From positions 1 through 62,433 of the forward strand of contig DASRSD010000098.1 in assembly GCA_035656635.1 (NCBI GenBank): a stretch of DNA of 62,433 nt. Direction: 5' to 3'. The notes under the pieces are model-generated. The model worked only from the letters and a program-made list of their open reading frames with translations, was not told where the DNA came from and did no database searches. The position numbers were made by a program, and so were the translations under genes. Position 1 is the stretch's first letter. Each line of letters begins with the position of its first letter. This document shows positions 1 to 62,433 of this stretch, piece after piece. Origin of the DNA: Pirellulales bacterium (GTDB taxonomy: Bacteria; Planctomycetota; Planctomycetia; Pirellulales; JADZDJ01).

Positions 1-138
1 CAAGATCACATGATCGCGCTGGATTCGCTGGTCAACAAAATGCTCAATCCGTTCGAACGCATGTTCGGCACCACCTTGCTCGGCGCCCAAACCATCCAAA
101 ACATCCGCTCCCTACCCTCCGCCCCAGCAGGTCTGTAG
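1..138 (+). CDS. C-terminal end of an unrecognised protein (5' cut by window edge)
   Basis: Frame 1 is open from the first base to a TAG at 136-138 and gives 45 residues ending in RSLPSAPAGL. The piece is too short to assign to a family. It contains helix-like sequence (LDSLVNKMLNPFERMFG) and a Ser/Pro-rich end. The call rests only on the open frame and its position 140 bases before the next gene's promoter-like region. Confidence 0.35.
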   Translation, partial: QDHMIALDSLVNKMLNPFERMFGTTLLGAQTIQNIRSLPSAPAGL

Positions 139-218
139 ACAGGGCCCTTTGAACACGAGTTACGCTGTCTGATTGCGTCCCAAATTCACGGTGATTCTTG
201 ATTTTATTCAAAAACCAT

Positions 219-246
219 TTGCCTGCAGATTGAAGTAAGATAAAAT
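219..246 (+). promoter_or_regulatory. Candidate sigma-70 promoter for the small secreted protein
   Basis: A -35-like TTGCCT (219-224) and a -10-like TAAAAT (241-246) are 16 bases apart. The predicted start near 253 leaves a leader of about 23 bases that contains the GGAGG at 266-270 before the ATG at 276. This is inference from consensus matching only. Confidence 0.45.
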
Positions 247-275
247 TCTGTGGGACAATCTACGCGGAGGTCGAA

Positions 276-668
276 ATGAAATACTTGCTCATGTGTGTCA
301 GTTCTGCCGCACTGGCAATGGGAGGCATGTTGTCGACCGCCGCGGCACAACAACCCTTTTCGAATACTCAATCCTCGCCAACTGTCAGCCCGTATTTGAA
401 TTTAACGACTCGCCAGGGTGGTGGCGGAAACGTTCCTGGCGCCTACCAAACGCTGGTTCAGCCATTTATTCAGCAACAACAAACCAATCTTCAACAACAG
501 CAACAACTTCAAAGCTTGCAAAAGCAACAGCAAACAAGCTTGACGGGGCCTGAACGCCGGGGCATTTCCAGCGAAATCCGCGGCACCGGCCATGTAACTA
601 CCTATATGGACTATCTGCACTACTACGCAAGGCCCGCAAGCGGCACCCCGCAAGCGCCACGCCAGTAG
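276..668 (+). CDS. Small secreted Gln-rich protein of unknown function
   Basis: The 130-residue product begins with a clear signal peptide (MKYLLMCVSSAALAMGG, probable cleavage after TAAA around residue 24). A strong ribosome site GGAGG lies 5 bases before the ATG. The mature part has a glutamine-rich stretch at about residues 66-88, which may form a coiled or disordered segment, and a Tyr-rich C-terminal motif (TYMDYLHYYARP). No family was recognised. It stands alone between a gene end on the left and the DUF1559 gene on the right. The signal peptide and ribosome site make the gene itself credible; its role is unknown. Confidence 0.7.
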   Translation: MKYLLMCVSSAALAMGGMLSTAAAQQPFSNTQSSPTVSPYLNLTTRQGGGGNVPGAYQTLVQPFIQQQQTNLQQQQQLQSLQKQQQTSLTGPERRGISSEIRGTGHVTTYMDYLHYYARPASGTPQAPRQ

Positions 669-970
669 CAATCGATTGTTTTCTCGGACCCGCCCCGGAA
701 ACGTCCGAAAACGGCTCGTTGCTCTCATCCTCAGCCCATCCCACGCAGAATCTGCCGCCGGCGAATCTCCGACCAAACAACGGCTTTGCAGGCCGATTTT
801 TGGAAGCGCGGCCCCGCGCATCGAGCCCGGTTGTTTCAGTCCGGCAATTCGGCCGTGTAAAATCAAGTTGCCTGTGACCTTATTTTTACTGGCGTTTTCG
901 GCGCAGATGTGAAATAATGAGTTGGGCAGGCAGCTTTCCCCATCCGGGCCTGAAAGAAGAGGAACGGCGT
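669..970. other. Intergenic stretch without recognised gene
   Basis: About 300 bases separate the small secreted protein from the DUF1559 gene. The open frames here show no ribosome site or recognisable protein. The last part holds the GAAGAGGAA-type ribosome site of the next gene. Nothing else was seen. Confidence 0.5.
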
Positions 971-2305
971 ATGAAACTGCGCAAATTCGATGTTCTCTCC
1001 CTGCATGCAGGGCACATCTTAGGGAACGTCAAAAAACAGAACCGGCCCGCCTTCACGCTCGTGGAATTGCTGGTGGTAATCACCATTATCGGCATGTTGG
1101 CGGCGCTATTGTTCCCGGCCGTAAACAGTGCGCGCGAGGCGGCACACCGTGTGACGTGCATGAACAATCAGCGGAATTTCGCGCTCGCCATGCACGAACA
1201 CAACTTTTTCCACACAGATGACGGCTATTTTCCGGGCTATCGACAGATTTTGAAAGTGACCGATGCCACCACGGGAAATACTACAGATCTGGCCGTGGTC
1301 AACTGGCAAGTCATCCTCATGCAGCACATGCGGCCCGATGTTTATCAGGCCATCACCACCGGCGCGATGGGCCAATCGACGAGCGCCACTCCGCAATTGC
1401 CGTATTGGGATATTTCTGTTTGCCCCAGCGACAGTACCATTCAAGGGCATACCAGCCCTTGGACCAGTTATGTGGCGAATACAGGCTTGATCGATTCCCC
1501 AGCTCCTAACTCATCCGGTACGTACACGGTCAACATTGGTGGAAACCCTCTGCCCACTTGGACTCCGCCTCCATTTCCCATCGAATCGACCGCCAATGGC
1601 ATTTTCCAAGATGCTGTTTTAGGAGCGACGGTTACAGTCATCGCCGGCACGCCGCCGAGCGTGACAGTAGTTCAACCGAAAGTGAAAGTGGACTTCAGAG
1701 ATTCGCGGTCAACAACGCTGATGTTTACAGAAAATCTCGACGCTCATTTTTACACCGCTTACGATTCAACCAATAACACGATTCCCTTGCTTACCGTACC
1801 CACTACCGCGGGAACTGTCACAGCGGCGCAACAAGGCCAGTGGTTATCGTACTTGAATCAGCAACAATATGGCGATTGCTGGGAGCGCGGCGCCGGATTT
1901 ATCTGGTGGGATACCTCCACTGCTAACTCGGCGAATCCGCCAAGCTATCCAACTAACACGGCGCCTCCTTATGTTGTGGCCGGAATCAATGGCGCCAAGG
2001 GAGATTACGATCCGGGCAGCCTCGGCTGGCCTGCCAATCCATCCGACGCCTTAACGGCGCCTGTTAATCCTCCGACAGTGCCGACCGTGAACAGCAACTA
2101 CGCAGCGCGGCCGTCGAGCAATCATCCCGGTGGAGTGGTAGTCGTTTTCGCAGATGCCAGCACAAGATTTCTGCGCGAAGATATTGATTACCCGACTTAT
2201 TGCATGTTAATGACACCTGACGGCATGAAGGCCACCACTTGGTCACACACCGTGGCCGGCGTCAGTTGGCAATCGTTTTATCCGCTGCAAGACGGTTCGT
2301 ACTAA
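971..2305 (+). CDS. DUF1559 prepilin-like exported protein
   Basis: The 444-residue product has a type IV prepilin N-terminus at about residue 28 ([20 protein letters not shown], with the conserved Glu at +5 after the processing site), followed by the [25 protein letters not shown] stretch typical of planctomycete DUF1559 proteins. The C-terminal part has the usual '[17 protein letters not shown]' (here RPSSNHPGG...) motif near residue 380. Such proteins are pseudopilin-like surface or periplasmic proteins that occur in many paralogues in planctomycetes; their precise role is not settled. I place the start at 971 because a purine-rich ribosome site (GAAGAGGAA) precedes it; an in-frame ATG at 917 would add 18 residues before the leader. 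The stop overlaps the convergent next gene by three bases. Confidence 0.9.
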
Positions 2306-3258
2306 GGGGCAACCGTTGACGTTTGCATGCGCAACTGCTGCACATGCGCGGCATTGTGAAAGAAGGCCGCGTGCTGCGGGTCAAATTGTTCTCCCTCCGT
2401 CAGCAACGTTTCCGCCTCGGCAAAACGGTGGGCATCGCACAAAGCCAGTGCCCAGTTGTTGATGGCCGCCAACAAATTTTCTCGCGCCAGCAAATTCTCT
2501 GAATCCAACAGCAGTGCCTTGCGATTGACCGCCACGGCCTCTGCAAAGCGCCGTTCGTTGAACGCATCAATACCACGGTTGTAGTAAATCATGGCCACTA
2601 GTCCGCAAGGCGAAACAGCACGGGCCGTGCCAATTGCCTGCAAGTCGGCGATGTATTTCCGCACTGCCGCTTGCCACACCGGGCAGGTCGCTTCCACTTC
2701 GTACTGCTGGCCGCCGCAATCGACAACGGCCCGGACGTGCCCGGGCAGCTCGATCGCTTGCGCGGGAATGTTTAACTCCGCCGCCAGAGCGACAAATAGC
2801 AGCGTGGCGCTGGCACAGTTGTACACGCCGGTTTGCAAGGTCGTGGCCAAATTCGTGGCATTGGCGTTGTACCCACCCTGAAGCAATCGCTCGTGCAAAA
2901 CATGGTGAATTATTTCAATCCGCAAGAGCGGACTTTCAGCATGCATCGCCAAGGCAGCCGCTTCATCGCACGCTGCAAAAAACTGCTGGCGATAACGATT
3001 CATTCCTGCTGCATCTTCCACGCCGCTGGCAATTAAAGCCGCATCCACGAGCGATAACCGGTGCAGCCCCCCATCCGCGCAATCCAGGAACAATTCGCGT
3101 TCGACCAAAGAAAAGTCCAGGGCATTCGTCAGTGGATTTCCAGGCGCCATCCCAATGGCCGGACGTTCGGCCGGAAAGCGGCCATCGGAAGCACGCGCAA
3201 CCCACGGCGCAGCTGTCAAAAGCACAAATGCCGCGGTGAATGCCAAACGAGCCTGCAT
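2302..3258 (-). CDS. Exported transglutaminase-like protein with C-terminal TPR region
   Basis: The 318-residue protein has a signal peptide ([19 protein letters not shown]). A papain/transglutaminase-like core follows: nucleophile candidate Cys148 in [12 protein letters not shown], His174 in [10 protein letters not shown] and an acidic residue near 189 in YEVEAT, which match the Cys-His-acid order of the SirB1/transglutaminase-core families. From about residue 225 the sequence has TPR-like helices ([27 protein letters not shown], then a second repeat). It may be a periplasmic protease or crosslinking enzyme, or an inactive scaffold. It lies downstream of a terminator-like hairpin after the response regulator, so it is probably its own unit. 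Its stop overlaps that of the convergent DUF1559 gene. Confidence 0.75.
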
Positions 3259-3415
3259 GGCCTAAGCAATTCTCAGGGAGCCGGTGGTGACGCTTATACC
3301 GACGGTGCCCAGCGCGCAAGCTTACGCGCCGGTTATGCAAAGCTAGGTTGCAAAATGGCAACGTGCTGCAAAACGGCAACTTTTTTTGCCGCCATAACCG
3401 GAATAAAGCTAAATA

Positions 3416-3436
3416 GCCCGACTGTGTCAGTCGGGC
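3416..3436 (-). terminator. Hairpin after the response regulator gene
   Basis: GCCCGACT and AGTCGGGC form a perfect 8-bp stem with a 5-base loop, 16 bases after the leftward response-regulator stop codon. In the leftward direction it is followed by TATTTAGCTTT, so it could act as an intrinsic terminator. A second weak stem with a T-rich loop lies around 3374-3391. Confidence 0.55.
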
Positions 3437-3452
3437 GGGCGTGGGCTGCCCG

Positions 3453-4361
3453 TCATTTCGCCGAGTCCAGGCGCTTAATCAAAGTCACTTGCCGCCCATC
3501 TGCCGCGTATTGCACGTCGTCCATGAAAGTGCGCATCAACAGCAAGCCACGACCGCTTTCCCGCTCCAAATTGGCCGGATCGGTCGGGTCGGGCACGTCG
3601 GCCGGATTAAAGCCCCGGCCTTCGTCGCGAATGACAAAACTCGCCTCTTTCGGACTAACCGACACCTGAAAATGAATTCGCCGATCGCGATACGGGGCCT
3701 GCTTCCGGCGCTGCTCGATCAAATTTCCATTGCCGTTGCTGATCATGCCGCTGCGGGCTTCGCGAAGTTGATCGGCCGACAATTCCAGGTTGCCATGATA
3801 CAAAGCGTTCAAGAGCGCCTCTTCCAGGGCAATCCCCACGCGAATGCGGCCGGTTTCATCGCACAATTTCATGCGCGTGACCAGCCGTTGGCAATGATCG
3901 ACCAGCGGATACACCAACGCGGTGTCATTATCCAAGACAAAATCGTTAGCGGTGCGGTGCAGGCATTCTCCGAGCCGCTCGTTGTGCCGATCGGCTTTGG
4001 AAACCGCCAACACCGATTCCAGCACCTCGGGCAATTCCTGCGCCAGCTTGGGCTTGGGCACGTAGCTAGATGCGCCGCGGGCCAGCGCTTGCACGGCAAT
4101 ATCTTCGCTGCCGTGGGCCGTCATCAAAATGACCGGCACCAAGGGGAATCGGCTGCGCACGGCCCCCACCAATTCCAAGCCGTCCATTTTTGGCATTTGC
4201 AAATCGGTCAGCACGGCATCAGGCGGCGAATTTTGAATTTTCTCCAGCGCCTCGGCGCCGTTGGTCGCATATTCGACTTTCAAGCCTGAACATTTTTCCA
4301 AAATGCCGCCGGCTAAGCGCCGGTCAACCGGCGAATCGTCGACAACCAGTACCGTAGGCAT
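3453..4361 (-). CDS. Response regulator fused to RsbW-like anti-sigma ATPase domain
   Basis: The 302-residue protein has an N-terminal receiver domain: acidic pair Asp8/Asp9, phospho-acceptor Asp53 in LTDLQMPKMDG, Thr in MTAHGS and Lys in YVPKPK. Residues from about 150 form a GHKL ATPase of the RsbW/SpoIIAB type, with an N-box (EALLNALYHGNLE), a G1 box (IRDEGRGFNP) and a G2 box (ESGRGLLLMRT). Phosphorylation of the receiver is likely to control an ATPase that binds or phosphorylates an anti-anti-sigma factor, although no STAS partner is in view. The start was placed at the ATG before PTVLVVDD; the frame stays open further upstream but that part is not receiver-like. The gene is read in the same direction as the hybrid kinase upstream, 225 bases away, suggesting a cognate pair. 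Confidence 0.9.
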   Translation of the reverse strand: MPTVLVVDDSPVDRRLAGGILEKCSGLKVEYATNGAEALEKIQNSPPDAVLTDLQMPKMDGLELVGAVRSRFPLVPVILMTAHGSEDIAVQALARGASSYVPKPKLAQELPEVLESVLAVSKADRHNERLGECLHRTANDFVLDNDTALVYPLVDHCQRLVTRMKLCDETGRIRVGIALEEALLNALYHGNLELSADQLREARSGMISNGNGNLIEQRRKQAPYRDRRIHFQVSVSPKEASFVIRDEGRGFNPADVPDPTDPANLERESGRGLLLMRTFMDDVQYAADGRQVTLIKRLDSAK

Positions 4362-4490
4362 GGTACACCCCGGGTCACGATGACGAGATGAGCGGTTCCA
4401 AACCAACAGTGTGGGGCAAAACCGCGCCGCGGTCAACTAGCCGAATAATGGGATTAGTGTGCATCTCGTATTTTTGTAGCATCTTCAACA

Positions 4491-4540
4491 TAGCCGGAAG
4501 GCCACGCCTTCCGGACCCGGATGCTATGAGCATCCTGCTA
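4491..4540. repeat. 50-bp double-hairpin repeat, copy 1
   Basis: Two adjacent palindromes (CGGAAGGCCACGCCTTCCG and GGATGCTATGAGCATCC) sit between TAGC and GCTA ends. A second copy at 61340-61389 matches in 47 of 50 positions and in the same orientation. It lies between the hybrid kinase stop and the response regulator start. Such paired hairpins are typical of REP-like mobile palindromes, and this one may also attenuate or protect the transcript between the two signalling genes. Confidence 0.85.
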
Positions 4541-4585
4541 CCACGAATCGCTCAATCGCTGGGGCTAAAACACAGCTTACCGCAC

Positions 4586-7500
4586 TTAGCACGGCTGCTT
4601 GGCAAATTCCGCCAATGCCGGGGTTAGTTGATCCAGCTCGGCCTGGAGCCGGGGCCAGAGAATAATTGCCCCCTGCAGATTTTGCCCCCGCGCCAAATCT
4701 TCCACTTGCTGGGCCAACTGCTGCGCACTTCCGGCCGCCAAGTGCCCCAGGGCTCCTTTCAAGGTATGTGCCGCTCGCCGCAGACCGGGTAAATCGCCGG
4801 CGTCAATTGCGGTTCCAATTTCACCGCGTAACTTCGGACACTCTTCCCGGAAGATATCGATCAGTTCACCTAAAAGCTGCCGATTGCCGTCCAGCGATTC
4901 CAGCGCCTGCCGCCAATTGATGCCGTTGTTGCTGCTGCCGGGCGAACCGTTGCCGGCCGGCGTCTCCGGCAACTTTTCTTCCGACGGCGGCGGCCCGCCG
5001 GCCGTGGCTGAAACGACCGAATGAATCACGCGCATTAGTTCCTTGGAACGAATGGGCTTGGTCACGTAGGCATCCATGCCCGACGACAGGCAGCGATCGC
5101 GGTCTCCCTTCATCGCATGGGCCGTAAGAGCCACAATCGGCACGTGCCCTCCCGCCGATTGTTCGTATTCTCGAATGGCACGCGTGGCTTCCAAACCGTC
5201 CATCTCGGGCATTTGCACATCCATTAACACTAAGTTGAACGGCTGCTTTTTGAAAATTGCAATGGCTTGCCGGCCATTGGAAGCGACGGTCACACGGTGG
5301 CCCCCTTTTTCCAGCATCGCCATGGCCACACGTTGATTTACCGGGCTATCTTCCGCCAGCAGCACATGGAGCGACCGCTGGGGAAGGGCGGCTTCGTGCG
5401 GCATGGCCTCCGCATGCGTTTCATGTTCTACCAGCGGCCCCAGCGCCGCCATCATGGCATCGAGCAGTTCGGAAGGCTTAATAGGCTTGGCCAAATAGGC
5501 TTGAATTCCCAAGCGCCGGCAGCGTTCCGAATCGTCCGGTCGGCGCATCGCGCTGAGCATCATAATGGTAGTGGCGCGCAGGTTGGTGTCGCTGCCGATT
5601 TGCTCGGCCAGCCAAAAGCCATCATGGCCGGGCATGGCGGCATCGACCAACACGAGCTGAAACGGCCGGCCCGCGGCAATTCCGCCACGCAATTCCGCCA
5701 CGGCGGCATCGGCACTGGCCACGCTGGTGGCAGCGATGCCCCAGCTATGCATAATTTCGTTAAGAATTCCGCGATGCGTGGCGTTATCGTCGACAATTAG
5801 CACTCGCAAATCGCGCAATTCCTGCCAGGGCTGATCGTGGGGTTCGTCGTCGAGAACTTCCGCCGGCAGTCCAAACCGGGCCGTGAAGTGGAACGTGCTG
5901 CCGGCGCCTGCCGTGCTTTCCAACCACAATCGGCCCCCCAGCAGCTCGACAATTTTGCTGGAAATGGTTAGGCCCAACCCGGTGCCGCCGTAACGGCGCG
6001 TGGTGGAAGAATCTGCCTGCTCGAATGCCTCGAACACCAATCGCTGCTTTTCTTCCGGAATGCCAATGCCCGTATCGACAATGCTGAATTGAAGCACGAC
6101 TTGCCGACCAAATAGGGCCGCCGCGCGCTGCTGCGTGAGAATGGCAAACCCGCCGCTTTCGGTAGACGAACGATTACCCCCGCCGTCTGCGAAGGCGCTG
6201 CCCGCCGTTGTGGCCGCTGTGTGCGGAGCGGCCGAAGAAAGCTGTTGGCCGGGCGCCGCGGCGGCACTGATCGTCGGAGCGCCAGATTCTTTGAACGTTT
6301 GCACTCGCAGCACTACTTCTCCACGGTCGGTGAATTTGATGGCGTTGCCGACCAGGTTGATGATGATTTGCCGCAGCCGTGCCGGATCGCCCACCACCAC
6401 TTCCGGCACATCGGGCTGCATGCGCCAGGCCAGCTCCAGCCCTTTTTTGTCGGCCCGCAGCGCGAGCAACTTCAAGGCGTCCCCCAGCACTTCGCCTAGT
6501 TCGAAGGGAATGAACTCCAAGTCCAGCTTGCCGGCTTCCACTTTCGACAAATCGAGCACGTCGTTGATGAGGCTCAGCAGCGAATCGGCCGATTCGTTGA
6601 CCATCATCACGTATTCGCGCTGGTCGCTGGTGAGGGGCATATCCAGCAGCAGTTCCGACATGCCGATAATGCCGTTCATGGGCGTGCGAATTTCGTGGCT
6701 CATGTTGGCCACAAATACGCTTTTGGCGCGATTCGCCGCTTCGGCCGCATCTTTCGCCTGCTGCGTAGCTTTTTCCGCCAACACACGATCGGTTACGTCC
6801 CACGACATGCCTTGCGTGCCGACGGCATCACCTTGTGCGTTGAGCACCGGCGCCTTGAAGACTTGAATGTACCGCTTTTTGCCGTCGCTGCCTTGAAATT
6901 CCTCAATGGCCTCGAACACCTGCTTGGAATCGACCACCCGGTGATCGTCGCGCTGGTATTTGGCCGCCAAATGCGGCGGCGAGAAATCAAAATCGTTCTT
7001 GCCGACAATTTCCTCCAGCGGTCGGCCGTGGCTGCGGCACAGGTTTCGATTGGCGAAGGTGAATCGCCCTTGCAAATCTTTGCTCCAAGTGCGCAGCGGC
7101 AAATTTTCGACCAGGGAATAGAAACGCGCTTCCGCATCGCGCAAAGCCTGTTCGGCGTTTTTCTGGGCCGTAATGTCAGTCGACACGCCTCCCACTGCAT
7201 AGGGCTGCCCTTGCGGATCGAGTAGCGCAAATTTGTTGGAAATATAAGTGTGCAAGCCATCGTCATGCTGCACGGGCTCTTCCACCTCAACCGGCAGTCC
7301 GGTTGCTAAAACCCGTTGATCGTTTTCGCGGTAGGCATTGGCATCGTTTGATGGAAACAATTCCTGGTCGCTCTTGCCCAGTACTTCCTGCCGCGACTTT
7401 TTGAACAACTGTTCGAAACGCCGGTTCACCAGCACGTACCGCCCGAGCGGATCCTTCATGTACACCACGTTGGAAGTGTTGTCCAAAATTGCCTGCAGTC

Positions 7501-8143
7501 GCTGCTCGCTTTCTCGTAGCGACACCGTCACGCGCCGCGCCAACGCAATGGCCGCCGCCCGGCGTGCGCCCCCCGACCACAAAATGCCAGACATCAAGAT
7601 GCTCAGCATCACCCCGCCCCACAACACGACTTGCGGCGTGAGATGGTCTATCTCCGCGTTTTCAAACTCCGGCAGCGAATAAAACGAAAAATCCCAAGTT
7701 CGATCGCGCTGGGTAATCGGTGCACGGCGATGGAACAGCGCGGCGTTGGAAGCCTTTTCCGTTGCCGTTGCCGAAGCCGCATACGGATAAACCAACTTCC
7801 GCTCCCCTTTGGGATCAATCTCATAGGCCGATTCCACGCCCACCGATTGCAGTTCAATGGGGGAAACAACGTCGTTCAACGAACTATCGGAGGTGTCAGG
7901 GAGTTGCCGCAAAGCCCGAGCCAGCGATGGCGCAATCAAGTTCGTTTCCGCTAGAAAGGCTTGTTCGGCGCGCGCGTGAACAAGTTGCACGGCCCAAAAA
8001 TACGCCCACACCGTGCCGGCCAATCCCAGAATCAATACCGCCAGCGGCACTCCGTAGCGCCACCATGTCGCCAACGGCGCCAATTCGCCGACCTCTCGGC
8101 TGACAACGCCTCCGGGCGAGGAGAGCCAGTCGTTATCTTTCAT
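4586..8143 (-). CDS. Hybrid sensor histidine kinase (2 PAS, 2 receivers, Hpt)
   Basis: The 1185-residue membrane protein has two transmembrane segments (about 32-52 and 171-190) around a short periplasmic sensor region. It then has PAS domains at about 212-328 (DNTSNVVYMKDPLGRYVLVN) and 336-456, a HisKA domain with phospho-His483 in SHEIRTPMNG, and a HATPase with DTGIGIP and GGTGLGL boxes. Two receivers follow (phospho-Asp in LVLVDAAMPGHDG and LVLMDVQMPEMDG) and a C-terminal Hpt domain with His in RRAAHTLKGA. This is a BarA/TorS-style phosphorelay kinase. The HATPase contains a low-complexity Ala/Ser/Gly insertion before its G1 box. The output is probably the receiver-ATPase protein encoded next downstream, by an external phosphotransfer from Hpt. 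Confidence 0.95.
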   Translation of the reverse strand: MKDNDWLSSPGGVVSREVGELAPLATWWRYGVPLAVLILGLAGTVWAYFWAVQLVHARAEQAFLAETNLIAPSLARALRQLPDTSDSSLNDVVSPIELQSVGVESAYEIDPKGERKLVYPYAASATATEKASNAALFHRRAPITQRDRTWDFSFYSLPEFENAEIDHLTPQVVLWGGVMLSILMSGILWSGGARRAAAIALARRVTVSLRESEQRLQAILDNTSNVVYMKDPLGRYVLVNRRFEQLFKKSRQEVLGKSDQELFPSNDANAYRENDQRVLATGLPVEVEEPVQHDDGLHTYISNKFALLDPQGQPYAVGGVSTDITAQKNAEQALRDAEARFYSLVENLPLRTWSKDLQGRFTFANRNLCRSHGRPLEEIVGKNDFDFSPPHLAAKYQRDDHRVVDSKQVFEAIEEFQGSDGKKRYIQVFKAPVLNAQGDAVGTQGMSWDVTDRVLAEKATQQAKDAAEAANRAKSVFVANMSHEIRTPMNGIIGMSELLLDMPLTSDQREYVMMVNESADSLLSLINDVLDLSKVEAGKLDLEFIPFELGEVLGDALKLLALRADKKGLELAWRMQPDVPEVVVGDPARLRQIIINLVGNAIKFTDRGEVVLRVQTFKESGAPTISAAAAPGQQLSSAAPHTAATTAGSAFADGGGNRSSTESGGFAILTQQRAAALFGRQVVLQFSIVDTGIGIPEEKQRLVFEAFEQADSSTTRRYGGTGLGLTISSKIVELLGGRLWLESTAGAGSTFHFTARFGLPAEVLDDEPHDQPWQELRDLRVLIVDDNATHRGILNEIMHSWGIAATSVASADAAVAELRGGIAAGRPFQLVLVDAAMPGHDGFWLAEQIGSDTNLRATTIMMLSAMRRPDDSERCRRLGIQAYLAKPIKPSELLDAMMAALGPLVEHETHAEAMPHEAALPQRSLHVLLAEDSPVNQRVAMAMLEKGGHRVTVASNGRQAIAIFKKQPFNLVLMDVQMPEMDGLEATRAIREYEQSAGGHVPIVALTAHAMKGDRDRCLSSGMDAYVTKPIRSKELMRVIHSVVSATAGGPPPSEEKLPETPAGNGSPGSSNNGINWRQALESLDGNRQLLGELIDIFREECPKLRGEIGTAIDAGDLPGLRRAAHTLKGALGHLAAGSAQQLAQQVEDLARGQNLQGAIILWPRLQAELDQLTPALAEFAKQPC

Positions 8144-8484
8144 CGCGAGTTCCTTCCGCGGCGCACACGGTCATCTCGCGAGTTGGTCCCCTCGCTGGAT
8201 GACGGAGAGCCACACTTTCCGCCTGTGGCCATGCTCGTTGCCCCACTTGTGTTCCGCTTGTATTTTCTGCTGAGAAGGGAGGCACTGCAACTACTTTCTT
8301 TCATACTTTCTTCCAAAAATAACGGCGCGACCTGGGCCCGATTTCCTTCGCGCTTTACTACTCGGGCGTGAATTGTCTCCGCTCGTACGGCAATCGGAAA
8401 GGGGATGGCATTACAAATCGACGTGTGCGATGCTTGGGGCCATAACGTCCTTTCGTTTTCTGGCTTCACTTCCCTTGGCAATCC
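8144..8484. other. Divergent intergenic region between hybrid kinase and holB
   Basis: About 340 bases separate two divergently read genes and must contain both promoters. No convincing -35/-10 pair, repeat or small gene was seen. Open frames crossing it have no recognisable content. Confidence 0.4.
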
Positions 8485-9579
8485 ATGGCCTGGCTCCAGC
8501 TTGAAGGTCACGACGATGTAGTAGCCCATTTCCGTGCTGCACTGGCGCAAGAACGGCTGGCCAGCACGTTTTTATTCGTCGGCCCGGAGGGAATCGGCAA
8601 GCGCTCGTTTGCCATGCGGCTGGCTCAAGCACTTTTGTGCGAAACCCGCGATGAACGTTTGCTCGATCCCTGTGGCCATTGCCCGGCCTGCGTGCAGGTT
8701 CTGGCCGGCACAAACCCAGATTTTCTATTCGTCTCTCGGCCGCCGGGGAAAAGTTTTATTCCGCTGGGATTGCTCAAAGGGGACGAGCCCGACTGGCCGG
8801 TCCACAATTCCCTGCTGTTCAATTTGGCCCTGCGGCCGTTCCGCGGAAGGCGGAAAGTGGCGGTCATTGACGACGCCGACTACTTGAACCAGGAAGGGGC
8901 CAATTGTCTACTGAAAACGCTCGAAGAACCGCCACCACACAGCGTCCTGATTTTGATCAGCACCAGCGCTGACCGGCAATTGCCGACCATCCGCTCCCGC
9001 GCACAACTCATTCGTTTTCAGCCGCTGCCGGAATCGCTGGTCGCCAGGTTGCTTGTGGAGCGGGGCGTAGCGACCGATGCCGACCAGGCTCGCCACCTGG
9101 CCGCGTTTAGTGGCGGCAGCCTGTCGCGCGCCGCGGAATTATCTGACCCGCAACTGTGGACCTTCCGCGCTGCGTTGCTCCAGAACCTGGCGGAATCACC
9201 GTTTCCGAGCACGGCCCTGGGGCAATCGCTGTTGAAGTTTGTGGACGAAGCCGGCAAAGAAGCGCCGCTCCGCAGAGTCCGGTTGCGTTGGGCCATTGGC
9301 TTTGCGGCCGAGTTCTTCCGGCAGCTCGTGCACGCTTTCGCTGGATTGCCGCCAGAGGGCGATGCCGAGCTCACCAAAAACGTGCAACGTGCTGTGCAAT
9401 CGGCAACATGGAATCTCGAATCGGGCGCCGATGCTGCTCAGCGGTCTTTGGAAGCGTTGAATCATGTTGACCGCAACGCGAACCAGCACACGCTGGTGGA
9501 AGCCTGGCTCGACGATTTGTTGGTGCTAAGCCGACACGGCGCCCCGCGCCCCGAACTGGCTGCCAAGTCTCGCCGCTAA
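8485..9579 (+). CDS. holB: DNA polymerase III delta' subunit
   Basis: The 364-residue AAA+ clamp-loader protein starts with the typical fold of gamma/delta' subunits. It shows a P-loop (FVGPEGIGKRSFA, about residue 31), a zinc-binding group (CGHCPACVQVLAG with an upstream Cys in LLCE), the Walker-B-like VIDDADYLN, the LLKTLEEPP motif and the sensor-1/SRC-like region (ADRQLPTIRSRAQ). Delta' normally lacks ATPase activity, but this copy keeps a nearly canonical P-loop. It loads the beta clamp together with delta and tau/gamma at the replication fork. The polymerase alpha subunit gene dnaE is also in this window, 45 kb away. The start ATG has no strong ribosome site, but the N-terminus aligns with the family there. 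Confidence 0.9.
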   Translation: MAWLQLEGHDDVVAHFRAALAQERLASTFLFVGPEGIGKRSFAMRLAQALLCETRDERLLDPCGHCPACVQVLAGTNPDFLFVSRPPGKSFIPLGLLKGDEPDWPVHNSLLFNLALRPFRGRRKVAVIDDADYLNQEGANCLLKTLEEPPPHSVLILISTSADRQLPTIRSRAQLIRFQPLPESLVARLLVERGVATDADQARHLAAFSGGSLSRAAELSDPQLWTFRAALLQNLAESPFPSTALGQSLLKFVDEAGKEAPLRRVRLRWAIGFAAEFFRQLVHAFAGLPPEGDAELTKNVQRAVQSATWNLESGADAAQRSLEALNHVDRNANQHTLVEAWLDDLLVLSRHGAPRPELAAKSRR

Positions 9580-9611
9580 CCCAGCGATTACGATGCGCGT
9601 GCTGGAGGCAG

Positions 9612-10043
9612 TTATTCGTCGCGCATTTCTCCATGCAGCGTCAGGACAATTTGCCGTCGTCCGCCGCGGTTACGATGCTCGCACAAATAAATTCCTTGCC
9701 ACGTTCCCAGGCACAGTTTTCCGTTTTGCACCGGAACGCTTACCGAACTCCCCAATAGCGCCGCTTTCACGTGGGCTGGCATGTCGTCGGGCCCTTCCAC
9801 AGTATGGCGATGCGGAAAATCTTCCGGCGCAAGTGCGTTCAACGAAGTTTCCAAATCCGCTGGCACGTCTGGATCGGCATTCTCGTTGATCGTCAGCGAG
9901 GCACTGGTGTGCTGCAAATATACGTGCAGCAAACCCACCCGAAATTCGCCAATTTCCGGCAGCGCTTCCAGAATTTGCGGAGTAATGAGATGAAAGCCGC
10001 GCGGCTTGGGCGGCAGCAAAATATTTCGCTGAAACCAGGACAT
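9612..10043 (-). CDS. yjbQ: YjbQ/UPF0047 family protein
   Basis: The 143-residue protein is the full length of the UPF0047 family. It shows the signature HTSASLTINENADPDVPADL, with His and Asp/Glu residues that build the metal-binding pocket, HRHTVEGPDDMPAHVKAALLG and the closing GTWQGIYLCEHRNRGGRR. Members can substitute for thiamine-phosphate synthase in E. coli when overproduced, but the natural reaction is unclear. The gene is read convergently to holB with a 32-base gap and divergently from the small gene at 10411. No cofactor genes are nearby. Confidence 0.9.
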   Translation of the reverse strand: MSWFQRNILLPPKPRGFHLITPQILEALPEIGEFRVGLLHVYLQHTSASLTINENADPDVPADLETSLNALAPEDFPHRHTVEGPDDMPAHVKAALLGSSVSVPVQNGKLCLGTWQGIYLCEHRNRGGRRQIVLTLHGEMRDE

Positions 10044-10141
10044 TTTTTCTTCGTCGCCGCAAGTTGTTATCTGACCGTTAGGTTAGCAAAAATAGCGAGA
10101 ATTTCCCGGCCTTTTGCGTACAAAAAACATTGTGCAAAAGC

Positions 10142-10169
10142 TTGACTTTTGTGTTTCAATCTTAATAAT
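10142..10169 (+). promoter_or_regulatory. Candidate sigma-70 promoter facing right
   Basis: TTGACT (10142-10147) and AATAAT (10164-10169) match the -35 and -10 boxes in five of six positions each, with a 16-base spacer. The next rightward gene starts at 10411, so the transcript would have a leader of about 235 bases. The same intergenic stretch (10044-10410) holds nothing else I can name. Confidence 0.5.
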
Positions 10170-10410
10170 GGGATGTTTTGAGCATGGTGACAAGTCGGTT
10201 GCATCCGTCCTGCCTTTGAGGAACCCCGCGCGCCATATTTTACTGAGCCAGCGGATGCTTCGACGGGAATAATGTCTTATGTAAAGCTGGGTTCCATTCA
10301 ATTTGCAAACAATCGGTCGGCACCGGCGATCGCTACATCAGCATCGCCCGAGCGTTTCGCGCCGAACCGCCACAACATTTTTTTTATTTGTGTAACCAGA
10401 GGTATTTGCA

Positions 10411-10635
10411 ATGCGTAAGCATCGAAATGTGTTTGAAACAATTTTACAGTTTGGTCACGACGAAAACTTTGCCCCGGTGCGAACGGAAGATTTTGTTCCT
10501 ACCGATGCACCCGCCGGTTCGCGCGCTAAAATCGACCAGATGGCGGAGCGCATTCAAATGGGTCTGCCCCTGTGGCACCCGGAAGATCGTGGCGATTACA
10601 GCGGCCTAACCGGCGCGATTCGTCCCCGCGAATAG
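10411..10635 (+). CDS. Small conserved-looking protein with PLWHPEDR motif
   Basis: The 74-residue soluble protein has no signal peptide. It is mixed charged, with an N-terminal RNVFETILQFGHDENF and a C-terminal motif GLPLWHPEDRGDYSG. From memory, short proteins ending in a similar 'GLPLWHPED' motif are common in planctomycetes, with no known function; I could not verify this. The frame is supported by AGAGG about 11 bases before the ATG, by a candidate promoter upstream and by a terminator-like hairpin after the stop. Confidence 0.65.
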   Translation: MRKHRNVFETILQFGHDENFAPVRTEDFVPTDAPAGSRAKIDQMAERIQMGLPLWHPEDRGDYSGLTGAIRPRE

Positions 10636-10682
10636 TCCATCGCCCGCTGGCATTGCTCAGCAGGCAAAAATTGAACAGCCCC

Positions 10683-10711
10683 AGCGGCCCGGCGAGATTC
10701 GTCGGGCCGCT
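10683..10711. terminator. Shared hairpin between convergent genes
   Basis: AGCGGCCCGGCG and CGTCGGGCCGCT form a 12-bp stem with one mismatch (G-T pair possible) and a 5-base loop. It sits between the rightward small gene and the leftward pseudokinase stop at 10713. The right side continues TGCTATTTC, so terminator activity for the rightward gene is plausible. The leftward gene's stop touches the hairpin. Confidence 0.6.
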
Positions 10712-10712
10712 G

Positions 10713-13007
10713 CTATTTCAACTGGGGCAAATCGTCGCCAATTCCCGGCGGAAGTTCGGTTCGGCCGGGCGCTAGCCAACGCCGCAAACGCGAATCGGCT
10801 GGGTCAGAGGTCGCTGGACCAACAAACTCGAACGGGCTGGCCACCAGACCTTCCACCGGCAATGCTTCCTCCGGCAATGCTTCGCCGGCGCCGTTGTGCT
10901 GCCATAACACCGTCGGAATTGATTGGGCCACAAGCGAATCCTGACCGGACCAATCGAGCGTGGCCAGCGTTCCGCCGGCAGATTTCGGCCAAGCCGGCCC
11001 GTCAAAAATGACGAGCGCGCCCGATTCGTTCGGAGCCAGAACGCACGCCGTGGTGTTTAGCGCCACGGTTCCGCTGGCCTCCAGGGGATGCTCTGCGTGA
11101 AGCACAACCACCGCTACGGCTCCTCGCACCGTCACATGTTCCAGCGTAATGGCTGAGGAAACCTCCGCAGCCGGCGCATGGAGAAAGCGCACCAGCGCTC
11201 CCTTTCCCAAGTACAGCGTGTTGTGCATCTCGATGGATGCCGGCCCGCGCGTTTGGCAATCGACGCCGCAAGCCACTCCGCAGAGCACGCAATCTCGCAG
11301 TTGCAATCGTATTGCCGGCGGCAGTGCCGTGCTGCGTCCCAGCTTGTCGCTAATGCGAATGGCGGCGGGCAGCTCAAACGATCCCACCATTTGCGCTTGA
11401 AACGTACAACCTGCGAACTCGACATGCGCCGCTTGCAAATCGATGAGCGCATGCCGGTCGGGCGAAGTAATTTCTTCCGGCCGCTGGCGCCACACAAAGT
11501 CGACATTTTCAAACCGCACATGATCGGCCGTGAGCAAAAATCCATTGGGGGGCGTCGCAATGCAGGGCCGGCCTCCATCCTTGCCGCGCACAATGGCGCC
11601 GGGCGGCAAACGGAACGCGGTGGCCGAAGTTTCCGTGGTGCTTTTCAGTTCCACAATAGGCCTGGAAAGCGCATCTGCCGGCGGCTTTTCGCGATTGACA
11701 GCAGCGACGGAAGCATTGTCGACCGTTTCATAATTTACCGGACGAACTGCTTGATGCGGCCTGGAATCGTCCGCTGCTTGTGCGCGATGGGCTGCTTCAT
11801 TCGCAATTTTTTGACGCAGCTCTGGCGTGCGATGCGCCTCTTGCGCCGCCACCGGAGTTTGCCGCCTGGAGGGCTCGTTTGCCGCCGGCCGTGCTCGCCA
11901 CAGCGGCCAAGTGGCCGCAACCAATAACAGCGCGCAGCCCGCCGCCGCCAGCAATGGCTGGGCACTTTTTTTGACGGCGGTTTGGGCCTGCCGCAGCCAT
12001 GGCGTTTGATCAGCATGAATGCCACTGTCGGCAATTTCCGCGGCCAGTTGACGGCGACCGACGGCAGTCGGTGCGCCCAGCAGCGTTTCTAAATCCGCAA
12101 AGGAGTGCGGCCGTGCCGCTGCATCGGTCTGCGTGCAGCGTTCAATGGCCATGGCAAGTGCGTCGCTGACTTCGGGCGCAATTTGCCGGATATTCGTAAT
12201 CTTGGAACTGCCTGAACCGCCAGCCCGCGGCGGCCGCCCAGCTAACAACTGCCACCACAGGCAGCCGGCGGCGTACAGATCTTCGGCAATCGATGGTTCT
12301 TTCGCGCCGGCGGCGCCGCGCGCTCCGCAATAAGCAAGTTGAGCCTGGCCCGAGTTGGTCAGCCGTAGCGTCGCTGCCGAAATATCTCCGTGAGTAATGC
12401 CTGCGCGCTGCAGCGCTGCCAAGGCCGCCGTCATCTGCCGGGCAATTTCCAAGGCCGCGACCGGCGTCAATCGGCCATGCCACGAGAGCCACTGGTCAAC
12501 TGCAAATCCGGTCAACAAATCGTACTGGGCCCACAAGGTTCCTGCGGCATGGCCAGCTGATTTCAGCAGCGTCACGCCGGGCACTGGAATTTCCGCCAAT
12601 TGCTTTATGACCGTTTGCAGCTTGGCAGCGGCTTGAGCAGCCTGCGCCGCTTCCAACCCCCGAATGACGAACAACTGAACATGCGGGCGCGAATTTTTCT
12701 TTGCGCTTTCATCGCCGGTGGTACTGGCGGCCAAAAAGCATTCGGCGCCGTCCAGCCGCTGAATTCGGCGCTGCAGCACATACGGCCCGACGAGCAACTG
12801 TTCTCCCCGGCCGGCGTTGATTTCCGCCGACTGATACGGCGTGAGCAGCCGCGCCTGAGCCAGGGCGTCGATCCACACCGAATCGAACAGCGGCAGATCA
12901 CGCGCCAAGTGCCGCGCGCGCCCGTGCATCGCCTGCACTTGTTCCGGCGTGGCCAAGTGCAACCGTGCTAGCAAATCGGTAAGTGCCGCCGACGGTTTTT
13001 CGCGCAT
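10713..13007 (-). CDS. Membrane-anchored pseudokinase with beta-rich C-terminal domain
   Basis: The 764-residue protein begins with the 'LLTPYQSAEINAGRGEQLLVGPYVL' type leader that precedes many planctomycete Ser/Thr kinases. The kinase-like domain follows (about 70-330), but key residues are lost. There is no glycine-rich loop, HRDLKPEN reads HGDISAAT (Asp kept, Lys and Asn lost), and the DFG triplet is replaced near LAYCGARG. The C-lobe motif EDLYAAGCLWWQLLAGRPP remains. One membrane segment (PLLAAAGCALLLVAATWPLW) follows near residue 360, then a Thr/Gln/Ala-rich linker, then a beta-rich region (FRLPPGAIVRGKDGG..., RFENVDFVW, VEFAGCTFQAQ) resembling a right-handed parallel beta-helix. It is probably a regulatory or scaffolding receptor. 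The ATG at 13007 is chosen; a TTG at 13043 in frame is possible. Confidence 0.8.
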   Translation of the reverse strand: MREKPSAALTDLLARLHLATPEQVQAMHGRARHLARDLPLFDSVWIDALAQARLLTPYQSAEINAGRGEQLLVGPYVLQRRIQRLDGAECFLAASTTGDESAKKNSRPHVQLFVIRGLEAAQAAQAAAKLQTVIKQLAEIPVPGVTLLKSAGHAAGTLWAQYDLLTGFAVDQWLSWHGRLTPVAALEIARQMTAALAALQRAGITHGDISAATLRLTNSGQAQLAYCGARGAAGAKEPSIAEDLYAAGCLWWQLLAGRPPRAGGSGSSKITNIRQIAPEVSDALAMAIERCTQTDAAARPHSFADLETLLGAPTAVGRRQLAAEIADSGIHADQTPWLRQAQTAVKKSAQPLLAAAGCALLLVAATWPLWRARPAANEPSRRQTPVAAQEAHRTPELRQKIANEAAHRAQAADDSRPHQAVRPVNYETVDNASVAAVNREKPPADALSRPIVELKSTTETSATAFRLPPGAIVRGKDGGRPCIATPPNGFLLTADHVRFENVDFVWRQRPEEITSPDRHALIDLQAAHVEFAGCTFQAQMVGSFELPAAIRISDKLGRSTALPPAIRLQLRDCVLCGVACGVDCQTRGPASIEMHNTLYLGKGALVRFLHAPAAEVSSAITLEHVTVRGAVAVVVLHAEHPLEASGTVALNTTACVLAPNESGALVIFDGPAWPKSAGGTLATLDWSGQDSLVAQSIPTVLWQHNGAGEALPEEALPVEGLVASPFEFVGPATSDPADSRLRRWLAPGRTELPPGIGDDLPQLK

Positions 13008-13053
13008 CGTGCGGTTGCTAGCAAAATGCCCGCCGCCGAGCAAGAGCGAATGC

Positions 13054-13446
13054 TCAACCCGGCCGATAGCGTTTCAAGTCGGACACGACGTCAAAATGCG
13101 GATCCGTCGTATAAACTGCTGCCTTCAGGCGTTGAGCAACCGCCGCCACCAGCAGGTCGGTAAGTGGCAGCTTATTTTCGCCGGCTGCAAGACGCCGCCC
13201 CAGCGAGGCCGCCGCTTGCCAATCGTCTCAGTTCAGTTCCACAAAGTGCGCCATCCGTAACTTGGACGATACCCATTGCGCATCTTCTTCACGACGAAAT
13301 CCAATTAACACTTCGCTGAGAATCGGACCCACCAAAGCAATGCGATCCGTATCAATCAATTCGTCTACAGCCTTTTTTTCTCGTGAACTGGGCTTATTGA
13401 AAAACGATGCCCAAATGCACGTGTCGACCAGCACCCAGTCGTCCAT
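13054..13446 (-). pseudogene. VapC-like PIN-domain toxin interrupted by in-frame TGA
   Basis: The first 72 codons encode the N-terminal half of a PIN ribonuclease (VLVDTCIWASFFN with the first acidic residue, GPILSEVLIGF with the second). A TGA at 13228-13230 ends it after HFVELN. The very same frame then continues for 57 codons with the C-terminal half: DDWQAAASLGRRLAAGENKL, PLTDLLVAAVAQRLKAAVYT (third acidic residue) and TDPHFD (fourth), ending in TGA at 13054-13056. The joined length of 130 residues is normal for VapC. A single CGA-to-TGA change would explain it. The truncated product lacks two of the four metal-binding acids and should be inactive unless the stop is read through. The antitoxin gene lies 6 bases upstream. 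Confidence 0.85.
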
Positions 13447-13452
13447 GGGTCC

Positions 13453-13680
13453 TCACTGACCGTGGCTTGGATATTGCTGTTCTGTGAGTTCACGTGCTTC
13501 AAGCTGCTCGGACGCATCATCAAACTCAACCTTGCCGCTGGCTGCCTTCAATTCGCGCAATTGGCTGATCCGCACAAATTCGCGCGCTGCCTTAACCACC
13601 GCCTCGGCGTCGTTGCCGATTCGGGTGAGTTCTCGGATCATCGCTAGCTCTTGGCCCGACAATTCAACCGTGATGCTCAT
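13453..13680 (-). CDS. Antitoxin of the VapBC-like pair
   Basis: The 75-residue protein starts with MSITVELSGQELAMIRELTRIGNDAEAVVKAAREF, a beta strand followed by helices typical of ribbon-helix-helix antitoxins (also seen in DUF2191/VapB types). Its acidic, Gln-rich tail would wrap the toxin. It precedes the PIN gene by 6 bases, the normal antitoxin-first order. With its toxin interrupted downstream it may be a relic, or it may serve against a related toxin elsewhere. Confidence 0.75.
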   Translation of the reverse strand: MSITVELSGQELAMIRELTRIGNDAEAVVKAAREFVRISQLRELKAASGKVEFDDASEQLEARELTEQQYPSHGQ

Positions 13681-13842
13681 AGCAAATATCCTCGTAGGTA
13701 CTAATTTGCTCCAGCAGGAGTGTCTCGGCGGTAGCCTGGTAGCACAAAAATCATGTCAATGCGTGCAAAGTCCGTGGTCGACCAACTAATCTACCATAAT
13801 TATCCGCTACAGCGTTACACGAAATCAAGTAAAGCCTCGAGC

Positions 13843-16329
13843 CTAAACATTATCGCCTCCGGTGGCAGAGTGCCCCGGCTTGGCTTCTTCGCCATCGCTC
13901 GATCCGGCTGGCCGCGACGATGATTTTCCACCCCAGCGCCAATCGCGAATTTCGGGCATATCGTCACCCACGCGGCGGATGTATTCCTGGTGATCCAACA
14001 GCTTGTCGCGGATCGCTTGCTTGGCGTAGGCCGCTTTTGCGCCTAATTGTGGCAAACGATCGATCACGTCTTCCACCAAGTGCAGCCGGTCCAAATCGTT
14101 CCGCACGCACATGTCGAAGGGCGTGGTGGTGGTTCCCTCTTCCTTGTAGCCGCGCACGTGGAAGTTATCGTGATTGGTGCGCTTGTACGTCAAACGGTGA
14201 ATCAGCCACGGATAACCGTGAAACGCAAAGATGACTGGCTTGTTCTTGGTGAACAACACGTCAAATTCCGGATCGGTCAGGCCGTGCGGATGCTCGCGAT
14301 CCGATTGCAGCCGCATCAAATCGACCACGTTAATCACGCGCACTTTCAGCTCCGGCAAATGCTGGCGCAGCATTTCCACGGCCGCCAGCGTTTCCAAGGT
14401 CGGCACGTCGCCGCAGCAGGCCATCACCACGTCGGGCTCCACACCATTGTCGCTGGAGGCCCATTCCCAAATGCTGATGCCCGCTGTGCAATGCTTCACC
14501 GCCTCCTCCATTGTCAGCCACACCGGGGCCGGCTGTTTGCCCGCCACGACCAGATTCACATAGTTGCGGCTGCGCAGGCAATGATCGGTCACACTGAGCA
14601 GGCAATTGGCGTCTGGCGGCAAATATACGCGAATAATCTCGGCCTTTTTGTTCACCACGTGGTCGATAAAGCCCGGGTCCTGGTGCGAAAACCCGTTGTG
14701 ATCTTGCCGCCAAACGTGGGAACTGAGCAAATAATTGAGCGAGGCAATGGGCCGCCGCCACGGAATTTCGCGCGTTACTTTCAGCCATTTGGCATGCTGG
14801 TTAAACATCGAATCAATGATGTGAATGAAGGCTTCATAACACGAAAAAAATCCGTGCCTGCCGGTCAGCAAATATCCTTCCAACCAGCCTTGGCACTGAT
14901 GCTCCGAAAGCACCTCCATGACCCGGCCGTCGGGCGCTAAATGATCGTCGTACGAATACGTTTCCGCCTCCCACGCCCGATTGGTCACGTCGAGCACATC
15001 CTGCCAGCGGTTGGAATTGTTTTCGTCCGGGCTGAACAAGCGAAAGTTGCGTCGATCCAGATTCTTTTTCATCACGTCGCGCAAAAACTTACCCATCTCG
15101 CGAGTGGCTTCGGCATCGGTAGCGCCCGGCGAAGGCACGTCGACGGCGTAATCACGAAAGTCGGGCAGCTTCAAATCGTGCAACAATAATCCGCCGTTGG
15201 CATGCGGATTGGCGCTCATCCGGCGGTCGTCTTGAGGCGGCAAGGCAAGCAATTCCGCGATCAGCTTGCCCGAGGAATCGAACAATTCCTCCGGCCGATA
15301 GCTTTTCATCCAATCTTCCAGGATTTTCACGTGCCCCGGCTTGGCCATGTTGGCCATCGGCACTTGGTGCGAGCGCCAATAATCTTCCGTTTTTTGCCCG
15401 TCGACTTCCTTTGGCCCGGTCCAGCCCTTGGGTGTGCGTAGCACAATCATCGGCCAGCGTGGGCGGCCGGCGGCGCCCTTCTGCCGGGCGGCCGTTTGAA
15501 TTTGCTTGATATCGGCCAGCACTTTGTCGAGCGTGGCGGCCAGTAGTTGATGCACCGGTTCCGGATCGTGTCCGACCACAAAGTGCGGCTCGTAGCCGTA
15601 ACCGCGCAGCAGTTGCTCCAACTCCGCCTGAGGAATTCGCGCCAGCACCGTGGGATTGGCAATTTTGTAGCCGTTCAAGTGCAAAATCGGCAGCACGGCG
15701 CCATCGCTGGCCGGATTCAAAAACTTGTTGCCGTGCCAGCCGGTGGCTAGCGCGCCGGTTTCCGCTTCGCCATCGCCGACAATGCAGGCCACGATTAAAT
15801 CGGGGTTATCGAACGCCGCCCCATAAGCGTGCGACAAGGAGTAACCCAACTCGCCTCCTTCGTGAATCGAGCCCGGCGTTTCCGGCGCTACGTGGCTGGG
15901 AATGCCGCCCGGAAACGAAAATTGCTTGAACAAACGCTTGAGGCCCGCTTCATCCTGTCCAATGTCGGAATATACCTCGCTGTAAGTGCCTTCCAAGTAG
16001 GCATTGGCCACCGCCGCCGGGCCGCCGTGCCCCGGGCCAATGATGTAAATCATGTTCAAGTTGTCGCGCTTGATCACGCGGTTCAAATGCACATACAGAA
16101 AATTCAAACCCGGCGTGGTGCCCCAATGCCCGAGCAACCGCGGCTTAATGTGCGTCAGCTCCAACGGTTGCTTGAGCAGCGGATTGTCGAGCAAATAAAT
16201 TTGCCCGACCGAAAGATAATTTGCCGCCCGCCAGTAAGCGTGCATTTTGCGCAGCTCGTCGGCCGAGAGAGCGTTGGCGGTATTCATCTCCGCTTTACTG
16301 GGCTGCTTGGCGGTTGCGGAAGTTGCCAT
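13843..16329 (-). CDS. xfp: Xylulose-5-phosphate/fructose-6-phosphate phosphoketolase
   Basis: The 828-residue thiamine-diphosphate enzyme is full length. It shows the family signatures [73 protein letters not shown] and the ThDP-binding [19 protein letters not shown]. The later [13 protein letters not shown] region is also present. It cleaves xylulose 5-phosphate or fructose 6-phosphate with phosphate to acetyl phosphate plus a triose or tetrose phosphate. An AAGGAGA ribosome site precedes the ATG. It is the second gene after ackA, 51 bases downstream, so the pair turns sugar phosphate into acetate with substrate-level ATP. The C-terminal tail is Ser/Gly-rich and probably disordered. Confidence 0.96.
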
Positions 16330-16380
16330 GGCTTGGTTCTCCTTAAAGCCTGGAAGGATTCTCGCGCGGCAAGAGAGTCG

Positions 16381-17499
16381 TCAAAATTTGAGATTAGCAA
16401 TCTGAATCGTAGTGCGCGCAATCACGATTTCCTCATCCGTGGGAATTACTCGCACGGTCGCTGGACTGTTATTGGCCGAGATCACTGGGCCGTCTGCGGC
16501 ATTTCCGGCTGCATCTAAATTCACACCAAGGTGGCCCAAGTGGCTGCAAATTTGGGACCGCACATCCGCCGCATGCTCGCCGATGCCGCCGCTGAACACC
16601 AGCGTGTTCAATCCGCCCAGGGCGGCAGCCAGCGCGCCAATCCATTTTCGCGCCTGATAGCAAAAGATGTCAACCGCCAGGGCCGCCCGAGTGTCTTTCG
16701 AGCGTTTCTCTAACAATTCTTTCATATCGGAACTGCTTTCGGAAATGCCCAGCAGTCCCGATTTGCGGTTCACTAAGTCGTCAATTTGATCGGCAGTCAT
16801 TTTTTCTTGTCGCATCAAGTACACCAGGAGTCCCGGATCCAAATCACCCGTGCGCGTGGCCATGACCAAACCCGCCGTGGGCGTAAAGCTCATGGTGGTA
16901 TCAATGCATTTTCCCTGGTAAACCGCGGCCATGCTCGCCCCGGCGCCAAGATGCGCCAAAATAATCCGTCCTTGAGCGGCTGTTGCTCCCGCCTGGCGCG
17001 CCAATTCGTCCATTAAATATGAATACGACAGGCCATGAAATCCGTAGCGATGCACTCCCTCGGCTTCGTATTTGCGCGGAATCGGCAACCGCTTGGCCAC
17101 CGCAGGCAAGTCGCGATGAAACGCCGTGTCGAAGCACGCCACCTGCGACACTTGCGGAAAGGACTTGCCCAGCGCTTCAATCAGCGCAATTTCTCCCGGC
17201 AAGTGGTCGGGATCAATGGGCGAAACCCGCTTGAGTTCCGCCAACATTTCCGGCGTGATCAGCGCATGCTCCAAATACTTCGGCCCGCCATGCACAATCC
17301 GGTGGCCAATGGCCGCGATGTCTTGAGCGCCGAGTTGCTGTTGCTTGATCCAATCCAACACGCCTTGCGCCGCATCAAGAGAATTCTGACTCTTGAACGA
17401 GCCGCTCGATTTGCGCGCAAGTTGCAATCCTGCCGCGTCAAATAGCGCCACTTTCACACTCGACGATCCACCGTTAACGGTCAGAATGAAACCATCCAT
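16381..17499 (-). CDS. ackA: Acetate kinase
   Basis: The 372-residue ASKHA-fold kinase starts with ILTVNGGSSSVKVALF and shows GHRIVHGG, the catalytic-region CFDTAFHRDLP, YGFHGLSYSYL, ILAHLGAGASM and the late FSGGIGEHAADVR motif. It interconverts acetyl phosphate plus ADP with acetate plus ATP. It is slightly shorter than E. coli AckA (400) but keeps all the usual motifs. It lies directly before xfp. Its start is only 7 bases after the stop of a RelE/ParE-like toxin gene, and its ribosome site (TAGG) overlaps that stop, so it may be co-transcribed with the toxin-antitoxin pair. Confidence 0.96.
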   Translation of the reverse strand: MDGFILTVNGGSSSVKVALFDAAGLQLARKSSGSFKSQNSLDAAQGVLDWIKQQQLGAQDIAAIGHRIVHGGPKYLEHALITPEMLAELKRVSPIDPDHLPGEIALIEALGKSFPQVSQVACFDTAFHRDLPAVAKRLPIPRKYEAEGVHRYGFHGLSYSYLMDELARQAGATAAQGRIILAHLGAGASMAAVYQGKCIDTTMSFTPTAGLVMATRTGDLDPGLLVYLMRQEKMTADQIDDLVNRKSGLLGISESSSDMKELLEKRSKDTRAALAVDIFCYQARKWIGALAAALGGLNTLVFSGGIGEHAADVRSQICSHLGHLGVNLDAAGNAADGPVISANNSPATVRVIPTDEEIVIARTTIQIANLKF

Positions 17500-17506
17500 G
17501 GCCTAC

Positions 17507-17776
17507 CTATAAACTCGCTAATAAGCGCTCGTATTCCGCATGCGTTCCAATGAAGAACCACACCATCGAATCATCCTTTCGCACACCGACCGCACGATAG
17601 GAGTCAGTAATCCGCACCGACCACAGCGGAAGAATTGTATGAAGCCGCTTAAATTGCAGTCCAGGATGAGCCGGATCAGCCTGAAATCGTCGGTACGCTG
17701 CTTGGGCACGTCGCTGAATGTCCGCAGGCAACTTGGCGAAAGCCTGACGAAACGACGGATGCAGGCGAGAGTTCAC
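17507..17776 (-). CDS. RelE/ParE-family toxin
   Basis: The 89-residue basic protein has the ParE/RelE core: LHPSFRQAFAKLPADIQRRAQAAYRRFQADPAHPGLQFKRL, then WSVRITDSYRAVGVR and VWFFIGTHAEYERLL. This order (two helices, then beta sheet with a 'YRAVG..' strand and a final 'GTHAEY' segment) is typical of RelE/HigB-like ribonuclease toxins. Whether this one acts on mRNA or gyrase cannot be told. Its start overlaps the antitoxin stop by 4 bases, indicating translational coupling. The gene is unbroken. Next downstream is ackA. Confidence 0.8.
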   Translation of the reverse strand: MNSRLHPSFRQAFAKLPADIQRRAQAAYRRFQADPAHPGLQFKRLHTILPLWSVRITDSYRAVGVRKDDSMVWFFIGTHAEYERLLASL

Positions 17777-17991
17777 AGTTTTTCGGGGTTAAGCGGCTCA
17801 CATTCACCACGACGATCAGCTTCCAACAAGTCCTTGACAAATCCCTGGAGCTTCGCGGAATGCGATTCTGTAGATCGCATCCAACGCTCATCCTCTTCAA
17901 TTTCATGGAGCATCAGGCGCGCAATCATGTCTTGCCGTTCTTCCGGCATCTGCTGCAATCGCTCAATCGCCTGTTTTAGCGCATCCGTCAT
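17773..17991 (-). CDS. Small antitoxin partner of the RelE-like toxin
   Basis: The 72-residue acidic protein (IERLQQMPEERQDMIARLMLHEIEEDERWM...) precedes the toxin with a 4-base overlap. It has no clear DNA-binding domain; the helical N-terminus ('QAIERLQQMPEERQDMIA') resembles antitoxin-like proteins that accompany RelE/ParE toxins. Identity rests mostly on size, charge and position. Confidence 0.7.
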   Translation of the reverse strand: MTDALKQAIERLQQMPEERQDMIARLMLHEIEEDERWMRSTESHSAKLQGFVKDLLEADRRGECEPLNPEKL

Positions 17992-18031
17992 GTAAAAATT
18001 ATACCATCTTCAACGGTTTCTGAAAGAAATG

Positions 18032-19156
18032 TTACACCTTCCCCGGATTTCTATACAGCACTTCCGCCAGCAGTTCTTTTGAACCCTTGAAGCTGCTGCG
18101 TTCAAAATGCCACTGGGCGTGCGTCGGCACAAATTCTTCCTTCAGCGGCCAAGGGTCCAGCGGATCATAACCCAGCGCGTCGGCCAGCTTGTTCGAATTG
18201 AGTGAAACGTTGCCGGCCCGCGGCGGAATGGGCCCGGCCATTTTGCGTGGGCAGCCCATCAGCAATTTGGGATCATACCCTCCCACGCGGTTGATGATTT
18301 GGGCAATGTTGTACAAACTCAGCCGCCGCGGTGCGCCGGCGTGGTACAGCCCGGTCAACTCACTGGCCAGCACTGCTTCGCACATTTCGTTCAAGCAATC
18401 GGTATAGGTCGGCGTGCGAATTTCGTCGAAGTACAGTGTGGCGGGCCGGTCTTTTTTGAAGCGCGATTGAATCCAATCGATCGCCCCGGCATGGCCATTG
18501 AAGCTGACGCCCATCGGCAGCGAAATGCGCAAAATGCACGCGGAGAACGGCTGGCTGTTGGCGGCTGGCGGCTGGCTGTCCAAACCATTCGCCAAATTGC
18601 CTTCCGCCTTCTGCCCGCCACCTTCTTCTTTCCGCCTGCCATCTGCCGCCTGCCGCCCGCTGTCTGCCGCTTTCAAAATCATTTCTTCCGCCGCCACCAT
18701 GGTTTTGCCGTACACGGTGACCGGATCGGTCCGATCGGTTTCTACATGCCCGCCGCAGCCGGCGCCGGAGAAGACCAAATCGATCGACAGATGCACAAAC
18801 CGCACTTGCCGCTGGACGCAAATTTCCAGCAGGCTTCGCACGCCGTCAACGTTGATCCGCCACGCCATGGCTGGATCGAGCTCACAACTTTTCAGCGCGC
18901 AATTTCCCGCGCAATTCAGCACCGCCGAAAATTGATACTGCTCAAACAGCCGCTCCAGCGTTGGCCGATCTTCAGCATTGCATTCTTCAATGCCCGACCC
19001 AGCGAGCCGCCAGTTATCGCGCTGCCGAATGCCGATCACCTGTCCCGGATAGCGCGCTTGCAAATACGGCAGCACATTGTACCCGGCCACGCCGGAAATG
19101 CCGGTCACCAACAGCGGCAGCGGCGGCTCAACAGCAAAAGTGGCTCGGCGAAGCAT
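18032..19156 (-). CDS. RmlD-like NAD(P)-dependent sugar-nucleotide reductase
   Basis: The 374-residue short-chain dehydrogenase has the Rossmann motif LLVTGISGVAGYNVLPYL, the NCAGNCALKSCELDP segment of the RmlD group, the catalytic YGKTMVAAEEM (Tyr-x-x-x-Lys) and a Ser in FVHLSIDLVFSG. RmlD enzymes reduce dTDP-4-dehydrorhamnose; related ones act on other nucleotide sugars or as the MAT2B-type regulator. No other dTDP-rhamnose genes are nearby, so the substrate is open. Between the catalytic helix and the next beta strand (CILRISLPMG) there is an insertion of about 45 residues rich in Gly, Arg, Gln and Ala, encoded by repetitive DNA. The normal family length is about 290-300, so the insertion and a C-terminal extension explain the excess. 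Confidence 0.85.
   Translation of the reverse strand: MLRRATFAVEPPLPLLVTGISGVAGYNVLPYLQARYPGQVIGIRQRDNWRLAGSGIEECNAEDRPTLERLFEQYQFSAVLNCAGNCALKSCELDPAMAWRINVDGVRSLLEICVQRQVRFVHLSIDLVFSGAGCGGHVETDRTDPVTVYGKTMVAAEEMILKAADSGRQAADGRRKEEGGGQKAEGNLANGLDSQPPAANSQPFSACILRISLPMGVSFNGHAGAIDWIQSRFKKDRPATLYFDEIRTPTYTDCLNEMCEAVLASELTGLYHAGAPRRLSLYNIAQIINRVGGYDPKLLMGCPRKMAGPIPPRAGNVSLNSNKLADALGYDPLDPWPLKEEFVPTHAQWHFERSSFKGSKELLAEVLYRNPGKV
18538..18675. repeat. Repetitive low-complexity insert inside the reductase gene
   Basis: The stretch is made of variants of CTGCCGCC, TTCCGCC and GGCTGGC words. In the gene's frame it encodes SGRQAADGRRKEEGGGQ and SQPPAANSQP-like sequence. It keeps the frame open and interrupts the conserved fold at a surface loop position. 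The flanking regions are ordinary coding DNA. Confidence 0.7.
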
Positions 19157-19375
19157 ATTGAAAATGGGCCGTTGACAAAAAATAGTAGCAATGAGTTTAG
19201 CCGCGACCCGCCAGGGGGAGCGCTTGCCTTAAATTAGGCGCCATGCTCACAACGAACATCGCGCCGAAAACACAAACCAAATGAACGATGCGGGGTAAGC
19301 CGCGGAATTTCGCATTCTAAAGATGACGAATAATCGCAACAACCCCGCCTTTTCCGCCGGTTTTCTCGCGATTCC

Positions 19376-19404
19376 TTGACGCTTCCCCGCACCGCTGATA
19401 CACT
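19376..19404 (+). promoter_or_regulatory. Candidate sigma-70 promoter for ppdK
   Basis: TTGACG (19376-19381) and TACACT (19399-19404) are separated by 17 bases. They lie about 155 bases before the ppdK ATG, inside a 406-base intergenic stretch (19157-19562) between the divergent reductase gene and ppdK. No other feature was seen in that stretch. Confidence 0.45.
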
Positions 19405-19562
19405 CGCCAGTTCGTTTATGCAATACTTTCGAGCACTTCCTGTTGCCTGCAAGCAGGCGCGCTAAGGCCCGGCCATCTGCGAAGTGCAACGCGTGTTAAA
19501 ATCGAAGTATCGACCCCGCTCGAATTCCGTCCCGCCAAAATAGAATCAAGGATTAAGCAATC

Positions 19563-22400
<2,838 letters not shown>

Positions 22401-22430
22401 TAAAAAGTAATAAAACTTCCCTTCGCCGCA

Positions 22431-22501
22431 TGCCGCTTTTCGGCACCCCTTGCGGCTTAGCTTGCCCCCTTGCGGCTTTTCGGCACGGCTTGCGGCTTAG
22501 C
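22431..22501. repeat. Two direct 31-bp repeats with hairpin-like core
   Basis: Copies at 22431-22461 and 22471-22501 match at 28 of 31 positions and have a 40-bp period. The shared core is CTTTTCGGCAC and the shared end is TTGCGGCTTAGC; the first copy has the inverted pair TGCCG/CGGCA around TTTT. They lie between the ppdK stop and the transposase-like remnant. Confidence 0.8.
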
Positions 22502-22505
22502 GTTT

Positions 22506-22646
22506 ATGCCCCCTTCCCAAAAACCAATCGTCATCGCCCACCATATTATGTGGACGGCATACGGCTGGTGGCTGCCAAACGATCCGCGGGGCTCGACCTC
22601 CACGCACAAAAGACGGCGTTTGAACAAAAATCGGCCGAATTCTTAG
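22506..22646 (+). pseudogene. 5' remnant of a transposase-like (Y1/RAYT-type) gene
   Basis: A 46-codon frame contains VIAHHIMWTAYGWWLPNDPR, closely like the N-terminal motif (WTTYGTWLPGDxRG) of IS200/RAYT-related proteins that are widespread in planctomycetes. After GSTS the similarity stops and the frame soon ends at TAG (22644-22646). The catalytic HUH motif and Tyr would lie downstream and are missing. It directly follows two palindrome-like repeats. Family assignment is from memory of the motif. Confidence 0.5.
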
Positions 22647-22748
22647 CAGTGTACGTGCAAAGATTTGACTTTTCGCCTATATTAAGGGGACGTAAAAAAG
22701 CATCTACGAGGGTATGCTTTTCTACGCCCTCGTGGAACGGGCGAAGCC

Positions 22749-25274
22749 ATGGTTTTTCGTCGGGCGATCTTACCACTTGCGACTGTGCTGCTGGCGGCAA
22801 TTGGTTGCGCATCGATTGTCGCGCAAGCGTGGGCCGATCCGCCGTCAGGCACGAATGAGCGGCTGGTGTTCGCCGACAATTTTAACGGCACCACTCTTGA
22901 TACTTCCAAGTGGCTGAACTCCAGTTCCAGTGACAATTGGGCCATGCCTGCCAGCGCCGCCACCGCCAACTCCAGCCAAGTCAAAGTGGCTAATGGAATG
23001 GCCACGATCACCGCGCAGCGCACGAGTTCGACCGCGTTTACCTCCGGCGACATCACCACGTATCAAAAATACAATTTCTCCGGCGGTTATTTCGAAGCTC
23101 GTATTCAGTTGCCCAGCACCGTCGGTTCCTGGCCCGCGTTTTGGGGATTGTACACCGGTTGGCCTCCCGAAGCCGACATCATGGAGTACCCCGACACCAC
23201 CAATGGCGGCACCACCGGACTTTCGAGCAGCCAGTACAACACCAACTACCACTACACCAACTCCAGCGGCGGCGACTCAGCCGGGGCCGGCGCGGTAAAT
23301 CCCGGCGCCGGAAACTTGGAAGGCACCTGGCACACCTTCGGCATGCAATGGAATGCTGGCGCCAGCGTGGCCTTTTACTTCGACGGCCACCAGGTTAGCT
23401 CGTACACTGGCTCGACGGTCGCGCAGATGGCCAACATGTACATGCTTCTCGATTATGCCGTCGGCGGCTGGCCGGGCACGCCAAGTACGACACAATGGGC
23501 CATCGGACACACCGATCAAATGAACATCGATTGGGTCCGCGTGTGGCAAACCAATCCTAACAGCGATGCGCCGACAAGCTGGAATGTAAGCGGTAATGGT
23601 AATTTCGGCACGTCCGGCAACTGGACTGGCGGTGTGCCCAACTACGGCAATGAGGTGGCCACTTTCGGCCGGGTGGGCACTGCTTCTTCCGCCTTCATTA
23701 CGATGAACAACTCTTGGCAATTGTTCGGCGGCATTACCTTCGATGGCCTTACCACCGGCACAAATGCCGGCACGACGGCCTACACCGTGGGCTCCGCAGG
23801 TTCGACCAACCAAATTCAATTGGCTTCCACCGGCAACGCTGTTGTTCAAGCCACGGCCGCTAGCACGGCCAACCAAACCATCAACGCGCCCCTCGATCTG
23901 AACAACAATGTCTTCTTTAGTAATTTCATGACCGGCGCCCAAACGCTCAGCTTAGGCGGCACCATCGCCGGCCCGGGCAGCCTGATCGTGGGAACCACCA
24001 ACGGCACGAATGCCCCCGGCACGGTCATCGTGAGCGGAAATAATTCCTACACGGGGGGCACGGTCGTCGGCAGCAACCAGGAAGGCGCTATTCTGGAAGC
24101 AACTTCCAATACCGCACTGAGCACGGGCACAGTAATCATCGGCACCGCCGGCAACGGAACCACTGCCAGGCTCGAAGTCGCCGGCAGCCACACGCTGGCC
24201 AACAACATCGACTTTCGTGGCCGGAACACCAATTCCGTCGGCATCGAAAGCCTCAGTGGCAATAATGTCTTCAGCGGCACTATCAGTGCCGGCGCCGGCG
24301 GCAGCACGTATCAAATTCAGGTCGACTCGGGCAGCAACTTAACGCTGAGCGGGGCAGCCGCCGGGGCAACTACCGCGGGGGTCGCGCTGGAAGCGAGCTC
24401 CACTACTTCCACCCGCACTTTCACGCTGCAAGGCGCCGGCACGGGCTCAATTAACGGCGCAATTGCCAACGGCAACGCCACCGTGACCGTGGCCATTGCC
24501 AAAAGCGATGCCGGAACCTGGATTCTTAACCACAGCAACAGCTACACCGGCCCCACCACCGTCAACCTCGGCACGCTTTCGTTGGGAGTTGCCAATGCCA
24601 TTAGCAGCTCTTCGCAAATTGTGCTGAACGGTGGAATCCTGGCGACCGGCAGTCGAAATCAGAGCTTTACCACGCTGGTGTTGGGCGGGAACTCCATTCT
24701 CGATTTGGGCAATACCCTGCAGGCAAACAATGTCACGTTTGCAGATTCGCACACCACAGCCTGGTCTGGCGCCTTGACGGTGCGGAACTGGAACTTTGGC
24801 GCCGATCACCTATCCTTCGGCGCCGGCGGACTCAGTTCAACACAGCTAGGCGACATCCAGTTTTCCGATTTTCCCGTGGGCGCTTCGCTGATTACTGCGA
24901 CGACTGCCGGAGCAGCCCGGGCAATTGGCGAAGTTACGCCCCTCGTCGGCGACGTGAATGGCGATGGCCACGTCGATGTTTCCGACGTCATGGCATTGGC
25001 ACAAGCCCTGACCGATGTTGCCACCTATCAGCAAAATCGCATGAGCGGCTCCGGCGGCATCACTGCCTCGCCAACGGGAACTTTCACGGCCAGCGATGTC
25101 CAGTTTGCGCTCGATATCAACGGCGACGGCGCGGATAACAACATGGACTTGCAGTCGCTGCTGAACTATTTAATTGCCGGCAACGGCAGCACCGCGGCGG
25201 TGCCCGAGCCAAGCAGCGTGGCCCTGCTCACCCTGGGCGCATTGGGATTCATCTGGACAAAGCGCCGGCGGTAA
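22749..25274 (+). CDS. Exported GH16 glycosidase with autotransporter-type repeats, dockerin and PEP-CTERM
   Basis: The 841-residue protein starts with a signal peptide (ending about AQAWA, residue 29). A glycoside hydrolase 16 domain follows to about residue 270, with the catalytic motif E141-A-D143-I-M-E146 and FSGGYFEARIQLPS. The family hydrolyses beta-1,3/1,4-glucans, laminarin, agarose or carrageenan; the substrate is open. The middle part (about 275-720) carries PEP-CTERM/autotransporter-associated beta-strand repeats (GNNSYTGGTVVGS, HSNSYTGPTTVNLGTLSLG). A dockerin-like pair of calcium loops (GDVNGDGHVDVSDV and LDINGDGADNNMDL) precedes a PEP-CTERM signal (VPEPSSVALLTLGALGF plus KRRR). 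The stop is 3 bases from that of the convergent neighbour. The protein is probably exported and anchored or released by an exosortase encoded elsewhere. Confidence 0.93.
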   Translation: MVFRRAILPLATVLLAAIGCASIVAQAWADPPSGTNERLVFADNFNGTTLDTSKWLNSSSSDNWAMPASAATANSSQVKVANGMATITAQRTSSTAFTSGDITTYQKYNFSGGYFEARIQLPSTVGSWPAFWGLYTGWPPEADIMEYPDTTNGGTTGLSSSQYNTNYHYTNSSGGDSAGAGAVNPGAGNLEGTWHTFGMQWNAGASVAFYFDGHQVSSYTGSTVAQMANMYMLLDYAVGGWPGTPSTTQWAIGHTDQMNIDWVRVWQTNPNSDAPTSWNVSGNGNFGTSGNWTGGVPNYGNEVATFGRVGTASSAFITMNNSWQLFGGITFDGLTTGTNAGTTAYTVGSAGSTNQIQLASTGNAVVQATAASTANQTINAPLDLNNNVFFSNFMTGAQTLSLGGTIAGPGSLIVGTTNGTNAPGTVIVSGNNSYTGGTVVGSNQEGAILEATSNTALSTGTVIIGTAGNGTTARLEVAGSHTLANNIDFRGRNTNSVGIESLSGNNVFSGTISAGAGGSTYQIQVDSGSNLTLSGAAAGATTAGVALEASSTTSTRTFTLQGAGTGSINGAIANGNATVTVAIAKSDAGTWILNHSNSYTGPTTVNLGTLSLGVANAISSSSQIVLNGGILATGSRNQSFTTLVLGGNSILDLGNTLQANNVTFADSHTTAWSGALTVRNWNFGADHLSFGAGGLSSTQLGDIQFSDFPVGASLITATTAGAARAIGEVTPLVGDVNGDGHVDVSDVMALAQALTDVATYQQNRMSGSGGITASPTGTFTASDVQFALDINGDGADNNMDLQSLLNYLIAGNGSTAAVPEPSSVALLTLGALGFIWTKRRR

Positions 25275-25277
25275 GCA

Positions 25278-28187
25278 TCACTTCGAATGGTTGGGGCTGC
25301 GGTTCAATTCCAACCGCCCGCGCAGGCCGTGCTCCTCAAACGTCAGGCCGAAGTTCGCGCTTTGAAATTGGGCCAACGCGGCGCTCATGCTGGGCCTCTG
25401 CTTGGATTGCCCGGGATGCCCATACACCGTCGATTCCATGGTTTTCCACTCGTCGTTCCACACGTATTGTCCGCCGCCGGGGCAAATCAGCTGCGTGTGC
25501 CACAGCCGCTGGTGAACTTTCACCGGGTCTTCGCTAGGGAACAGCCGCTTCCATTCGTTCAAAATGGGAATGTTGCCCCAGGCCCGCATTTGCAGGGCCG
25601 AGTCGGTCAAGGAATCGAAGTCGAGCAACACGCCCACGCCGGAGTTATTCAAAACTTCAAACATCTTTCGGTCTACGTGAAAGCAAACGTTTTCGCCCAG
25701 CCATGGTAAATCGGCCAGGCTTGGATCTGCCGCTTTAGCATCCGGCGTTTTAGCATCTACTGCTTTCGTGCCGCCGCCTTTGTCATTGCTGCTTTTGGTC
25801 CCGGCCGCCTCGCGCGCCGCTTGGCGATCCAGCGCCTGCTTGAGCACCTCTTCGTTCAAACTCACAATCAAGCTGTCGCCGGTCGGCGCATAATACAGTG
25901 CAACATTAGCCGCTTCACCCAGGCTGTGGCGTCCCCGCTCCGTGGCTTTTACGCGCACATAGGGTTGATCTTTGTACGTCAGCGATTCCCACTGCGTCAT
26001 TCCCGGCGCCGTTTGCTCTATCACGGCTCGCACCCCCGTCAAAAATCCAGCCAGCTTGAGCGGGCTGGAAACTTCGGCTTGCAAGGCAATGGGCAACTGC
26101 GACCAACCACCATCGTCGAAAAAATTTTGCCGCTCCTCCGGCTGCATGTCGTGGAGTTTTTTCCAGACCGGGCTGTCATCCACGTACATTGCAACCGACG
26201 AGCCCAGCCAGCCCAGCAAATCGATGTGCGCTTGCGGCGAAAGTGCCGAGGCCATGTTGCTCCAGCCGCGCATCTGCTCCGATTTCGTGTTCAAGGCCAC
26301 AATCAAATGGGCCAAATCGGCATGCCGATCGCCGGCGTCAGGTTGAATTTTCGTCCCGCGCGAAATGTTGACAAAATCGCGATATTCGCTGCCAAACACG
26401 AGCGGCATCACCGTTAAATCGCCGGACAGCTTGCTGTCGGCCACGCCGATGCGCAGGGCAATCGGATCGAATTTCCACCGCCAATTGTTTTCGTAGCCTT
26501 GGCGCCATTGGTTGTAGCCGTCGGCTTCGCTGCGGCTGATTTTATCGACCGGCATTTCCACAATCGGCGTCATCCAGGCCAGCGTGCCATATATGGAAGA
26601 GTTGATCCCGGCACCGCTCAGCGTCAAATCGCCCACATCCGCCGGGGCAAAGTCTGGATGGATTTTGCTGGGCTGCGCGTTTTGGCTTTCCAATTCCGCT
26701 GCGTGTGTGGCGGTCAATTCGGCCAATAACGAGGCCACATAAATTCGCCGGGCCGAAGCAATGCGCCATTGCGGACTGCACCAGCGGCGAATCGTTGGAT
26801 CGCTGATGAACAAAAACGCGGTCTCGTCTTTGTCCCCCAGTGGGTAGCGCGTGCGGAAAAATTTGTACTCGTCGAGCGAGGAAATTGATTCCGATTTTTG
26901 TCCAACCTGTGCCAGCCGCTCCAACTGCTTCGGCGAGTTCGTCACTACCACGGCTCCGTTCAAGGCCGCAATGTACGAGCAAATCGCGCGGTCCGGCGAG
27001 CGAAAGAATTTGTAATTTACTCCGCTCATTTCGCCACTTTCCGGTAGAACCCCTGCGTGCTGGCCAGCATACGAGCCAATTTGCACTGCCAATGCGGTGG
27101 CCAGCGCATCGGGATGATCGGTTTCCAACAGAACTGCCACGTCGGTGCCGGTGGGAAAATACGGATCGGACCCCGTCAGCGCCACGCTCTTAACCGTCGC
27201 TTGACCAACCATGCGGCCCACGTCGCTCAGCGATAATCCCAACTGCTGCTCGTAGCGCTGCCGAATGCCGGCATCTTCGCTGTGCGGCCGGGCCATTTTC
27301 CACAAGAGCGTATCGTCGGCTGACGACTCATCAGCAAACTTCGTCGCCGCGGCAAACGACGGGAAAAATAGCACGTGCTGATCGGCCGGAATCAACTTCG
27401 CCAGCGGGTCGAGTTTCGGACTGGCATCTTTCAGCAGCGGCTTCCAATCGATTTTGTCGACCGTAATGCCCGTCAGCGTGCCGATGTCGATCGACCGATC
27501 TCCCACGTCGGGCGAGCTTTGCAACTGCCGATCTAATTGCAGGTTCTCGCTGATTGCCTGGCCGCCGGAAAACAAATCGTAAGCATCGGTCGGATCAGGC
27601 GGCACTACCCAACCGCTGGGAATGGCCGTGCCGTTGCCATGCCGCTGCGGATCGAGTTCCTCCAACTTTTGATCGGCAGTCTGAACTTGATGGCGAAACC
27701 ATGCGCCTCCCGGAAATCGCTGTTGCCCCAGTTCCACATAGTGATGTGCTTTAGCGAGGTAAAATCCTTCTTCAGCTAATTTTTTTGCTGCCGTGGCCGG
27801 CACGTCAAACTTCACCAAATTCATTCCGCTCATGTCGTCCGTGGGCAAACCCATGCGGCCGGCAACGTCGCGCTTCTCCGGCGCACGAATGAACAAATGG
27901 CCTTGCGAAAAATCGTTTTGCAAAGTTTGAAAGTTCCAAAACGATTGGTCAGGCACATCCAGGTATGCCTCCCCTTCGCCGTCGAGCGTGACGTCAGGAA
28001 CCATGGCATTCCAGCCCGCCTGAAAATGAAACTTTCTATTCGGCTTGGGCAATTCCCCCGACGTAATTTTCAAATCCGCCAGCGGAATATCAAAAAACGC
28101 ATCTTCGGCCGCCGCGCTGCGGACTAACAGAATTGCCACGGCCCACGCCGCCAGTGCCGCACCAAAAACATGTCTGGAAATACGCAT
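25278..28187 (-). CDS. Large exported protein of unknown function
   Basis: The 969-residue protein has a signal peptide (VFGAALAAWAVAILLVRSAAA, cleavage near residue 27) and no further membrane segment. I recognise no domain. Sequence features include repeated folded segments with 'LGLSLSDVGRMVGQ', 'DVAVLLETDHPDALATAL', 'AVVVTNSPKQLERLAQVG' and 'LIVSLNEEVLKQALDRQAA', which look like the repeated 'ALLVSN..AALE' elements of planctomycete DUF3352-like proteins, where a lipid- or ligand-binding fold recurs. A Lys/Asp/Ala-rich linker lies around residue 820. GAGGAA lies 8 bases before the ATG. It is monocistronic, convergent with the GH16 gene. Confidence 0.75.
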   Translation of the reverse strand: MRISRHVFGAALAAWAVAILLVRSAAAEDAFFDIPLADLKITSGELPKPNRKFHFQAGWNAMVPDVTLDGEGEAYLDVPDQSFWNFQTLQNDFSQGHLFIRAPEKRDVAGRMGLPTDDMSGMNLVKFDVPATAAKKLAEEGFYLAKAHHYVELGQQRFPGGAWFRHQVQTADQKLEELDPQRHGNGTAIPSGWVVPPDPTDAYDLFSGGQAISENLQLDRQLQSSPDVGDRSIDIGTLTGITVDKIDWKPLLKDASPKLDPLAKLIPADQHVLFFPSFAAATKFADESSADDTLLWKMARPHSEDAGIRQRYEQQLGLSLSDVGRMVGQATVKSVALTGSDPYFPTGTDVAVLLETDHPDALATALAVQIGSYAGQHAGVLPESGEMSGVNYKFFRSPDRAICSYIAALNGAVVVTNSPKQLERLAQVGQKSESISSLDEYKFFRTRYPLGDKDETAFLFISDPTIRRWCSPQWRIASARRIYVASLLAELTATHAAELESQNAQPSKIHPDFAPADVGDLTLSGAGINSSIYGTLAWMTPIVEMPVDKISRSEADGYNQWRQGYENNWRWKFDPIALRIGVADSKLSGDLTVMPLVFGSEYRDFVNISRGTKIQPDAGDRHADLAHLIVALNTKSEQMRGWSNMASALSPQAHIDLLGWLGSSVAMYVDDSPVWKKLHDMQPEERQNFFDDGGWSQLPIALQAEVSSPLKLAGFLTGVRAVIEQTAPGMTQWESLTYKDQPYVRVKATERGRHSLGEAANVALYYAPTGDSLIVSLNEEVLKQALDRQAAREAAGTKSSNDKGGGTKAVDAKTPDAKAADPSLADLPWLGENVCFHVDRKMFEVLNNSGVGVLLDFDSLTDSALQMRAWGNIPILNEWKRLFPSEDPVKVHQRLWHTQLICPGGGQYVWNDEWKTMESTVYGHPGQSKQRPSMSAALAQFQSANFGLTFEEHGLRGRLELNRSPNHSK

Positions 28188-28500
28188 TCGCCTGTTTCCT
28201 CACATTCAAAATGATTGACCGGCTCCCACCGTACCGTTCCCCACATCCTCTAGCCAAAATACCCCCGACGGCCACTGGCGGTTTCAAACAATCAATTACT
28301 GAAGTGCCAGCACTATAATGCCGACGGCCCATGCGGCCTAGCACAGAAAGACTTTTTAGTGCGCGCATGTTTCAATTCACGCTGGCGCGAATGTTGGGAA
28401 GCACAGCCTTAGCGGCCGCTCACCCCATCACCTCCTCACCTCATCAACTGCGCACACCTAACTTCATCCGTCATTCGGATTTCGTCATTCGACGTGGACC
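28188..28500. other. Intergenic region with word-like direct repeats
   Basis: This stretch contains the promoter side of the large exported gene. At its right end are short repeated words: CCTCACCTCATC-type words near 28424-28446 and CGTCATTCG twice (28469-28477, 28483-28491) separated by GATTT. No gene was recognised. Confidence 0.45.
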
Positions 28501-28668
28501 CTAACTGTGCCCGCTCCCTCCTTGGGCCCGCAGCTGCGACGTTTCCTGTTGGCTGATGTGCAATTTACGTCCCCGTTTGCGGGCATCATCGTCTGGCCGT
28601 TTTTCTTTGCCGTGATGGTCTTGCGATTTAGGCTTTCGATCTTGCATCTTTTGTGCTTGCATTCTCAT
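28501..28668 (-). CDS. Possible small basic protein
   Basis: A 55-codon frame with GAGG 7 bases before its ATG encodes a strongly charged product (KMQDRKPKSQDHHGKEKRPD, then DDDARKRGRKLHISQQE). It has no membrane segment and no recognised family; the composition suggests a disordered or nucleic-acid-binding peptide. Support is the ribosome site and the coherent charged composition only. Confidence 0.4.
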   Translation of the reverse strand: MRMQAQKMQDRKPKSQDHHGKEKRPDDDARKRGRKLHISQQETSQLRAQGGSGHS

Positions 28669-29009
28669 GGTAAAACCTCGTCTTCGGCTGATGTTTAGAG
28701 TTCGCCCCGCCAGTCACGGGTGCATGTTTCATGCCGCCAATGAGAGTTTTGGCCACTTTGAACATCAGGAGAGTTTGGGTCCCCTTGGCATTGCTTTGGG
28801 TGCCCGTGGCATAGCGCACGGGTGCAACTGCTGGCCGGGCACCCCATGCGACAATCTTGGCACGTAGAAACGCCTCCATGGAGAAGCGATCTTCGAGATC
28901 ACCCCTCGCAATTGTTCGCTGAAGGGAAGTACCGAGTGGCCCACTTTGGCCCTTACACCCGTTCCGCAGAGTGGGACAATGCGGGGGGGGACAAGTGGAG
29001 GGTGCATTT
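28669..29009. other. Intergenic region without recognised gene
   Basis: About 340 bases upstream of the secreted-protein gene. It holds GGGTGC/GGCAC-rich words (around 28718-28850) similar in style to the palindromic elements at 30221-30345, and the GGAGG ribosome site at its end. No coding signal was seen. Confidence 0.4.
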
Positions 29010-29678
29010 ATGTGTTTCAGAACGCTGTGCATTGCGTTTCTTGCGTGCATATCTTTAGCGGCATTTGGTGATCCGCCAAATCAGTCGAGTACGGTGACCA
29101 TCCCGCTCAAAGATATTTGGGCGTCGAATATGCCGGGCACAATCGACGTTCGTGATTTGGAGCCGGAAGCCTATGGCAGCGATGCAAAAAAATTGCCGCT
29201 CGAACAATATCAACAGGCGTATAAATCATCAAAGATAACACAAATCATTATCAGTTTGGAAAAACAGCCTTATGACCAAGTTGCTTCGGATGGTTTCGCA
29301 GTAGAGGGAACGGGCAAGACCGCACTAAATGCCGCTTGTGACGTGATAGTAGAACACAAAAAGCCACAAAAAATACTTGTGGGTCAAGATGTATCCATTG
29401 TGTTCTTCTCTCGTGAATTTAATTATTACATTCACATTACGGAAGTTACACAACAGCAAAACACGTTTCATATTCAATATCAATTTGTTCCACACGATAC
29501 CAAAGATACCACCGTGCATTTTGCTTTGATTCCTGTCGGTAAGCTGTCAGGTGGTGTTTATTCTGTCGAAATTGAGCCGACACAGCATTTGGAGCAAAAA
29601 CTCAGAGATTGGGAAAAGCGGATCGTGTGCAAGTCTTTCTCTTTCACCGTGGCGAACGATACGAAGAAAAAGGAGTAA
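29010..29678 (+). CDS. Secreted protein of unknown function, coupled to a truncated subtilase
   Basis: The 222-residue product starts with a signal peptide (MCFRTLCIAFLACISLAAFG). I place the start at 29010 because GGAGGG sits about 8 bases upstream; an in-frame ATG 13 codons earlier has no such site. The mature protein is mixed alpha/beta with no recognised domain (SKITQIIISLEKQPYDQVAS, FHIQYQFVPHDTKDTTVHFA) and ends in KKKE. Its stop lies 3 bases before the ATG of a truncated subtilase gene, the same spacing and a nearly identical junction as between the WD40 gene and the full-length subtilase on the other strand. The base composition is more AT-rich than that of the neighbouring core genes. 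Confidence 0.7.
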   Translation: MCFRTLCIAFLACISLAAFGDPPNQSSTVTIPLKDIWASNMPGTIDVRDLEPEAYGSDAKKLPLEQYQQAYKSSKITQIIISLEKQPYDQVASDGFAVEGTGKTALNAACDVIVEHKKPQKILVGQDVSIVFFSREFNYYIHITEVTQQQNTFHIQYQFVPHDTKDTTVHFALIPVGKLSGGVYSVEIEPTQHLEQKLRDWEKRIVCKSFSFTVANDTKKKE

Positions 29679-29681
29679 ACC

Positions 29682-30194
29682 ATGAGTTATCGTGGCATAA
29701 GAATTTCTTTGGTTGCCGGAATTCTACTCACCGCACAATGGACATTTGCGAGTGTCGATACAAACGGTCCAGATGGAATCAGTTCGACCGGGCTAACCGG
29801 CTTCAATACCAATCAACCACTGACCGGCAGCGGTATAAAAATTGGCCAAGTTGAAGTGGCACGGCCAGCAGTTCCAAATTTTGATTCCAATGCGTCGTCG
29901 AGTATCAAGCCTACAGCAGTTTTCGTCCAAACGGGTCCGCCTACGGCAAATGCAACTCCACCTGAGGACGATGAACATGCAGAAGAAGTTGCGGGCATTA
30001 TGATTTCCCAAGACCCGTTAATTCCTGGCGTTGCACAGAATGCACTGTTGTATTCCTCTGCATTCGTTGATGACTCACAAGCTCAGGCGGCAGAGCAGGT
30101 AGAGTTGGTAACAATGCAACAAATTGCATCGCAGCCAAATATGACGGCGGTCAACAACAGTTGGGGACAATCTTTATCATCCATATTTATTTGA
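29682..30194 (+). pseudogene. Truncated paralogue of the S8 subtilase
   Basis: The 170 codons encode a signal peptide and the first part of a subtilase-like domain. It is collinear with the full-length protein at 30554-32548: TNGPDGISSTGLTGFN against TIGPHGINSQGLLDFN, SGIKIGQVEVARP against DGISIGEVEVQRP, the His region EHAEEVAGIMISQDP against FHAEWVASVMVSQDP, and AVNNSWGQ against AVNHSWGQ. Just after WGQ the similarity stops and a TGA follows within eight codons. The Ser region, beta-rich C-terminus, dockerin and sorting signal are absent. Palindromic repeats begin about 50 bases further on. It could be a decaying duplicate, or a stable short product. Confidence 0.8.
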
Positions 30195-30220
30195 AGTTCA
30201 CGAACCCGAATTAGCGCGCG

Positions 30221-30345
30221 GGTGCCACTGGCTCCGCACGAATTCCACTGGTCTGCCAGTGTTCGAGTGCCACTGGCTCTGCCAGTGTTGCCTGCCTGCA
30301 CGACAAAACACTGGCCAAGCCGGTGCCACCCAGTCCGGCTACGCA
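30221..30345. repeat. Cluster of CACTGGC..GCCAGTG palindromes
   Basis: CACTGGTCTGCCAGTG (30246-30261) and CACTGGCTCTGCCAGTG (30271-30287) are near-perfect and perfect palindromes. GGTGCCACTGGC (30221-30232) and CACTGGCCAAGCCGGTGCCACC (around 30307-30330) are further half copies. The cluster begins just after the truncated subtilase and ends before the small membrane-protein frame. Confidence 0.8.
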
Positions 30346-30362
30346 GAGGTTACAATGCGTGA

Positions 30363-30557
30363 ATGAATAACACGCTCTTTAGATTGATTTGCGGTGCGCT
30401 AGCCGCGTACTTCTTGTGGACACTGCTATATGTTCAGCACGGATGGCTCGCAACAGCTTGCCTGTGTTTTCTGATTGGCCTGTTCGCAACCTTCTCAATG
30501 CTCGGTAAACCGTCCACCACCCGTATTCGCACTTTCTTCCAGGCTTACAAGCTTTAG
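30363..30557 (+). CDS. Possible two-helix small membrane protein
   Basis: The 64-codon frame encodes two hydrophobic segments (LFRLICGALAAYFLWTLLYV and LATACLCFLIGLFATFSML) and a basic tail. Membrane character makes a real product plausible, but the ribosome site is weak (AGAGG 13 bases upstream) and no family was recognised. Its end overlaps the convergent subtilase stop by 4 bases. Confidence 0.4.
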   Translation: MNNTLFRLICGALAAYFLWTLLYVQHGWLATACLCFLIGLFATFSMLGKPSTTRIRTFFQAYKL

Positions 30558-32548
30558 CCGATCAATTTCCACTTGAGTCCGAGGCACGAAGAGCCGCCAA
30601 GTCGTTTCCGGAGTAACGCCAGTGCGCCGATAGCCAATAGCATGAGCGATGTTGGCTCAGGCACTGCATTCGTCGAACCATTGCCTGCCAAGAGGAAGTT
30701 AATCAAGGCTTGAATATCGAGATTGTTGAATTTGCCGTCGCCGTTCACATCGCCCAGAAGCGATAGGTAGTCGGTAGCAATACCGATTGAACTTGCGTAC
30801 CCAGTCTCGTTGGTTAACGCCTTCTCCATTGCGACGATATCCGCCGAATCCACGTGCCCGTCTTGGTTAATGTCGCCAGCGCCGGAAGTCAATGCTCCAA
30901 CTCCGTCGGCCCACCAAGCGACGGCATAGTTTTCCGCACCAGTGGTGGTATTAAACGGGTCCACCCAAAATTCATACTCGCCGGTCGTAGGAATTTGAAA
31001 AAAGATATGATCGACCGTGCCCGTGTCACTGATTGATTCAGCAATGGCTTGATTGATATTGGCAGAGTTCTTTGGCAGCAGATACAAATCCAGATCGGTA
31101 TATTGATCATATCCTGGATTACCGAATGGATTCGATGATGGTTCGAATATATCGCCTCGATTGTAGACTCCATCAGCCCCAGCCTTTGTAACCGTGCGAT
31201 CAAATGTCAACGTGATTGAAATAAAACTTCCGGCAGGCAACTGCTGATTCAATCGGTAAATCGACGGAAAATTAGATCCTCGGGCATCACTTCGTCCATA
31301 ATCCCAACCAATCACCGGAACCTCCGTATATGTGTTCGATACTTGAAAAGAATGATATTCTCCGGCTGCGAATTGCTTGAGTGCTCTTTTAGCGTCTAAC
31401 TCGCCTGTTCCCATTTGCTGGTCGAGTGCTACAAGCCCCAAGCCAGTGTTAACGTCATCATCGTATGCCGGTGAATCAAACCACGTCGAAGTGCCGTCCT
31501 GCATCACGACAGTTCGATCCATGCCGAGCAGACCATTTGCTGGAATTGGTAATAGTCCAGCATGTGTATATCCGACGTTATCCTGTATCTTGTCCGCAGA
31601 GTTCATCAATACAGCCTTCATTACCTGGTGGTGCGAATAATCACTGCTCCAATTTGGCGCTACTTTATTTAATCGTTGCTGGCCGTACTGATCCAAAAGA
31701 GCCGCCGTCGCAGTGACCATTGGTGCAGCGTAGCTGGTTCCGCTCCGAACAGGGATTGTCATACTTCCGTTAAAATCTGTTAACTGGATACCGTCACCAG
31801 GCGCGATTAGGTCGATGACAGTGCGGCCTCCGATAGGTTCTTGGTCGTAGGTATTTAAGTTGGCAACCTTCCGGTAAACCAATCCGTTGCCATTCAACAA
31901 GATCGTCGAAGCTCCAACATCGATTCCGTTAAAGGAGTCATCTGGTATCGGAATCCCTTTTCCTTCGTCCCCTCCTGAAACCTGCAACACGTCATAATTA
32001 CTGGCAATCCAATCATAGCCAAGCGATATTTGCGAATTCCCATCAATGATTGCACCGGGCCTCGCAAACTGACCCCAGCTATGGTTGACGGCCCGCATTC
32101 CGGTCTGTGAAGCAACCTTTTGAATCGATAGAAGTATGTCGGCGTCACTTGTGCTATTGTTATTAGTGTTCTCGTAAGCGGAGGCAAAAAGTGAGGCCTG
32201 CGTTGCCACCCCTGTTGTCACGGGGTCTTGTGAAACCATTACACTTGCCACCCATTCGGCATGAAAAAAAACATCTGTATCAGGTGGAGCAACGTTTTCA
32301 ATCGCAAATACGGCGGCTACTTTTACATTGAAATTTGAATTCGAGTCCGAATCATAGTTTGGTTTACCTGGTCGCTGAACTTCCACCTCACCAATCGAAA
32401 TGCCATCTCCGGTAAGCGGCTGCCCATTAAAATCCAAAAGGCCCTGTGAGTTTATGCCATGCGGGCCTATAGTATCCTGACTGGCATCTGCTAACGAGTG
32501 AGGAATAAGAAAACAAAGCACCACAATAAGTGATCGACAGCGTTTCAT
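30554..32548 (-). CDS. Exported S8 subtilase-like protein with dockerin and PEP-CTERM
   Basis: The 664-residue protein has a signal peptide ([17 protein letters not shown]), an S8 domain (about 40-370), a beta-rich domain (about 390-560), paired dockerin-like calcium loops (GDINQDGHVDSADI, GDVNGDGKFNNLDI) and a PEP-CTERM signal (VPEPTSLMLLAIGALALL, RKR). The Ser motif RSGTSYAAPMV (Ser272) and the His motif (His96 in FHAEWVAS) are kept. The usual Asp position reads Glu54 (ISIGEVEV against subtilisin's VAVIDSG) and the oxyanion Asn reads Asp194 (GGDEG against GNEG). It may be a variant or weakened protease. A 15-residue tail follows the RKR cluster, unusual for PEP-CTERM. It follows the WD40 gene by 3 bases with AAGGAG as ribosome site. 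Confidence 0.88.
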   Translation of the reverse strand: MKRCRSLIVVLCFLIPHSLADASQDTIGPHGINSQGLLDFNGQPLTGDGISIGEVEVQRPGKPNYDSDSNSNFNVKVAAVFAIENVAPPDTDVFFHAEWVASVMVSQDPVTTGVATQASLFASAYENTNNNSTSDADILLSIQKVASQTGMRAVNHSWGQFARPGAIIDGNSQISLGYDWIASNYDVLQVSGGDEGKGIPIPDDSFNGIDVGASTILLNGNGLVYRKVANLNTYDQEPIGGRTVIDLIAPGDGIQLTDFNGSMTIPVRSGTSYAAPMVTATAALLDQYGQQRLNKVAPNWSSDYSHHQVMKAVLMNSADKIQDNVGYTHAGLLPIPANGLLGMDRTVVMQDGTSTWFDSPAYDDDVNTGLGLVALDQQMGTGELDAKRALKQFAAGEYHSFQVSNTYTEVPVIGWDYGRSDARGSNFPSIYRLNQQLPAGSFISITLTFDRTVTKAGADGVYNRGDIFEPSSNPFGNPGYDQYTDLDLYLLPKNSANINQAIAESISDTGTVDHIFFQIPTTGEYEFWVDPFNTTTGAENYAVAWWADGVGALTSGAGDINQDGHVDSADIVAMEKALTNETGYASSIGIATDYLSLLGDVNGDGKFNNLDIQALINFLLAGNGSTNAVPEPTSLMLLAIGALALLRKRLGGSSCLGLKWKLIG

Positions 32549-32551
32549 CGT

Positions 32552-33574
32552 TTACTCCTTTTTATTCGGCTTAACGGCGTCAGACTCTGGCCTCCAAATC
32601 AAAACAAGTTTATCTCTTCCCGCTGAGGCCAACTTCTTACCGTCCTTGGAGTACGACAAGTAATTAACTTGGTCGCCATGACCTTCGAGCAACCCATGGA
32701 GTTGCCCGCTCACGTCCCACAATTTAATGGACGGTTCCGTACCACCGGTTGCGATGGTTTTTCCGTCGGGATTGAACGCAACGCAAAAAACAGCTTTTTT
32801 GTCAGCCTGAATTTGTTGCACCATTTTTTGAGCTTTCACGTCCCAAATTTCAAACATTCCTGCATTCTCACCTCCAATAGCGAGGAGTTTATTATCAGGC
32901 GAAAAGGCTAAGCTTCGTGCAGGGCCCAGATAAGGCCACGCCGTAAATAGCTCAGTGCCACTTGGGAGCTGCCAGACATGAACCCTTGGAATTTTGGAGT
33001 ACGGCCATTCAGCAATTCCTTGAAGGCCGCCTGCGAGCATCGTTCCATCGGGTGAGATTGCCACCGTTAAGGACCTAGCAATATCTCGTTTATCAACAGG
33101 GAAAACTTGCAACTGTTTGCGTCTTTGCAAATTCCACACAGTAATCTGTGATTGCTCTGCGATTGCAAGATCTAAACCATCAGAAGAAAACGCTAAACCA
33201 TTCACGCCATCGGCAGGGCAGGCTTCTTGTTGCTGCTCGCCTGTGATTGGATTCCAGAAAGTAACAGGTTTTAGACGTGCCGTGGCAGCAATTAAATTAC
33301 CTTCCGGTGAAAACAAAACGGTAACTGGGCCTCCTAACTTGTCGCCTGTATTGTAGATTGCAAGGCGCCTGAGTTCCTTTCCGTTCAAAGCATCCCAGAT
33401 TCGTGCAGTGCCATCGTCGCTGCCAGATACAACTAACTTCCCGTCAGGGGAAAGCGAAACCGAGGTTACGAATCGTGTGTGGCCGACGCATTGAAGAGGT
33501 TGCCCTAAAGCAGACAGATAAACCAGCGTGACCCCACAGGCGAAAATGAAAATACGCAGCGTTCTGAAAAGCAT
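32552..33574 (-). CDS. Secreted WD40 beta-propeller protein
   Basis: The 340-residue protein has an N-terminal hydrophobic export segment (IFIFACGVTLVYLSALG) and about seven WD40-type repeats, e.g. GHTRFVTSVSLSPDGKLVVSGSDDGTARIWD, GHGDQVNYLSYSKDGKKLASAGRDKLVLIW. It has no kinase or other fused domain. WD40 propellers bind partners; an exported one read together with a subtilase 3 bases downstream suggests that it binds or targets the protease or its substrate. AAAGGAGA lies 7 bases before the ATG. The last residues KPNKKE and the downstream junction resemble those of the secreted-protein gene at 29010. Confidence 0.9.
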   Translation of the reverse strand: MLFRTLRIFIFACGVTLVYLSALGQPLQCVGHTRFVTSVSLSPDGKLVVSGSDDGTARIWDALNGKELRRLAIYNTGDKLGGPVTVLFSPEGNLIAATARLKPVTFWNPITGEQQQEACPADGVNGLAFSSDGLDLAIAEQSQITVWNLQRRKQLQVFPVDKRDIARSLTVAISPDGTMLAGGLQGIAEWPYSKIPRVHVWQLPSGTELFTAWPYLGPARSLAFSPDNKLLAIGGENAGMFEIWDVKAQKMVQQIQADKKAVFCVAFNPDGKTIATGGTEPSIKLWDVSGQLHGLLEGHGDQVNYLSYSKDGKKLASAGRDKLVLIWRPESDAVKPNKKE

Positions 33575-33729
33575 GATTGCACTCTCCTTTTGTCCCCGCT
33601 CATTATCTCACGATGGGGGGACGGGACAAGTAGCAAATTAGGCCATTGCCAAATGCTAGCCGTCAACTGGTGATTGGAAGTGACAACCCGTTTTTCATTG
33701 CGGCCACCTTATAAAAATCTCTGCCTGCT

Positions 33730-33752
33730 TTCTCTGCGCCTCTGCGCGTGAA
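33730..33752. repeat. Solo arm of the GxxExxY-cassette inverted repeat
   Basis: TTCTCTGCGCCTCTGCGCGT followed by GAA resembles the right arm of the cassette at 48528-49014 (TTCTCTGTGCCTCCGTGGTGAA), and it stands alone in the intergenic stretch 33575-34284. The rest of that 710-base stretch holds a candidate operator (34120-34145) and no recognised gene. Confidence 0.5.
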
Positions 33753-34119
33753 TTGTTTTCATCGACACTCTTGAAATTGGGCCACTGGTTCTGCTAGGCT
33801 GTACGCAGTAGTGTTCATGTGTACATATACTGCTTAGACTGTTTAGATTTTGAATTCTTATGCGTTTACTTTTTTGCAACCTGATGCTGGGGCCGCGCGG
33901 CGGATGTTGTTCGTCCGGGTTGAAATGTTCCGCACGGCCACAGCGGGATCATCGTGGTCCGATTAAATCACCCACCATTCACCAAAAATGATTGCTGCCG
34001 GACGTAAACTCGATTGCTTTTGTCACCTGCCGCGCGGAGGACGGCTGCGGTTTCGCAGTGACCGTCGGCGATTTTGCATAGCCGGCCGACGCTTTCGCAG
34101 TGCGGACTTGGTCGCAGCC

Positions 34120-34145
34120 GTGACAAAATGTTCCAGTTTTGTCAC
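34120..34145. promoter_or_regulatory. Candidate operator palindrome upstream of the acyl-CoA dehydrogenase
   Basis: GTGACAAAA (34120-34128) and TTTTGTCAC (34137-34145) form a perfect 9-bp inverted repeat with an 8-base spacer. A third half site TTTTGTCAC occurs at 34018-34026 and a partial one (GACAAAA) near 34164. This is typical for a dimeric regulator. It lies about 140 bases before the gene start. No regulator gene is in view. Confidence 0.55.
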
Positions 34146-34284
34146 CAAAATAAAAATCCAGGACAAAACTTGGCCGGAAGCAGTGGCCGATTTCTGCCGT
34201 TTCGGATTCGCGGCGGTGCCCTATAATTCAGTACCGGATTTTCTGCCTGTTTTTGCCGCGCCCAATTTTTGCAGGAATTTTGTA

Positions 34285-36228
34285 ATGCCCGAGACTGTTC
34301 GCCCCACGTCCGCTCCCGCCGCCGGCCAGCCTGGCCACGAGGGCGCCTCGTTTGCCGAAACCGCCATGAAGTTGGGGGGCAAAAGCGAGGAGGAAGCCCG
34401 CCGCATGGGAGCGGTGGACAAGGCGGACGATCAGGTGGAGGCGCTGTTTGCCGCACGATTTCAGACGGTGAATAGCCCGATTCATCGGGCCGTTTGGGAG
34501 CGCGAGTTGCCGATCGAGTTGTTCGTTAGCCAGACGCCGGTGACGCCGCCGGAAGTGGACCGGGTGATGCAGCAATCGCTGGATGTAGTTCGCGGGCATG
34601 TGACGGCCCACACGCTTTTGGACGAAAACAAAAAAATAACCAACCGCGTGTTGGCCGATTTGGCGGCCGCCGGATATTGGGGTCTATTGGTGGATAAAGA
34701 ATACGGGGGAAGCGGGGCGCCATTTGCATCGTTCGCCACATTTCTGACACGCATGGCGATGCTGGACCCGACGGTGGCCGGGTTGGCCTCGGTACACGGT
34801 TGCATTGGGGCGGTCGATCCGGTTCGCACTTTCGGCACGCCGGAACAAAAGCGGCGATTTTTGCCACAGCTTGCCAGTGGCCAGCGCCTTTCCGCTTTTG
34901 CCCTGACGGAGCCGGGAGCGGGATCGGACCTGACGGCGCTGCACACCCGGGCCCAGCGTGTGGGAAACGAGTTTATTGTAAACGGCGAAAAGCTGTTCAT
35001 CACCAACGTGGTGCCAGGGCGCACGATTGGCCTGGTGTGCTTGATCGACGATCGGCCGGCGGTGCTGGTGGTCGAGTTGCCCGAGCAAGAGAACGAGTAT
35101 TTTCAGCTTCGCAAATACGGCCTGTATGCCCTGAAGCACACCTACAACCAGGGGATTTTATTCAAAGACCTGCGTGTGTCGGCCGAGAATTTGTTGACCC
35201 CCACCCGTGGCGACGGCTTAACGATTGCCTACCACGGTCTGAATTTGGGGCGCGTTTCGCTGTGCGCCAATGCCGCCGGCACTATGCGGCTGATGCTGGC
35301 CAGCATGATTCCTTGGGCACACTTCCGCAAAACCTACGGCGCCGAGATTGCCAGCCGAGAATTGGTGCAACGGCGCTTGGGGCGGATGGCCGCGCTGATT
35401 GTCGGCTGCGATGCGCTGGTGCAGTGGTGCGCGGGGCTGTTGGATCAGGGTTATCGCGGCGAAATGGAGTGCATTATCGCCAAGATTTTTGGAAGCGAAG
35501 CCCAAAAGGAGGCGGCTGTCGAGCTGTTCATGAAAACGCATGGCGGCCGCTCGTTCTTGCACGGCCACATGTTCGGCGACAACGTGCACGAGTTCCTCGC
35601 TCCGTGCATTTATGAAGGCGAAGGGGAAATGCTAGGCATGGCGTTTTTCAAATCGCTGGTGAAGCAGCACGGTACTCGATTTTTCGAGCCCATTGGCAAG
35701 GCGCTGGCGGCGGCGGGCATCAAAAAGCCGAACCCGCTTAATCCAGCACACGCCTGGGCGCTGCGCACAGCCGTTGGGCCGTACCTCAAATGGCTACTAA
35801 GCGAAAAGCTAAGCCGCAAGCGGATGTCGGCGTTGCCGCCAGGCATGCCGGCGGGATTGCGCGAGCATGCCGAGTTTGCCGCCAATCGCCTGGACCATTC
35901 GCCGCTGGCCATTGATGGCGTGATGCGCAAGCATCAACTGGCGCTGGCCGATCGGCAATGCCGCATGGCTTACCTTTCGCAGCAAATTCAAGACGCCGTT
36001 ACGATTTTGTGCACCAGCCTGTACGCCGCCCGCAATAGTGATGAGGTGGTTCGCGCAGCCGCCGATGTGTTGTGTCAAGACCTGACGCGCAAGCTGACCG
36101 GGCGCGCGCCCAGCGACCGTTATTTCCGGACCGTTACGAAACTCGGCGCAACGATTGCCGAAGGAGGTTTTCAATCGATCGCCGGCCTACATCCCGACAA
36201 GATTTTAATGCCCTATGGCAATGCCTAA
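34285..36228 (+). CDS. Acyl-CoA dehydrogenase family protein
   Basis: The 647-residue flavoprotein carries the family signatures: [18 protein letters not shown], the FAD/substrate motif [43 protein letters not shown] and a C-terminal [11 protein letters not shown] in place of the usual IYEGTxE. It oxidises acyl-CoA to the trans-2-enoyl form at the start of beta-oxidation and passes electrons to ETF. The length well exceeds the 380-residue short-chain type and resembles long-chain enzymes with an added helical domain (residues about 480-647). I place the start at the ATG at 34285, preceded by GCAGGA; the frame is open for 99 more codons upstream but the sequence there looks non-coding and contains the operator-like palindrome. 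Confidence 0.92.
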
Positions 36229-36233
36229 GAATT

Positions 36234-37301
36234 TTATCGGGCCGCTGACTTCGGCCGACTGGCCTGGTTCAAATCAGCGGGGTTTCCCGCCGGCATTTGC
36301 GTGGCGGCCGGCGGGGGCATGAGATCGGATTCCATTACATGCTTCGAGCCGAACGGGTTGGGCCGGGCAAAATCGTCGAACAGGTTTTGCAGCGGCGCCC
36401 AAGGATTGTTGATGGATGGATTATCAAGCTGGAGGACGGTGCGCGAGAGATTTTGAGCATTGGCGCCGGGATTGAAAATTTGAACGGCCGCCGGTTGCAA
36501 ATCGGCTTTATTCAGAATGATGGTAACTCGGGAGAAATTGGCGGCATCTTTTTGCATTTTTGGAAACGCCTCCAGCCAAACCTGGGTTTTCGCCTCCGAC
36601 GGCGGAGTAATCAATCGCATGTAGTAGCGTTTTTTCAAGGAGTCGGCCCGAGCGCCGAAGACGAACGGCAGCGGACCTTCGGTAATGGCTTTGCCCTGCA
36701 TTTCCGGTGGGAGTGGCTTTTCCACGACGAGCGTTTGCTTGTCGCGCACCGTGACTTCAAACATCGATTTGCCGTCGCAGGTCCACCATTCCGTCGGCTT
36801 CGCGTTTTGCTTAACTAGTTTTCCCGTTTTGGGATCGGGCACAAAATTCGTAAGTTCCTCAACTTTGAACATGCCTTTGTCGGGTGGAGCATATTTAAGC
36901 TCTCCGCTGCTGATAGCAGTAGGTTGGTTTGGATTGCCACCGGCAATCGTCGGGTCGTACTCCCAGCGGGTAAACGTACATTTGAAAGTCTTGATCTTGG
37001 TGTTTGCAGATTCCCAATCGGTGAGCAGTTGATTCAAATTACTTTCTTCCGTGGAACTCAGAACGAACGGCGGTGCAAGCGGCAACTGTTGGGGTTGTGC
37101 TGCCGCACCGTTGGACTGCGAGCCGGAATTTTCCGGAATGCCAGCGTTTGCAGGCATGCTGTTAGTGGCCGACGTTCCAGCGTTCATCGGTCTATTGGCA
37201 TTTGCCGCCAGCGGCGATGTTTGCGCTTTTGCTGGTAGCGTAGAGGCAGCCAAGCATGCAGCAATGATCAATGCGTTTTGGGTTCCGGCGCATAGTGTCA
37301 T
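36234..37301 (-). CDS. TIGR03009-type planctomycete exported protein
   Basis: The 355-residue protein has a signal peptide (ALIIAACLAASTLPAKA) and an Asn/Ala-rich disordered segment to about residue 75. The remaining part fits the planctomycete-specific TIGR03009 family: LNQLLTDWESANTKIKTFKCTFTRWEYDP, FKVEELT, EWWTCDGKSMFEVTVRDKQ, GPLPFVFGARADSLKKRYYMR. The layout resembles LolA-type lipid-carrier folds (outer-membrane lipoprotein-sorting-like), but this is inference. A LolC/LolD pair is 10 kb away. AAAGG lies 8 bases before the ATG. It is convergent with the acyl-CoA dehydrogenase, 5 bases between stops. Confidence 0.85.
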   Translation of the reverse strand: MTLCAGTQNALIIAACLAASTLPAKAQTSPLAANANRPMNAGTSATNSMPANAGIPENSGSQSNGAAAQPQQLPLAPPFVLSSTEESNLNQLLTDWESANTKIKTFKCTFTRWEYDPTIAGGNPNQPTAISSGELKYAPPDKGMFKVEELTNFVPDPKTGKLVKQNAKPTEWWTCDGKSMFEVTVRDKQTLVVEKPLPPEMQGKAITEGPLPFVFGARADSLKKRYYMRLITPPSEAKTQVWLEAFPKMQKDAANFSRVTIILNKADLQPAAVQIFNPGANAQNLSRTVLQLDNPSINNPWAPLQNLFDDFARPNPFGSKHVMESDLMPPPAATQMPAGNPADLNQASRPKSAAR

Positions 37302-37450
37302 ACATTGGCCCTTTCGGATAGCGGGAGCTTAAAATTCCCGATGGAAGGTCGAGAATTCTATCGGCTGCCCCCACGCGGCCCTAGAGCGATTCAGCCGCTA
37401 AAACGGAACGCAGATCAGATTCCCAGTCTCCACAATGCTAGCATCGTTCG

Positions 37451-39373
37451 TTAGCGTTGTTCCGGTTCTTCCAAGTAGGTATAGCCGTGCAGTCCCTCTT
37501 CATAAAACTTGAGAAATCGGCCGGCCTCTTCATAGCCAATGCGGTTTTCACGTACGGCGGCTTCCGTCGCATCACGCAGGCTTCGGACCAAGGCATCGGG
37601 CTCGAATTCTACATAATCTAGTACCTCACGCACGGTGTCGCCTTTGATGACGGCCTGCAAAATCACTTGGCCCGATTCATCCATGGCCACGTGAACCGCG
37701 TTCGTGTCGCCAAACAGATTGTGCAAGTCGCCCAAAATTTCCTGATACGCACCGATGAGAAACGCACCCAAATAATATGGTTTGCCTTCATACTGGTGCA
37801 GCGGCAGCGTGCGTTTTACATCGCGGCGATCAATGAACTGATCGATCTTACCATCACTGTCGCACGTGATGTCGCCAAGCACCGAAAACCGTGTCGGCCG
37901 CTCAGCCAGCCGATGGATTGGCATCACCGGGAATAATTGTTTAATGGCCCAACTATCGGGAATTGATTGAAAGAGCGAGAAGTTGCAGAAGTATGTGTCC
38001 GACAACAGCGAATCCAAACCCTGTAATTCTTCGGGCACAAATTCCATCTGCTGGACCAGTTTTTGAATTTTATGACATATGGCCCAATATAAGTTTTCCA
38101 CCAGGCTGCGTTGGTCCAAGGGCAAGTATCCGTTGGAAAACAACGTCATCGCGTTATCGAGCGATTGCTGAGCGTCGTGATAGCTTTCCAAAATGTTGCG
38201 CACCCCGAGATTCTGGTACGTTTCCATGAGGTCAGAAAGCGGCTGCTCCACTTCGGCGGGCAATTGCGGTGGTATGCCGTTTTGTCCCTGTTCGGAAACT
38301 CCCAAGACGCCGAACACCAACACACTATGATAGGCCACCACTGCCCGGCCGCTTTCCGAAACAATCGTCGGATGCTTCACGTTGGCGTCGTCACATGCGC
38401 GCTGAATGTGATACACCACGTCGTTGGCATATTCTTGCAGGCTGTAATTCACGCTCGATTCGAAATTCGTTTGCGAACCGTCGTAATCCACACCCAGGCC
38501 GCCTCCCACATCAAGGTATTCCAGGCCTGCCCCGCGGCCGACCAACTCCGTGTAGACATGGGCGGCCTCGTTCAGTGCCGCCTTAATGTGCCGAATGTTG
38601 GTAATTTGGCTGCCTTGATGGAAATGTAGCAGTTTGAAGCAATCTTGCATTCCACGACTCTTCAACTCCTCCAGGCCCTTCAAAATCTCCGACACGGTAA
38701 GCCCGAACTTGGAACGGTAACCTCCCGACGATTGCCATCGACCAGAGCCCCGGGCCGCCAACTTTACACGCATGCCAATTTTGGGCCGCACGCCAATTTT
38801 CTCTGCGTATTCCAAAATCAGGCCCAGCTCGGTGTATTTTTCCACCACAGGAATAATGTTGCGGCCGATTTTTTGGGCCAGCATGGCCGTTTCGATGAAC
38901 TCGGCGTCCTTAAAGCCGTTACAAATAATCGGCGTGTCGTTGCTGGCCATGGCGATCACAGCCAATAGCTCCGGCTTGCTCCCGGCTTCCAGCCCGAACT
39001 TGAAGGGCTTTCCAAAGTCCAAAACTTCCTCCACCACCTGCCGTTGCTGATTCACTTTAATGGGGTATACGCAGCAATACCCACCTTGATATTTTTGCTC
39101 CGTCATCGCCGATTGAAATACGCCGTGAATTTCCGCCAAGCGGTGCTTCAAAATGTCGGCAAAGCGAATCAGAATGGGCAAATCGATGCCCCGCAATTGC
39201 AACCGATCCACCAGTTGCTTCAAATCGATCGATCGCTCCGGGTTTTTGGTGGGATGCACACAAACGTGCCCCTCGTCGTTGATCGAAAAGTATCCGTTTC
39301 CCCACCGTGGCACTTCGTACAGTTCGGCGGCATCCAGCACCGACCAACGTTCCAAATCCAAATCGATTTTCAA
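37451..39373 (-). CDS. speA: Biosynthetic arginine decarboxylase
   Basis: The 640-residue PLP enzyme (fold III, SpeA type) has YPIKVNQQRQVVEEVLDFG with the PLP-binding Lys, GLEAGSKPELLA, ICNGFKDAEFIE, KLLHFHQGSQI, EYLDVGGGLGVDYDGS, and SESGRAVVAYHSV. It makes agmatine from arginine, the first step of one putrescine route. The frame remains open for 193 codons upstream, but this part is not SpeA-like. I favour a TTG start at 39373 (MKIDLDLERW), preceded by GAGG at 9 bases and giving the normal family length. An ATG at 39556 with GGAAG is an alternative. No other polyamine gene is adjacent. Confidence 0.93.
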   Translation of the reverse strand: MKIDLDLERWSVLDAAELYEVPRWGNGYFSINDEGHVCVHPTKNPERSIDLKQLVDRLQLRGIDLPILIRFADILKHRLAEIHGVFQSAMTEQKYQGGYCCVYPIKVNQQRQVVEEVLDFGKPFKFGLEAGSKPELLAVIAMASNDTPIICNGFKDAEFIETAMLAQKIGRNIIPVVEKYTELGLILEYAEKIGVRPKIGMRVKLAARGSGRWQSSGGYRSKFGLTVSEILKGLEELKSRGMQDCFKLLHFHQGSQITNIRHIKAALNEAAHVYTELVGRGAGLEYLDVGGGLGVDYDGSQTNFESSVNYSLQEYANDVVYHIQRACDDANVKHPTIVSESGRAVVAYHSVLVFGVLGVSEQGQNGIPPQLPAEVEQPLSDLMETYQNLGVRNILESYHDAQQSLDNAMTLFSNGYLPLDQRSLVENLYWAICHKIQKLVQQMEFVPEELQGLDSLLSDTYFCNFSLFQSIPDSWAIKQLFPVMPIHRLAERPTRFSVLGDITCDSDGKIDQFIDRRDVKRTLPLHQYEGKPYYLGAFLIGAYQEILGDLHNLFGDTNAVHVAMDESGQVILQAVIKGDTVREVLDYVEFEPDALVRSLRDATEAAVRENRIGYEEAGRFLKFYEEGLHGYTYLEEPEQR

Positions 39374-40428
39374 CTCAGGAGTCCTCGTAACGAGAATCAG
39401 AAATTGAAGGTCCAGAGACGACCGGTTTGCGGAGGCGTTTGCACCGCATCGAGCATGATGAAGAAAGTTCGCTACATCCTGTGAACCGTGTTCAACGATG
39501 ATCGCCGGCGCCAATTGCCGGCGTGCCACACAACACAGAGGCAAACATCGTATCATACATACTTCCAGGAATTTGTGTACACGGTTTTGGGCCGTTTTGG
39601 AAAAATAGTTGTTAATTTTTCGTGAGCGGGGTTGCGCGGCAGAACGAACAAACTGATTTTTCCGACTCCCGCCAGCCGGAACCACGCGGTCGACATCCGT
39701 GCTTGAACCGGCGGCAATGTTTCGCGACGGAAGTGGCGGCACTCCAGAATGTCTCGCCGCAGCACCAGCGGCCAAACGATGTCCAGCGGGAGCACAGCGA
39801 GTGCGTTTTGTCGCTTTGGGCAGGAGGTTTTTTGGGGGCGACAAAACCGGGTCATTATGCGCGAAGTTCGCGCCATGCCGCTCGAGAATTCCAGGACTGC
39901 CGGCCGGTGGCGGCGGACAAAAATCAACAGGTTTTGGTTGGGCCGTGGGCATTTTCGGTCAATTGTTGTGTTGTTTTTGTGGATCAGGTTGGTGCAAATT
40001 TACTGGAAAGACATGAACAACAAGTCATTAAATCTCGGTCCTGCCAAGCCGTGTCGGCCGGGCAAGCAGAGCAGATTCGTTTGGCGCCGCCGGCCGGCAT
40101 CGCGGCCGGAATAAGTGGCGCTGTCACGCGGGAATCAAATGCCGGCCGCTGGACGGCCCAACGGCCTTATATGTACAAACGAACACTAACTGGTCCTGAG
40201 CTTACCAGAAACGCTGGCCCCATTTCAAGGAACATTTTGGGCCAGTGCAAATAAATTTCGCGCAGCAGCGCAAAGAACGCTTTCCATCACAAGTGTCGTT
40301 GTACGGATCGCTCCCAGCAATCACATCATACTCGATTGGCCTTCCCAAGCGGGAAAGCCAGCGGGGGAATGTTATGACAACTGCGGCTATGGTAAAAGAG
40401 TCGCTGGGGGTAACGTGAGATAAGCGTC
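39374..40428. other. One-kilobase intergenic region without recognised gene
   Basis: The stretch lies between divergent speA and the oxidoreductase. Open frames on both strands (for instance a 210-codon frame at 39622-40254) have compositions like shadow translation, no ribosome site and no recognisable motif. GC-rich inverted words (GCCGGC-rich, around 40088-40147) are present but no clear hairpin with function. Nothing further can be supported. Confidence 0.45.
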
Positions 40429-41418
40429 ATGAAAAAACTTCGTTGGGGAATTTTGAGCACGGCGAAAATTGGAACCGAGAAAGTCGTTCCCGCCATGCAG
40501 GCCGGCCAGTTTTGCGAGGTGGCGGCCATGGCCTCGCGAAATTTGGAAACGGCCCAGGCAGCGGCCAAGAAATTGGGGATTAGCAAAGCGTACGGTTCGT
40601 ACGAAGAGCTGCTGGCCGACAAAGAAATTGACGCCGTTTACATCCCACTGCCCAATCATTTGCACGTGCCGTGGTCGATCCGGTGCTTGCAGGCCGGCAA
40701 GCACGTGCTGTGCGAAAAGCCAATTGGAATGAACGGGCAGGAAGCGGCGGATTTGCTGGCCGAGGCGAAACGGCATCCACACTTAAAGATGATGGAAGCC
40801 TTCATGTTTCGGCTGCATCCGCAATGGCAGTTGGCCCGGCGGCTGGTAAGCGAAGGGCAAATTGGCCAGTTGCGGACCATTCAAGCGTTCTTTTCCTATC
40901 ACAATGTCAACGCCGACAACATTCGCAACATCGCCGCAGTAGGGGGCGGTGGGCTGATGGACATCGGCTGTTATTGCATTTCGCTGTCGCGGTTCATCTT
41001 TGCTGCCGAACCGCAACGTGTGCTGGGAATTGTTGAGTACGATGCGAAGTTCAAGACCGATCGCTTGGCTTCGGCGATTTTGGAATTTCCGGGCGGCACA
41101 GCCACGTTCACGTGTTCCACGCAATTATCGCCCTACCAGCGAGTGAATATTTTCGGCACGGAGGGGCGCGTGGAAATTGAAATTCCATTCAACGCGCCTC
41201 CCGATCGGCCCAGCAAACTGTGGCATCAGCGTGGCACAGAGATTCAAGAACACCCGTTGAAAGTATGCAACCAATACATGATCCTAGGCGATTCGTTTTC
41301 GCAGGCCGTGTTGGAAAACAAGGAAGTTCCAACACCTCTGGCCGATGCCGTGGCCAACATGCGCGTCATTGAAGCCGTGGCCGGCAGTGGAAAGAGCAAC
41401 GCTTGGGTAGCGCTGTAG
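40429..41418 (+). CDS. Gfo/Idh/MocA-family oxidoreductase
   Basis: The 329-residue protein has the Rossmann start LRWGILSTAKIGTEKVVPAM, ASRNLETAQAAAKKLGI, the IPLPNHLHVPWSIRCLQAGKHVLCEKP signature (Lys of EKP is catalytic), and GGLMDIGCYCISLSRFIF with the His/Tyr-region typical of the dimeric-dihydrodiol/1,5-anhydrofructose branch. It uses NAD(P) on sugars or polyols; the substrate cannot be named. It stands alone, with its stop 20 bases from the convergent spoVG stop. Confidence 0.92.
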   Translation: MKKLRWGILSTAKIGTEKVVPAMQAGQFCEVAAMASRNLETAQAAAKKLGISKAYGSYEELLADKEIDAVYIPLPNHLHVPWSIRCLQAGKHVLCEKPIGMNGQEAADLLAEAKRHPHLKMMEAFMFRLHPQWQLARRLVSEGQIGQLRTIQAFFSYHNVNADNIRNIAAVGGGGLMDIGCYCISLSRFIFAAEPQRVLGIVEYDAKFKTDRLASAILEFPGGTATFTCSTQLSPYQRVNIFGTEGRVEIEIPFNAPPDRPSKLWHQRGTEIQEHPLKVCNQYMILGDSFSQAVLENKEVPTPLADAVANMRVIEAVAGSGKSNAWVAL

Positions 41419-41437
41419 CAATCCTTTGGCCAAGCGG

Positions 41438-42130
41438 TCAAAAAACTCCGTCGCCGAATCCGCTAGCTTTAGGCTGCGACGAAGCATCATCGTCGGCCAC
41501 GCGCTGACTCTCGGCAGCGGGCTTGTTATCGGCAGCGGCGTGGCCATCGATGCCGGAAACCTTCGTTGGCATACCAGCGGGACTGATTGACTTCATGTGA
41601 GGCCGACCAGATCGCTCTCCCACCGGCGCGTGGGATGATTTGTGCATGGGACGGCCATAACTGGTGGTGGGATGGCTGCGCGCGGGGCGAGAATGACGGG
41701 CCGGAATCAAGTCGTCGACGTCAAAGTCATCATATCTCGAGACATAACCCGGCTGTTTGGCTCGTTCCTGTTCTTGAAGAAATTCGGTAATGACGCGGTC
41801 CTGAATCATTTCGCGGCACGCGCTGTTAATGGGATGGGCAATATCTGCATACAGCTTTGCGCGGCCTTCTTCATCCAGCGGAGCGCGGTTGGGGTTCAGC
41901 TTTTGACCGCAATCGTTGCAATACGCCGCCCGCAAATGGTTTTTTGAGCCGCACTGCGGACAATGCGAGGTCAGCTTGCGACTGGGCATGGCGACAAAGG
42001 GACCATTGGCGCCGTCAATGATTTTCAAATCGCGGATGACGAAGCAATTGTCGAAGGTAATGGAGCAAAACGCCTGTAATCGTTCGCCACCCTCTTCCAT
42101 CAGCTTGATGCGAACTTCGGTGATTTCCAC
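41438..42130 (-). CDS. spoVG: SpoVG-family protein with C-terminal zinc ribbon
   Basis: The first 85 residues match Spo[52 protein letters not shown] and the later [20 protein letters not shown] helix. A zinc ribbon (CPQCG at about 58-62 and CNDCG at about 72-76) is inserted between the beta-rich core and the final helix. The 230-residue length is over twice the usual 85-100, the C-terminal 90 residues being disordered and Ser/Pro/Arg-rich. SpoVG proteins bind nucleic acid and regulate gene expression. The start is a GTG with a perfect AAGGAG 7 bases upstream, not the earlier in-frame ATG. It follows ispE, the order also known from Bacillus near purR-yabJ-spoVG. Confidence 0.92.
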
Positions 42131-42323
42131 GGCTGTTCTCCTTGCGAAGCCGGTGCAGGCCCGTCCTTGAGAGGTGTTCTCAAGTAATCGCACTAAACTC
42201 CGAGTCTGTAGGGGTAAATATCGGTGGGAGCCAAATCATGCCTTGGTCGAGAGCAGCGAACGGTCGCAACAAGTTGCCCACGGCTTGTAATGCACAACTT
42301 TTCCCTTTCGACCATCTGTTCAT

Positions 42324-43259
42324 TCAAACCGAGCTTACCGACCAAACGTTCCCAAGCCCCGGGTGGCGGTTGCGCAATTTTGCTGCCACGCGGCGTGATT
42401 GAACCGCCGAGTTGCAAATGGCAAAACAGGCACTACCGCTACCGCTCATTCCAACAACCGGACAATTCTCCTTTGCCAGTTGATCCAATACTTTGTCGAT
42501 CCAGGAAGAGAGATTGCGGGCAGGCTCCAGCAATCGGTTATGTGCCTGCGGGCCAAGGCTCTTCCAATCCTGTTTACGGAATGCTTCGACGACCGGCTCA
42601 ACTCTCTGCGGTGGATTTCCCACTTGGCAAGCTTGGTAAACTGTGGCCGTCGACAACCCGACAGGCGGCTTGACGATGACCAAATGTAGGCGTCCGATTC
42701 GATCTACAAGTTCGATCTGTTCTCCTTTGCCCCGGCAAACCGCCGTGCGAGAATTAAGAAAGAACGGTACGTCGCTTCCTATTTCCGCCGCCACCGCCCA
42801 TAATTGCGCTACCGGCCAATTTAGGCTCCAAGCCAAATTAGCCGCCAGGAGTGCCGCCGCCGCATCGCTCGACCCGCCGCCCAAACCGGCCGCAGCCGGG
42901 ATTCGCTTAATCAATTGCAGCTTTGCACCGCGCTTGATTCCGGCATGCCGGGCCAGCAGGCGTATTGCCCGCACCGCATGGTTGTGTTCTACCTCCGGTA
43001 GTTTTTCCCATTGATCCGCCGCCCCATTCGGTCCGGCGATGCCTGCTGGCTTTCCGTATGCTAAGGCCCAGCGAGCGGCAAGCGTTACTTGTCCAGAAGG
43101 ATCGTCCTCCAGGAACAAGGTGTCGTATAGCCCGATAGGCGCCATGAGGGTTTCGACCTCATGGAATCCATCACTGCGCTGGCTTAGGACTTCGAAGAAA
43201 AGGTTGATTTTCGCCGGCGCTAACACTTCAAACCCAGTAGCGCTGCGGCGGATCTGCAC
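42324..43259 (-). CDS. ispE: 4-diphosphocytidyl-2-C-methyl-D-erythritol kinase
   Basis: The 311-residue GHMP kinase shows the N-terminal APAKINLFFEVLSQRSDGFHEVETLMAPIGLYD, the ATP loop PAAAGLGGGSSDAAAALL, IGSDVPFFL and the C-terminal GMSGSGSACFAI. It phosphorylates CDP-methylerythritol in the MEP route to isoprenoids. A GTG at 43259 with GAGGGA 7 bases upstream gives the family's normal start; a 26-codon longer frame exists but its extra residues are not family-like. Gap to spoVG is about 190 bases. Confidence 0.94.
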   Translation of the reverse strand: MQIRRSATGFEVLAPAKINLFFEVLSQRSDGFHEVETLMAPIGLYDTLFLEDDPSGQVTLAARWALAYGKPAGIAGPNGAADQWEKLPEVEHNHAVRAIRLLARHAGIKRGAKLQLIKRIPAAAGLGGGSSDAAAALLAANLAWSLNWPVAQLWAVAAEIGSDVPFFLNSRTAVCRGKGEQIELVDRIGRLHLVIVKPPVGLSTATVYQACQVGNPPQRVEPVVEAFRKQDWKSLGPQAHNRLLEPARNLSSWIDKVLDQLAKENCPVVGMSGSGSACFAICNSAVQSRRVAAKLRNRHPGLGNVWSVSSV

Positions 43260-43437
43260 CCGACGTTCCCTCGACGGCCAAAACTCAGCGCGGCCTTGCC
43301 GACCGCGATCAACCAACTCATGCGCACTGTATAACAAGAATGAATCCGGTTTCCGGCCGATTGATCCCTGCCGAAAACCACCCTATGCGCGTGTAATTTA
43401 GCGAAAGTCGACAAAACAGTCAATCAATCCGTCCAGG

Positions 43438-43572
43438 CGGTAGTGGGCCAATTTGATGGAAACAGTTTGGGTGGCCGGGGTCGAGTGCGGCCGAGCCCCC
43501 GGAATTTCTGCGACTGGGGGCTCACTTCGTTCGACCCCAGCCACCCTGAAAAATCAAACTGGCCCACTACCG
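43438..43572. mobile_element. MITE-like 135-bp imperfect palindrome
   Basis: The outer arms (CGGTAGTGGGCCAATTTGAT at 43438-43457 and the inverse of CGGTAGTGGGCCAGTTTGAT ending at 43572) match in 19 of 20 positions. Inner arms GGGTGGCCGGGGTCGA and TCGACCCCAGCCACCC match again, and the centre has GAGCCCCC against GGGGGCTC. It has no coding capacity. It sits within the 388-base gap 43338-43725 between ispE and the PQQ-propeller gene; the rest of that gap shows nothing else. Confidence 0.88.
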
Positions 43573-43725
43573 TCGAGGCAGATTAAGACGTGCCTTTATA
43601 TAGCAGCCAGCCGTGAACTGGAGATTTATGCGGTTTCTGCCGCGCGGTCTCAAAAAGGGAATGGTATGACAGCAATCTGTCTTAAGTCGATGGCACGAAA
43701 TGCCCAGCGATTTAGCTGCGGCGGC

Positions 43726-45039
43726 TTAGTTTTGTGCGGCCAGTGATGCACATACAAGCTCTTGGTCGTTCCGGGCAAAAACATGCCGGTTGGCAAAGGC
43801 CGGGTGCGACCAGCACACGCCGCCACGCTGATCCAACTGACCGGTCGTGGGTTCGATCAGCTTGGTACGGCTGATTTCTTCAAAACCGGTAGGCGACAAC
43901 CGGGTGATCAGCAATTCGCCCCGCTCGTTGAACATCCATACTTTGTCGTCGTGGCGAATCATGTGAATGGCTGCCCAACGAGCTTTAGGCACCGCATCCT
44001 GGCTTTCCCAAATGCGCTCGCCGGTGGCAGCATCGAGACACCGCAACTGACCGAAACTATCGACGCCATAAACGTACCCATTTTCTAAAATGGGAGTGCC
44101 GATCATGCAGTGCAAGCTTTGCGTATGGATTTCGTCGGGACCGACTTTTCGCCACACGCGCTCCACGGCTGGCCGCGCGGTTGCGGAATCTGTCTTTAAC
44201 CGCAACATGAGCGAACCATCGTAAAACGACGACACAAACAACAAGTCGCCGGCAACCACGGGAGTGGCAATGCCGATGGGCATTTGCTTGGGCTTCATTT
44301 CTTCGCGCCAGTACACGCTACCATCGGCCGGGTTGAGTCCCACCACGCCCGCACCGGTCCAAATCACGAGCACGGGCCGGCCGGCTTGCTGGATCAGAAT
44401 CGGCGCAGAGTATTGCGCGGGATCGTCCAGCGCTTTCCAAATTTCCTCGCCGGTGGTTTTATCCAGGGCCACGACACACGCATGTTCTCCGCCGACGTTG
44501 AGAATCAACCGCTGTCCGTCGATCAGCGGCGCCGCGGCAATGCCCCACATCGGCATTTTGATGTTGTAAAGTGCTTTCAAATCTTTTTGCCATAAAACAT
44601 CGCCTGTGGCAGCATTGAAGCAGAACAGGTTTCCCATCGCACCCAGCGAATACGCCTTGTCTTGGTCAATCGTCACGGCAGCGCGCGGCCCGGCGGCATA
44701 GCCGACGCCCACATAGGGGCAATCGTAGGTGTGGTGCCACAGCGGCTTGCCGGTGGCGGCATTGAAGCAGTGAACCCGTTCCACTTGCGCGGGCTCGACT
44801 TGACGATCAGTCACATACACGCGGCCTGCCGCCACGGTTGGTCCGCTGTAACCAGGACCAATTTCCGCCCGCCATTGAATGGGGAGTTGCGGCGCATCGA
44901 ACTTTTCGACAACCCCCGTTTCCCGCCAAACGCCATCGCGCAGCGGTCCACGCCATTGCGGCCAATCGTCGGCCAGCGAACTGTGCAGCGAAGCCCAGCA
45001 GAGAACCACGCCAATTGCAATCGATTTGCAAGCAGACAT
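43726..45039 (-). CDS. Exported PQQ-type beta-propeller protein
   Basis: The 437-residue protein has a signal peptide (SIAIGVVLCWASLHSSLA) and the planctomycete-typical DDWPQWRGPLRDGVW start of a PQQ-binding-like propeller. Repeats such as HCFNAATGKPLWHHTY, FCFNAATGDVLWQKDL and VALDKTTGEEIWKALDDP form the blades. Such proteins resemble BamB or quinoprotein dehydrogenases but usually have no PQQ or catalytic residues recognised from sequence. It starts 8 bases after ilvE's stop, so it is the end of a leftward unit. Confidence 0.9.
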   Translation of the reverse strand: MSACKSIAIGVVLCWASLHSSLADDWPQWRGPLRDGVWRETGVVEKFDAPQLPIQWRAEIGPGYSGPTVAAGRVYVTDRQVEPAQVERVHCFNAATGKPLWHHTYDCPYVGVGYAAGPRAAVTIDQDKAYSLGAMGNLFCFNAATGDVLWQKDLKALYNIKMPMWGIAAAPLIDGQRLILNVGGEHACVVALDKTTGEEIWKALDDPAQYSAPILIQQAGRPVLVIWTGAGVVGLNPADGSVYWREEMKPKQMPIGIATPVVAGDLLFVSSFYDGSLMLRLKTDSATARPAVERVWRKVGPDEIHTQSLHCMIGTPILENGYVYGVDSFGQLRCLDAATGERIWESQDAVPKARWAAIHMIRHDDKVWMFNERGELLITRLSPTGFEEISRTKLIEPTTGQLDQRGGVCWSHPAFANRHVFARNDQELVCASLAAQN

Positions 45040-45047
45040 CGGTGATG

Positions 45048-45956
45048 CTATTCCCGCGTCAGTTTGTGAAAGCGCTGGATTAAATCGCGCGTGATGGGGC
45101 CGGGCTTGCCATCGCCAATGGCGCGGTTGTCGATTTTCACCACGGGAATGATTTCGGCGGCGCTGCCCGTGAGAAAACATTCGTCCGCAATGTACACGTC
45201 GTGCCGAGTGAGCGACATTTCCTGCACGGCAATGCCTGCGCCGCGGCCCAGTTCGATCACCGCATCCCGAGTCACGCCTTCCAAAATACCGGCATCGAGC
45301 GGCGGGGTTTGCAGCATGCCGCCGCGCACCAGAAAGATGTTATCGCCAGTACACTCGGCCACTTCGCCCTTGTGGTTGAGCATTAATGCTTCACTACATC
45401 CGGCTTTCAACCCCTCGATTTTCGCCAAAATGTTGTTCAAGTAATTCAGCGATTTAATGCGGGGGTTGAGCGCGCCGGGATGATTGCGCATGGTGCTGGC
45501 GGTGACAATTTCCAAGCCGTTGCGGTAAAAATCCTCTGGGTACAGCTCAATTTTATCGGTAATAATAATCACTTGAGGATTGCTACACCGATTGGGATCC
45601 AACCCCAACGTGCCGGCGCCGCGGGTCACCACGAGGCGAATGTAGCCATCGCTAATGCCATTGGCCGCCAGAGTGTCGTTCACCGCCTGGGCCAGGGCCG
45701 CACGGCTGAGTGGAATTTCCAACCAAATGGCTTTGGCCGAGCTCCACAGCCGATCTAAATGCCGCTGGAGCCGAAACACTTTGCCGCCGTAACTGCGCAT
45801 GCCTTCAAACACGCCATCGCCGTATAACAGGCCGTGATCGTAAACGCTGATTTTTGCGTCTTCCTTTTCGAGCAACTTGCCGTTGATGTAAATCTGAAGC
45901 GATTTGCGCACAGCAGCGGACGGAGCGGCCTGTGGTTGATTTTTAAGTTCCGGCAT
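45048..45956 (-). CDS. ilvE: Branched-chain amino acid aminotransferase
   Basis: The 302-residue class IV aminotransferase shows the signatures YINGKLLEKEDAKISVYDHGLLYGDGVFEGMRSY, the PLP-Lys in RIKSLNYLNNILAKIE, EALMLNHKGEVAECTGDNIFLV and a C-terminal SAAEIIPVVKIDNRAIGDGKPGPIT. It catalyses the last step of valine, leucine and isoleucine synthesis; the sequence type is also compatible with D-amino acid transaminase-like members, but the EGMRSY and GTGSAAEI-type motifs favour IlvE. The ATG at 45956 fits the family's start; the frame is open further upstream. It follows lolD and precedes the PQQ gene. Confidence 0.94.
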   Translation of the reverse strand: MPELKNQPQAAPSAAVRKSLQIYINGKLLEKEDAKISVYDHGLLYGDGVFEGMRSYGGKVFRLQRHLDRLWSSAKAIWLEIPLSRAALAQAVNDTLAANGISDGYIRLVVTRGAGTLGLDPNRCSNPQVIIITDKIELYPEDFYRNGLEIVTASTMRNHPGALNPRIKSLNYLNNILAKIEGLKAGCSEALMLNHKGEVAECTGDNIFLVRGGMLQTPPLDAGILEGVTRDAVIELGRGAGIAVQEMSLTRHDVYIADECFLTGSAAEIIPVVKIDNRAIGDGKPGPITRDLIQRFHKLTRE

Positions 45957-46045
45957 GGCTATTTTCTTTGCAAAGGAATAGGGCTTACTTGGCGGAGCGG
46001 CGCGCTTTTTTGCAAACAGACAGGTTTGACACACCGTCGCCCAGA

Positions 46046-46927
46046 TTATTCGACCCCCGGCGCAACAACCTGGCCATTGGCCAAGCGCACAATGCGGTCT
46101 GCCTTGGCGGCAATGGCGGCGTCGTGCGTCACCATGACTATAGAGAGCCCCTGCTCTGCATTCAAGGTTCGCAGAATTCGTAAGATTTCCTGACCCGTGC
46201 CTTGGTCAAGATTGCCCGTTGGCTCATCGGCCAACAGCACTTGCGGCCGGGCAATTAAAGCCCTGGCAATTGCTACCCGTTGCATTTCGCCGCCGGAAAG
46301 TTCGCGGGGCCGATGTTTCAGCCGGTGACCCAACCCCAGTGTGGCCAGCAACTCTTGGGCTCGCTGGACAGATTGGCTGCGGCTGCGCCAGTAGCTCCAC
46401 ACGCTGCGGCCAATCATTAGCGGAGCCAGCACATTTTCCAGCGTCGTCAGCTCCGGCAGCAGGTGATAAAACTGAAAGATCATGCCGAACCGCTCGTTGC
46501 GCAATCGATCGCGCGCCGCCGAAGGTAAGTTGTCGATCCGCTGGTCAAAAAAATGAACTTCGCCGGCGGTCGGGCCATCGAGCGTGCCCAGCAAGTGCAG
46601 CAGCGTGCTTTTGCCGCAACCACTTTGGCCCACAATCGCCAAAAACTCTCCTTGCCTCACTTCTAAATCGACACCGGTGAGAACGGGAATGTCGAGCTGA
46701 CCCTTGCGGTAGGTTTTTTGCAGTGCCACCGCGGAGAGATGGATGGCGGCAGAATTCGATAATGGGGAATGGGGAATGGGGAGTGGGGAATGAGGAAGCA
46801 CAGATTCTGAGTCTGGCGGCAAAAGTGTGGAATTGGCAGTTGGCATAGATGCGTGGGGAGCGGAGATGATTGAATTGGAAGATGTTGTGGCACGGCGCGG
46901 CACAATCAATTTCGCCTGTTCACTCAT
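46046..46927 (-). CDS. lolD: LolD-type ABC transporter ATPase
   Basis: The 293-residue ATPase has a Walker [11 protein letters not shown]-loop [16 protein letters not shown], signature [16 protein letters not shown], Walker [13 protein letters not shown] and switch His in VTHD. It pairs with LolC/E-type permease to extract outer-membrane lipoproteins from the inner membrane. Its start overlaps the lolC stop by 8 bases. The first 60-85 residues are an extension containing a stretch encoded by repeated ATGGGGA words ([15 protein letters not shown]). The rest is of normal length. Confidence 0.93.
46762..46795. repeat. GGGGAAT tandem words inside the lolD extension
   Basis: ATGGGGA and GGAATGG words recur four times over 34 bases. 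The encoded N-terminal [11 protein letters not shown] stretch precedes the ABC domain. The repeat does not disturb the reading frame. Confidence 0.7.
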
Positions 46928-48497
46928 AGCGCAAGGCCTCCACGGGGTGCAAACGGGCAGCACGCAGCGCCGGAAGCACGCTGGCCAGGACCGCAATCGA
47001 AAGCGCGCCCACCACAATCCACGTGACGGTTACGGGATCGATAATCGTGGGAATTTCGTAGAAATAATAAATCGCCGGATCGAATACTGGCTGCCCCGTA
47101 ACCCACTCCAAGGCATCGCGAATTTGATTGATGTAGTGCACAAACAACAATCCAATCGCCATGCCCACCCCGGCGCCGACCAAACCCAGCGACAGCCCAT
47201 AACCCAAAAAAATGCCGAGAATCCCGCGGCTGGAAGCGCCCAGCGATTTCAGGATTCCCACGTCGCGGGTTTTCTCCACCACAATCATGAAAAATATCGC
47301 CAGAATGCCAAACCCGGCCACGGCAATGATCATGAACAGCAGAATATTGAGCACAGCACGTTCCATTTGCACGGCGGCCAACAAGGCGCCTTGCTTATCG
47401 CGCCAGGTATAAACGCCGAACAGCTCCGGCGGGAATTTGCTGCGCAATTGGTCGCGTACTGTATCCGGATCGATGCCCGGCTTGAGCTTGATTTGGATCG
47501 CGGAAACATTGGTGCCGATGCCGCGCATTTCTTGCAATTCTTTGATGGGCACAAACACGAACGACGAATCGTATTCGCTCATTTTGCTTTCATAGAAGTC
47601 GACAACCGTAAACGGCCAATCCTGGCCCTTAATTTGCGTGCCGGCGGTGGGAATCGTAATGCGGACATCATCGCCCGGCAGCAGGAAAAAATGATCATTC
47701 CCTTCGTGATCGCGTCCACTTGCCAAGGCAATTCCTGGAATCACTCCGGGATGCTGTTCCTTGGCTGGATCAAAGGGAACATATTGCTGCGGGCCAAAGG
47801 GATCCTGCTTGGCAGCGGCAGTCGCAGGATGCTTTTGCAGATTTTGCGATTCAGCATCGGCACGGTGATTGATTGAATCTTGGTTCTGATTTTCAGCGGA
47901 ATCAGGAGTTGATTCTCGAATCGGCATTTCATGAGATTGTTGTTCCTCCCAGGCCTTTTGCCGTTCGGCCGCCAGTCTCCGCCGTTGCCAACCAGCTTGT
48001 TCCATGCCCAGACGCAACGGAGCTTTGTCCTGAAGTTGATGATCGCGCACATCGTACCCATCTTCGCGCAGCTTAAAGCTCAAATGTTCGCGATTGTCTG
48101 AATGGTTGAGATATTTGGAAAAATCGCTCACCGAAGCGTACGTCGCCTCGTCAATGCCGATAAACATGATTTGCTGTGAGTGGTCTTGCCCATTCGCACG
48201 AAACGTAAGAATGCCCGGCACGTGGACGGTGGGCGTCATCCCAGCGATCGAGTTACCGGCCAACATCCGGATGGTATCCATCACGAACTGCGGGTTTTCG
48301 ATGTTCTCCATGCCGTGCCCTTCCAACACCACGTCGGAAAGCACCCCATGCATGCGGTCTTCCATTTCGTGGGAGAACCCGGACATGACGGCGTTGACCA
48401 CAATCATGGTGGCCACGCCCAGCGTCACGCTGATGATGGAAGCCAGCGCAATGTAGCGCGTCCGCAAGTAACGCCAGCAGAGAAGCAGTTTGTACAT
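46920..48497 (-). CDS. lolC: LolC/LolE-type lipoprotein-releasing permease
   Basis: The 525-residue permease has a first membrane segment (TRYIALASIISVTLGVATMIVV), a large periplasmic domain (MacB-PCD fold) and three C-terminal membrane segments (ILLFMIIAVAGFGILAIFFMIV, ILGIFLGYGLSLGLVGAGVGMAIG, VTWIVVGALSIAVLASVLPAL), ending [12 protein letters not shown]. This is the FtsX/MacB-type layout of LolC/E. A hydrophilic insertion of about 70 residues rich in Gln, Asn and Ser lies in the periplasmic part (SHEMPIREST to AAAKQDPFG). The ATG at 48497 has AAAGGA 6 bases upstream. One permease gene is seen, not a separate LolC and LolE pair. Confidence 0.92.
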   Translation of the reverse strand: MYKLLLCWRYLRTRYIALASIISVTLGVATMIVVNAVMSGFSHEMEDRMHGVLSDVVLEGHGMENIENPQFVMDTIRMLAGNSIAGMTPTVHVPGILTFRANGQDHSQQIMFIGIDEATYASVSDFSKYLNHSDNREHLSFKLREDGYDVRDHQLQDKAPLRLGMEQAGWQRRRLAAERQKAWEEQQSHEMPIRESTPDSAENQNQDSINHRADAESQNLQKHPATAAAKQDPFGPQQYVPFDPAKEQHPGVIPGIALASGRDHEGNDHFFLLPGDDVRITIPTAGTQIKGQDWPFTVVDFYESKMSEYDSSFVFVPIKELQEMRGIGTNVSAIQIKLKPGIDPDTVRDQLRSKFPPELFGVYTWRDKQGALLAAVQMERAVLNILLFMIIAVAGFGILAIFFMIVVEKTRDVGILKSLGASSRGILGIFLGYGLSLGLVGAGVGMAIGLLFVHYINQIRDALEWVTGQPVFDPAIYYFYEIPTIIDPVTVTWIVVGALSIAVLASVLPALRAARLHPVEALRYE

Positions 48498-48527
48498 GGC
48501 CAATCCTTTGGCTTGTGAATCCGTGAG

Positions 48528-49014
48528 TTCACCACGGAGACACGGAGGTCACAGAGCAGGCAAAATTATAAAACCCGGCGTTTGATTCCATCCTTGAGCA
48601 GCGGAACGTTGAAATTGATTAGCAGGCCAACTTTTTTTCTGCTGAGTTTTAAATACGTCAGCAACTGGGCCTCGTGAATCGGGATAATTTCATCAATACT
48701 TTTGATCTCGACGACAACGGCATCTGCGACAAGCAAATCAATTCGATAGCCACAATCTAAATGAATTCCTTTGTAAGCAATTGCAATTGGAGCTTCTCGG
48801 ATGAAGGGCACGGTGCGCAAACTCAATTCGCGACAAAGACATTCCTGGTAGGCACTTTCCAACAATCCTGGACCGATTTCTTTATGAACTTCGATCGCAC
48901 TGGCAATGATCTGGTTTGTAATATCTTCATGAATCAACATTTCTGCCCTTTCGCAACGTGATTCAATTCGTACTTTCTCAATTCTCTCCGTGTTCTCTGT
49001 GCCTCCGTGGTGAA
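48528..49014. mobile_element. GxxExxY cassette bounded by inverted repeats
   Basis: The left arm (48528-48556) begins TTCACCACGGAG and the right arm (48984-49014) reads, as its complement, the same 12 bases, followed by permuted GACACGGAGG/CACAGAG words. One small gene (GxxExxY) fills the middle. The right arm touches the stop codon of lysS (49015). A solo arm is at 33730-33752. The gene is in a place where lysS and lolC/lolD are usually adjacent. Confidence 0.75.
48566..48940 (-). CDS. GxxExxY-family protein (PD-(D/E)xK-like)
   Basis: The 124-residue protein is a full-length GxxExxY-family member: HEDITNQIIASAIEVHKEIG, the name-giving GPGLLESAYQECLCREL, HLDCGYRIDLLVADAVVVEI, then KSIDEIIPIHEAQLLTYLK. 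The D..E-x-K arrangement (Asp in RIDLL, Glu-Ile-Lys in VVEIKSI) fits a restriction-nuclease-like fold. The family is common in environmental genomes and is often flanked by the kind of inverted repeats seen here; its function is unknown. It is read in the same direction as lysS and lolC. Confidence 0.88.
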   Translation of the reverse strand: MLIHEDITNQIIASAIEVHKEIGPGLLESAYQECLCRELSLRTVPFIREAPIAIAYKGIHLDCGYRIDLLVADAVVVEIKSIDEIIPIHEAQLLTYLKLSRKKVGLLINFNVPLLKDGIKRRVL

Positions 49015-50559
49015 TTATATTTCCGGGCGTAAGAGCGGGAACAAAATGACATCGCGGATGGAAGTGCTGTTGGTCAAAAGCATCACGAGCCGGTCGATGC
49101 CGACGCCCAAGCCGCCGGCCGGCGGCATGCCGTGCCGCAGGGCGCGGATAAAATCGTGATCCATTTTCGCCATGGAATCTTCTTCCTTCTGGCCAGCCAG
49201 CTGCTTGCTGAACAACTCGGCCTGCAAGTCGGGATCGTTTAGCTCGGTATAGGCATTGGCCACTTCCATGCCGTTGACGATCAGCTCAAATCGCTCGGCG
49301 ATGTCCGGGTTATCACGCTTGCGCTTGGTGAGCGGGCAAGTGCTGGCCGGGTAATCCATCACGAAGACCGGCCCCACAAGTTTGTCTTCCACCTTTTCTT
49401 CAAACACTTCGCTCTTGATCACGTCCGGATGCTTGCCGGCGGTGTCGAAGCCGATTTTTTCCGCGAGCACTTTAATTCCAGCCTGGTCATCGCCGGCTAC
49501 GCCCGTGTGTTGTTGGAATAACTCGTCATACGTCTTGCGGGCAAACGGCGGAGTGAAATTGATCGTAACATCGCCGTAGGGGAGTTCGAAATTGGGCGGG
49601 GCGTTTTGGTCGGGTTGCATGGCGCGGATGGCATTGACGATGAGTTTTTCGGTCAAATCCATCATCGAGTGATAATCGCCGTAAGCCTGATACAACTCCA
49701 GCATGGTGAATTCCGGATTGTGCCGCGGGCTAATGCCTTCGTTGCGGTAGACACGGCCCAGCTCGAACACGCGCTCCATGCCGCCGACCAACAGCCGCTT
49801 GAGATGCAGCTCCAGCGCGATCCGCATGAACAAATCGATATCGAGCGCATTGTGATGCGTTTTGAACGGCCGGGCCGCCGCTCCGCCGGCAATGGAATGC
49901 AGCGTGGGCCCCTCGACTTCGACAAACCCTTCCCCCGCCAGCGTTTGGCGGATCGATTGCACAATTTTGGTGCGATTGATAAACCGCGGCAGCACCCCTT
50001 CGCCGTGAATTAAATCGAGATAGCGTTGCCGCTGGCGCAATTCTGGATCGCTCAGGCCGTGAAATTTATCGGGGGGTGTTTCCAGCGACTTGGTCAGAAA
50101 AAAAAGCTTGTCGACGAAAATCGTTAGCTCGCCGGTTTTTGTGCGCTTCAGTTCGCCATCGACGCCGATTAAATCGCCCAAGTCGAAGCATTGGGCCAGG
50201 GACCAATTCTGGTCGCCGACTTGTTTTTTGCCGATATAGAGTTGAATCTGGCCGGTCCAGTCGCGGATGTTGGCGAAAATGAGCTTGCCGGTATCACGCA
50301 TCAGGACAATGCGGCCAGCGGCACGAACCCGGGGGCCATGCTGCTCGCCATGCTGGCTGCCGGCGGCGGGTTCGGACACGGCAATTTCGGTTTCCCGGCG
50401 GCGTATTTCACCAATGGCCTGATAACCGTCGAACCGCGAACCCCAGGGATCGATTCCCAGGGCCACGATTTTGCGCAGTTTTTCACGGCGGGCGATTTCC
50501 AACGCATCGCCGGGACTTTCAGACGAATTGCCAGCAGGGTGGGTCATTGTGGCGGACAT
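49015..50559 (-). CDS. lysS: Lysyl-tRNA synthetase (class II)
   Basis: The 514-residue enzyme has the N-terminal OB-fold anticodon-binding domain (GRIVLMRDTGKLIFANIRDWTGQIQLYI), motif 2 (FELGRVYRNEGISPRHNPEFTMLE), and motif 3 (GGLGVGIDRLVMLLTNS), with a C-terminus IRDVILFPLLRPE. It charges tRNA-Lys. The order lysS, lolC, lolD is conserved in several bacterial groups, interrupted here by the cassette. The first residues before ALEIARREKL are an extra Ser/Thr-rich tail. Confidence 0.95.
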   Translation of the reverse strand: MSATMTHPAGNSSESPGDALEIARREKLRKIVALGIDPWGSRFDGYQAIGEIRRRETEIAVSEPAAGSQHGEQHGPRVRAAGRIVLMRDTGKLIFANIRDWTGQIQLYIGKKQVGDQNWSLAQCFDLGDLIGVDGELKRTKTGELTIFVDKLFFLTKSLETPPDKFHGLSDPELRQRQRYLDLIHGEGVLPRFINRTKIVQSIRQTLAGEGFVEVEGPTLHSIAGGAAARPFKTHHNALDIDLFMRIALELHLKRLLVGGMERVFELGRVYRNEGISPRHNPEFTMLELYQAYGDYHSMMDLTEKLIVNAIRAMQPDQNAPPNFELPYGDVTINFTPPFARKTYDELFQQHTGVAGDDQAGIKVLAEKIGFDTAGKHPDVIKSEVFEEKVEDKLVGPVFVMDYPASTCPLTKRKRDNPDIAERFELIVNGMEVANAYTELNDPDLQAELFSKQLAGQKEEDSMAKMDHDFIRALRHGMPPAGGLGVGIDRLVMLLTNSTSIRDVILFPLLRPEI

Positions 50560-50944
50560 TGCGCGTTTCTCTTAACCCTAAGAACCGCAACATTTTAGTG
50601 AAAACGGATTGGGGGTCAATGTCAGCCACGAATGCCAGTTACAAGGCCGAGATACTTGGCATAGGAACATGGAATATTGAAAAGGAAATAAGAACGCAAG
50701 CGAATAACCACTTGAGGTTTGTGACGCCTCGGAAATTGTTGGCGACAAATGATGTAACCTGTTTGCCGGTCGAGAAATCTAGCTTGATTGCCCGGAGTGC
50801 AAAACCAGTGAAAACCTTCCGCCGAACCGAATCCAGATAAATTCCAAAAAAATTCGCACCATTCGGCGAGCCAATCCGCTTAATAGATATAGAGAGAGAC
50901 TTATCCCGCACCCGGTTCAGTAGTCTCATAAAGGTTCCAGCGCT
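50560..50944. other. Divergent intergenic region between lysS and the VOC gene
   Basis: About 385 bases with lower GC than the flanks. Open frames on both strands lack recognisable content. The end has AAAGG before the VOC gene ATG. No repeat or strong promoter was identified. Confidence 0.4.
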
Positions 50945-51466
50945 ATGCCAGCACACCACCAACAGGCTGCACGTCCGACCCCCTCGCCCAAACAGGCCCC
51001 GAGGTTGTACGATCCTAAATCCACGCAGGCGCGCCCTGCCGCCACACGTTCGACCGAACACAAGCCATCCCGATCTGCTTATACGATGAGCATTGGTTAC
51101 AAACGTGAAACTCGGCCCGGGCTATATTGCGTGGAACTGCGCACCAATCAGTGGGAACAGGCGGTCAAGTGGTATCGGGAAACGTTGGGTTTACGCGTAT
51201 TGGTGCGTGTGCCGGAAGATGGTTACGCGCTGTTCGAAGCCGGAGAAACTCGGCTTAGCCTGCTAGCAAGAAATAGCGCCGGCGAAGCTAGCGGGCGGTG
51301 GAGCTTAGGCTTCGAAGTCGAGAACCTAGATCGTATTGGCCAGCGGCTGTTGGAAGCCAGTTCACCGGTGACACGCCCGCGAGAAAATCCGGAGGGGTTT
51401 CAGGAGATCATAACTTCTGATCCAGACGGCAACACGATCCGCTTGTTTGCCTGGCCGAACGGTTAA
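50945..51466 (+). CDS. VOC (glyoxalase/bleomycin-resistance) family protein
   Basis: The 173-residue protein carries one vicinal-oxygen-chelate unit: YCVELRTNQWEQAVKWYRETLGLRVLVRVP, GYALFEAGETRLSLLA, WSLGFEVENLDRIGQRLL and FQEIITSDPDGNTIRLF. Family members bind divalent metals or antibiotics; metal ligands here are partly changed, and the substrate is unknown. The first 47 residues are a basic Ser/Pro/Thr-rich extension; the ATG at 51086 is an alternative start without a ribosome site, while AAAGG precedes the one at 50945. Confidence 0.85.
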   Translation: MPAHHQQAARPTPSPKQAPRLYDPKSTQARPAATRSTEHKPSRSAYTMSIGYKRETRPGLYCVELRTNQWEQAVKWYRETLGLRVLVRVPEDGYALFEAGETRLSLLARNSAGEASGRWSLGFEVENLDRIGQRLLEASSPVTRPRENPEGFQEIITSDPDGNTIRLFAWPNG

Positions 51467-51473
51467 AACCGAC

Positions 51474-51506
51474 CTGCAAATGCCGCTCTACGGTACGCAT
51501 TTGCAG
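51474..51506. repeat. Hairpin repeat after the VOC gene
   Basis: CTGCAAATGC (51474-51483) and GCATTTGCAG (51497-51506) form a perfect 10-bp inverted repeat around a 13-base loop containing CTCTACGGTAC. It follows the VOC stop by 7 bases. It could terminate transcription but lacks a T-tract, and it may instead be a small REP-like element. Confidence 0.7.
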
Positions 51507-51611
51507 CCCTAAGGCGGTGGCACGGGGGCCCTTGTCGGTGGTAGATTAAAAGTACGGTTCACCGGCGATGAGTTTCGGTATCCGTCCCACCGTCATCTTC
51601 CCGCCCACTGT

Positions 51612-53816
51612 ATGACATCTGATTTCACTCAAGCGCAGGGAAGCGAAGAGCTGGAGCGATCGCTCAACCTTAGCCGGCAACGCGCCGCGCCCCCGTGCGA
51701 TGTACCCGGTTATGAGCCCCGGCGCTTTTTGGGCGCTGGCGCTTACGGCGAGGTGTGGGTCGCAATTGATCGCACCACCGGTCGGAAAGTTGCGATCAAG
51801 TTTTATTTGCATCGCGGTGGGCTGGATTGGTCCCTACTGTCGCACGAGGTGGAAAAGCTGGCTTTCTTGTCGGCCGATCGTTATGTCGTCCAACTACTTG
51901 ATGTCGGTTGGGAAGCCGAGCCTCCTTATTACGTAATGGAGTATATTGAGCACGGTTCGCTCGCTGAACGCTTAGAGGAACAAGGTCCATTTTCAGCATC
52001 GGACGCGACCGCGCTGTTTCGCGAAATTGCCGTGGGGTTAACGCACTCGCACAGCAAGGGCATTTTGCACTGCGACTTGAAACCGGCCAATATTTTGCTC
52101 GATCAAGACGGCAAACCGCGACTTGCCGATTTTGGGCAATCGCGGCTTTCCAGTGAGCAAACCCCGGCGCTGGGCACACTATTTTACATGGCGCCGGAAC
52201 AGGCCGATGCCCGAGCGGTGGCCGATGCGCGCTGGGATGTGTACGCGCTGGGTGCTATCTTTTATGCACTGCTGCTGGGACATCCACCTTATCGTAACAA
52301 ACACAGCCTGAGCGAAATTGATGATGCACCTGACTTGACCGGCCGACTGGAACGCTATCGGAAGTTGATTGAAGAATCGCCGCCGCCCTTGGAGCACCAT
52401 GTAGTGCATGGCGTTGATAATGAACTGGCGACGATTATCGATCGTTGCTTAGCGGTCGAGCCAACGGAGCGGTTTCCCACCGTACAAACCGTACTCGATG
52501 CGTTGGATGCCCGCCAGCGCCGGCGATCCAGGCGACCCTTGGTGGTTTTAGGAGCGCTGGGGCCAGTGTTGCTCCTGGCGGTGATGTCCGTGGCAGCGTG
52601 GTTGTGGTTCAGTACTTCGCTGCAGCGCTCCAACGAGGCGCTCACTCAAAGCGCACTGAAAGGCTTAGGTTTTGCCGCCCAAAGTGCAGCTCGGGGCGCC
52701 GGCGCCGAATTACAAAGCCGGTTTTACGATGTTGAAGAAGCGGCCCGCGATCCGGAAGTTATTGCTGCTCTAAGCGCCATGCAAAACAATCCGCAAGTGC
52801 ACGCCGTCCTGTCAGGACTGAACGATCCGGCGGAGACGAAAACACGCTTCAACGAGTTAGTCGATCAGCTGCGCAAGGCGCCAGAGGCGGTAGTTCTGCA
52901 AAACCGGCTGAAGTTTTTCGACAACGAAATGCTCGCGGAAAATAAACACAGCGAAAGTTGGTTCATAACCGACTCCCGCGGCGTGCAAGTGGCTCGGTGG
53001 TTCGCTTATGACCCATCGCTGGGGCACAATTACGCTTGGATGAGTTATTTTTACGGCGGCCCGACCGACCAGCCGACCGATTGGCGCCCCGCTGCGGACC
53101 AACACGTGCAAAACACGCAGCTTTCCGCGGCATATCCCCGGCTCGATAATCCTGGCCGCTGGGTCGTGTCGATATCTACGCCCGTATTCAAACCCGACGA
53201 AAAGAATCCCGACAAAAAACAATTCTTGGGCGTCGTTGGCGTGTCGTTCGAGCTGGCGAGCAACTTCATCAATTTGCTGGAAGAGAATCGGCAATTTCCG
53301 GTGCTGGTGGATGTCCGCGACGGGGCGCACAAAGGTTTGATTTTGCAGCATCCGCTGTTGCAGAAGCTGCGGAAGGAATCGGATTCGCACATCGACCGCT
53401 TCGTCAACGATGAAAAATATCGCATTTCGAAGGAGGCCATTGAACAATTGAAGGACGGCGCTGCCGAATACTATGACCCGCTGGGAAAGGACGACGAAGG
53501 GGGCGATTACCGGCAGCCTTATCTGGCGGCAGAAGCGCCCGTCGAACTTGTGGAAGGCGAGGGACGCAAACAGCACGTCGTGCCCTCGGGCTGGGTAATT
53601 ATTGTGCAAGATCCGTACGAGCAGGCCATCGGTATGACATTGACGCAATTGCGTAGCAGTCTTTTGGGGAGTGGCGCGGTAGCATTGGGAGTAATCGGGT
53701 TGGTAATTCTCGGACTGTGGTGGCTCGTTTTGCGAATGACGGAATCGCCGGCCCACTGGCAACCAACGGGCGCGCTTTCGAAATCGGCTGCGGAAACCGT
53801 TCACGCAGGCAGTTGA
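51612..53816 (+). CDS. Receptor-type Ser/Thr protein kinase with Cache-like sensor
   Basis: The 734-residue protein has an N-terminal kinase domain with P-loop GAGAYGEVWV, VAIK (Lys63), HCDLKPANILL (Asp155, Asn160), ADFG (Asp173) and GTLFYMAPEQ. It lacks the Arg before the catalytic Asp, so it is a non-RD kinase. A membrane segment (PLVVLGALGPVLLLAVMSVAAWLWF, about 312-337) leads to an extracytoplasmic region of about 340 residues with features of a Cache-type sensor (FDNEMLAENKHSESWFITDSRGVQVARW). A second membrane segment (ALGVIGLVILGLWWLVL, about 690) precedes a short tail. The kinase would face the cytoplasm, with its sensor in the periplasm. It stands alone and has no obvious ribosome site. 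Confidence 0.92.
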   Translation: MTSDFTQAQGSEELERSLNLSRQRAAPPCDVPGYEPRRFLGAGAYGEVWVAIDRTTGRKVAIKFYLHRGGLDWSLLSHEVEKLAFLSADRYVVQLLDVGWEAEPPYYVMEYIEHGSLAERLEEQGPFSASDATALFREIAVGLTHSHSKGILHCDLKPANILLDQDGKPRLADFGQSRLSSEQTPALGTLFYMAPEQADARAVADARWDVYALGAIFYALLLGHPPYRNKHSLSEIDDAPDLTGRLERYRKLIEESPPPLEHHVVHGVDNELATIIDRCLAVEPTERFPTVQTVLDALDARQRRRSRRPLVVLGALGPVLLLAVMSVAAWLWFSTSLQRSNEALTQSALKGLGFAAQSAARGAGAELQSRFYDVEEAARDPEVIAALSAMQNNPQVHAVLSGLNDPAETKTRFNELVDQLRKAPEAVVLQNRLKFFDNEMLAENKHSESWFITDSRGVQVARWFAYDPSLGHNYAWMSYFYGGPTDQPTDWRPAADQHVQNTQLSAAYPRLDNPGRWVVSISTPVFKPDEKNPDKKQFLGVVGVSFELASNFINLLEENRQFPVLVDVRDGAHKGLILQHPLLQKLRKESDSHIDRFVNDEKYRISKEAIEQLKDGAAEYYDPLGKDDEGGDYRQPYLAAEAPVELVEGEGRKQHVVPSGWVIIVQDPYEQAIGMTLTQLRSSLLGSGAVALGVIGLVILGLWWLVLRMTESPAHWQPTGALSKSAAETVHAGS

Positions 53817-53862
53817 TAAAATCTGCCAGTGACTTACCCGAAACAACCCATTTCTGCTGCCT

Positions 53863-57462
<3,600 letters not shown>

Positions 57463-58014
57463 AAGATTCCTCGCGGCAAAATCGATCCATCGGTAAGAGC
57501 AGATGGCGCAAACCGCGATTTTAGCAGGCAACCGACGGAGCGAACAGCGGCGAGCCAATGCGATGCGCGCTGGCGAAGACGTGAACACGCATCCCTGGGA
57601 GATTTTTTCGCTTTTGTCCCGGATTTTTTCTTTCCGGACAAATTGGCGTGGTTTTGTCGCGCGCTCAAACAGCAGGAGACGGCATTTTGCGGCCTCCGTG
57701 CCCAGGGGCACCGACACAATCCAGTGGGTTTAAGTCCAAACGTGTGCATTGTTGGTTGATTTTGCTGTTCTGGAAACGCCCAGATGTTCGTTCGCCGCGG
57801 CCGGAGTCGCTCGTTTGATTCGCAGGCAATGCAGCGATAGCCCACGGCCAAATCGCGCGGGCCATACATGTATATCTGTATACATGGTGCCTGGACCCGC
57901 GGCAAGCGATTTTTGGGCCAGTCTGGGGGCGACGCCTACGGCTGTGCCCAAGACACCCGGCGGACAAGTATCATCATGGCATGCCGATTCTTGTGCGCTT
58001 TTGACGTGCGTGGT
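57463..58014. other. Intergenic region with a small palindrome
   Basis: About 550 bases between the dnaE start and the phosphatase remnant. CATGTATA (57867-57874) and TATACATG (57879-57886) form a perfect 8-bp inverted repeat with a 4-base spacer, a possible operator. Open frames here look like shadow translation. No other feature was seen. Confidence 0.4.
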
Positions 58015-58350
58015 TTATTCGCCAATCTTTTTCAAAATCACGAACGTTACGTCGTCGACGGCTCGATGTGTGCCGCGAAACTCGGTCAGAGCGCCGCGAA
58101 TCGCTGTGCTGATCTCCTCCGCAGTTCCGGTTGCTGCTTGGATTATTGTTTCCCGCAATCGCTGCTTTCCAAATTGCTGGCCGGCATCATTGGGCATTTC
58201 CCAAACGCCATCCGTCCCAACAAACAATATTTGTCCGGGTGCAAGTGGTCCGTAGATTTGCTCTTCATATTCTGCATCTTCCATAATCCCCAACGGCATA
58301 GTGGCGCTTTGGACAGATTCTTTGCTGCCGTATGCCTCGTCAAACCAACA
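58015..58350 (-). pseudogene. Remnant of a SpoIIE/RsbU-type phosphatase
   Basis: The last 111 codons match the C-terminal half of PP2C-type SpoIIE phosphatases: WFDEAYGSKES, ATMPLGIMEDAEYEEQ, GPLAPGQILFVGTDGVWEM, FGKQRLRETI and AVDDVTFVILKKIGE (Asp of DGVWE and DD bind metal). The N-terminal half, including the first metal-binding acids, is absent; sequence upstream in the same frame (to 58578) is not family-like, and no frame upstream continues the homology. Such enzymes act on anti-anti-sigma factors, fitting the RsbW-like protein at 3453. It appears to be a degraded gene. Confidence 0.7.
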
Positions 58351-58505
58351 ATTCTGCAGGGCGGTTTGACTCAGCAGCGTGCTGCAACGGCCAACCAGTG
58401 TCGGAACGGATGCGCGCCAGGTAGCCCGAGAGCACCGGACACTCGGAATAAATGGTCCTGGGATTGGCCGCCCGGTGCCGCGGTCGGCAAGAGCAGACTG
58501 ATTCG

Positions 58506-58841
58506 CTATCTCCTGCCTGATGTCTGATAAGTTGCGGCCGTATGGTCCGCTGTTGCCGGGGTTCTCACTGAATTCCATACCCAGAACACGAAAGCAATCG
58601 TCAGCCCCGCAACGAGCAGCATGAACAATCTGACCACAGAACGTGGCAAGAAGTGCCGTGCGAATTTGGCTTCGGGCGAATAATAGCCAACCTCGCGTTT
58701 GAGCTTACGTTTTTCGTTCCCCCACCAACGAAACGGCTTCAGAATCGCAGTAATTCCCAATTCGCGCTTGATCCGCTTCTCTTCCTTGGTGATGCCTAGT
58801 GCGGTCCGCACAGACGTGCGACGGTATCGAATGGGGGACAT
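58506..58841 (-). CDS. Small membrane protein with basic N-terminus
   Basis: The 111-residue protein starts MSPIRYRRTSVRTALGITKEE with a near-perfect AAGGAG 5 bases upstream. The N-terminal 70 residues are strongly basic (KRIKRELGI, KRKLKREVGYYSPE) and one membrane segment follows at about 75-95 (RLFMLLVAGLTIAFVFWVW). From memory similar small proteins exist in planctomycetes. No function is known. It is read leftward, with its 3' end overlapping the upstream, non-homologous part of the phosphatase remnant's frame. Confidence 0.7.
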   Translation of the reverse strand: MSPIRYRRTSVRTALGITKEEKRIKRELGITAILKPFRWWGNEKRKLKREVGYYSPEAKFARHFLPRSVVRLFMLLVAGLTIAFVFWVWNSVRTPATADHTAATYQTSGRR

Positions 58842-59273
58842 GTTGGCTCCTTCTGTGCCGTCAACAATTCGAGAATCGGGAACGGTTTACTTAATCCGCA
58901 AAGGGCCGGGTTATACCTAGAATCCTAAGACGAAAGAATAGCGAGTTGGCATCTTGTCGAGATCACGTTCTTTTTGAAATCTGCGCAGCCCACTCACAGC
59001 AGCCAGCGATAAGTGGCTATAAACAACTCCTCCAGGGGCGCAGAAAAGGTTGTCAGGAACCGTTTCCATTCTCCGGCAAGTCGGAGGTAATTCAGGCCCG
59101 CTTTGCTAGCGGCAGAATGCGATTGGGGCCGCGATAGCAGAAAGTTAGCTCGCAGATTGATATTGCTCGAATTGATGCGCGCCGCTTGAATGGTCCGCTC
59201 GGTGGGCGCAAGCCAAGGTTCCGACGCTCGGATCGGCTCTAGCGCTCCCGCATTCTAACAAGGTGAACGGGCC
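58842..59273. other. Intergenic region without recognised gene
   Basis: About 430 bases separate two divergently read small genes. No repeat, promoter pair or small gene was identified apart from AAGGTG before the exported gene's ATG. Confidence 0.4.
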
Positions 59274-59974
<701 letters not shown>

Positions 59975-59981
59975 TCAGCGT

Positions 59982-60656
59982 CTATTCCTCTTGGGGCTCG
60001 CCGATTTCGCGCAGATAATCGGCCAGGTGCGATTGCAGGTCGAGCACGTTTTGCCACTGCTCCAATTCCAGCGTCACGCGATCGGCCGGGCTTTTCATTT
60101 TCACGCTCGCCAACAGCTCGCGGATGCGAATGTGCAGGTACTCAATCATTTCCGAAAGCTGGGCCGCTTGGGCAGGACTAAGCCGCTGGGGCAGCTCCGG
60201 CGGCGCCAGCGCGTACAGCGTGTTGTGCAAGTCGGCGTTTTTGTCGAGATCCAAATCAAACTCGCTGCCGCCGCTTTTGCCCAATAGCAACGATTCTTCA
60301 CGGCCGATGGTGCCCGAGCCGTTGGCATCGCGCTTGATGTTGGCCAGCCGCTCGGCAATTTGTTCCCGTTTGCCGAACAGCAGCACGGAGCGGCCCAGAG
60401 CAATCATGTCGCCGAAGCGGAGAATGCGAAGTTGAATATCTTCGCCGTTGACCTTGGTGCCGTTGGTGCTTTCCAGATCGGTCAGCACGACCTTGTCGCG
60501 GTCTTCCTGAATTTTCAAATGGAAGCGGCTGACGCGCTCGTCGTTTAATTGGATGGTGTTTCCCTCTTCCCGACCAATGGTAATCGGCGTGGGCATGTCG
60601 TCGAAGACACGTCCTCGATCGGCGCCATCCAAAACCCGCAACGTGATCAAGGCCAT
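59982..60656 (-). CDS. FHA-domain protein
   Basis: The 224-residue protein starts with an FHA domain (about 5-95): ITIGREEGNTIQLNDERVSRFH, then LTDLESTNGTKVNGEDI with Ser/Arg residues that bind phosphothreonine. The rest (about 110-224) is helical and charged (LPQRLSPAQAAQLSEMIEYL, LASVKMKSPADRVTLELEQW). FHA domains read phosphothreonine marks from Ser/Thr kinases such as the one at 51612. The partner is unknown. Confidence 0.88.
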   Translation of the reverse strand: MALITLRVLDGADRGRVFDDMPTPITIGREEGNTIQLNDERVSRFHLKIQEDRDKVVLTDLESTNGTKVNGEDIQLRILRFGDMIALGRSVLLFGKREQIAERLANIKRDANGSGTIGREESLLLGKSGGSEFDLDLDKNADLHNTLYALAPPELPQRLSPAQAAQLSEMIEYLHIRIRELLASVKMKSPADRVTLELEQWQNVLDLQSHLADYLREIGEPQEE

Positions 60657-60882
60657 ACTTGCAACGATTGTAAATCTTGGGGGACCATCCGCAGCAGCGA
60701 CGAGAGTTACAAACGCTTGCCTCTATCCGCGCTGGTGGCTTGGCCGCTAGTTATTTCATCGGACACTATATGATTATAACTGTGTCCTGGGCGGTCAAAC
60801 GCTGCATTTGCCCCATCTGGCGCTTATAACATGGCCTGGAAACGATGGTCAAGCGGTCCACAGCTTCGTTGGAGCGCGGCGA

Positions 60883-61224
60883 TTATGGCATGCCCCAGGG
60901 ATACATAAAGGGGCCCATCATCCCCGTGTTACCCCACATGTAGGGTGAAGCGGCTGCGTCGAAGCCACCCCAGCCATAGCCGCCCCAACCCCCACCCCAA
61001 TCGGTCCACCAATCCATGCCGAACGGATGTGGACCATCTTCCGAGAAGAATTTTTCGAACGGAATGCGATCGACGTGCGGCAGGGCTTGATATTGATCGA
61101 CCCGCTTGCCGGTTTTGGCGCTGCGGGTATAGGGGCCGTTATCGAAAATCCAATCGGCACTGAGCGCGGCGCTGGCGCCGCTGCAGGCTAGGGCGATGGT
61201 CAATGTGGCAAGGCGATTAAGCAT
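60883..61224 (-). CDS. Small exported Gly/Trp-rich protein
   Basis: The 113-residue protein has a signal peptide (NRLATLTIALACSGASAALSA) and a mature part with DWIFDNGPYTRSAKTGKRVD, then a Trp/Gly-rich section (MDWWTDWGGGWGGYGWGG) and a Met/Pro-rich end. The ATG at 61224 is chosen; a TTG 12 codons upstream is in frame. No function is known. It has no partner gene close by. Confidence 0.6.
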   Translation of the reverse strand: MLNRLATLTIALACSGASAALSADWIFDNGPYTRSAKTGKRVDQYQALPHVDRIPFEKFFSEDGPHPFGMDWWTDWGGGWGGYGWGGFDAAASPYMWGNTGMMGPFMYPWGMP

Positions 61225-61339
61225 AGCGCGGCTGTGTTGCAAAGAGAGGGAGTTCAACAAATCCTCTATGGGAAGGATACCTCACGGAACGCGGCTCGGC
61301 GGACGAATGCGCGTGGCAGATTTTCACAGCGTCTCGAAC

Positions 61340-61389
61340 TAGCCGGAAGGCCACGCCTTCCGGATCCGGATGCTGTGAGCATCCGGCTA
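61340..61389. repeat. 50-bp double-hairpin repeat, copy 2
   Basis: The sequence matches copy 1 (4491-4540) at 47 of 50 positions, in the same orientation, and here the terminal TAGCCGG/CCGGCTA inverted repeat is perfect. It consists of a GGAAGGCCACGCCTTCC palindrome and a GGATGCTGTGAGCATCC palindrome. It lies between a small exported gene and the YTV-repeat gene. Confidence 0.88.
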
Positions 61390-61411
61390 TGGATCATCAC
61401 TCCTTCAAAGC

Positions 61412-61448
61412 AAAATGGCGGTCCGATTCAGGGAAAATCGGACCGCCA
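61412..61448 (-). terminator. Intrinsic terminator after the YTV-repeat gene
   Basis: TGGCGGTCCGATT and AATCGGACCGCCA form a perfect 13-bp stem with a 7-base loop. In the leftward direction it is followed by TTTTGCTTTG. It lies 135 bases beyond the YTV stop codon at 61583. Confidence 0.8.
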
Positions 61449-61582
61449 CTTGGTTGACCAGACCGGCCCGGCTTCCACAGGTGCGGAACACCGGGCCGCT
61501 ATGATGATCCGGCGATTTGCCAGCCGAGGATGCTCTTCCCCTACCCCGGGGAACCCCGGCCGCTTACGCGCCCGGTTGATGC

Positions 61583-62433
61583 TTAGCCACCGCACCCGCA
61601 GGTGGGTTCGCAGCTCGAGCAGCACGGAGCCGGGCAGCAAACTTGCACCGGCACTTGCTTGCACACGACCTTCGGCACGCAGCGAGTTACCGTGTAGGCA
61701 ACTTGCTTCGGCTCGTAGTGGCAGCACTGCACCGTTTTGGTGTAGTGCACCGGCTTGCAGATCGTGTAGGGCACCGTCTTCGTGCATTGCTCTTCGACCA
61801 TGTGACAGCACTTGTAAGGAATCTCGACGGTGTGCTGCTCGGGCACCATGTGGCAGACCTGGTAGGTGCAGGTCTTCGTGTGGGTTTCCGGAACCATGTG
61901 GCACACGCAGTAGGTGCAGGTCTTCGTGTGAGTTTCGGAAACCATGTGGCACACGCAGTAGGTGCAGGTTCTGACGTGATCTTCCGGAACCATGTGGCAG
62001 ACCGTGTATTGGCACTGCTTGACGTGGGTTTCAGGGACCATGTGGCAGACCGTGTAGCAGCTGGTCTTTTGCTCGGGCACCATGTGGCAGACACAGTAGG
62101 TGCACTGCTTGACATGTTGCTCGGGCACCATATGGCAGACCGTGTAGCAGCAGGTCTTTTGTTCCGGCACCATGTGGCACACACAGTAGGTGCAGGTCTT
62201 GGTATGGGTTTCCGGCACCATGTGGCAGACACAGTAGGTGCAGGTTTTGGTGTGCGTTTCAGGAACCATGTGGCAGACCGTGTACTGGCACTGCTTCACA
62301 TGTTGTTCGGGCACCATGTGGCAGACCGTGTAGCAGCAGGTCTTTTGTTCCGGCACCATGTGGCACACACAGTAGGTGCAGGTCTTGGTATGGGTTTCCG
62401 GCACCATGTGGCAGACACAGTAGGTGCAGGTCT
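61583..62433 (-). CDS. Cys-rich YTV-repeat protein (5' cut by window edge)
   Basis: The frame runs open to the right edge, so the start is missing. At least 14 tandem units of 14 or 16 residues share the consensus HMVPExHxKxCxYxVC, varying as HMVPETHTKTCTYCVC, HMVPEQKTCCYTVC and HMVPEQHVKQCQYTVC. The end is a divergent Cys-rich tail (KPVHYTKTVQCCHYEPKQVA, PVQVCCPAPCCSSCEPTC). This matches the planctomycete YTV family (Pfam YTV), from memory linked to Cys-rich cell-surface proteins. Units recur with a 186-bp higher-order period (identical 113 bp at 62133-62245 and 62319-62431). Many Cys suggest disulfide crosslinks in the envelope. A strong terminator follows. Confidence 0.9.
   Translation of the reverse strand, partial: TCTYCVCHMVPETHTKTCTYCVCHMVPEQKTCCYTVCHMVPEQHVKQCQYTVCHMVPETHTKTCTYCVCHMVPETHTKTCTYCVCHMVPEQKTCCYTVCHMVPEQHVKQCTYCVCHMVPEQKTSCYTVCHMVPETHVKQCQYTVCHMVPEDHVRTCTYCVCHMVSETHTKTCTYCVCHMVPETHTKTCTYQVCHMVPEQHTVEIPYKCCHMVEEQCTKTVPYTICKPVHYTKTVQCCHYEPKQVAYTVTRCVPKVVCKQVPVQVCCPAPCCSSCEPTCGCGG

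Follow-up and report, generated by a model that had tools for sequence, protein, structure and literature searches.

Comparison of two neighbouring operons in a Pirellulales bacterium gives good support to an old operon duplication in which the middle of one copy, the gene for the partner of a subtilase, was later exchanged. The left operon (29010-30194, + strand) of the 62,433-nt stretch of DNA analysed here (herein referred to as the window) encodes a small secreted protein, P29, and a truncated subtilase, and converges on the right operon (33574-30554, - strand), which encodes a secreted WD40 beta-propeller and a full-length subtilase. We hypothesize, giving the idea an even chance of being right, that a subtilase without a propeptide is stabilised by P29 in the manner of PrcB, and that the P29 and the full-length subtilase left in the duplicated operons, one of which has an exchanged partner, act in trans.

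Two Convergent Operons and Their Features

Re-examination of the open reading frames bore out what the original prediction had said of the gene content: four frames in the orientations given above, upstream genes that both end in Lys-Lys-Glu tails (...KKKE* and ...NKKE*), and 3 bases between stop and start (TAA-ACC-ATG and TAA-ACG-ATG). The features are as follows.

29010-29678, + strand: P29 gene; 222 aa, signal peptide, Ig-like C-terminal domain, remote PrcB_C relative
29682-30194, + strand: left truncated subtilase; 170 aa, PF00082 4e-6
30554-32548, - strand: right full-length GQVE-type subtilase (S8); 664 aa, KP-43-like C-terminal domain, dockerin and PEP-CTERM
32552-33574, - strand: secreted WD40 beta-propeller in partner position; 340 aa, WD40 3e-40
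28937..29033, + strand: left operon 5' leader and signal-peptide start, homologous to those of the right operon
33551..33645, - strand: right operon 5' leader and signal-peptide start, from the leader alignment
29668..29684, + strand: left junction AAAAGGAGTAAACCATG; the SD overlaps the last P29 codons and stop
32546..32562, - strand: right junction AAAAGGAGTAAACGATG; junction match from the genome pattern search
30264..30333, no strand: REP-like GTGCCACTGGCTCTGCCAGTG repeat, directly after the truncation point of the left subtilase
22400..34278, no strand: block absent from the matching place in a same-genus genome (G018), from genome comparison

Both subtilases exceed the PF00082 gathering score of 21.8 bits (right copy 55.6, left fragment 26.8), and the right copy carries three domain matches (PF00082 7e-15, dockerin 4e-11 and PEP-CTERM 2.5e-5); P29 has no Pfam match. 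The left subtilase keeps its signal peptide, the Glu strand and the catalytic His region, ends at residue ~163-170 without the Ser region, and has no trace of the remainder downstream. P29 (left) and the full-length subtilase (right) each occur once in the genome.

An Old Duplication with Exchange of the Partner

The junction AAAAGGAGTAAAC-N-ATG is common to both operons, which hold its only two sites in the 4.9 Mb genome, and the 17-mer AAAAGGAGTAAACNATG likewise occurs exactly twice, at the two window junctions (the same pattern read backwards, used as a control, has no occurrence in the genome). Alignment of the 5' leaders spans ~98 nt and reaches a local score of 36, where 1974 random window pairs score at most 18 and 210 start-anchored window pairs at most 17. 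The aligned segment covers the ribosome site, the start codon and the first signal-peptide residues (M-x-FRTL-x-I). From leader to junction, comparison of P29 with the WD40 gene gives no match comparable to those of the leader or junction. Beyond the junction homology resumes: the N-termini of the left and right subtilases are 45% identical over 164 aa (E 4e-36), with 57% nucleotide identity. A shared leader, junction and subtilase around a non-homologous middle thus indicate partner exchange, with its borders visible on both sides, and the 45% identity of the subtilases marks the duplication as old.

Chance or a resemblance of ribosome sites only is ruled out as the source of the shared junction by the leader homology and the two unique genome matches, and the amino acid and nucleotide identities rule out a recent duplication. 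A tree built from 40 subtilase N-termini makes the window copies sisters with support of 82/86, which is not decisive; uniting the right subtilase with the only other WD40-partnered subtilase (locus L089) costs 15.5 log units and is not rejected (p-AU 0.107). The original prediction, that an inverted duplication was combined with a change of upstream partner, is thus supported by homologous leaders, junctions and subtilases, and the homology reaches beyond the ribosome site. The accompanying description of the left gene as a truncated copy of the same subtilase is right as to homology and truncation, and wrong if it is taken to mean a recent copy of the right gene. The prediction would have fallen with alignment over the ribosome site only and pairs restricted to this genome; we found neither.

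P29 Recurs as the Usual Partner of the Subtilase

Across 297 genomes of the order, the subtilase is found in 23 and P29 in 18, mostly in one family. (An initial single-sequence scan of genome contigs gave no matches; the pairing counts were made on larger regions fetched around the loci.) Of 34 P29 loci in the family rich in this gene, 30 have P29 directly 5' of a subtilase and in the same orientation, often overlapping it or a few bases away, with gaps of -4 to 100 nt (median ~14) in the 26 measurable pairs; the other four loci have no visible subtilase, and one of these is at a contig end. Several loci have counterparts in Pirellulales/Planctomycetota MAGs in a scan of 84,980 species. Distances among P29 and among subtilase sequences are weakly correlated (r 0.24, Mantel p 0.0035). 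Coupling by 3 bases and the KKE tail are not supported as a hallmark of the system: both proved private to this genome, given the spread of gaps elsewhere and the absence of the tail from every other pair among the 26.

The expectation of recurring pairs with a variable upstream partner is borne out insofar as two kinds of partner recur, with the amendment that the common pair is P29 and subtilase. The WD40-subtilase pair is a rare, derived form: at one other locus, L089, a WD40 protein stands directly upstream of a related subtilase instead of P29, and its WD40 protein is the sole match to that of the window both among 23 genomes (threshold E<=1e-40) and among 44 genomes from a single family (threshold E<=1e-45). 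The predominance of P29 in the partner position makes an ancestral WD40-subtilase pair unlikely. P29 is duplicated before one subtilase at L084, L105 and L114. A related arrangement is a 671-aa open frame (L091 6728-8743; L141) in which three tandem P29 units are fused before one subtilase.

The subtilase gene is split in two frames unusually often (L096, L102, L108, L109, L110, L111 and L114; also L112). The split points differ, falling at residues about 165-268, between the catalytic His and Ser regions; this disfavours a programmed frameshift and makes decay or assembly error likelier.

A Propeptide-Less Subtilase with Glu in Place of the Catalytic Asp

The same scan of 84,980 species returned this type of subtilase across cyanobacteria, including reduced diatom endosymbionts. 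All 26 aligned members have Glu56 where the catalytic Asp would be expected, and in 81 wider rows, mostly cyanobacterial, that position is Glu in 78, Asp in 1 and a gap in 2. His96 and Ser272 are invariant in the aligned members, and of the wider rows 80 keep His and all 81 keep Ser. In a profile alignment with an intracellular protease of solved structure, the Glu falls on the catalytic (subtilisin) Asp. The subtilase thus departs from the Asp-His-Ser triad of Peptidase S8 (PF00082) in having Glu for Asp, and its membership in the fold stands. The oxyanion-hole Asn is kept in 76 of the 81 mostly cyanobacterial rows and in about half of the planctomycete copies; the window copy has Asp at this position, and D, G, T, A, P, V and other residues occur elsewhere. 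Because about half of the planctomycete copies, including that of the window, have lost this Asn, the proteolytic activity of the window subtilase is doubtful on its sequence.

The model of the right subtilase (mean pLDDT 73.9, pTM 0.84) superposes on mature KP-43 over 392 residues (Z 30.5), and its residue 28 falls on mature residue 2, which leaves no room for a propeptide; the ~25-30 residues that precede the mature-enzyme start are too few for one of the I9 type. The dockerin, the PEP-CTERM tail (PF07589, 24.6 bits) and a gene for the genome's one PF09721 exosortase (144 bits) point to sorting of the right subtilase to the envelope via PEP-CTERM. The cyanobacterial relatives shown are ~530 aa long and have no dockerin or PEP-CTERM tail. 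These relatives are also propeptide-less and have no P29 nearby, and at least two subtilases of planctomycetes (L088 and L103) occur on their own; P29 is thus not required by the whole subtilase family. At 36 of 74 cyanobacterial loci, mostly in Nostocales (L140, L142, L146-L158 and others), the subtilase gene is closely followed by a serpin gene in the same orientation (offsets about 0 to 1 kb), which makes a conserved protease-inhibitor neighbourhood.

P29 Is Remotely Linked to PrcB

P29 is modelled (pLDDT 87.9) with an Ig-like sandwich at about residues 91-220, for which searches of solved structures gave no convincing relative (Foldseek E >= 1.1; VIA-align Z <= 3.7), a model-based result that need not signify a new fold. 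A search with a P29 profile picks up proteins of ~190 aa in another planctomycete family (E 1e-9 to 4e-6), and hhalign of P29 with these intermediates gives a probability of 96.7 (E 3e-10, 93 columns). Two of the three intermediates tested pass the cut-off of PF14343 PrcB_C (27.1 vs 24 bits), and none of 22 P29 members reaches the PrcB_C gathering score, the best direct match having an E value of 0.13. The intermediate family thus suggests a link, albeit a remote one, between the C-terminal Ig-like domain of P29 and PF14343. Like PrcB, P29 is an exported product of the first gene before a subtilase, at the 30 paired loci. Some members (L117, L118, L099 and L105 among them) have a lipobox-like Cys by eye, and the window copy has none. 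Beyond its own group P29 has only the weak C-terminal matches in the other family, with no subtilase near them. In that family (L219-L223), the conserved ~190-aa PrcB_C-domain protein has no signal peptide and no subtilase nearby, and its gene is flanked by one of phytanoyl-CoA-dioxygenase-like and one of helix-turn-helix/receiver-domain-like type.

PrcB is the product of the first gene of prcB-prcA-prtP and interacts with PrtP, which requires it (PMC8167434); when prcB is deleted without polar effects, transcription of prtP persists and PrtP is not detected (PMC8167434). The P29-subtilase pair resembles this dentilisin complex of Treponema denticola (PrcB-PrcA-PrtP) in having a small (~22-24 kDa) exported first-gene product and a later subtilase, a surface protease, along with the remote domain link between P29 and PrcB_C. 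It differs in that there is no PrcA gene and P29 directly adjoins the subtilase, in that P29 falls under the PrcB_C cut-off, and in the subtilase itself, which has a dockerin and PEP-CTERM instead of the lipid anchor of PrtP, Glu instead of Asp, and no propeptide, whereas PrtP is cleaved after residue 158. The remote link to PrcB, part of the already described dentilisin complex, softens the suggestion of an undescribed two-component surface system made by the original prediction. A second parallel is the Aeromonas sobria serine protease (ASP), likewise a propeptide-deficient subtilase with a separate adjacent gene for an exported partner, ORF2, which serves as external chaperone and temporary inhibitor of the protease (PMC5638518). 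ORF2 is encoded downstream of its protease, unlike P29, which is upstream, and no ORF2-like chaperone occurs among the sequence and fold matches of P29. The window subtilase shares its catalytic fold and C-terminal beta domain with KP-43-type subtilases (1wmd, 5fax), from which it differs in the Glu for catalytic Asp and the added dockerin and PEP-CTERM tail. Clostridioides CspC/CspA pseudoproteases also combine a subtilase fold with altered active-site residues; unlike in these, His and Ser remain in the window subtilase family, and the acid is Glu in nearly all of its members.

The upstream protein could also be an exchangeable recognition or docking subunit, P29 or WD40 directing the anchored protease to different targets, a reading that fits two unrelated binding-type folds at one position behind the same leader and junction, the recurrence of the WD40 form in another family, and the multiplication or fusion of P29 before one subtilase (L084, L105, L114, L091). 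We consider it unlikely, as WD40 forms are just 2 of about 34 and P29 relatives have PrcB_C domains, PrcB itself acting in complex stability. Improbable, in our estimation, is a role for P29 as a secreted inhibitor (antiprotease or immunity-like) that shields the producer against the protease it makes: an external subtilase chaperone can double as an inhibitor, as ORF2 does (PMC5638518), and the serpins downstream at 36 of 74 cyanobacterial loci show that inhibitors accompany this type of subtilase elsewhere, but that neighbourhood belongs mostly to one lineage, some subtilases stand alone, and P29 matched no known inhibitor fold (in a weak search).

Genomic Setting of the Block

In the same-genus genome G018, the gene for a PEP-utilising enzyme (window 19563-22400, 93% identical) adjoins an acyl-CoA dehydrogenase gene, and unrelated sequence of ~0.9 kb takes the place of window 22400-34278. 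Neither P29 nor the GQVE subtilase was found in G018 or in a genome of the same family (G035), and the cassette genes have a GC content of 0.43-0.49 against 0.55-0.60 around them; horizontal gain of the block is likely. The same-genus genome has copies of the REP-like GTGCCACTGGCTCTGCCAGTG repeat that are 65-70 nt long and 86-88% identical, and a 151-nt query with the repeat gives a single match in its own genome. A neighbouring gene (window 22749-25274) encodes an 841-aa protein with PATR, dockerin and PEP-CTERM. Multiple S8 copies are ruled out in the genome: the subtilase query gives 69 scattered matches, nearly all to its dockerin/PEP-CTERM tail, and beyond the two window copies all are such tails.

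The least probable reading is that the block is a decaying, non-functional island, gained horizontally and losing genes, with the shared junction as a fossil; low GC, absence from same-genus and same-family genomes, the truncated window subtilase and frame-broken subtilases at at least seven other loci accord with it, but the frames of P29, WD40 and the right subtilase have stayed open through deep divergence and keep their signal peptides and sorting tail.

Proposed Mechanism and Implications

For the PrcB-like stabilising role of P29 that we favour, the ancestor would have been one two-gene operon, with the small secreted P29 first and a propeptide-less Glu-subtilase second, that was duplicated long ago in inverted orientation. 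In the right copy, the stretch from the signal-peptide start to the last partner codons would have been replaced by a WD40 propeller, and in the left copy the subtilase would have lost its Ser half. By analogy with PrcB, P29, made first, may bind the nascent exported subtilase and enable its folding and surface accumulation, so doing the job of the absent propeptide. The decayed copies would be complementary, left P29 and right subtilase working in trans, and the WD40 protein may be a newer recognition or binding partner. The main weaknesses of this proposal are that P29-less subtilases exist, that catalysis is uncertain and that the link to PrcB is remote. More tentatively, one may imagine a whole family with swappable partners, in which envelope-anchored, propeptide-less Glu-His-Ser subtilases of cyanobacteria and planctomycetes would depend on small adjacent partners; segmental replacement could turn a PrcB-like partner into a WD40 one with the leader, signal start and coupling site kept, and the copies in the window would complement each other in trans.

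If true, the PrcB-PrtP arrangement, which has been described as restricted to oral treponemes, would be one case of a wider principle, by which propeptide-less exported subtilases depend on an exchangeable partner made from a separate gene upstream of their own. The family would also offer a natural case of the change of the catalytic Asp to Glu across two phyla, and whether a Glu-His-Ser subtilase cleaves would become a directly testable question.

Follow-up and report, generated by a model that had tools for sequence, protein, structure and literature searches.

The subtilase gene at positions 30554 to 32548 (minus strand) of the window, the whole 62,433-nucleotide stretch of Pirellulales DNA analyzed here, encodes a protein of 664 amino acids (aa) in which, by alignment, Glu replaces the catalytic Asp at position 56. 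ORF reading and Pfam describe it as secreted and predicted to be anchored at the surface. It belongs to a new subclade of secreted subtilases with no visible propeptide and with a dockerin and PEP-CTERM tail. The pairing of this clade with an adjacent gene, which we call the partner gene, is also new. The acid position, the clade, its conservation, and the gene pairing were each established by computation. On balance, we favor an active surface subtilase with a Glu56-His96-Ser272 triad, for which the secreted product of the upstream partner gene would serve as an external chaperone and temporary inhibitor.

The catalytic acid and the oxyanion position

The window protease matches the S8 family model PF00082 (E=6.8e-15), as do all 24 of the clade members. 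The best Pfam stretch covers the protein from residue 92 onward and therefore leaves the acid strand unplaced. The original prediction had put Glu54 (within GISIGEVEV, which starts at residue 49), His96, Asp194, and Ser272 in this minus-strand ORF, and all four are found there. It took Glu54 (32387 to 32389), which stands at a signature position of the clade, for the counterpart of the catalytic Asp. However, the alignments choose Glu56 (32381 to 32383), two residues downstream. In a MAFFT alignment with 10 ordinary subtilases, the Asp of GVIVGIVDSG falls on Glu56 of the window GEVE, and a second, broader MAFFT set gave the same pairing. When the 24 clade members were aligned with eight ordinary PEP-CTERM subtilases by hhalign, Glu56 occupied the Asp column (probability 100, E=6.2e-64). 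The consensus of the acid strand across the clade is G-Q-V-E, and clade member L085 has GQVD, with Asp exactly at position 56.

The expected Ser-His-Glu arrangement is therefore supported, with Glu56 as its Glu, His96 in HAEWVAS (32261 to 32263), and Ser272 in GTSYAAP (31733 to 31735). The classical Asp-His-Ser triad of S8 is absent from the window protein. It has Glu at the position of the catalytic Asp and keeps the His and Ser, which is the E-H-S arrangement. On the strength of its sequence, we file it as an E-H-S variant of S8 and not as a classical D-H-S subtilase.

It is very improbable that Asp66, in the NYDSDSN motif, is the real triad acid and that the Glu strand is displaced. Asp66 is present in 23 of 24 clade members, and in a local HMM alignment to SubHal the Glu strand falls at a gap and Asp66 comes to lie near the Asp loop. 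However, hhalign pairs the catalytic Asp with Glu56 and not with Asp66, and in six of the eight ordinary relatives the catalytic Asp coexists with a later Asp, in an AGxDS-like counterpart of Asp66. Asp66 therefore appears to be the ordinary second Asp and not a displaced acid. An Asp of NYDSDSN at the triad position had been named beforehand as a result that would speak against the prediction, and by sequence this placement fails. Glu54 is even less credible as the triad acid, for although it is acidic and on the correct strand, position 54 holds Gln (in 19 of 24 members) or else Met, Leu, or Val in all 23 members other than the window protein, and both MAFFT sets and hhalign set position 56, not 54, on the Asp. 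Because Gln is usual at position 54, the Gln of the truncated paralogue described below is the normal state.

Position 56 is Glu in 22 of the 24 aligned members, Asp in one, and Asn in one, and His96 and Ser272 are each kept in 23. These three residues are within the 63 most conserved of 524 alignment columns. Asp194 (GGDEG; 31967 to 31969), to which an oxyanion role had been ascribed, does align with the oxyanion Asn, but the position varies within the clade. It is Asn in nine members, Asp in four, Gly in three, Pro in two, and Val, Thr, Arg, Lys, Phe, or Ala in one each, and 324 of the 524 columns are conserved at least as strongly. A family search thus answers in the negative the earlier question of whether homologues conserve Glu54 together with Asp194. 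Asn in only nine members is unfavorable for ordinary catalysis and counts against our preferred explanation. Position 195 is Glu in 11 members, Gln in seven, Asn in three, and Phe, Asp, or Tyr in one each. None of the Asp, His, Asn, and Ser positions varies among the eight ordinary relatives. Member L065, which stands without a partner gene, has lost both the His (to Thr) and the Ser (to Ile).

The residue after the catalytic His also differs. It is Gly in none of 30 Glu-aligned rows versus 22 of 25 Asp-aligned rows of the D group, the rows being related and not independent. A planctomycete control covered 30 S8 loci: the 26 with a recognized His motif all have Gly after the His, and the 21 with a plausible acid motif all have Asp.

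Domain layout and the protease clade

The protease begins with a signal peptide (aa 1 to 22; 32483 to 32548), as judged by eye. A C-terminal domain (aa 400 to 545; 30914 to 31351) can be aligned from end to end with ordinary PEP-CTERM subtilases, and it has a weak alignment to the C-terminal part of KP-43 (1wmd). It is followed by a type I dockerin region (aa 557 to 620; 30689 to 30880; PF00404, E=4.4e-11) and a PEP-CTERM sorting signal (aa 628 to 649; 30602 to 30667; PF07589, E=2.5e-05, above the cut-off). This C-terminal signal makes the window protease a member of the PEP-CTERM proteins, and by its sequence the tail would anchor the protease to the surface. In its own genome, a 4.9-Mb assembly of 190 contigs, the full-length query had 69 matches, nearly all through the dockerin and PEP-CTERM tail.

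Glu56 lies only about 34 residues past the end of the signal peptide, and with signal peptides set by eye the distance is similar in most members. The acid of mature subtilisin is at about the same distance from its N terminus. Therefore, no propeptide of the usual length is visible. The ordinary PEP-CTERM subtilase L001 has no obvious propeptide either, by eye, so a missing propeptide alone demands no helper. An AlphaFold2 model of aa 22 to 545, built from four alignment rows, had confidence values too low to interpret (pLDDT 31, pTM 0.24).

Three bases upstream of the intact protease is a WD40-repeat gene (32552 to 33574, minus strand; family by Pfam, signal peptide by eye), which occupies the slot held by the partner gene in other clade members. 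Elsewhere in the window, a 969-aa ORF (25278 to 28187, minus strand) looks secreted and has no Pfam family at E≤0.1, and the segment from 36234 to 37301 (minus strand) matches the planctomycete family TIGR03009 under its cut-off (71.6 of 90.5 bits).

A class-wide search yielded full-length relatives of the protease, and an order-wide profile search yielded many more. In the latter, 119 of 396 genomes gave at least one match at E≤0.001. Many weak matches at this cut-off came from other subtilases or from short fragments. Viral contigs, scanned three times, yielded no relative. A scan of genome contigs found none with a single protein as the query and two with an alignment as the query.

In a quick maximum-likelihood tree of 60 rows, 22 GQVE members fall on a single branch (SH-aLRT 99), so the distinct clade suggested by the original prediction is upheld; L074 joins at 90. 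Together with all other Glu-type planctomycete subtilases of the set, the GQVE clade makes up a 37-row group (95) that includes three Asp-group rows, and the tree requires four Glu/Asp changes. Six loci whose Ser motif was not picked up by the script (L124, L128, L116, L117, L123, and L131) were left out. L045, L097, and L121 are among the long branches and are misaligned at or near the acid in the broader MAFFT set, so a single origin of Glu is no more than likely.

Other variants were seen along the way. In the genome of the window, L002:811-2745 (plus strand) and L097:1039-3642 (minus strand) have Glu at the acid strand (NIEAG and VIEAG), with HAT or HAS and GTSFAAP, and L001 has the sole classical VDSG among the S8 loci read there. 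In the planctomycete subtilases L117, L120, L123, and L131, Ser stands at the acid position (LLSNG, MLSSG, VLSQM) and the His and Ser motifs are present; this group possibly uses another acid position or consists of pseudoproteases. L004:422-3082 (plus strand), also from the genome of the window, was caught by the S8 model and is sedolisin-like by eye (GGTSVGAP, no His motif).

The partner gene and its pairing with the clade

In the window, the partner gene (28971 to 29678, plus strand) is a 235-codon ORF for a small secreted protein, with a signal peptide by eye and ATG 29010 as a possible start. It adjoins, on the upstream side, the truncated paralogue of the protease (29682 to 30194, plus strand). 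By ORF reading, this 170-aa paralogue has GQVE, which confirms the predicted Gln at the position of Glu54, keeps the His, and ends before the Ser region. No continuation of it was found in 28500 to 30700 on either strand. The window partner thus precedes the truncated paralogue and not the intact protease, which is about 0.9 kb away. The WD40 gene and the intact protease follow one another on one strand, tail to tail with the partner-paralogue pair.

Elsewhere, partner relatives lie upstream of Glu-subtilases, with frames that overlap or are separated by up to about 130 bases. We counted 39 candidate protease N termini and removed L114 and L115, in which the pattern match lay outside the acid strand. 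Of the remaining 37, 31 have the partner as their immediate upstream neighbor in the same orientation. The six without an adjoining partner are the intact window protease, L146, L092, L074, L065, and L072. Five of the 31 pairs (L133, L134, L137, L138, and L144) were located via the partner, so this figure is inflated; counted from the protease first, it is 26 of 32. At cut-offs of E<1e-10 for the partner and E<1e-60 for the protease, both genes are present in 18 of the 396 genomes searched in the order, one has only the protease (G199), two have only the partner (G287 and G370), and 375 have neither. G295, G280, and G206 have weaker protease matches and no partner.

The partner also occurs in other arrangements. 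L135, L140, L141, and L142 have a partner and no protease in the downstream sequence examined. In L141 (2830 to 4351, minus strand) there are two tandem genes of this kind, which are possible orphans, and tandem partners are also found in L058, L067, L095, and L059. In L066 (625 to 2862, minus strand), a partner domain is fused onto the C-terminal end of the protease. A conserved SFxFxV strand lies close to the C termini of the partners.

Pfam assigned no family to the window copy of the partner, and any one family to at most one of 32 members (best E, 0.046). We had suspected that it might be PrcB of the dentilisin complex or belong to another known family, and this has no Pfam support. The best PDB match, MRE11 (E=0.0021), was treated as chance, as its best stretch reached an E of only 2.6. 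A structure prediction of the partner alone was too low in confidence to interpret (pLDDT 37.5).

In 10 of the 31 partner-linked proteases, the frame ends before the Ser region through a frameshift, a stop, an IS element, or truncation. These are L133, L106, L102, L095, L138, L069, the window paralogue, L091, L052 (IS element), and L059. L137, L144, and L145 lie at contig ends, where their state is not readable, and L085 and L134 break after the Ser region. Assembly errors may account for some breaks, but probably not for the IS element or the truncation in the window. Proteases of the clade often have a frame split in two, as in L038/L047, L133, L138, L095, L069, L071, and L091, and the site of the split varies between the His region and the Ser region. 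We rejected programmed frameshifting for the split proteases: the breaks fall at varying model positions and shift the frame either way, or are simple stop codons, which makes decay or assembly error likelier. The 10 broken frames, together with L065, suggest that the protease gene is often dispensable. They count against our preferred explanation, as do the six proteases with no partner beside them and the four partner loci with no protease downstream.

Proposed function and comparison with known systems

We suggest that the protease is exported by its signal peptide, folds without the usual N-terminal propeptide, and is retained at the surface by its PEP-CTERM (exosortase) tail. Glu56 would do the usual work of Asp in a triad with His96 and Ser272. 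The window protease would most likely still hydrolyze peptide bonds, perhaps at a low rate or on a narrow range of substrates, since the clade tolerates change at the oxyanion Asn. In most relatives, the product of the gene directly upstream would be a dedicated secreted helper, and the pairing of this helper with an apparently propeptide-less protease suggests a division of labor as in Aeromonas ASP and ORF2. We therefore model the partner on ORF2, as an external chaperone and temporary inhibitor, and its SFxFxV strand might plug the active site in the manner of the ORF2 C terminus. In the window, the helper could act on the intact protease in trans, or it could be a relic. More tentatively, the clade may be a planctomycete module of independent origin from ASP and ORF2, in which propeptide-less E-H-S subtilases need a new partner family, encoded upstream, in order to fold and to stay silent. 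The oxyanion Asn would then be dispensable, perhaps because the site is shaped by the partner or by the Glu or Gln common at position 195.

The partner could instead be an immunity-like inhibitor or a substrate, which restrains the surface protease or is processed by it; we consider such a role possible, if doubtful. Partner and protease both look secreted, orphan and tandem partner genes occur, and the partners stop shortly past the SFxFxV strand. The partner frame is also open beside all 10 broken proteases (two of these frames are cut by contig ends). We did not accept decay of the protease with the partner kept as proof of immunity, because the partner is the shorter target and the partner in L083 is split. 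That split partner stands beside an intact protease, intact proteases without a partner exist, including that of the window, and Pfam recognized no inhibitor family in the partner, all of which argue against such a role.

An active enzyme is also our preferred reading over a pseudoprotease or binding scaffold, in which the subtilase fold would be retained to bind and cleavage would have been lost with the changes at the acid and oxyanion positions. The oxyanion Asn is absent in 15 of 24 members, the window protein has the unusual pair Glu54 and Asp194, and the clade includes many broken copies as well as L065, without either His or Ser. However, the retention of Glu56, His96, and Ser272 in nearly all members would be unexpected were binding alone important, and the E-H-S enzyme SprP is active, according to the available part of its report (PMC3937732). 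We therefore regard the scaffold as unlikely and disfavor the earlier proposal of a protein that binds rather than cleaves, even though L065 would fit it.

The original prediction called the arrangement unusual for S8. This is true, but the arrangement already has the name E-H-S, which the available text of PMC3937732 assigns to SprP (PA1242) of Pseudomonas aeruginosa. As described there, SprP is a demonstrated protease: it degrades skim milk and Suc-AAPF-pNA, and its S499A mutant has no activity. It shares with the window protease the Glu in place of the catalytic Asp and the kept His and Ser. It differs in its N-terminal DUF domain, and PEP-CTERM goes unmentioned in that part of the report; the two are set apart here by description, not by sequence (PMC3937732). 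Features that mark the planctomycete clade, compared with SprP, are its GQVE signature, a variable oxyanion position, and a partner gene upstream.

Glu-His-Ser as a catalytic arrangement is on record and not new, so the swap of Glu for Asp is in itself no surprise. The available parts of the literature on planctomycete or PEP-CTERM subtilases and on Glu-His-Ser subtilisins contained no account of this clade. Siezen, Renckens, and Boekhorst reportedly described, in 2007, a subset of subtilases with Asp replaced by Glu. As a natural series in which Glu is fixed and the oxyanion Asn varies freely, the clade would allow the share of each in catalysis to be tested.

The ordinary planctomycete PEP-CTERM subtilases (L001, L051, L078, L080, and L100) align with the window protease in both the catalytic and C-terminal domains and share its PEP-CTERM tail. 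However, these ordinary enzymes have an Asp acid (8 of 8), an oxyanion Asn (8 of 8), and an HGT motif. Among solved structures, KP-43 and SubHal (1wmd and 5fax) are the best matches to the catalytic part and, weakly, to the C-terminal part, but they have an Asp acid and low identity. We know of no partner for either. Sedolisins (S53) have Asp at the oxyanion position and Glu in the triad. They use this Glu instead of His, whereas the clade keeps His96 in 23 of 24 members; with His96 present, the window protease does not have the sedolisin Ser-Glu-Asp triad.

The closest likeness in gene arrangement is Aeromonas sobria ASP. According to the available part of the report, ASP has no propeptide and requires the product of the neighboring gene, ORF2, as chaperone and temporary inhibitor, and the ORF2 C terminus is located at the ASP active site (PMC5638518). 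In both systems a subtilase without a propeptide, apparently so in our clade, has an adjoining dedicated helper gene, the helper here being a putative one. Unlike the window protease, ASP has an Asp-His-Ser triad (D78, H115, and S336), is grouped with the kexins, and has ORF2 downstream. In our clade, the partner is a conserved neighbor in 31 of 37 members, but it lies upstream and is not beside the intact window protease. The partner is likened to ORF2 by gene arrangement, not by sequence. This new secreted family, which accompanies a single protease clade, may be another case, independent of ORF2, of an external chaperone or inhibitor for a propeptide-less subtilase.
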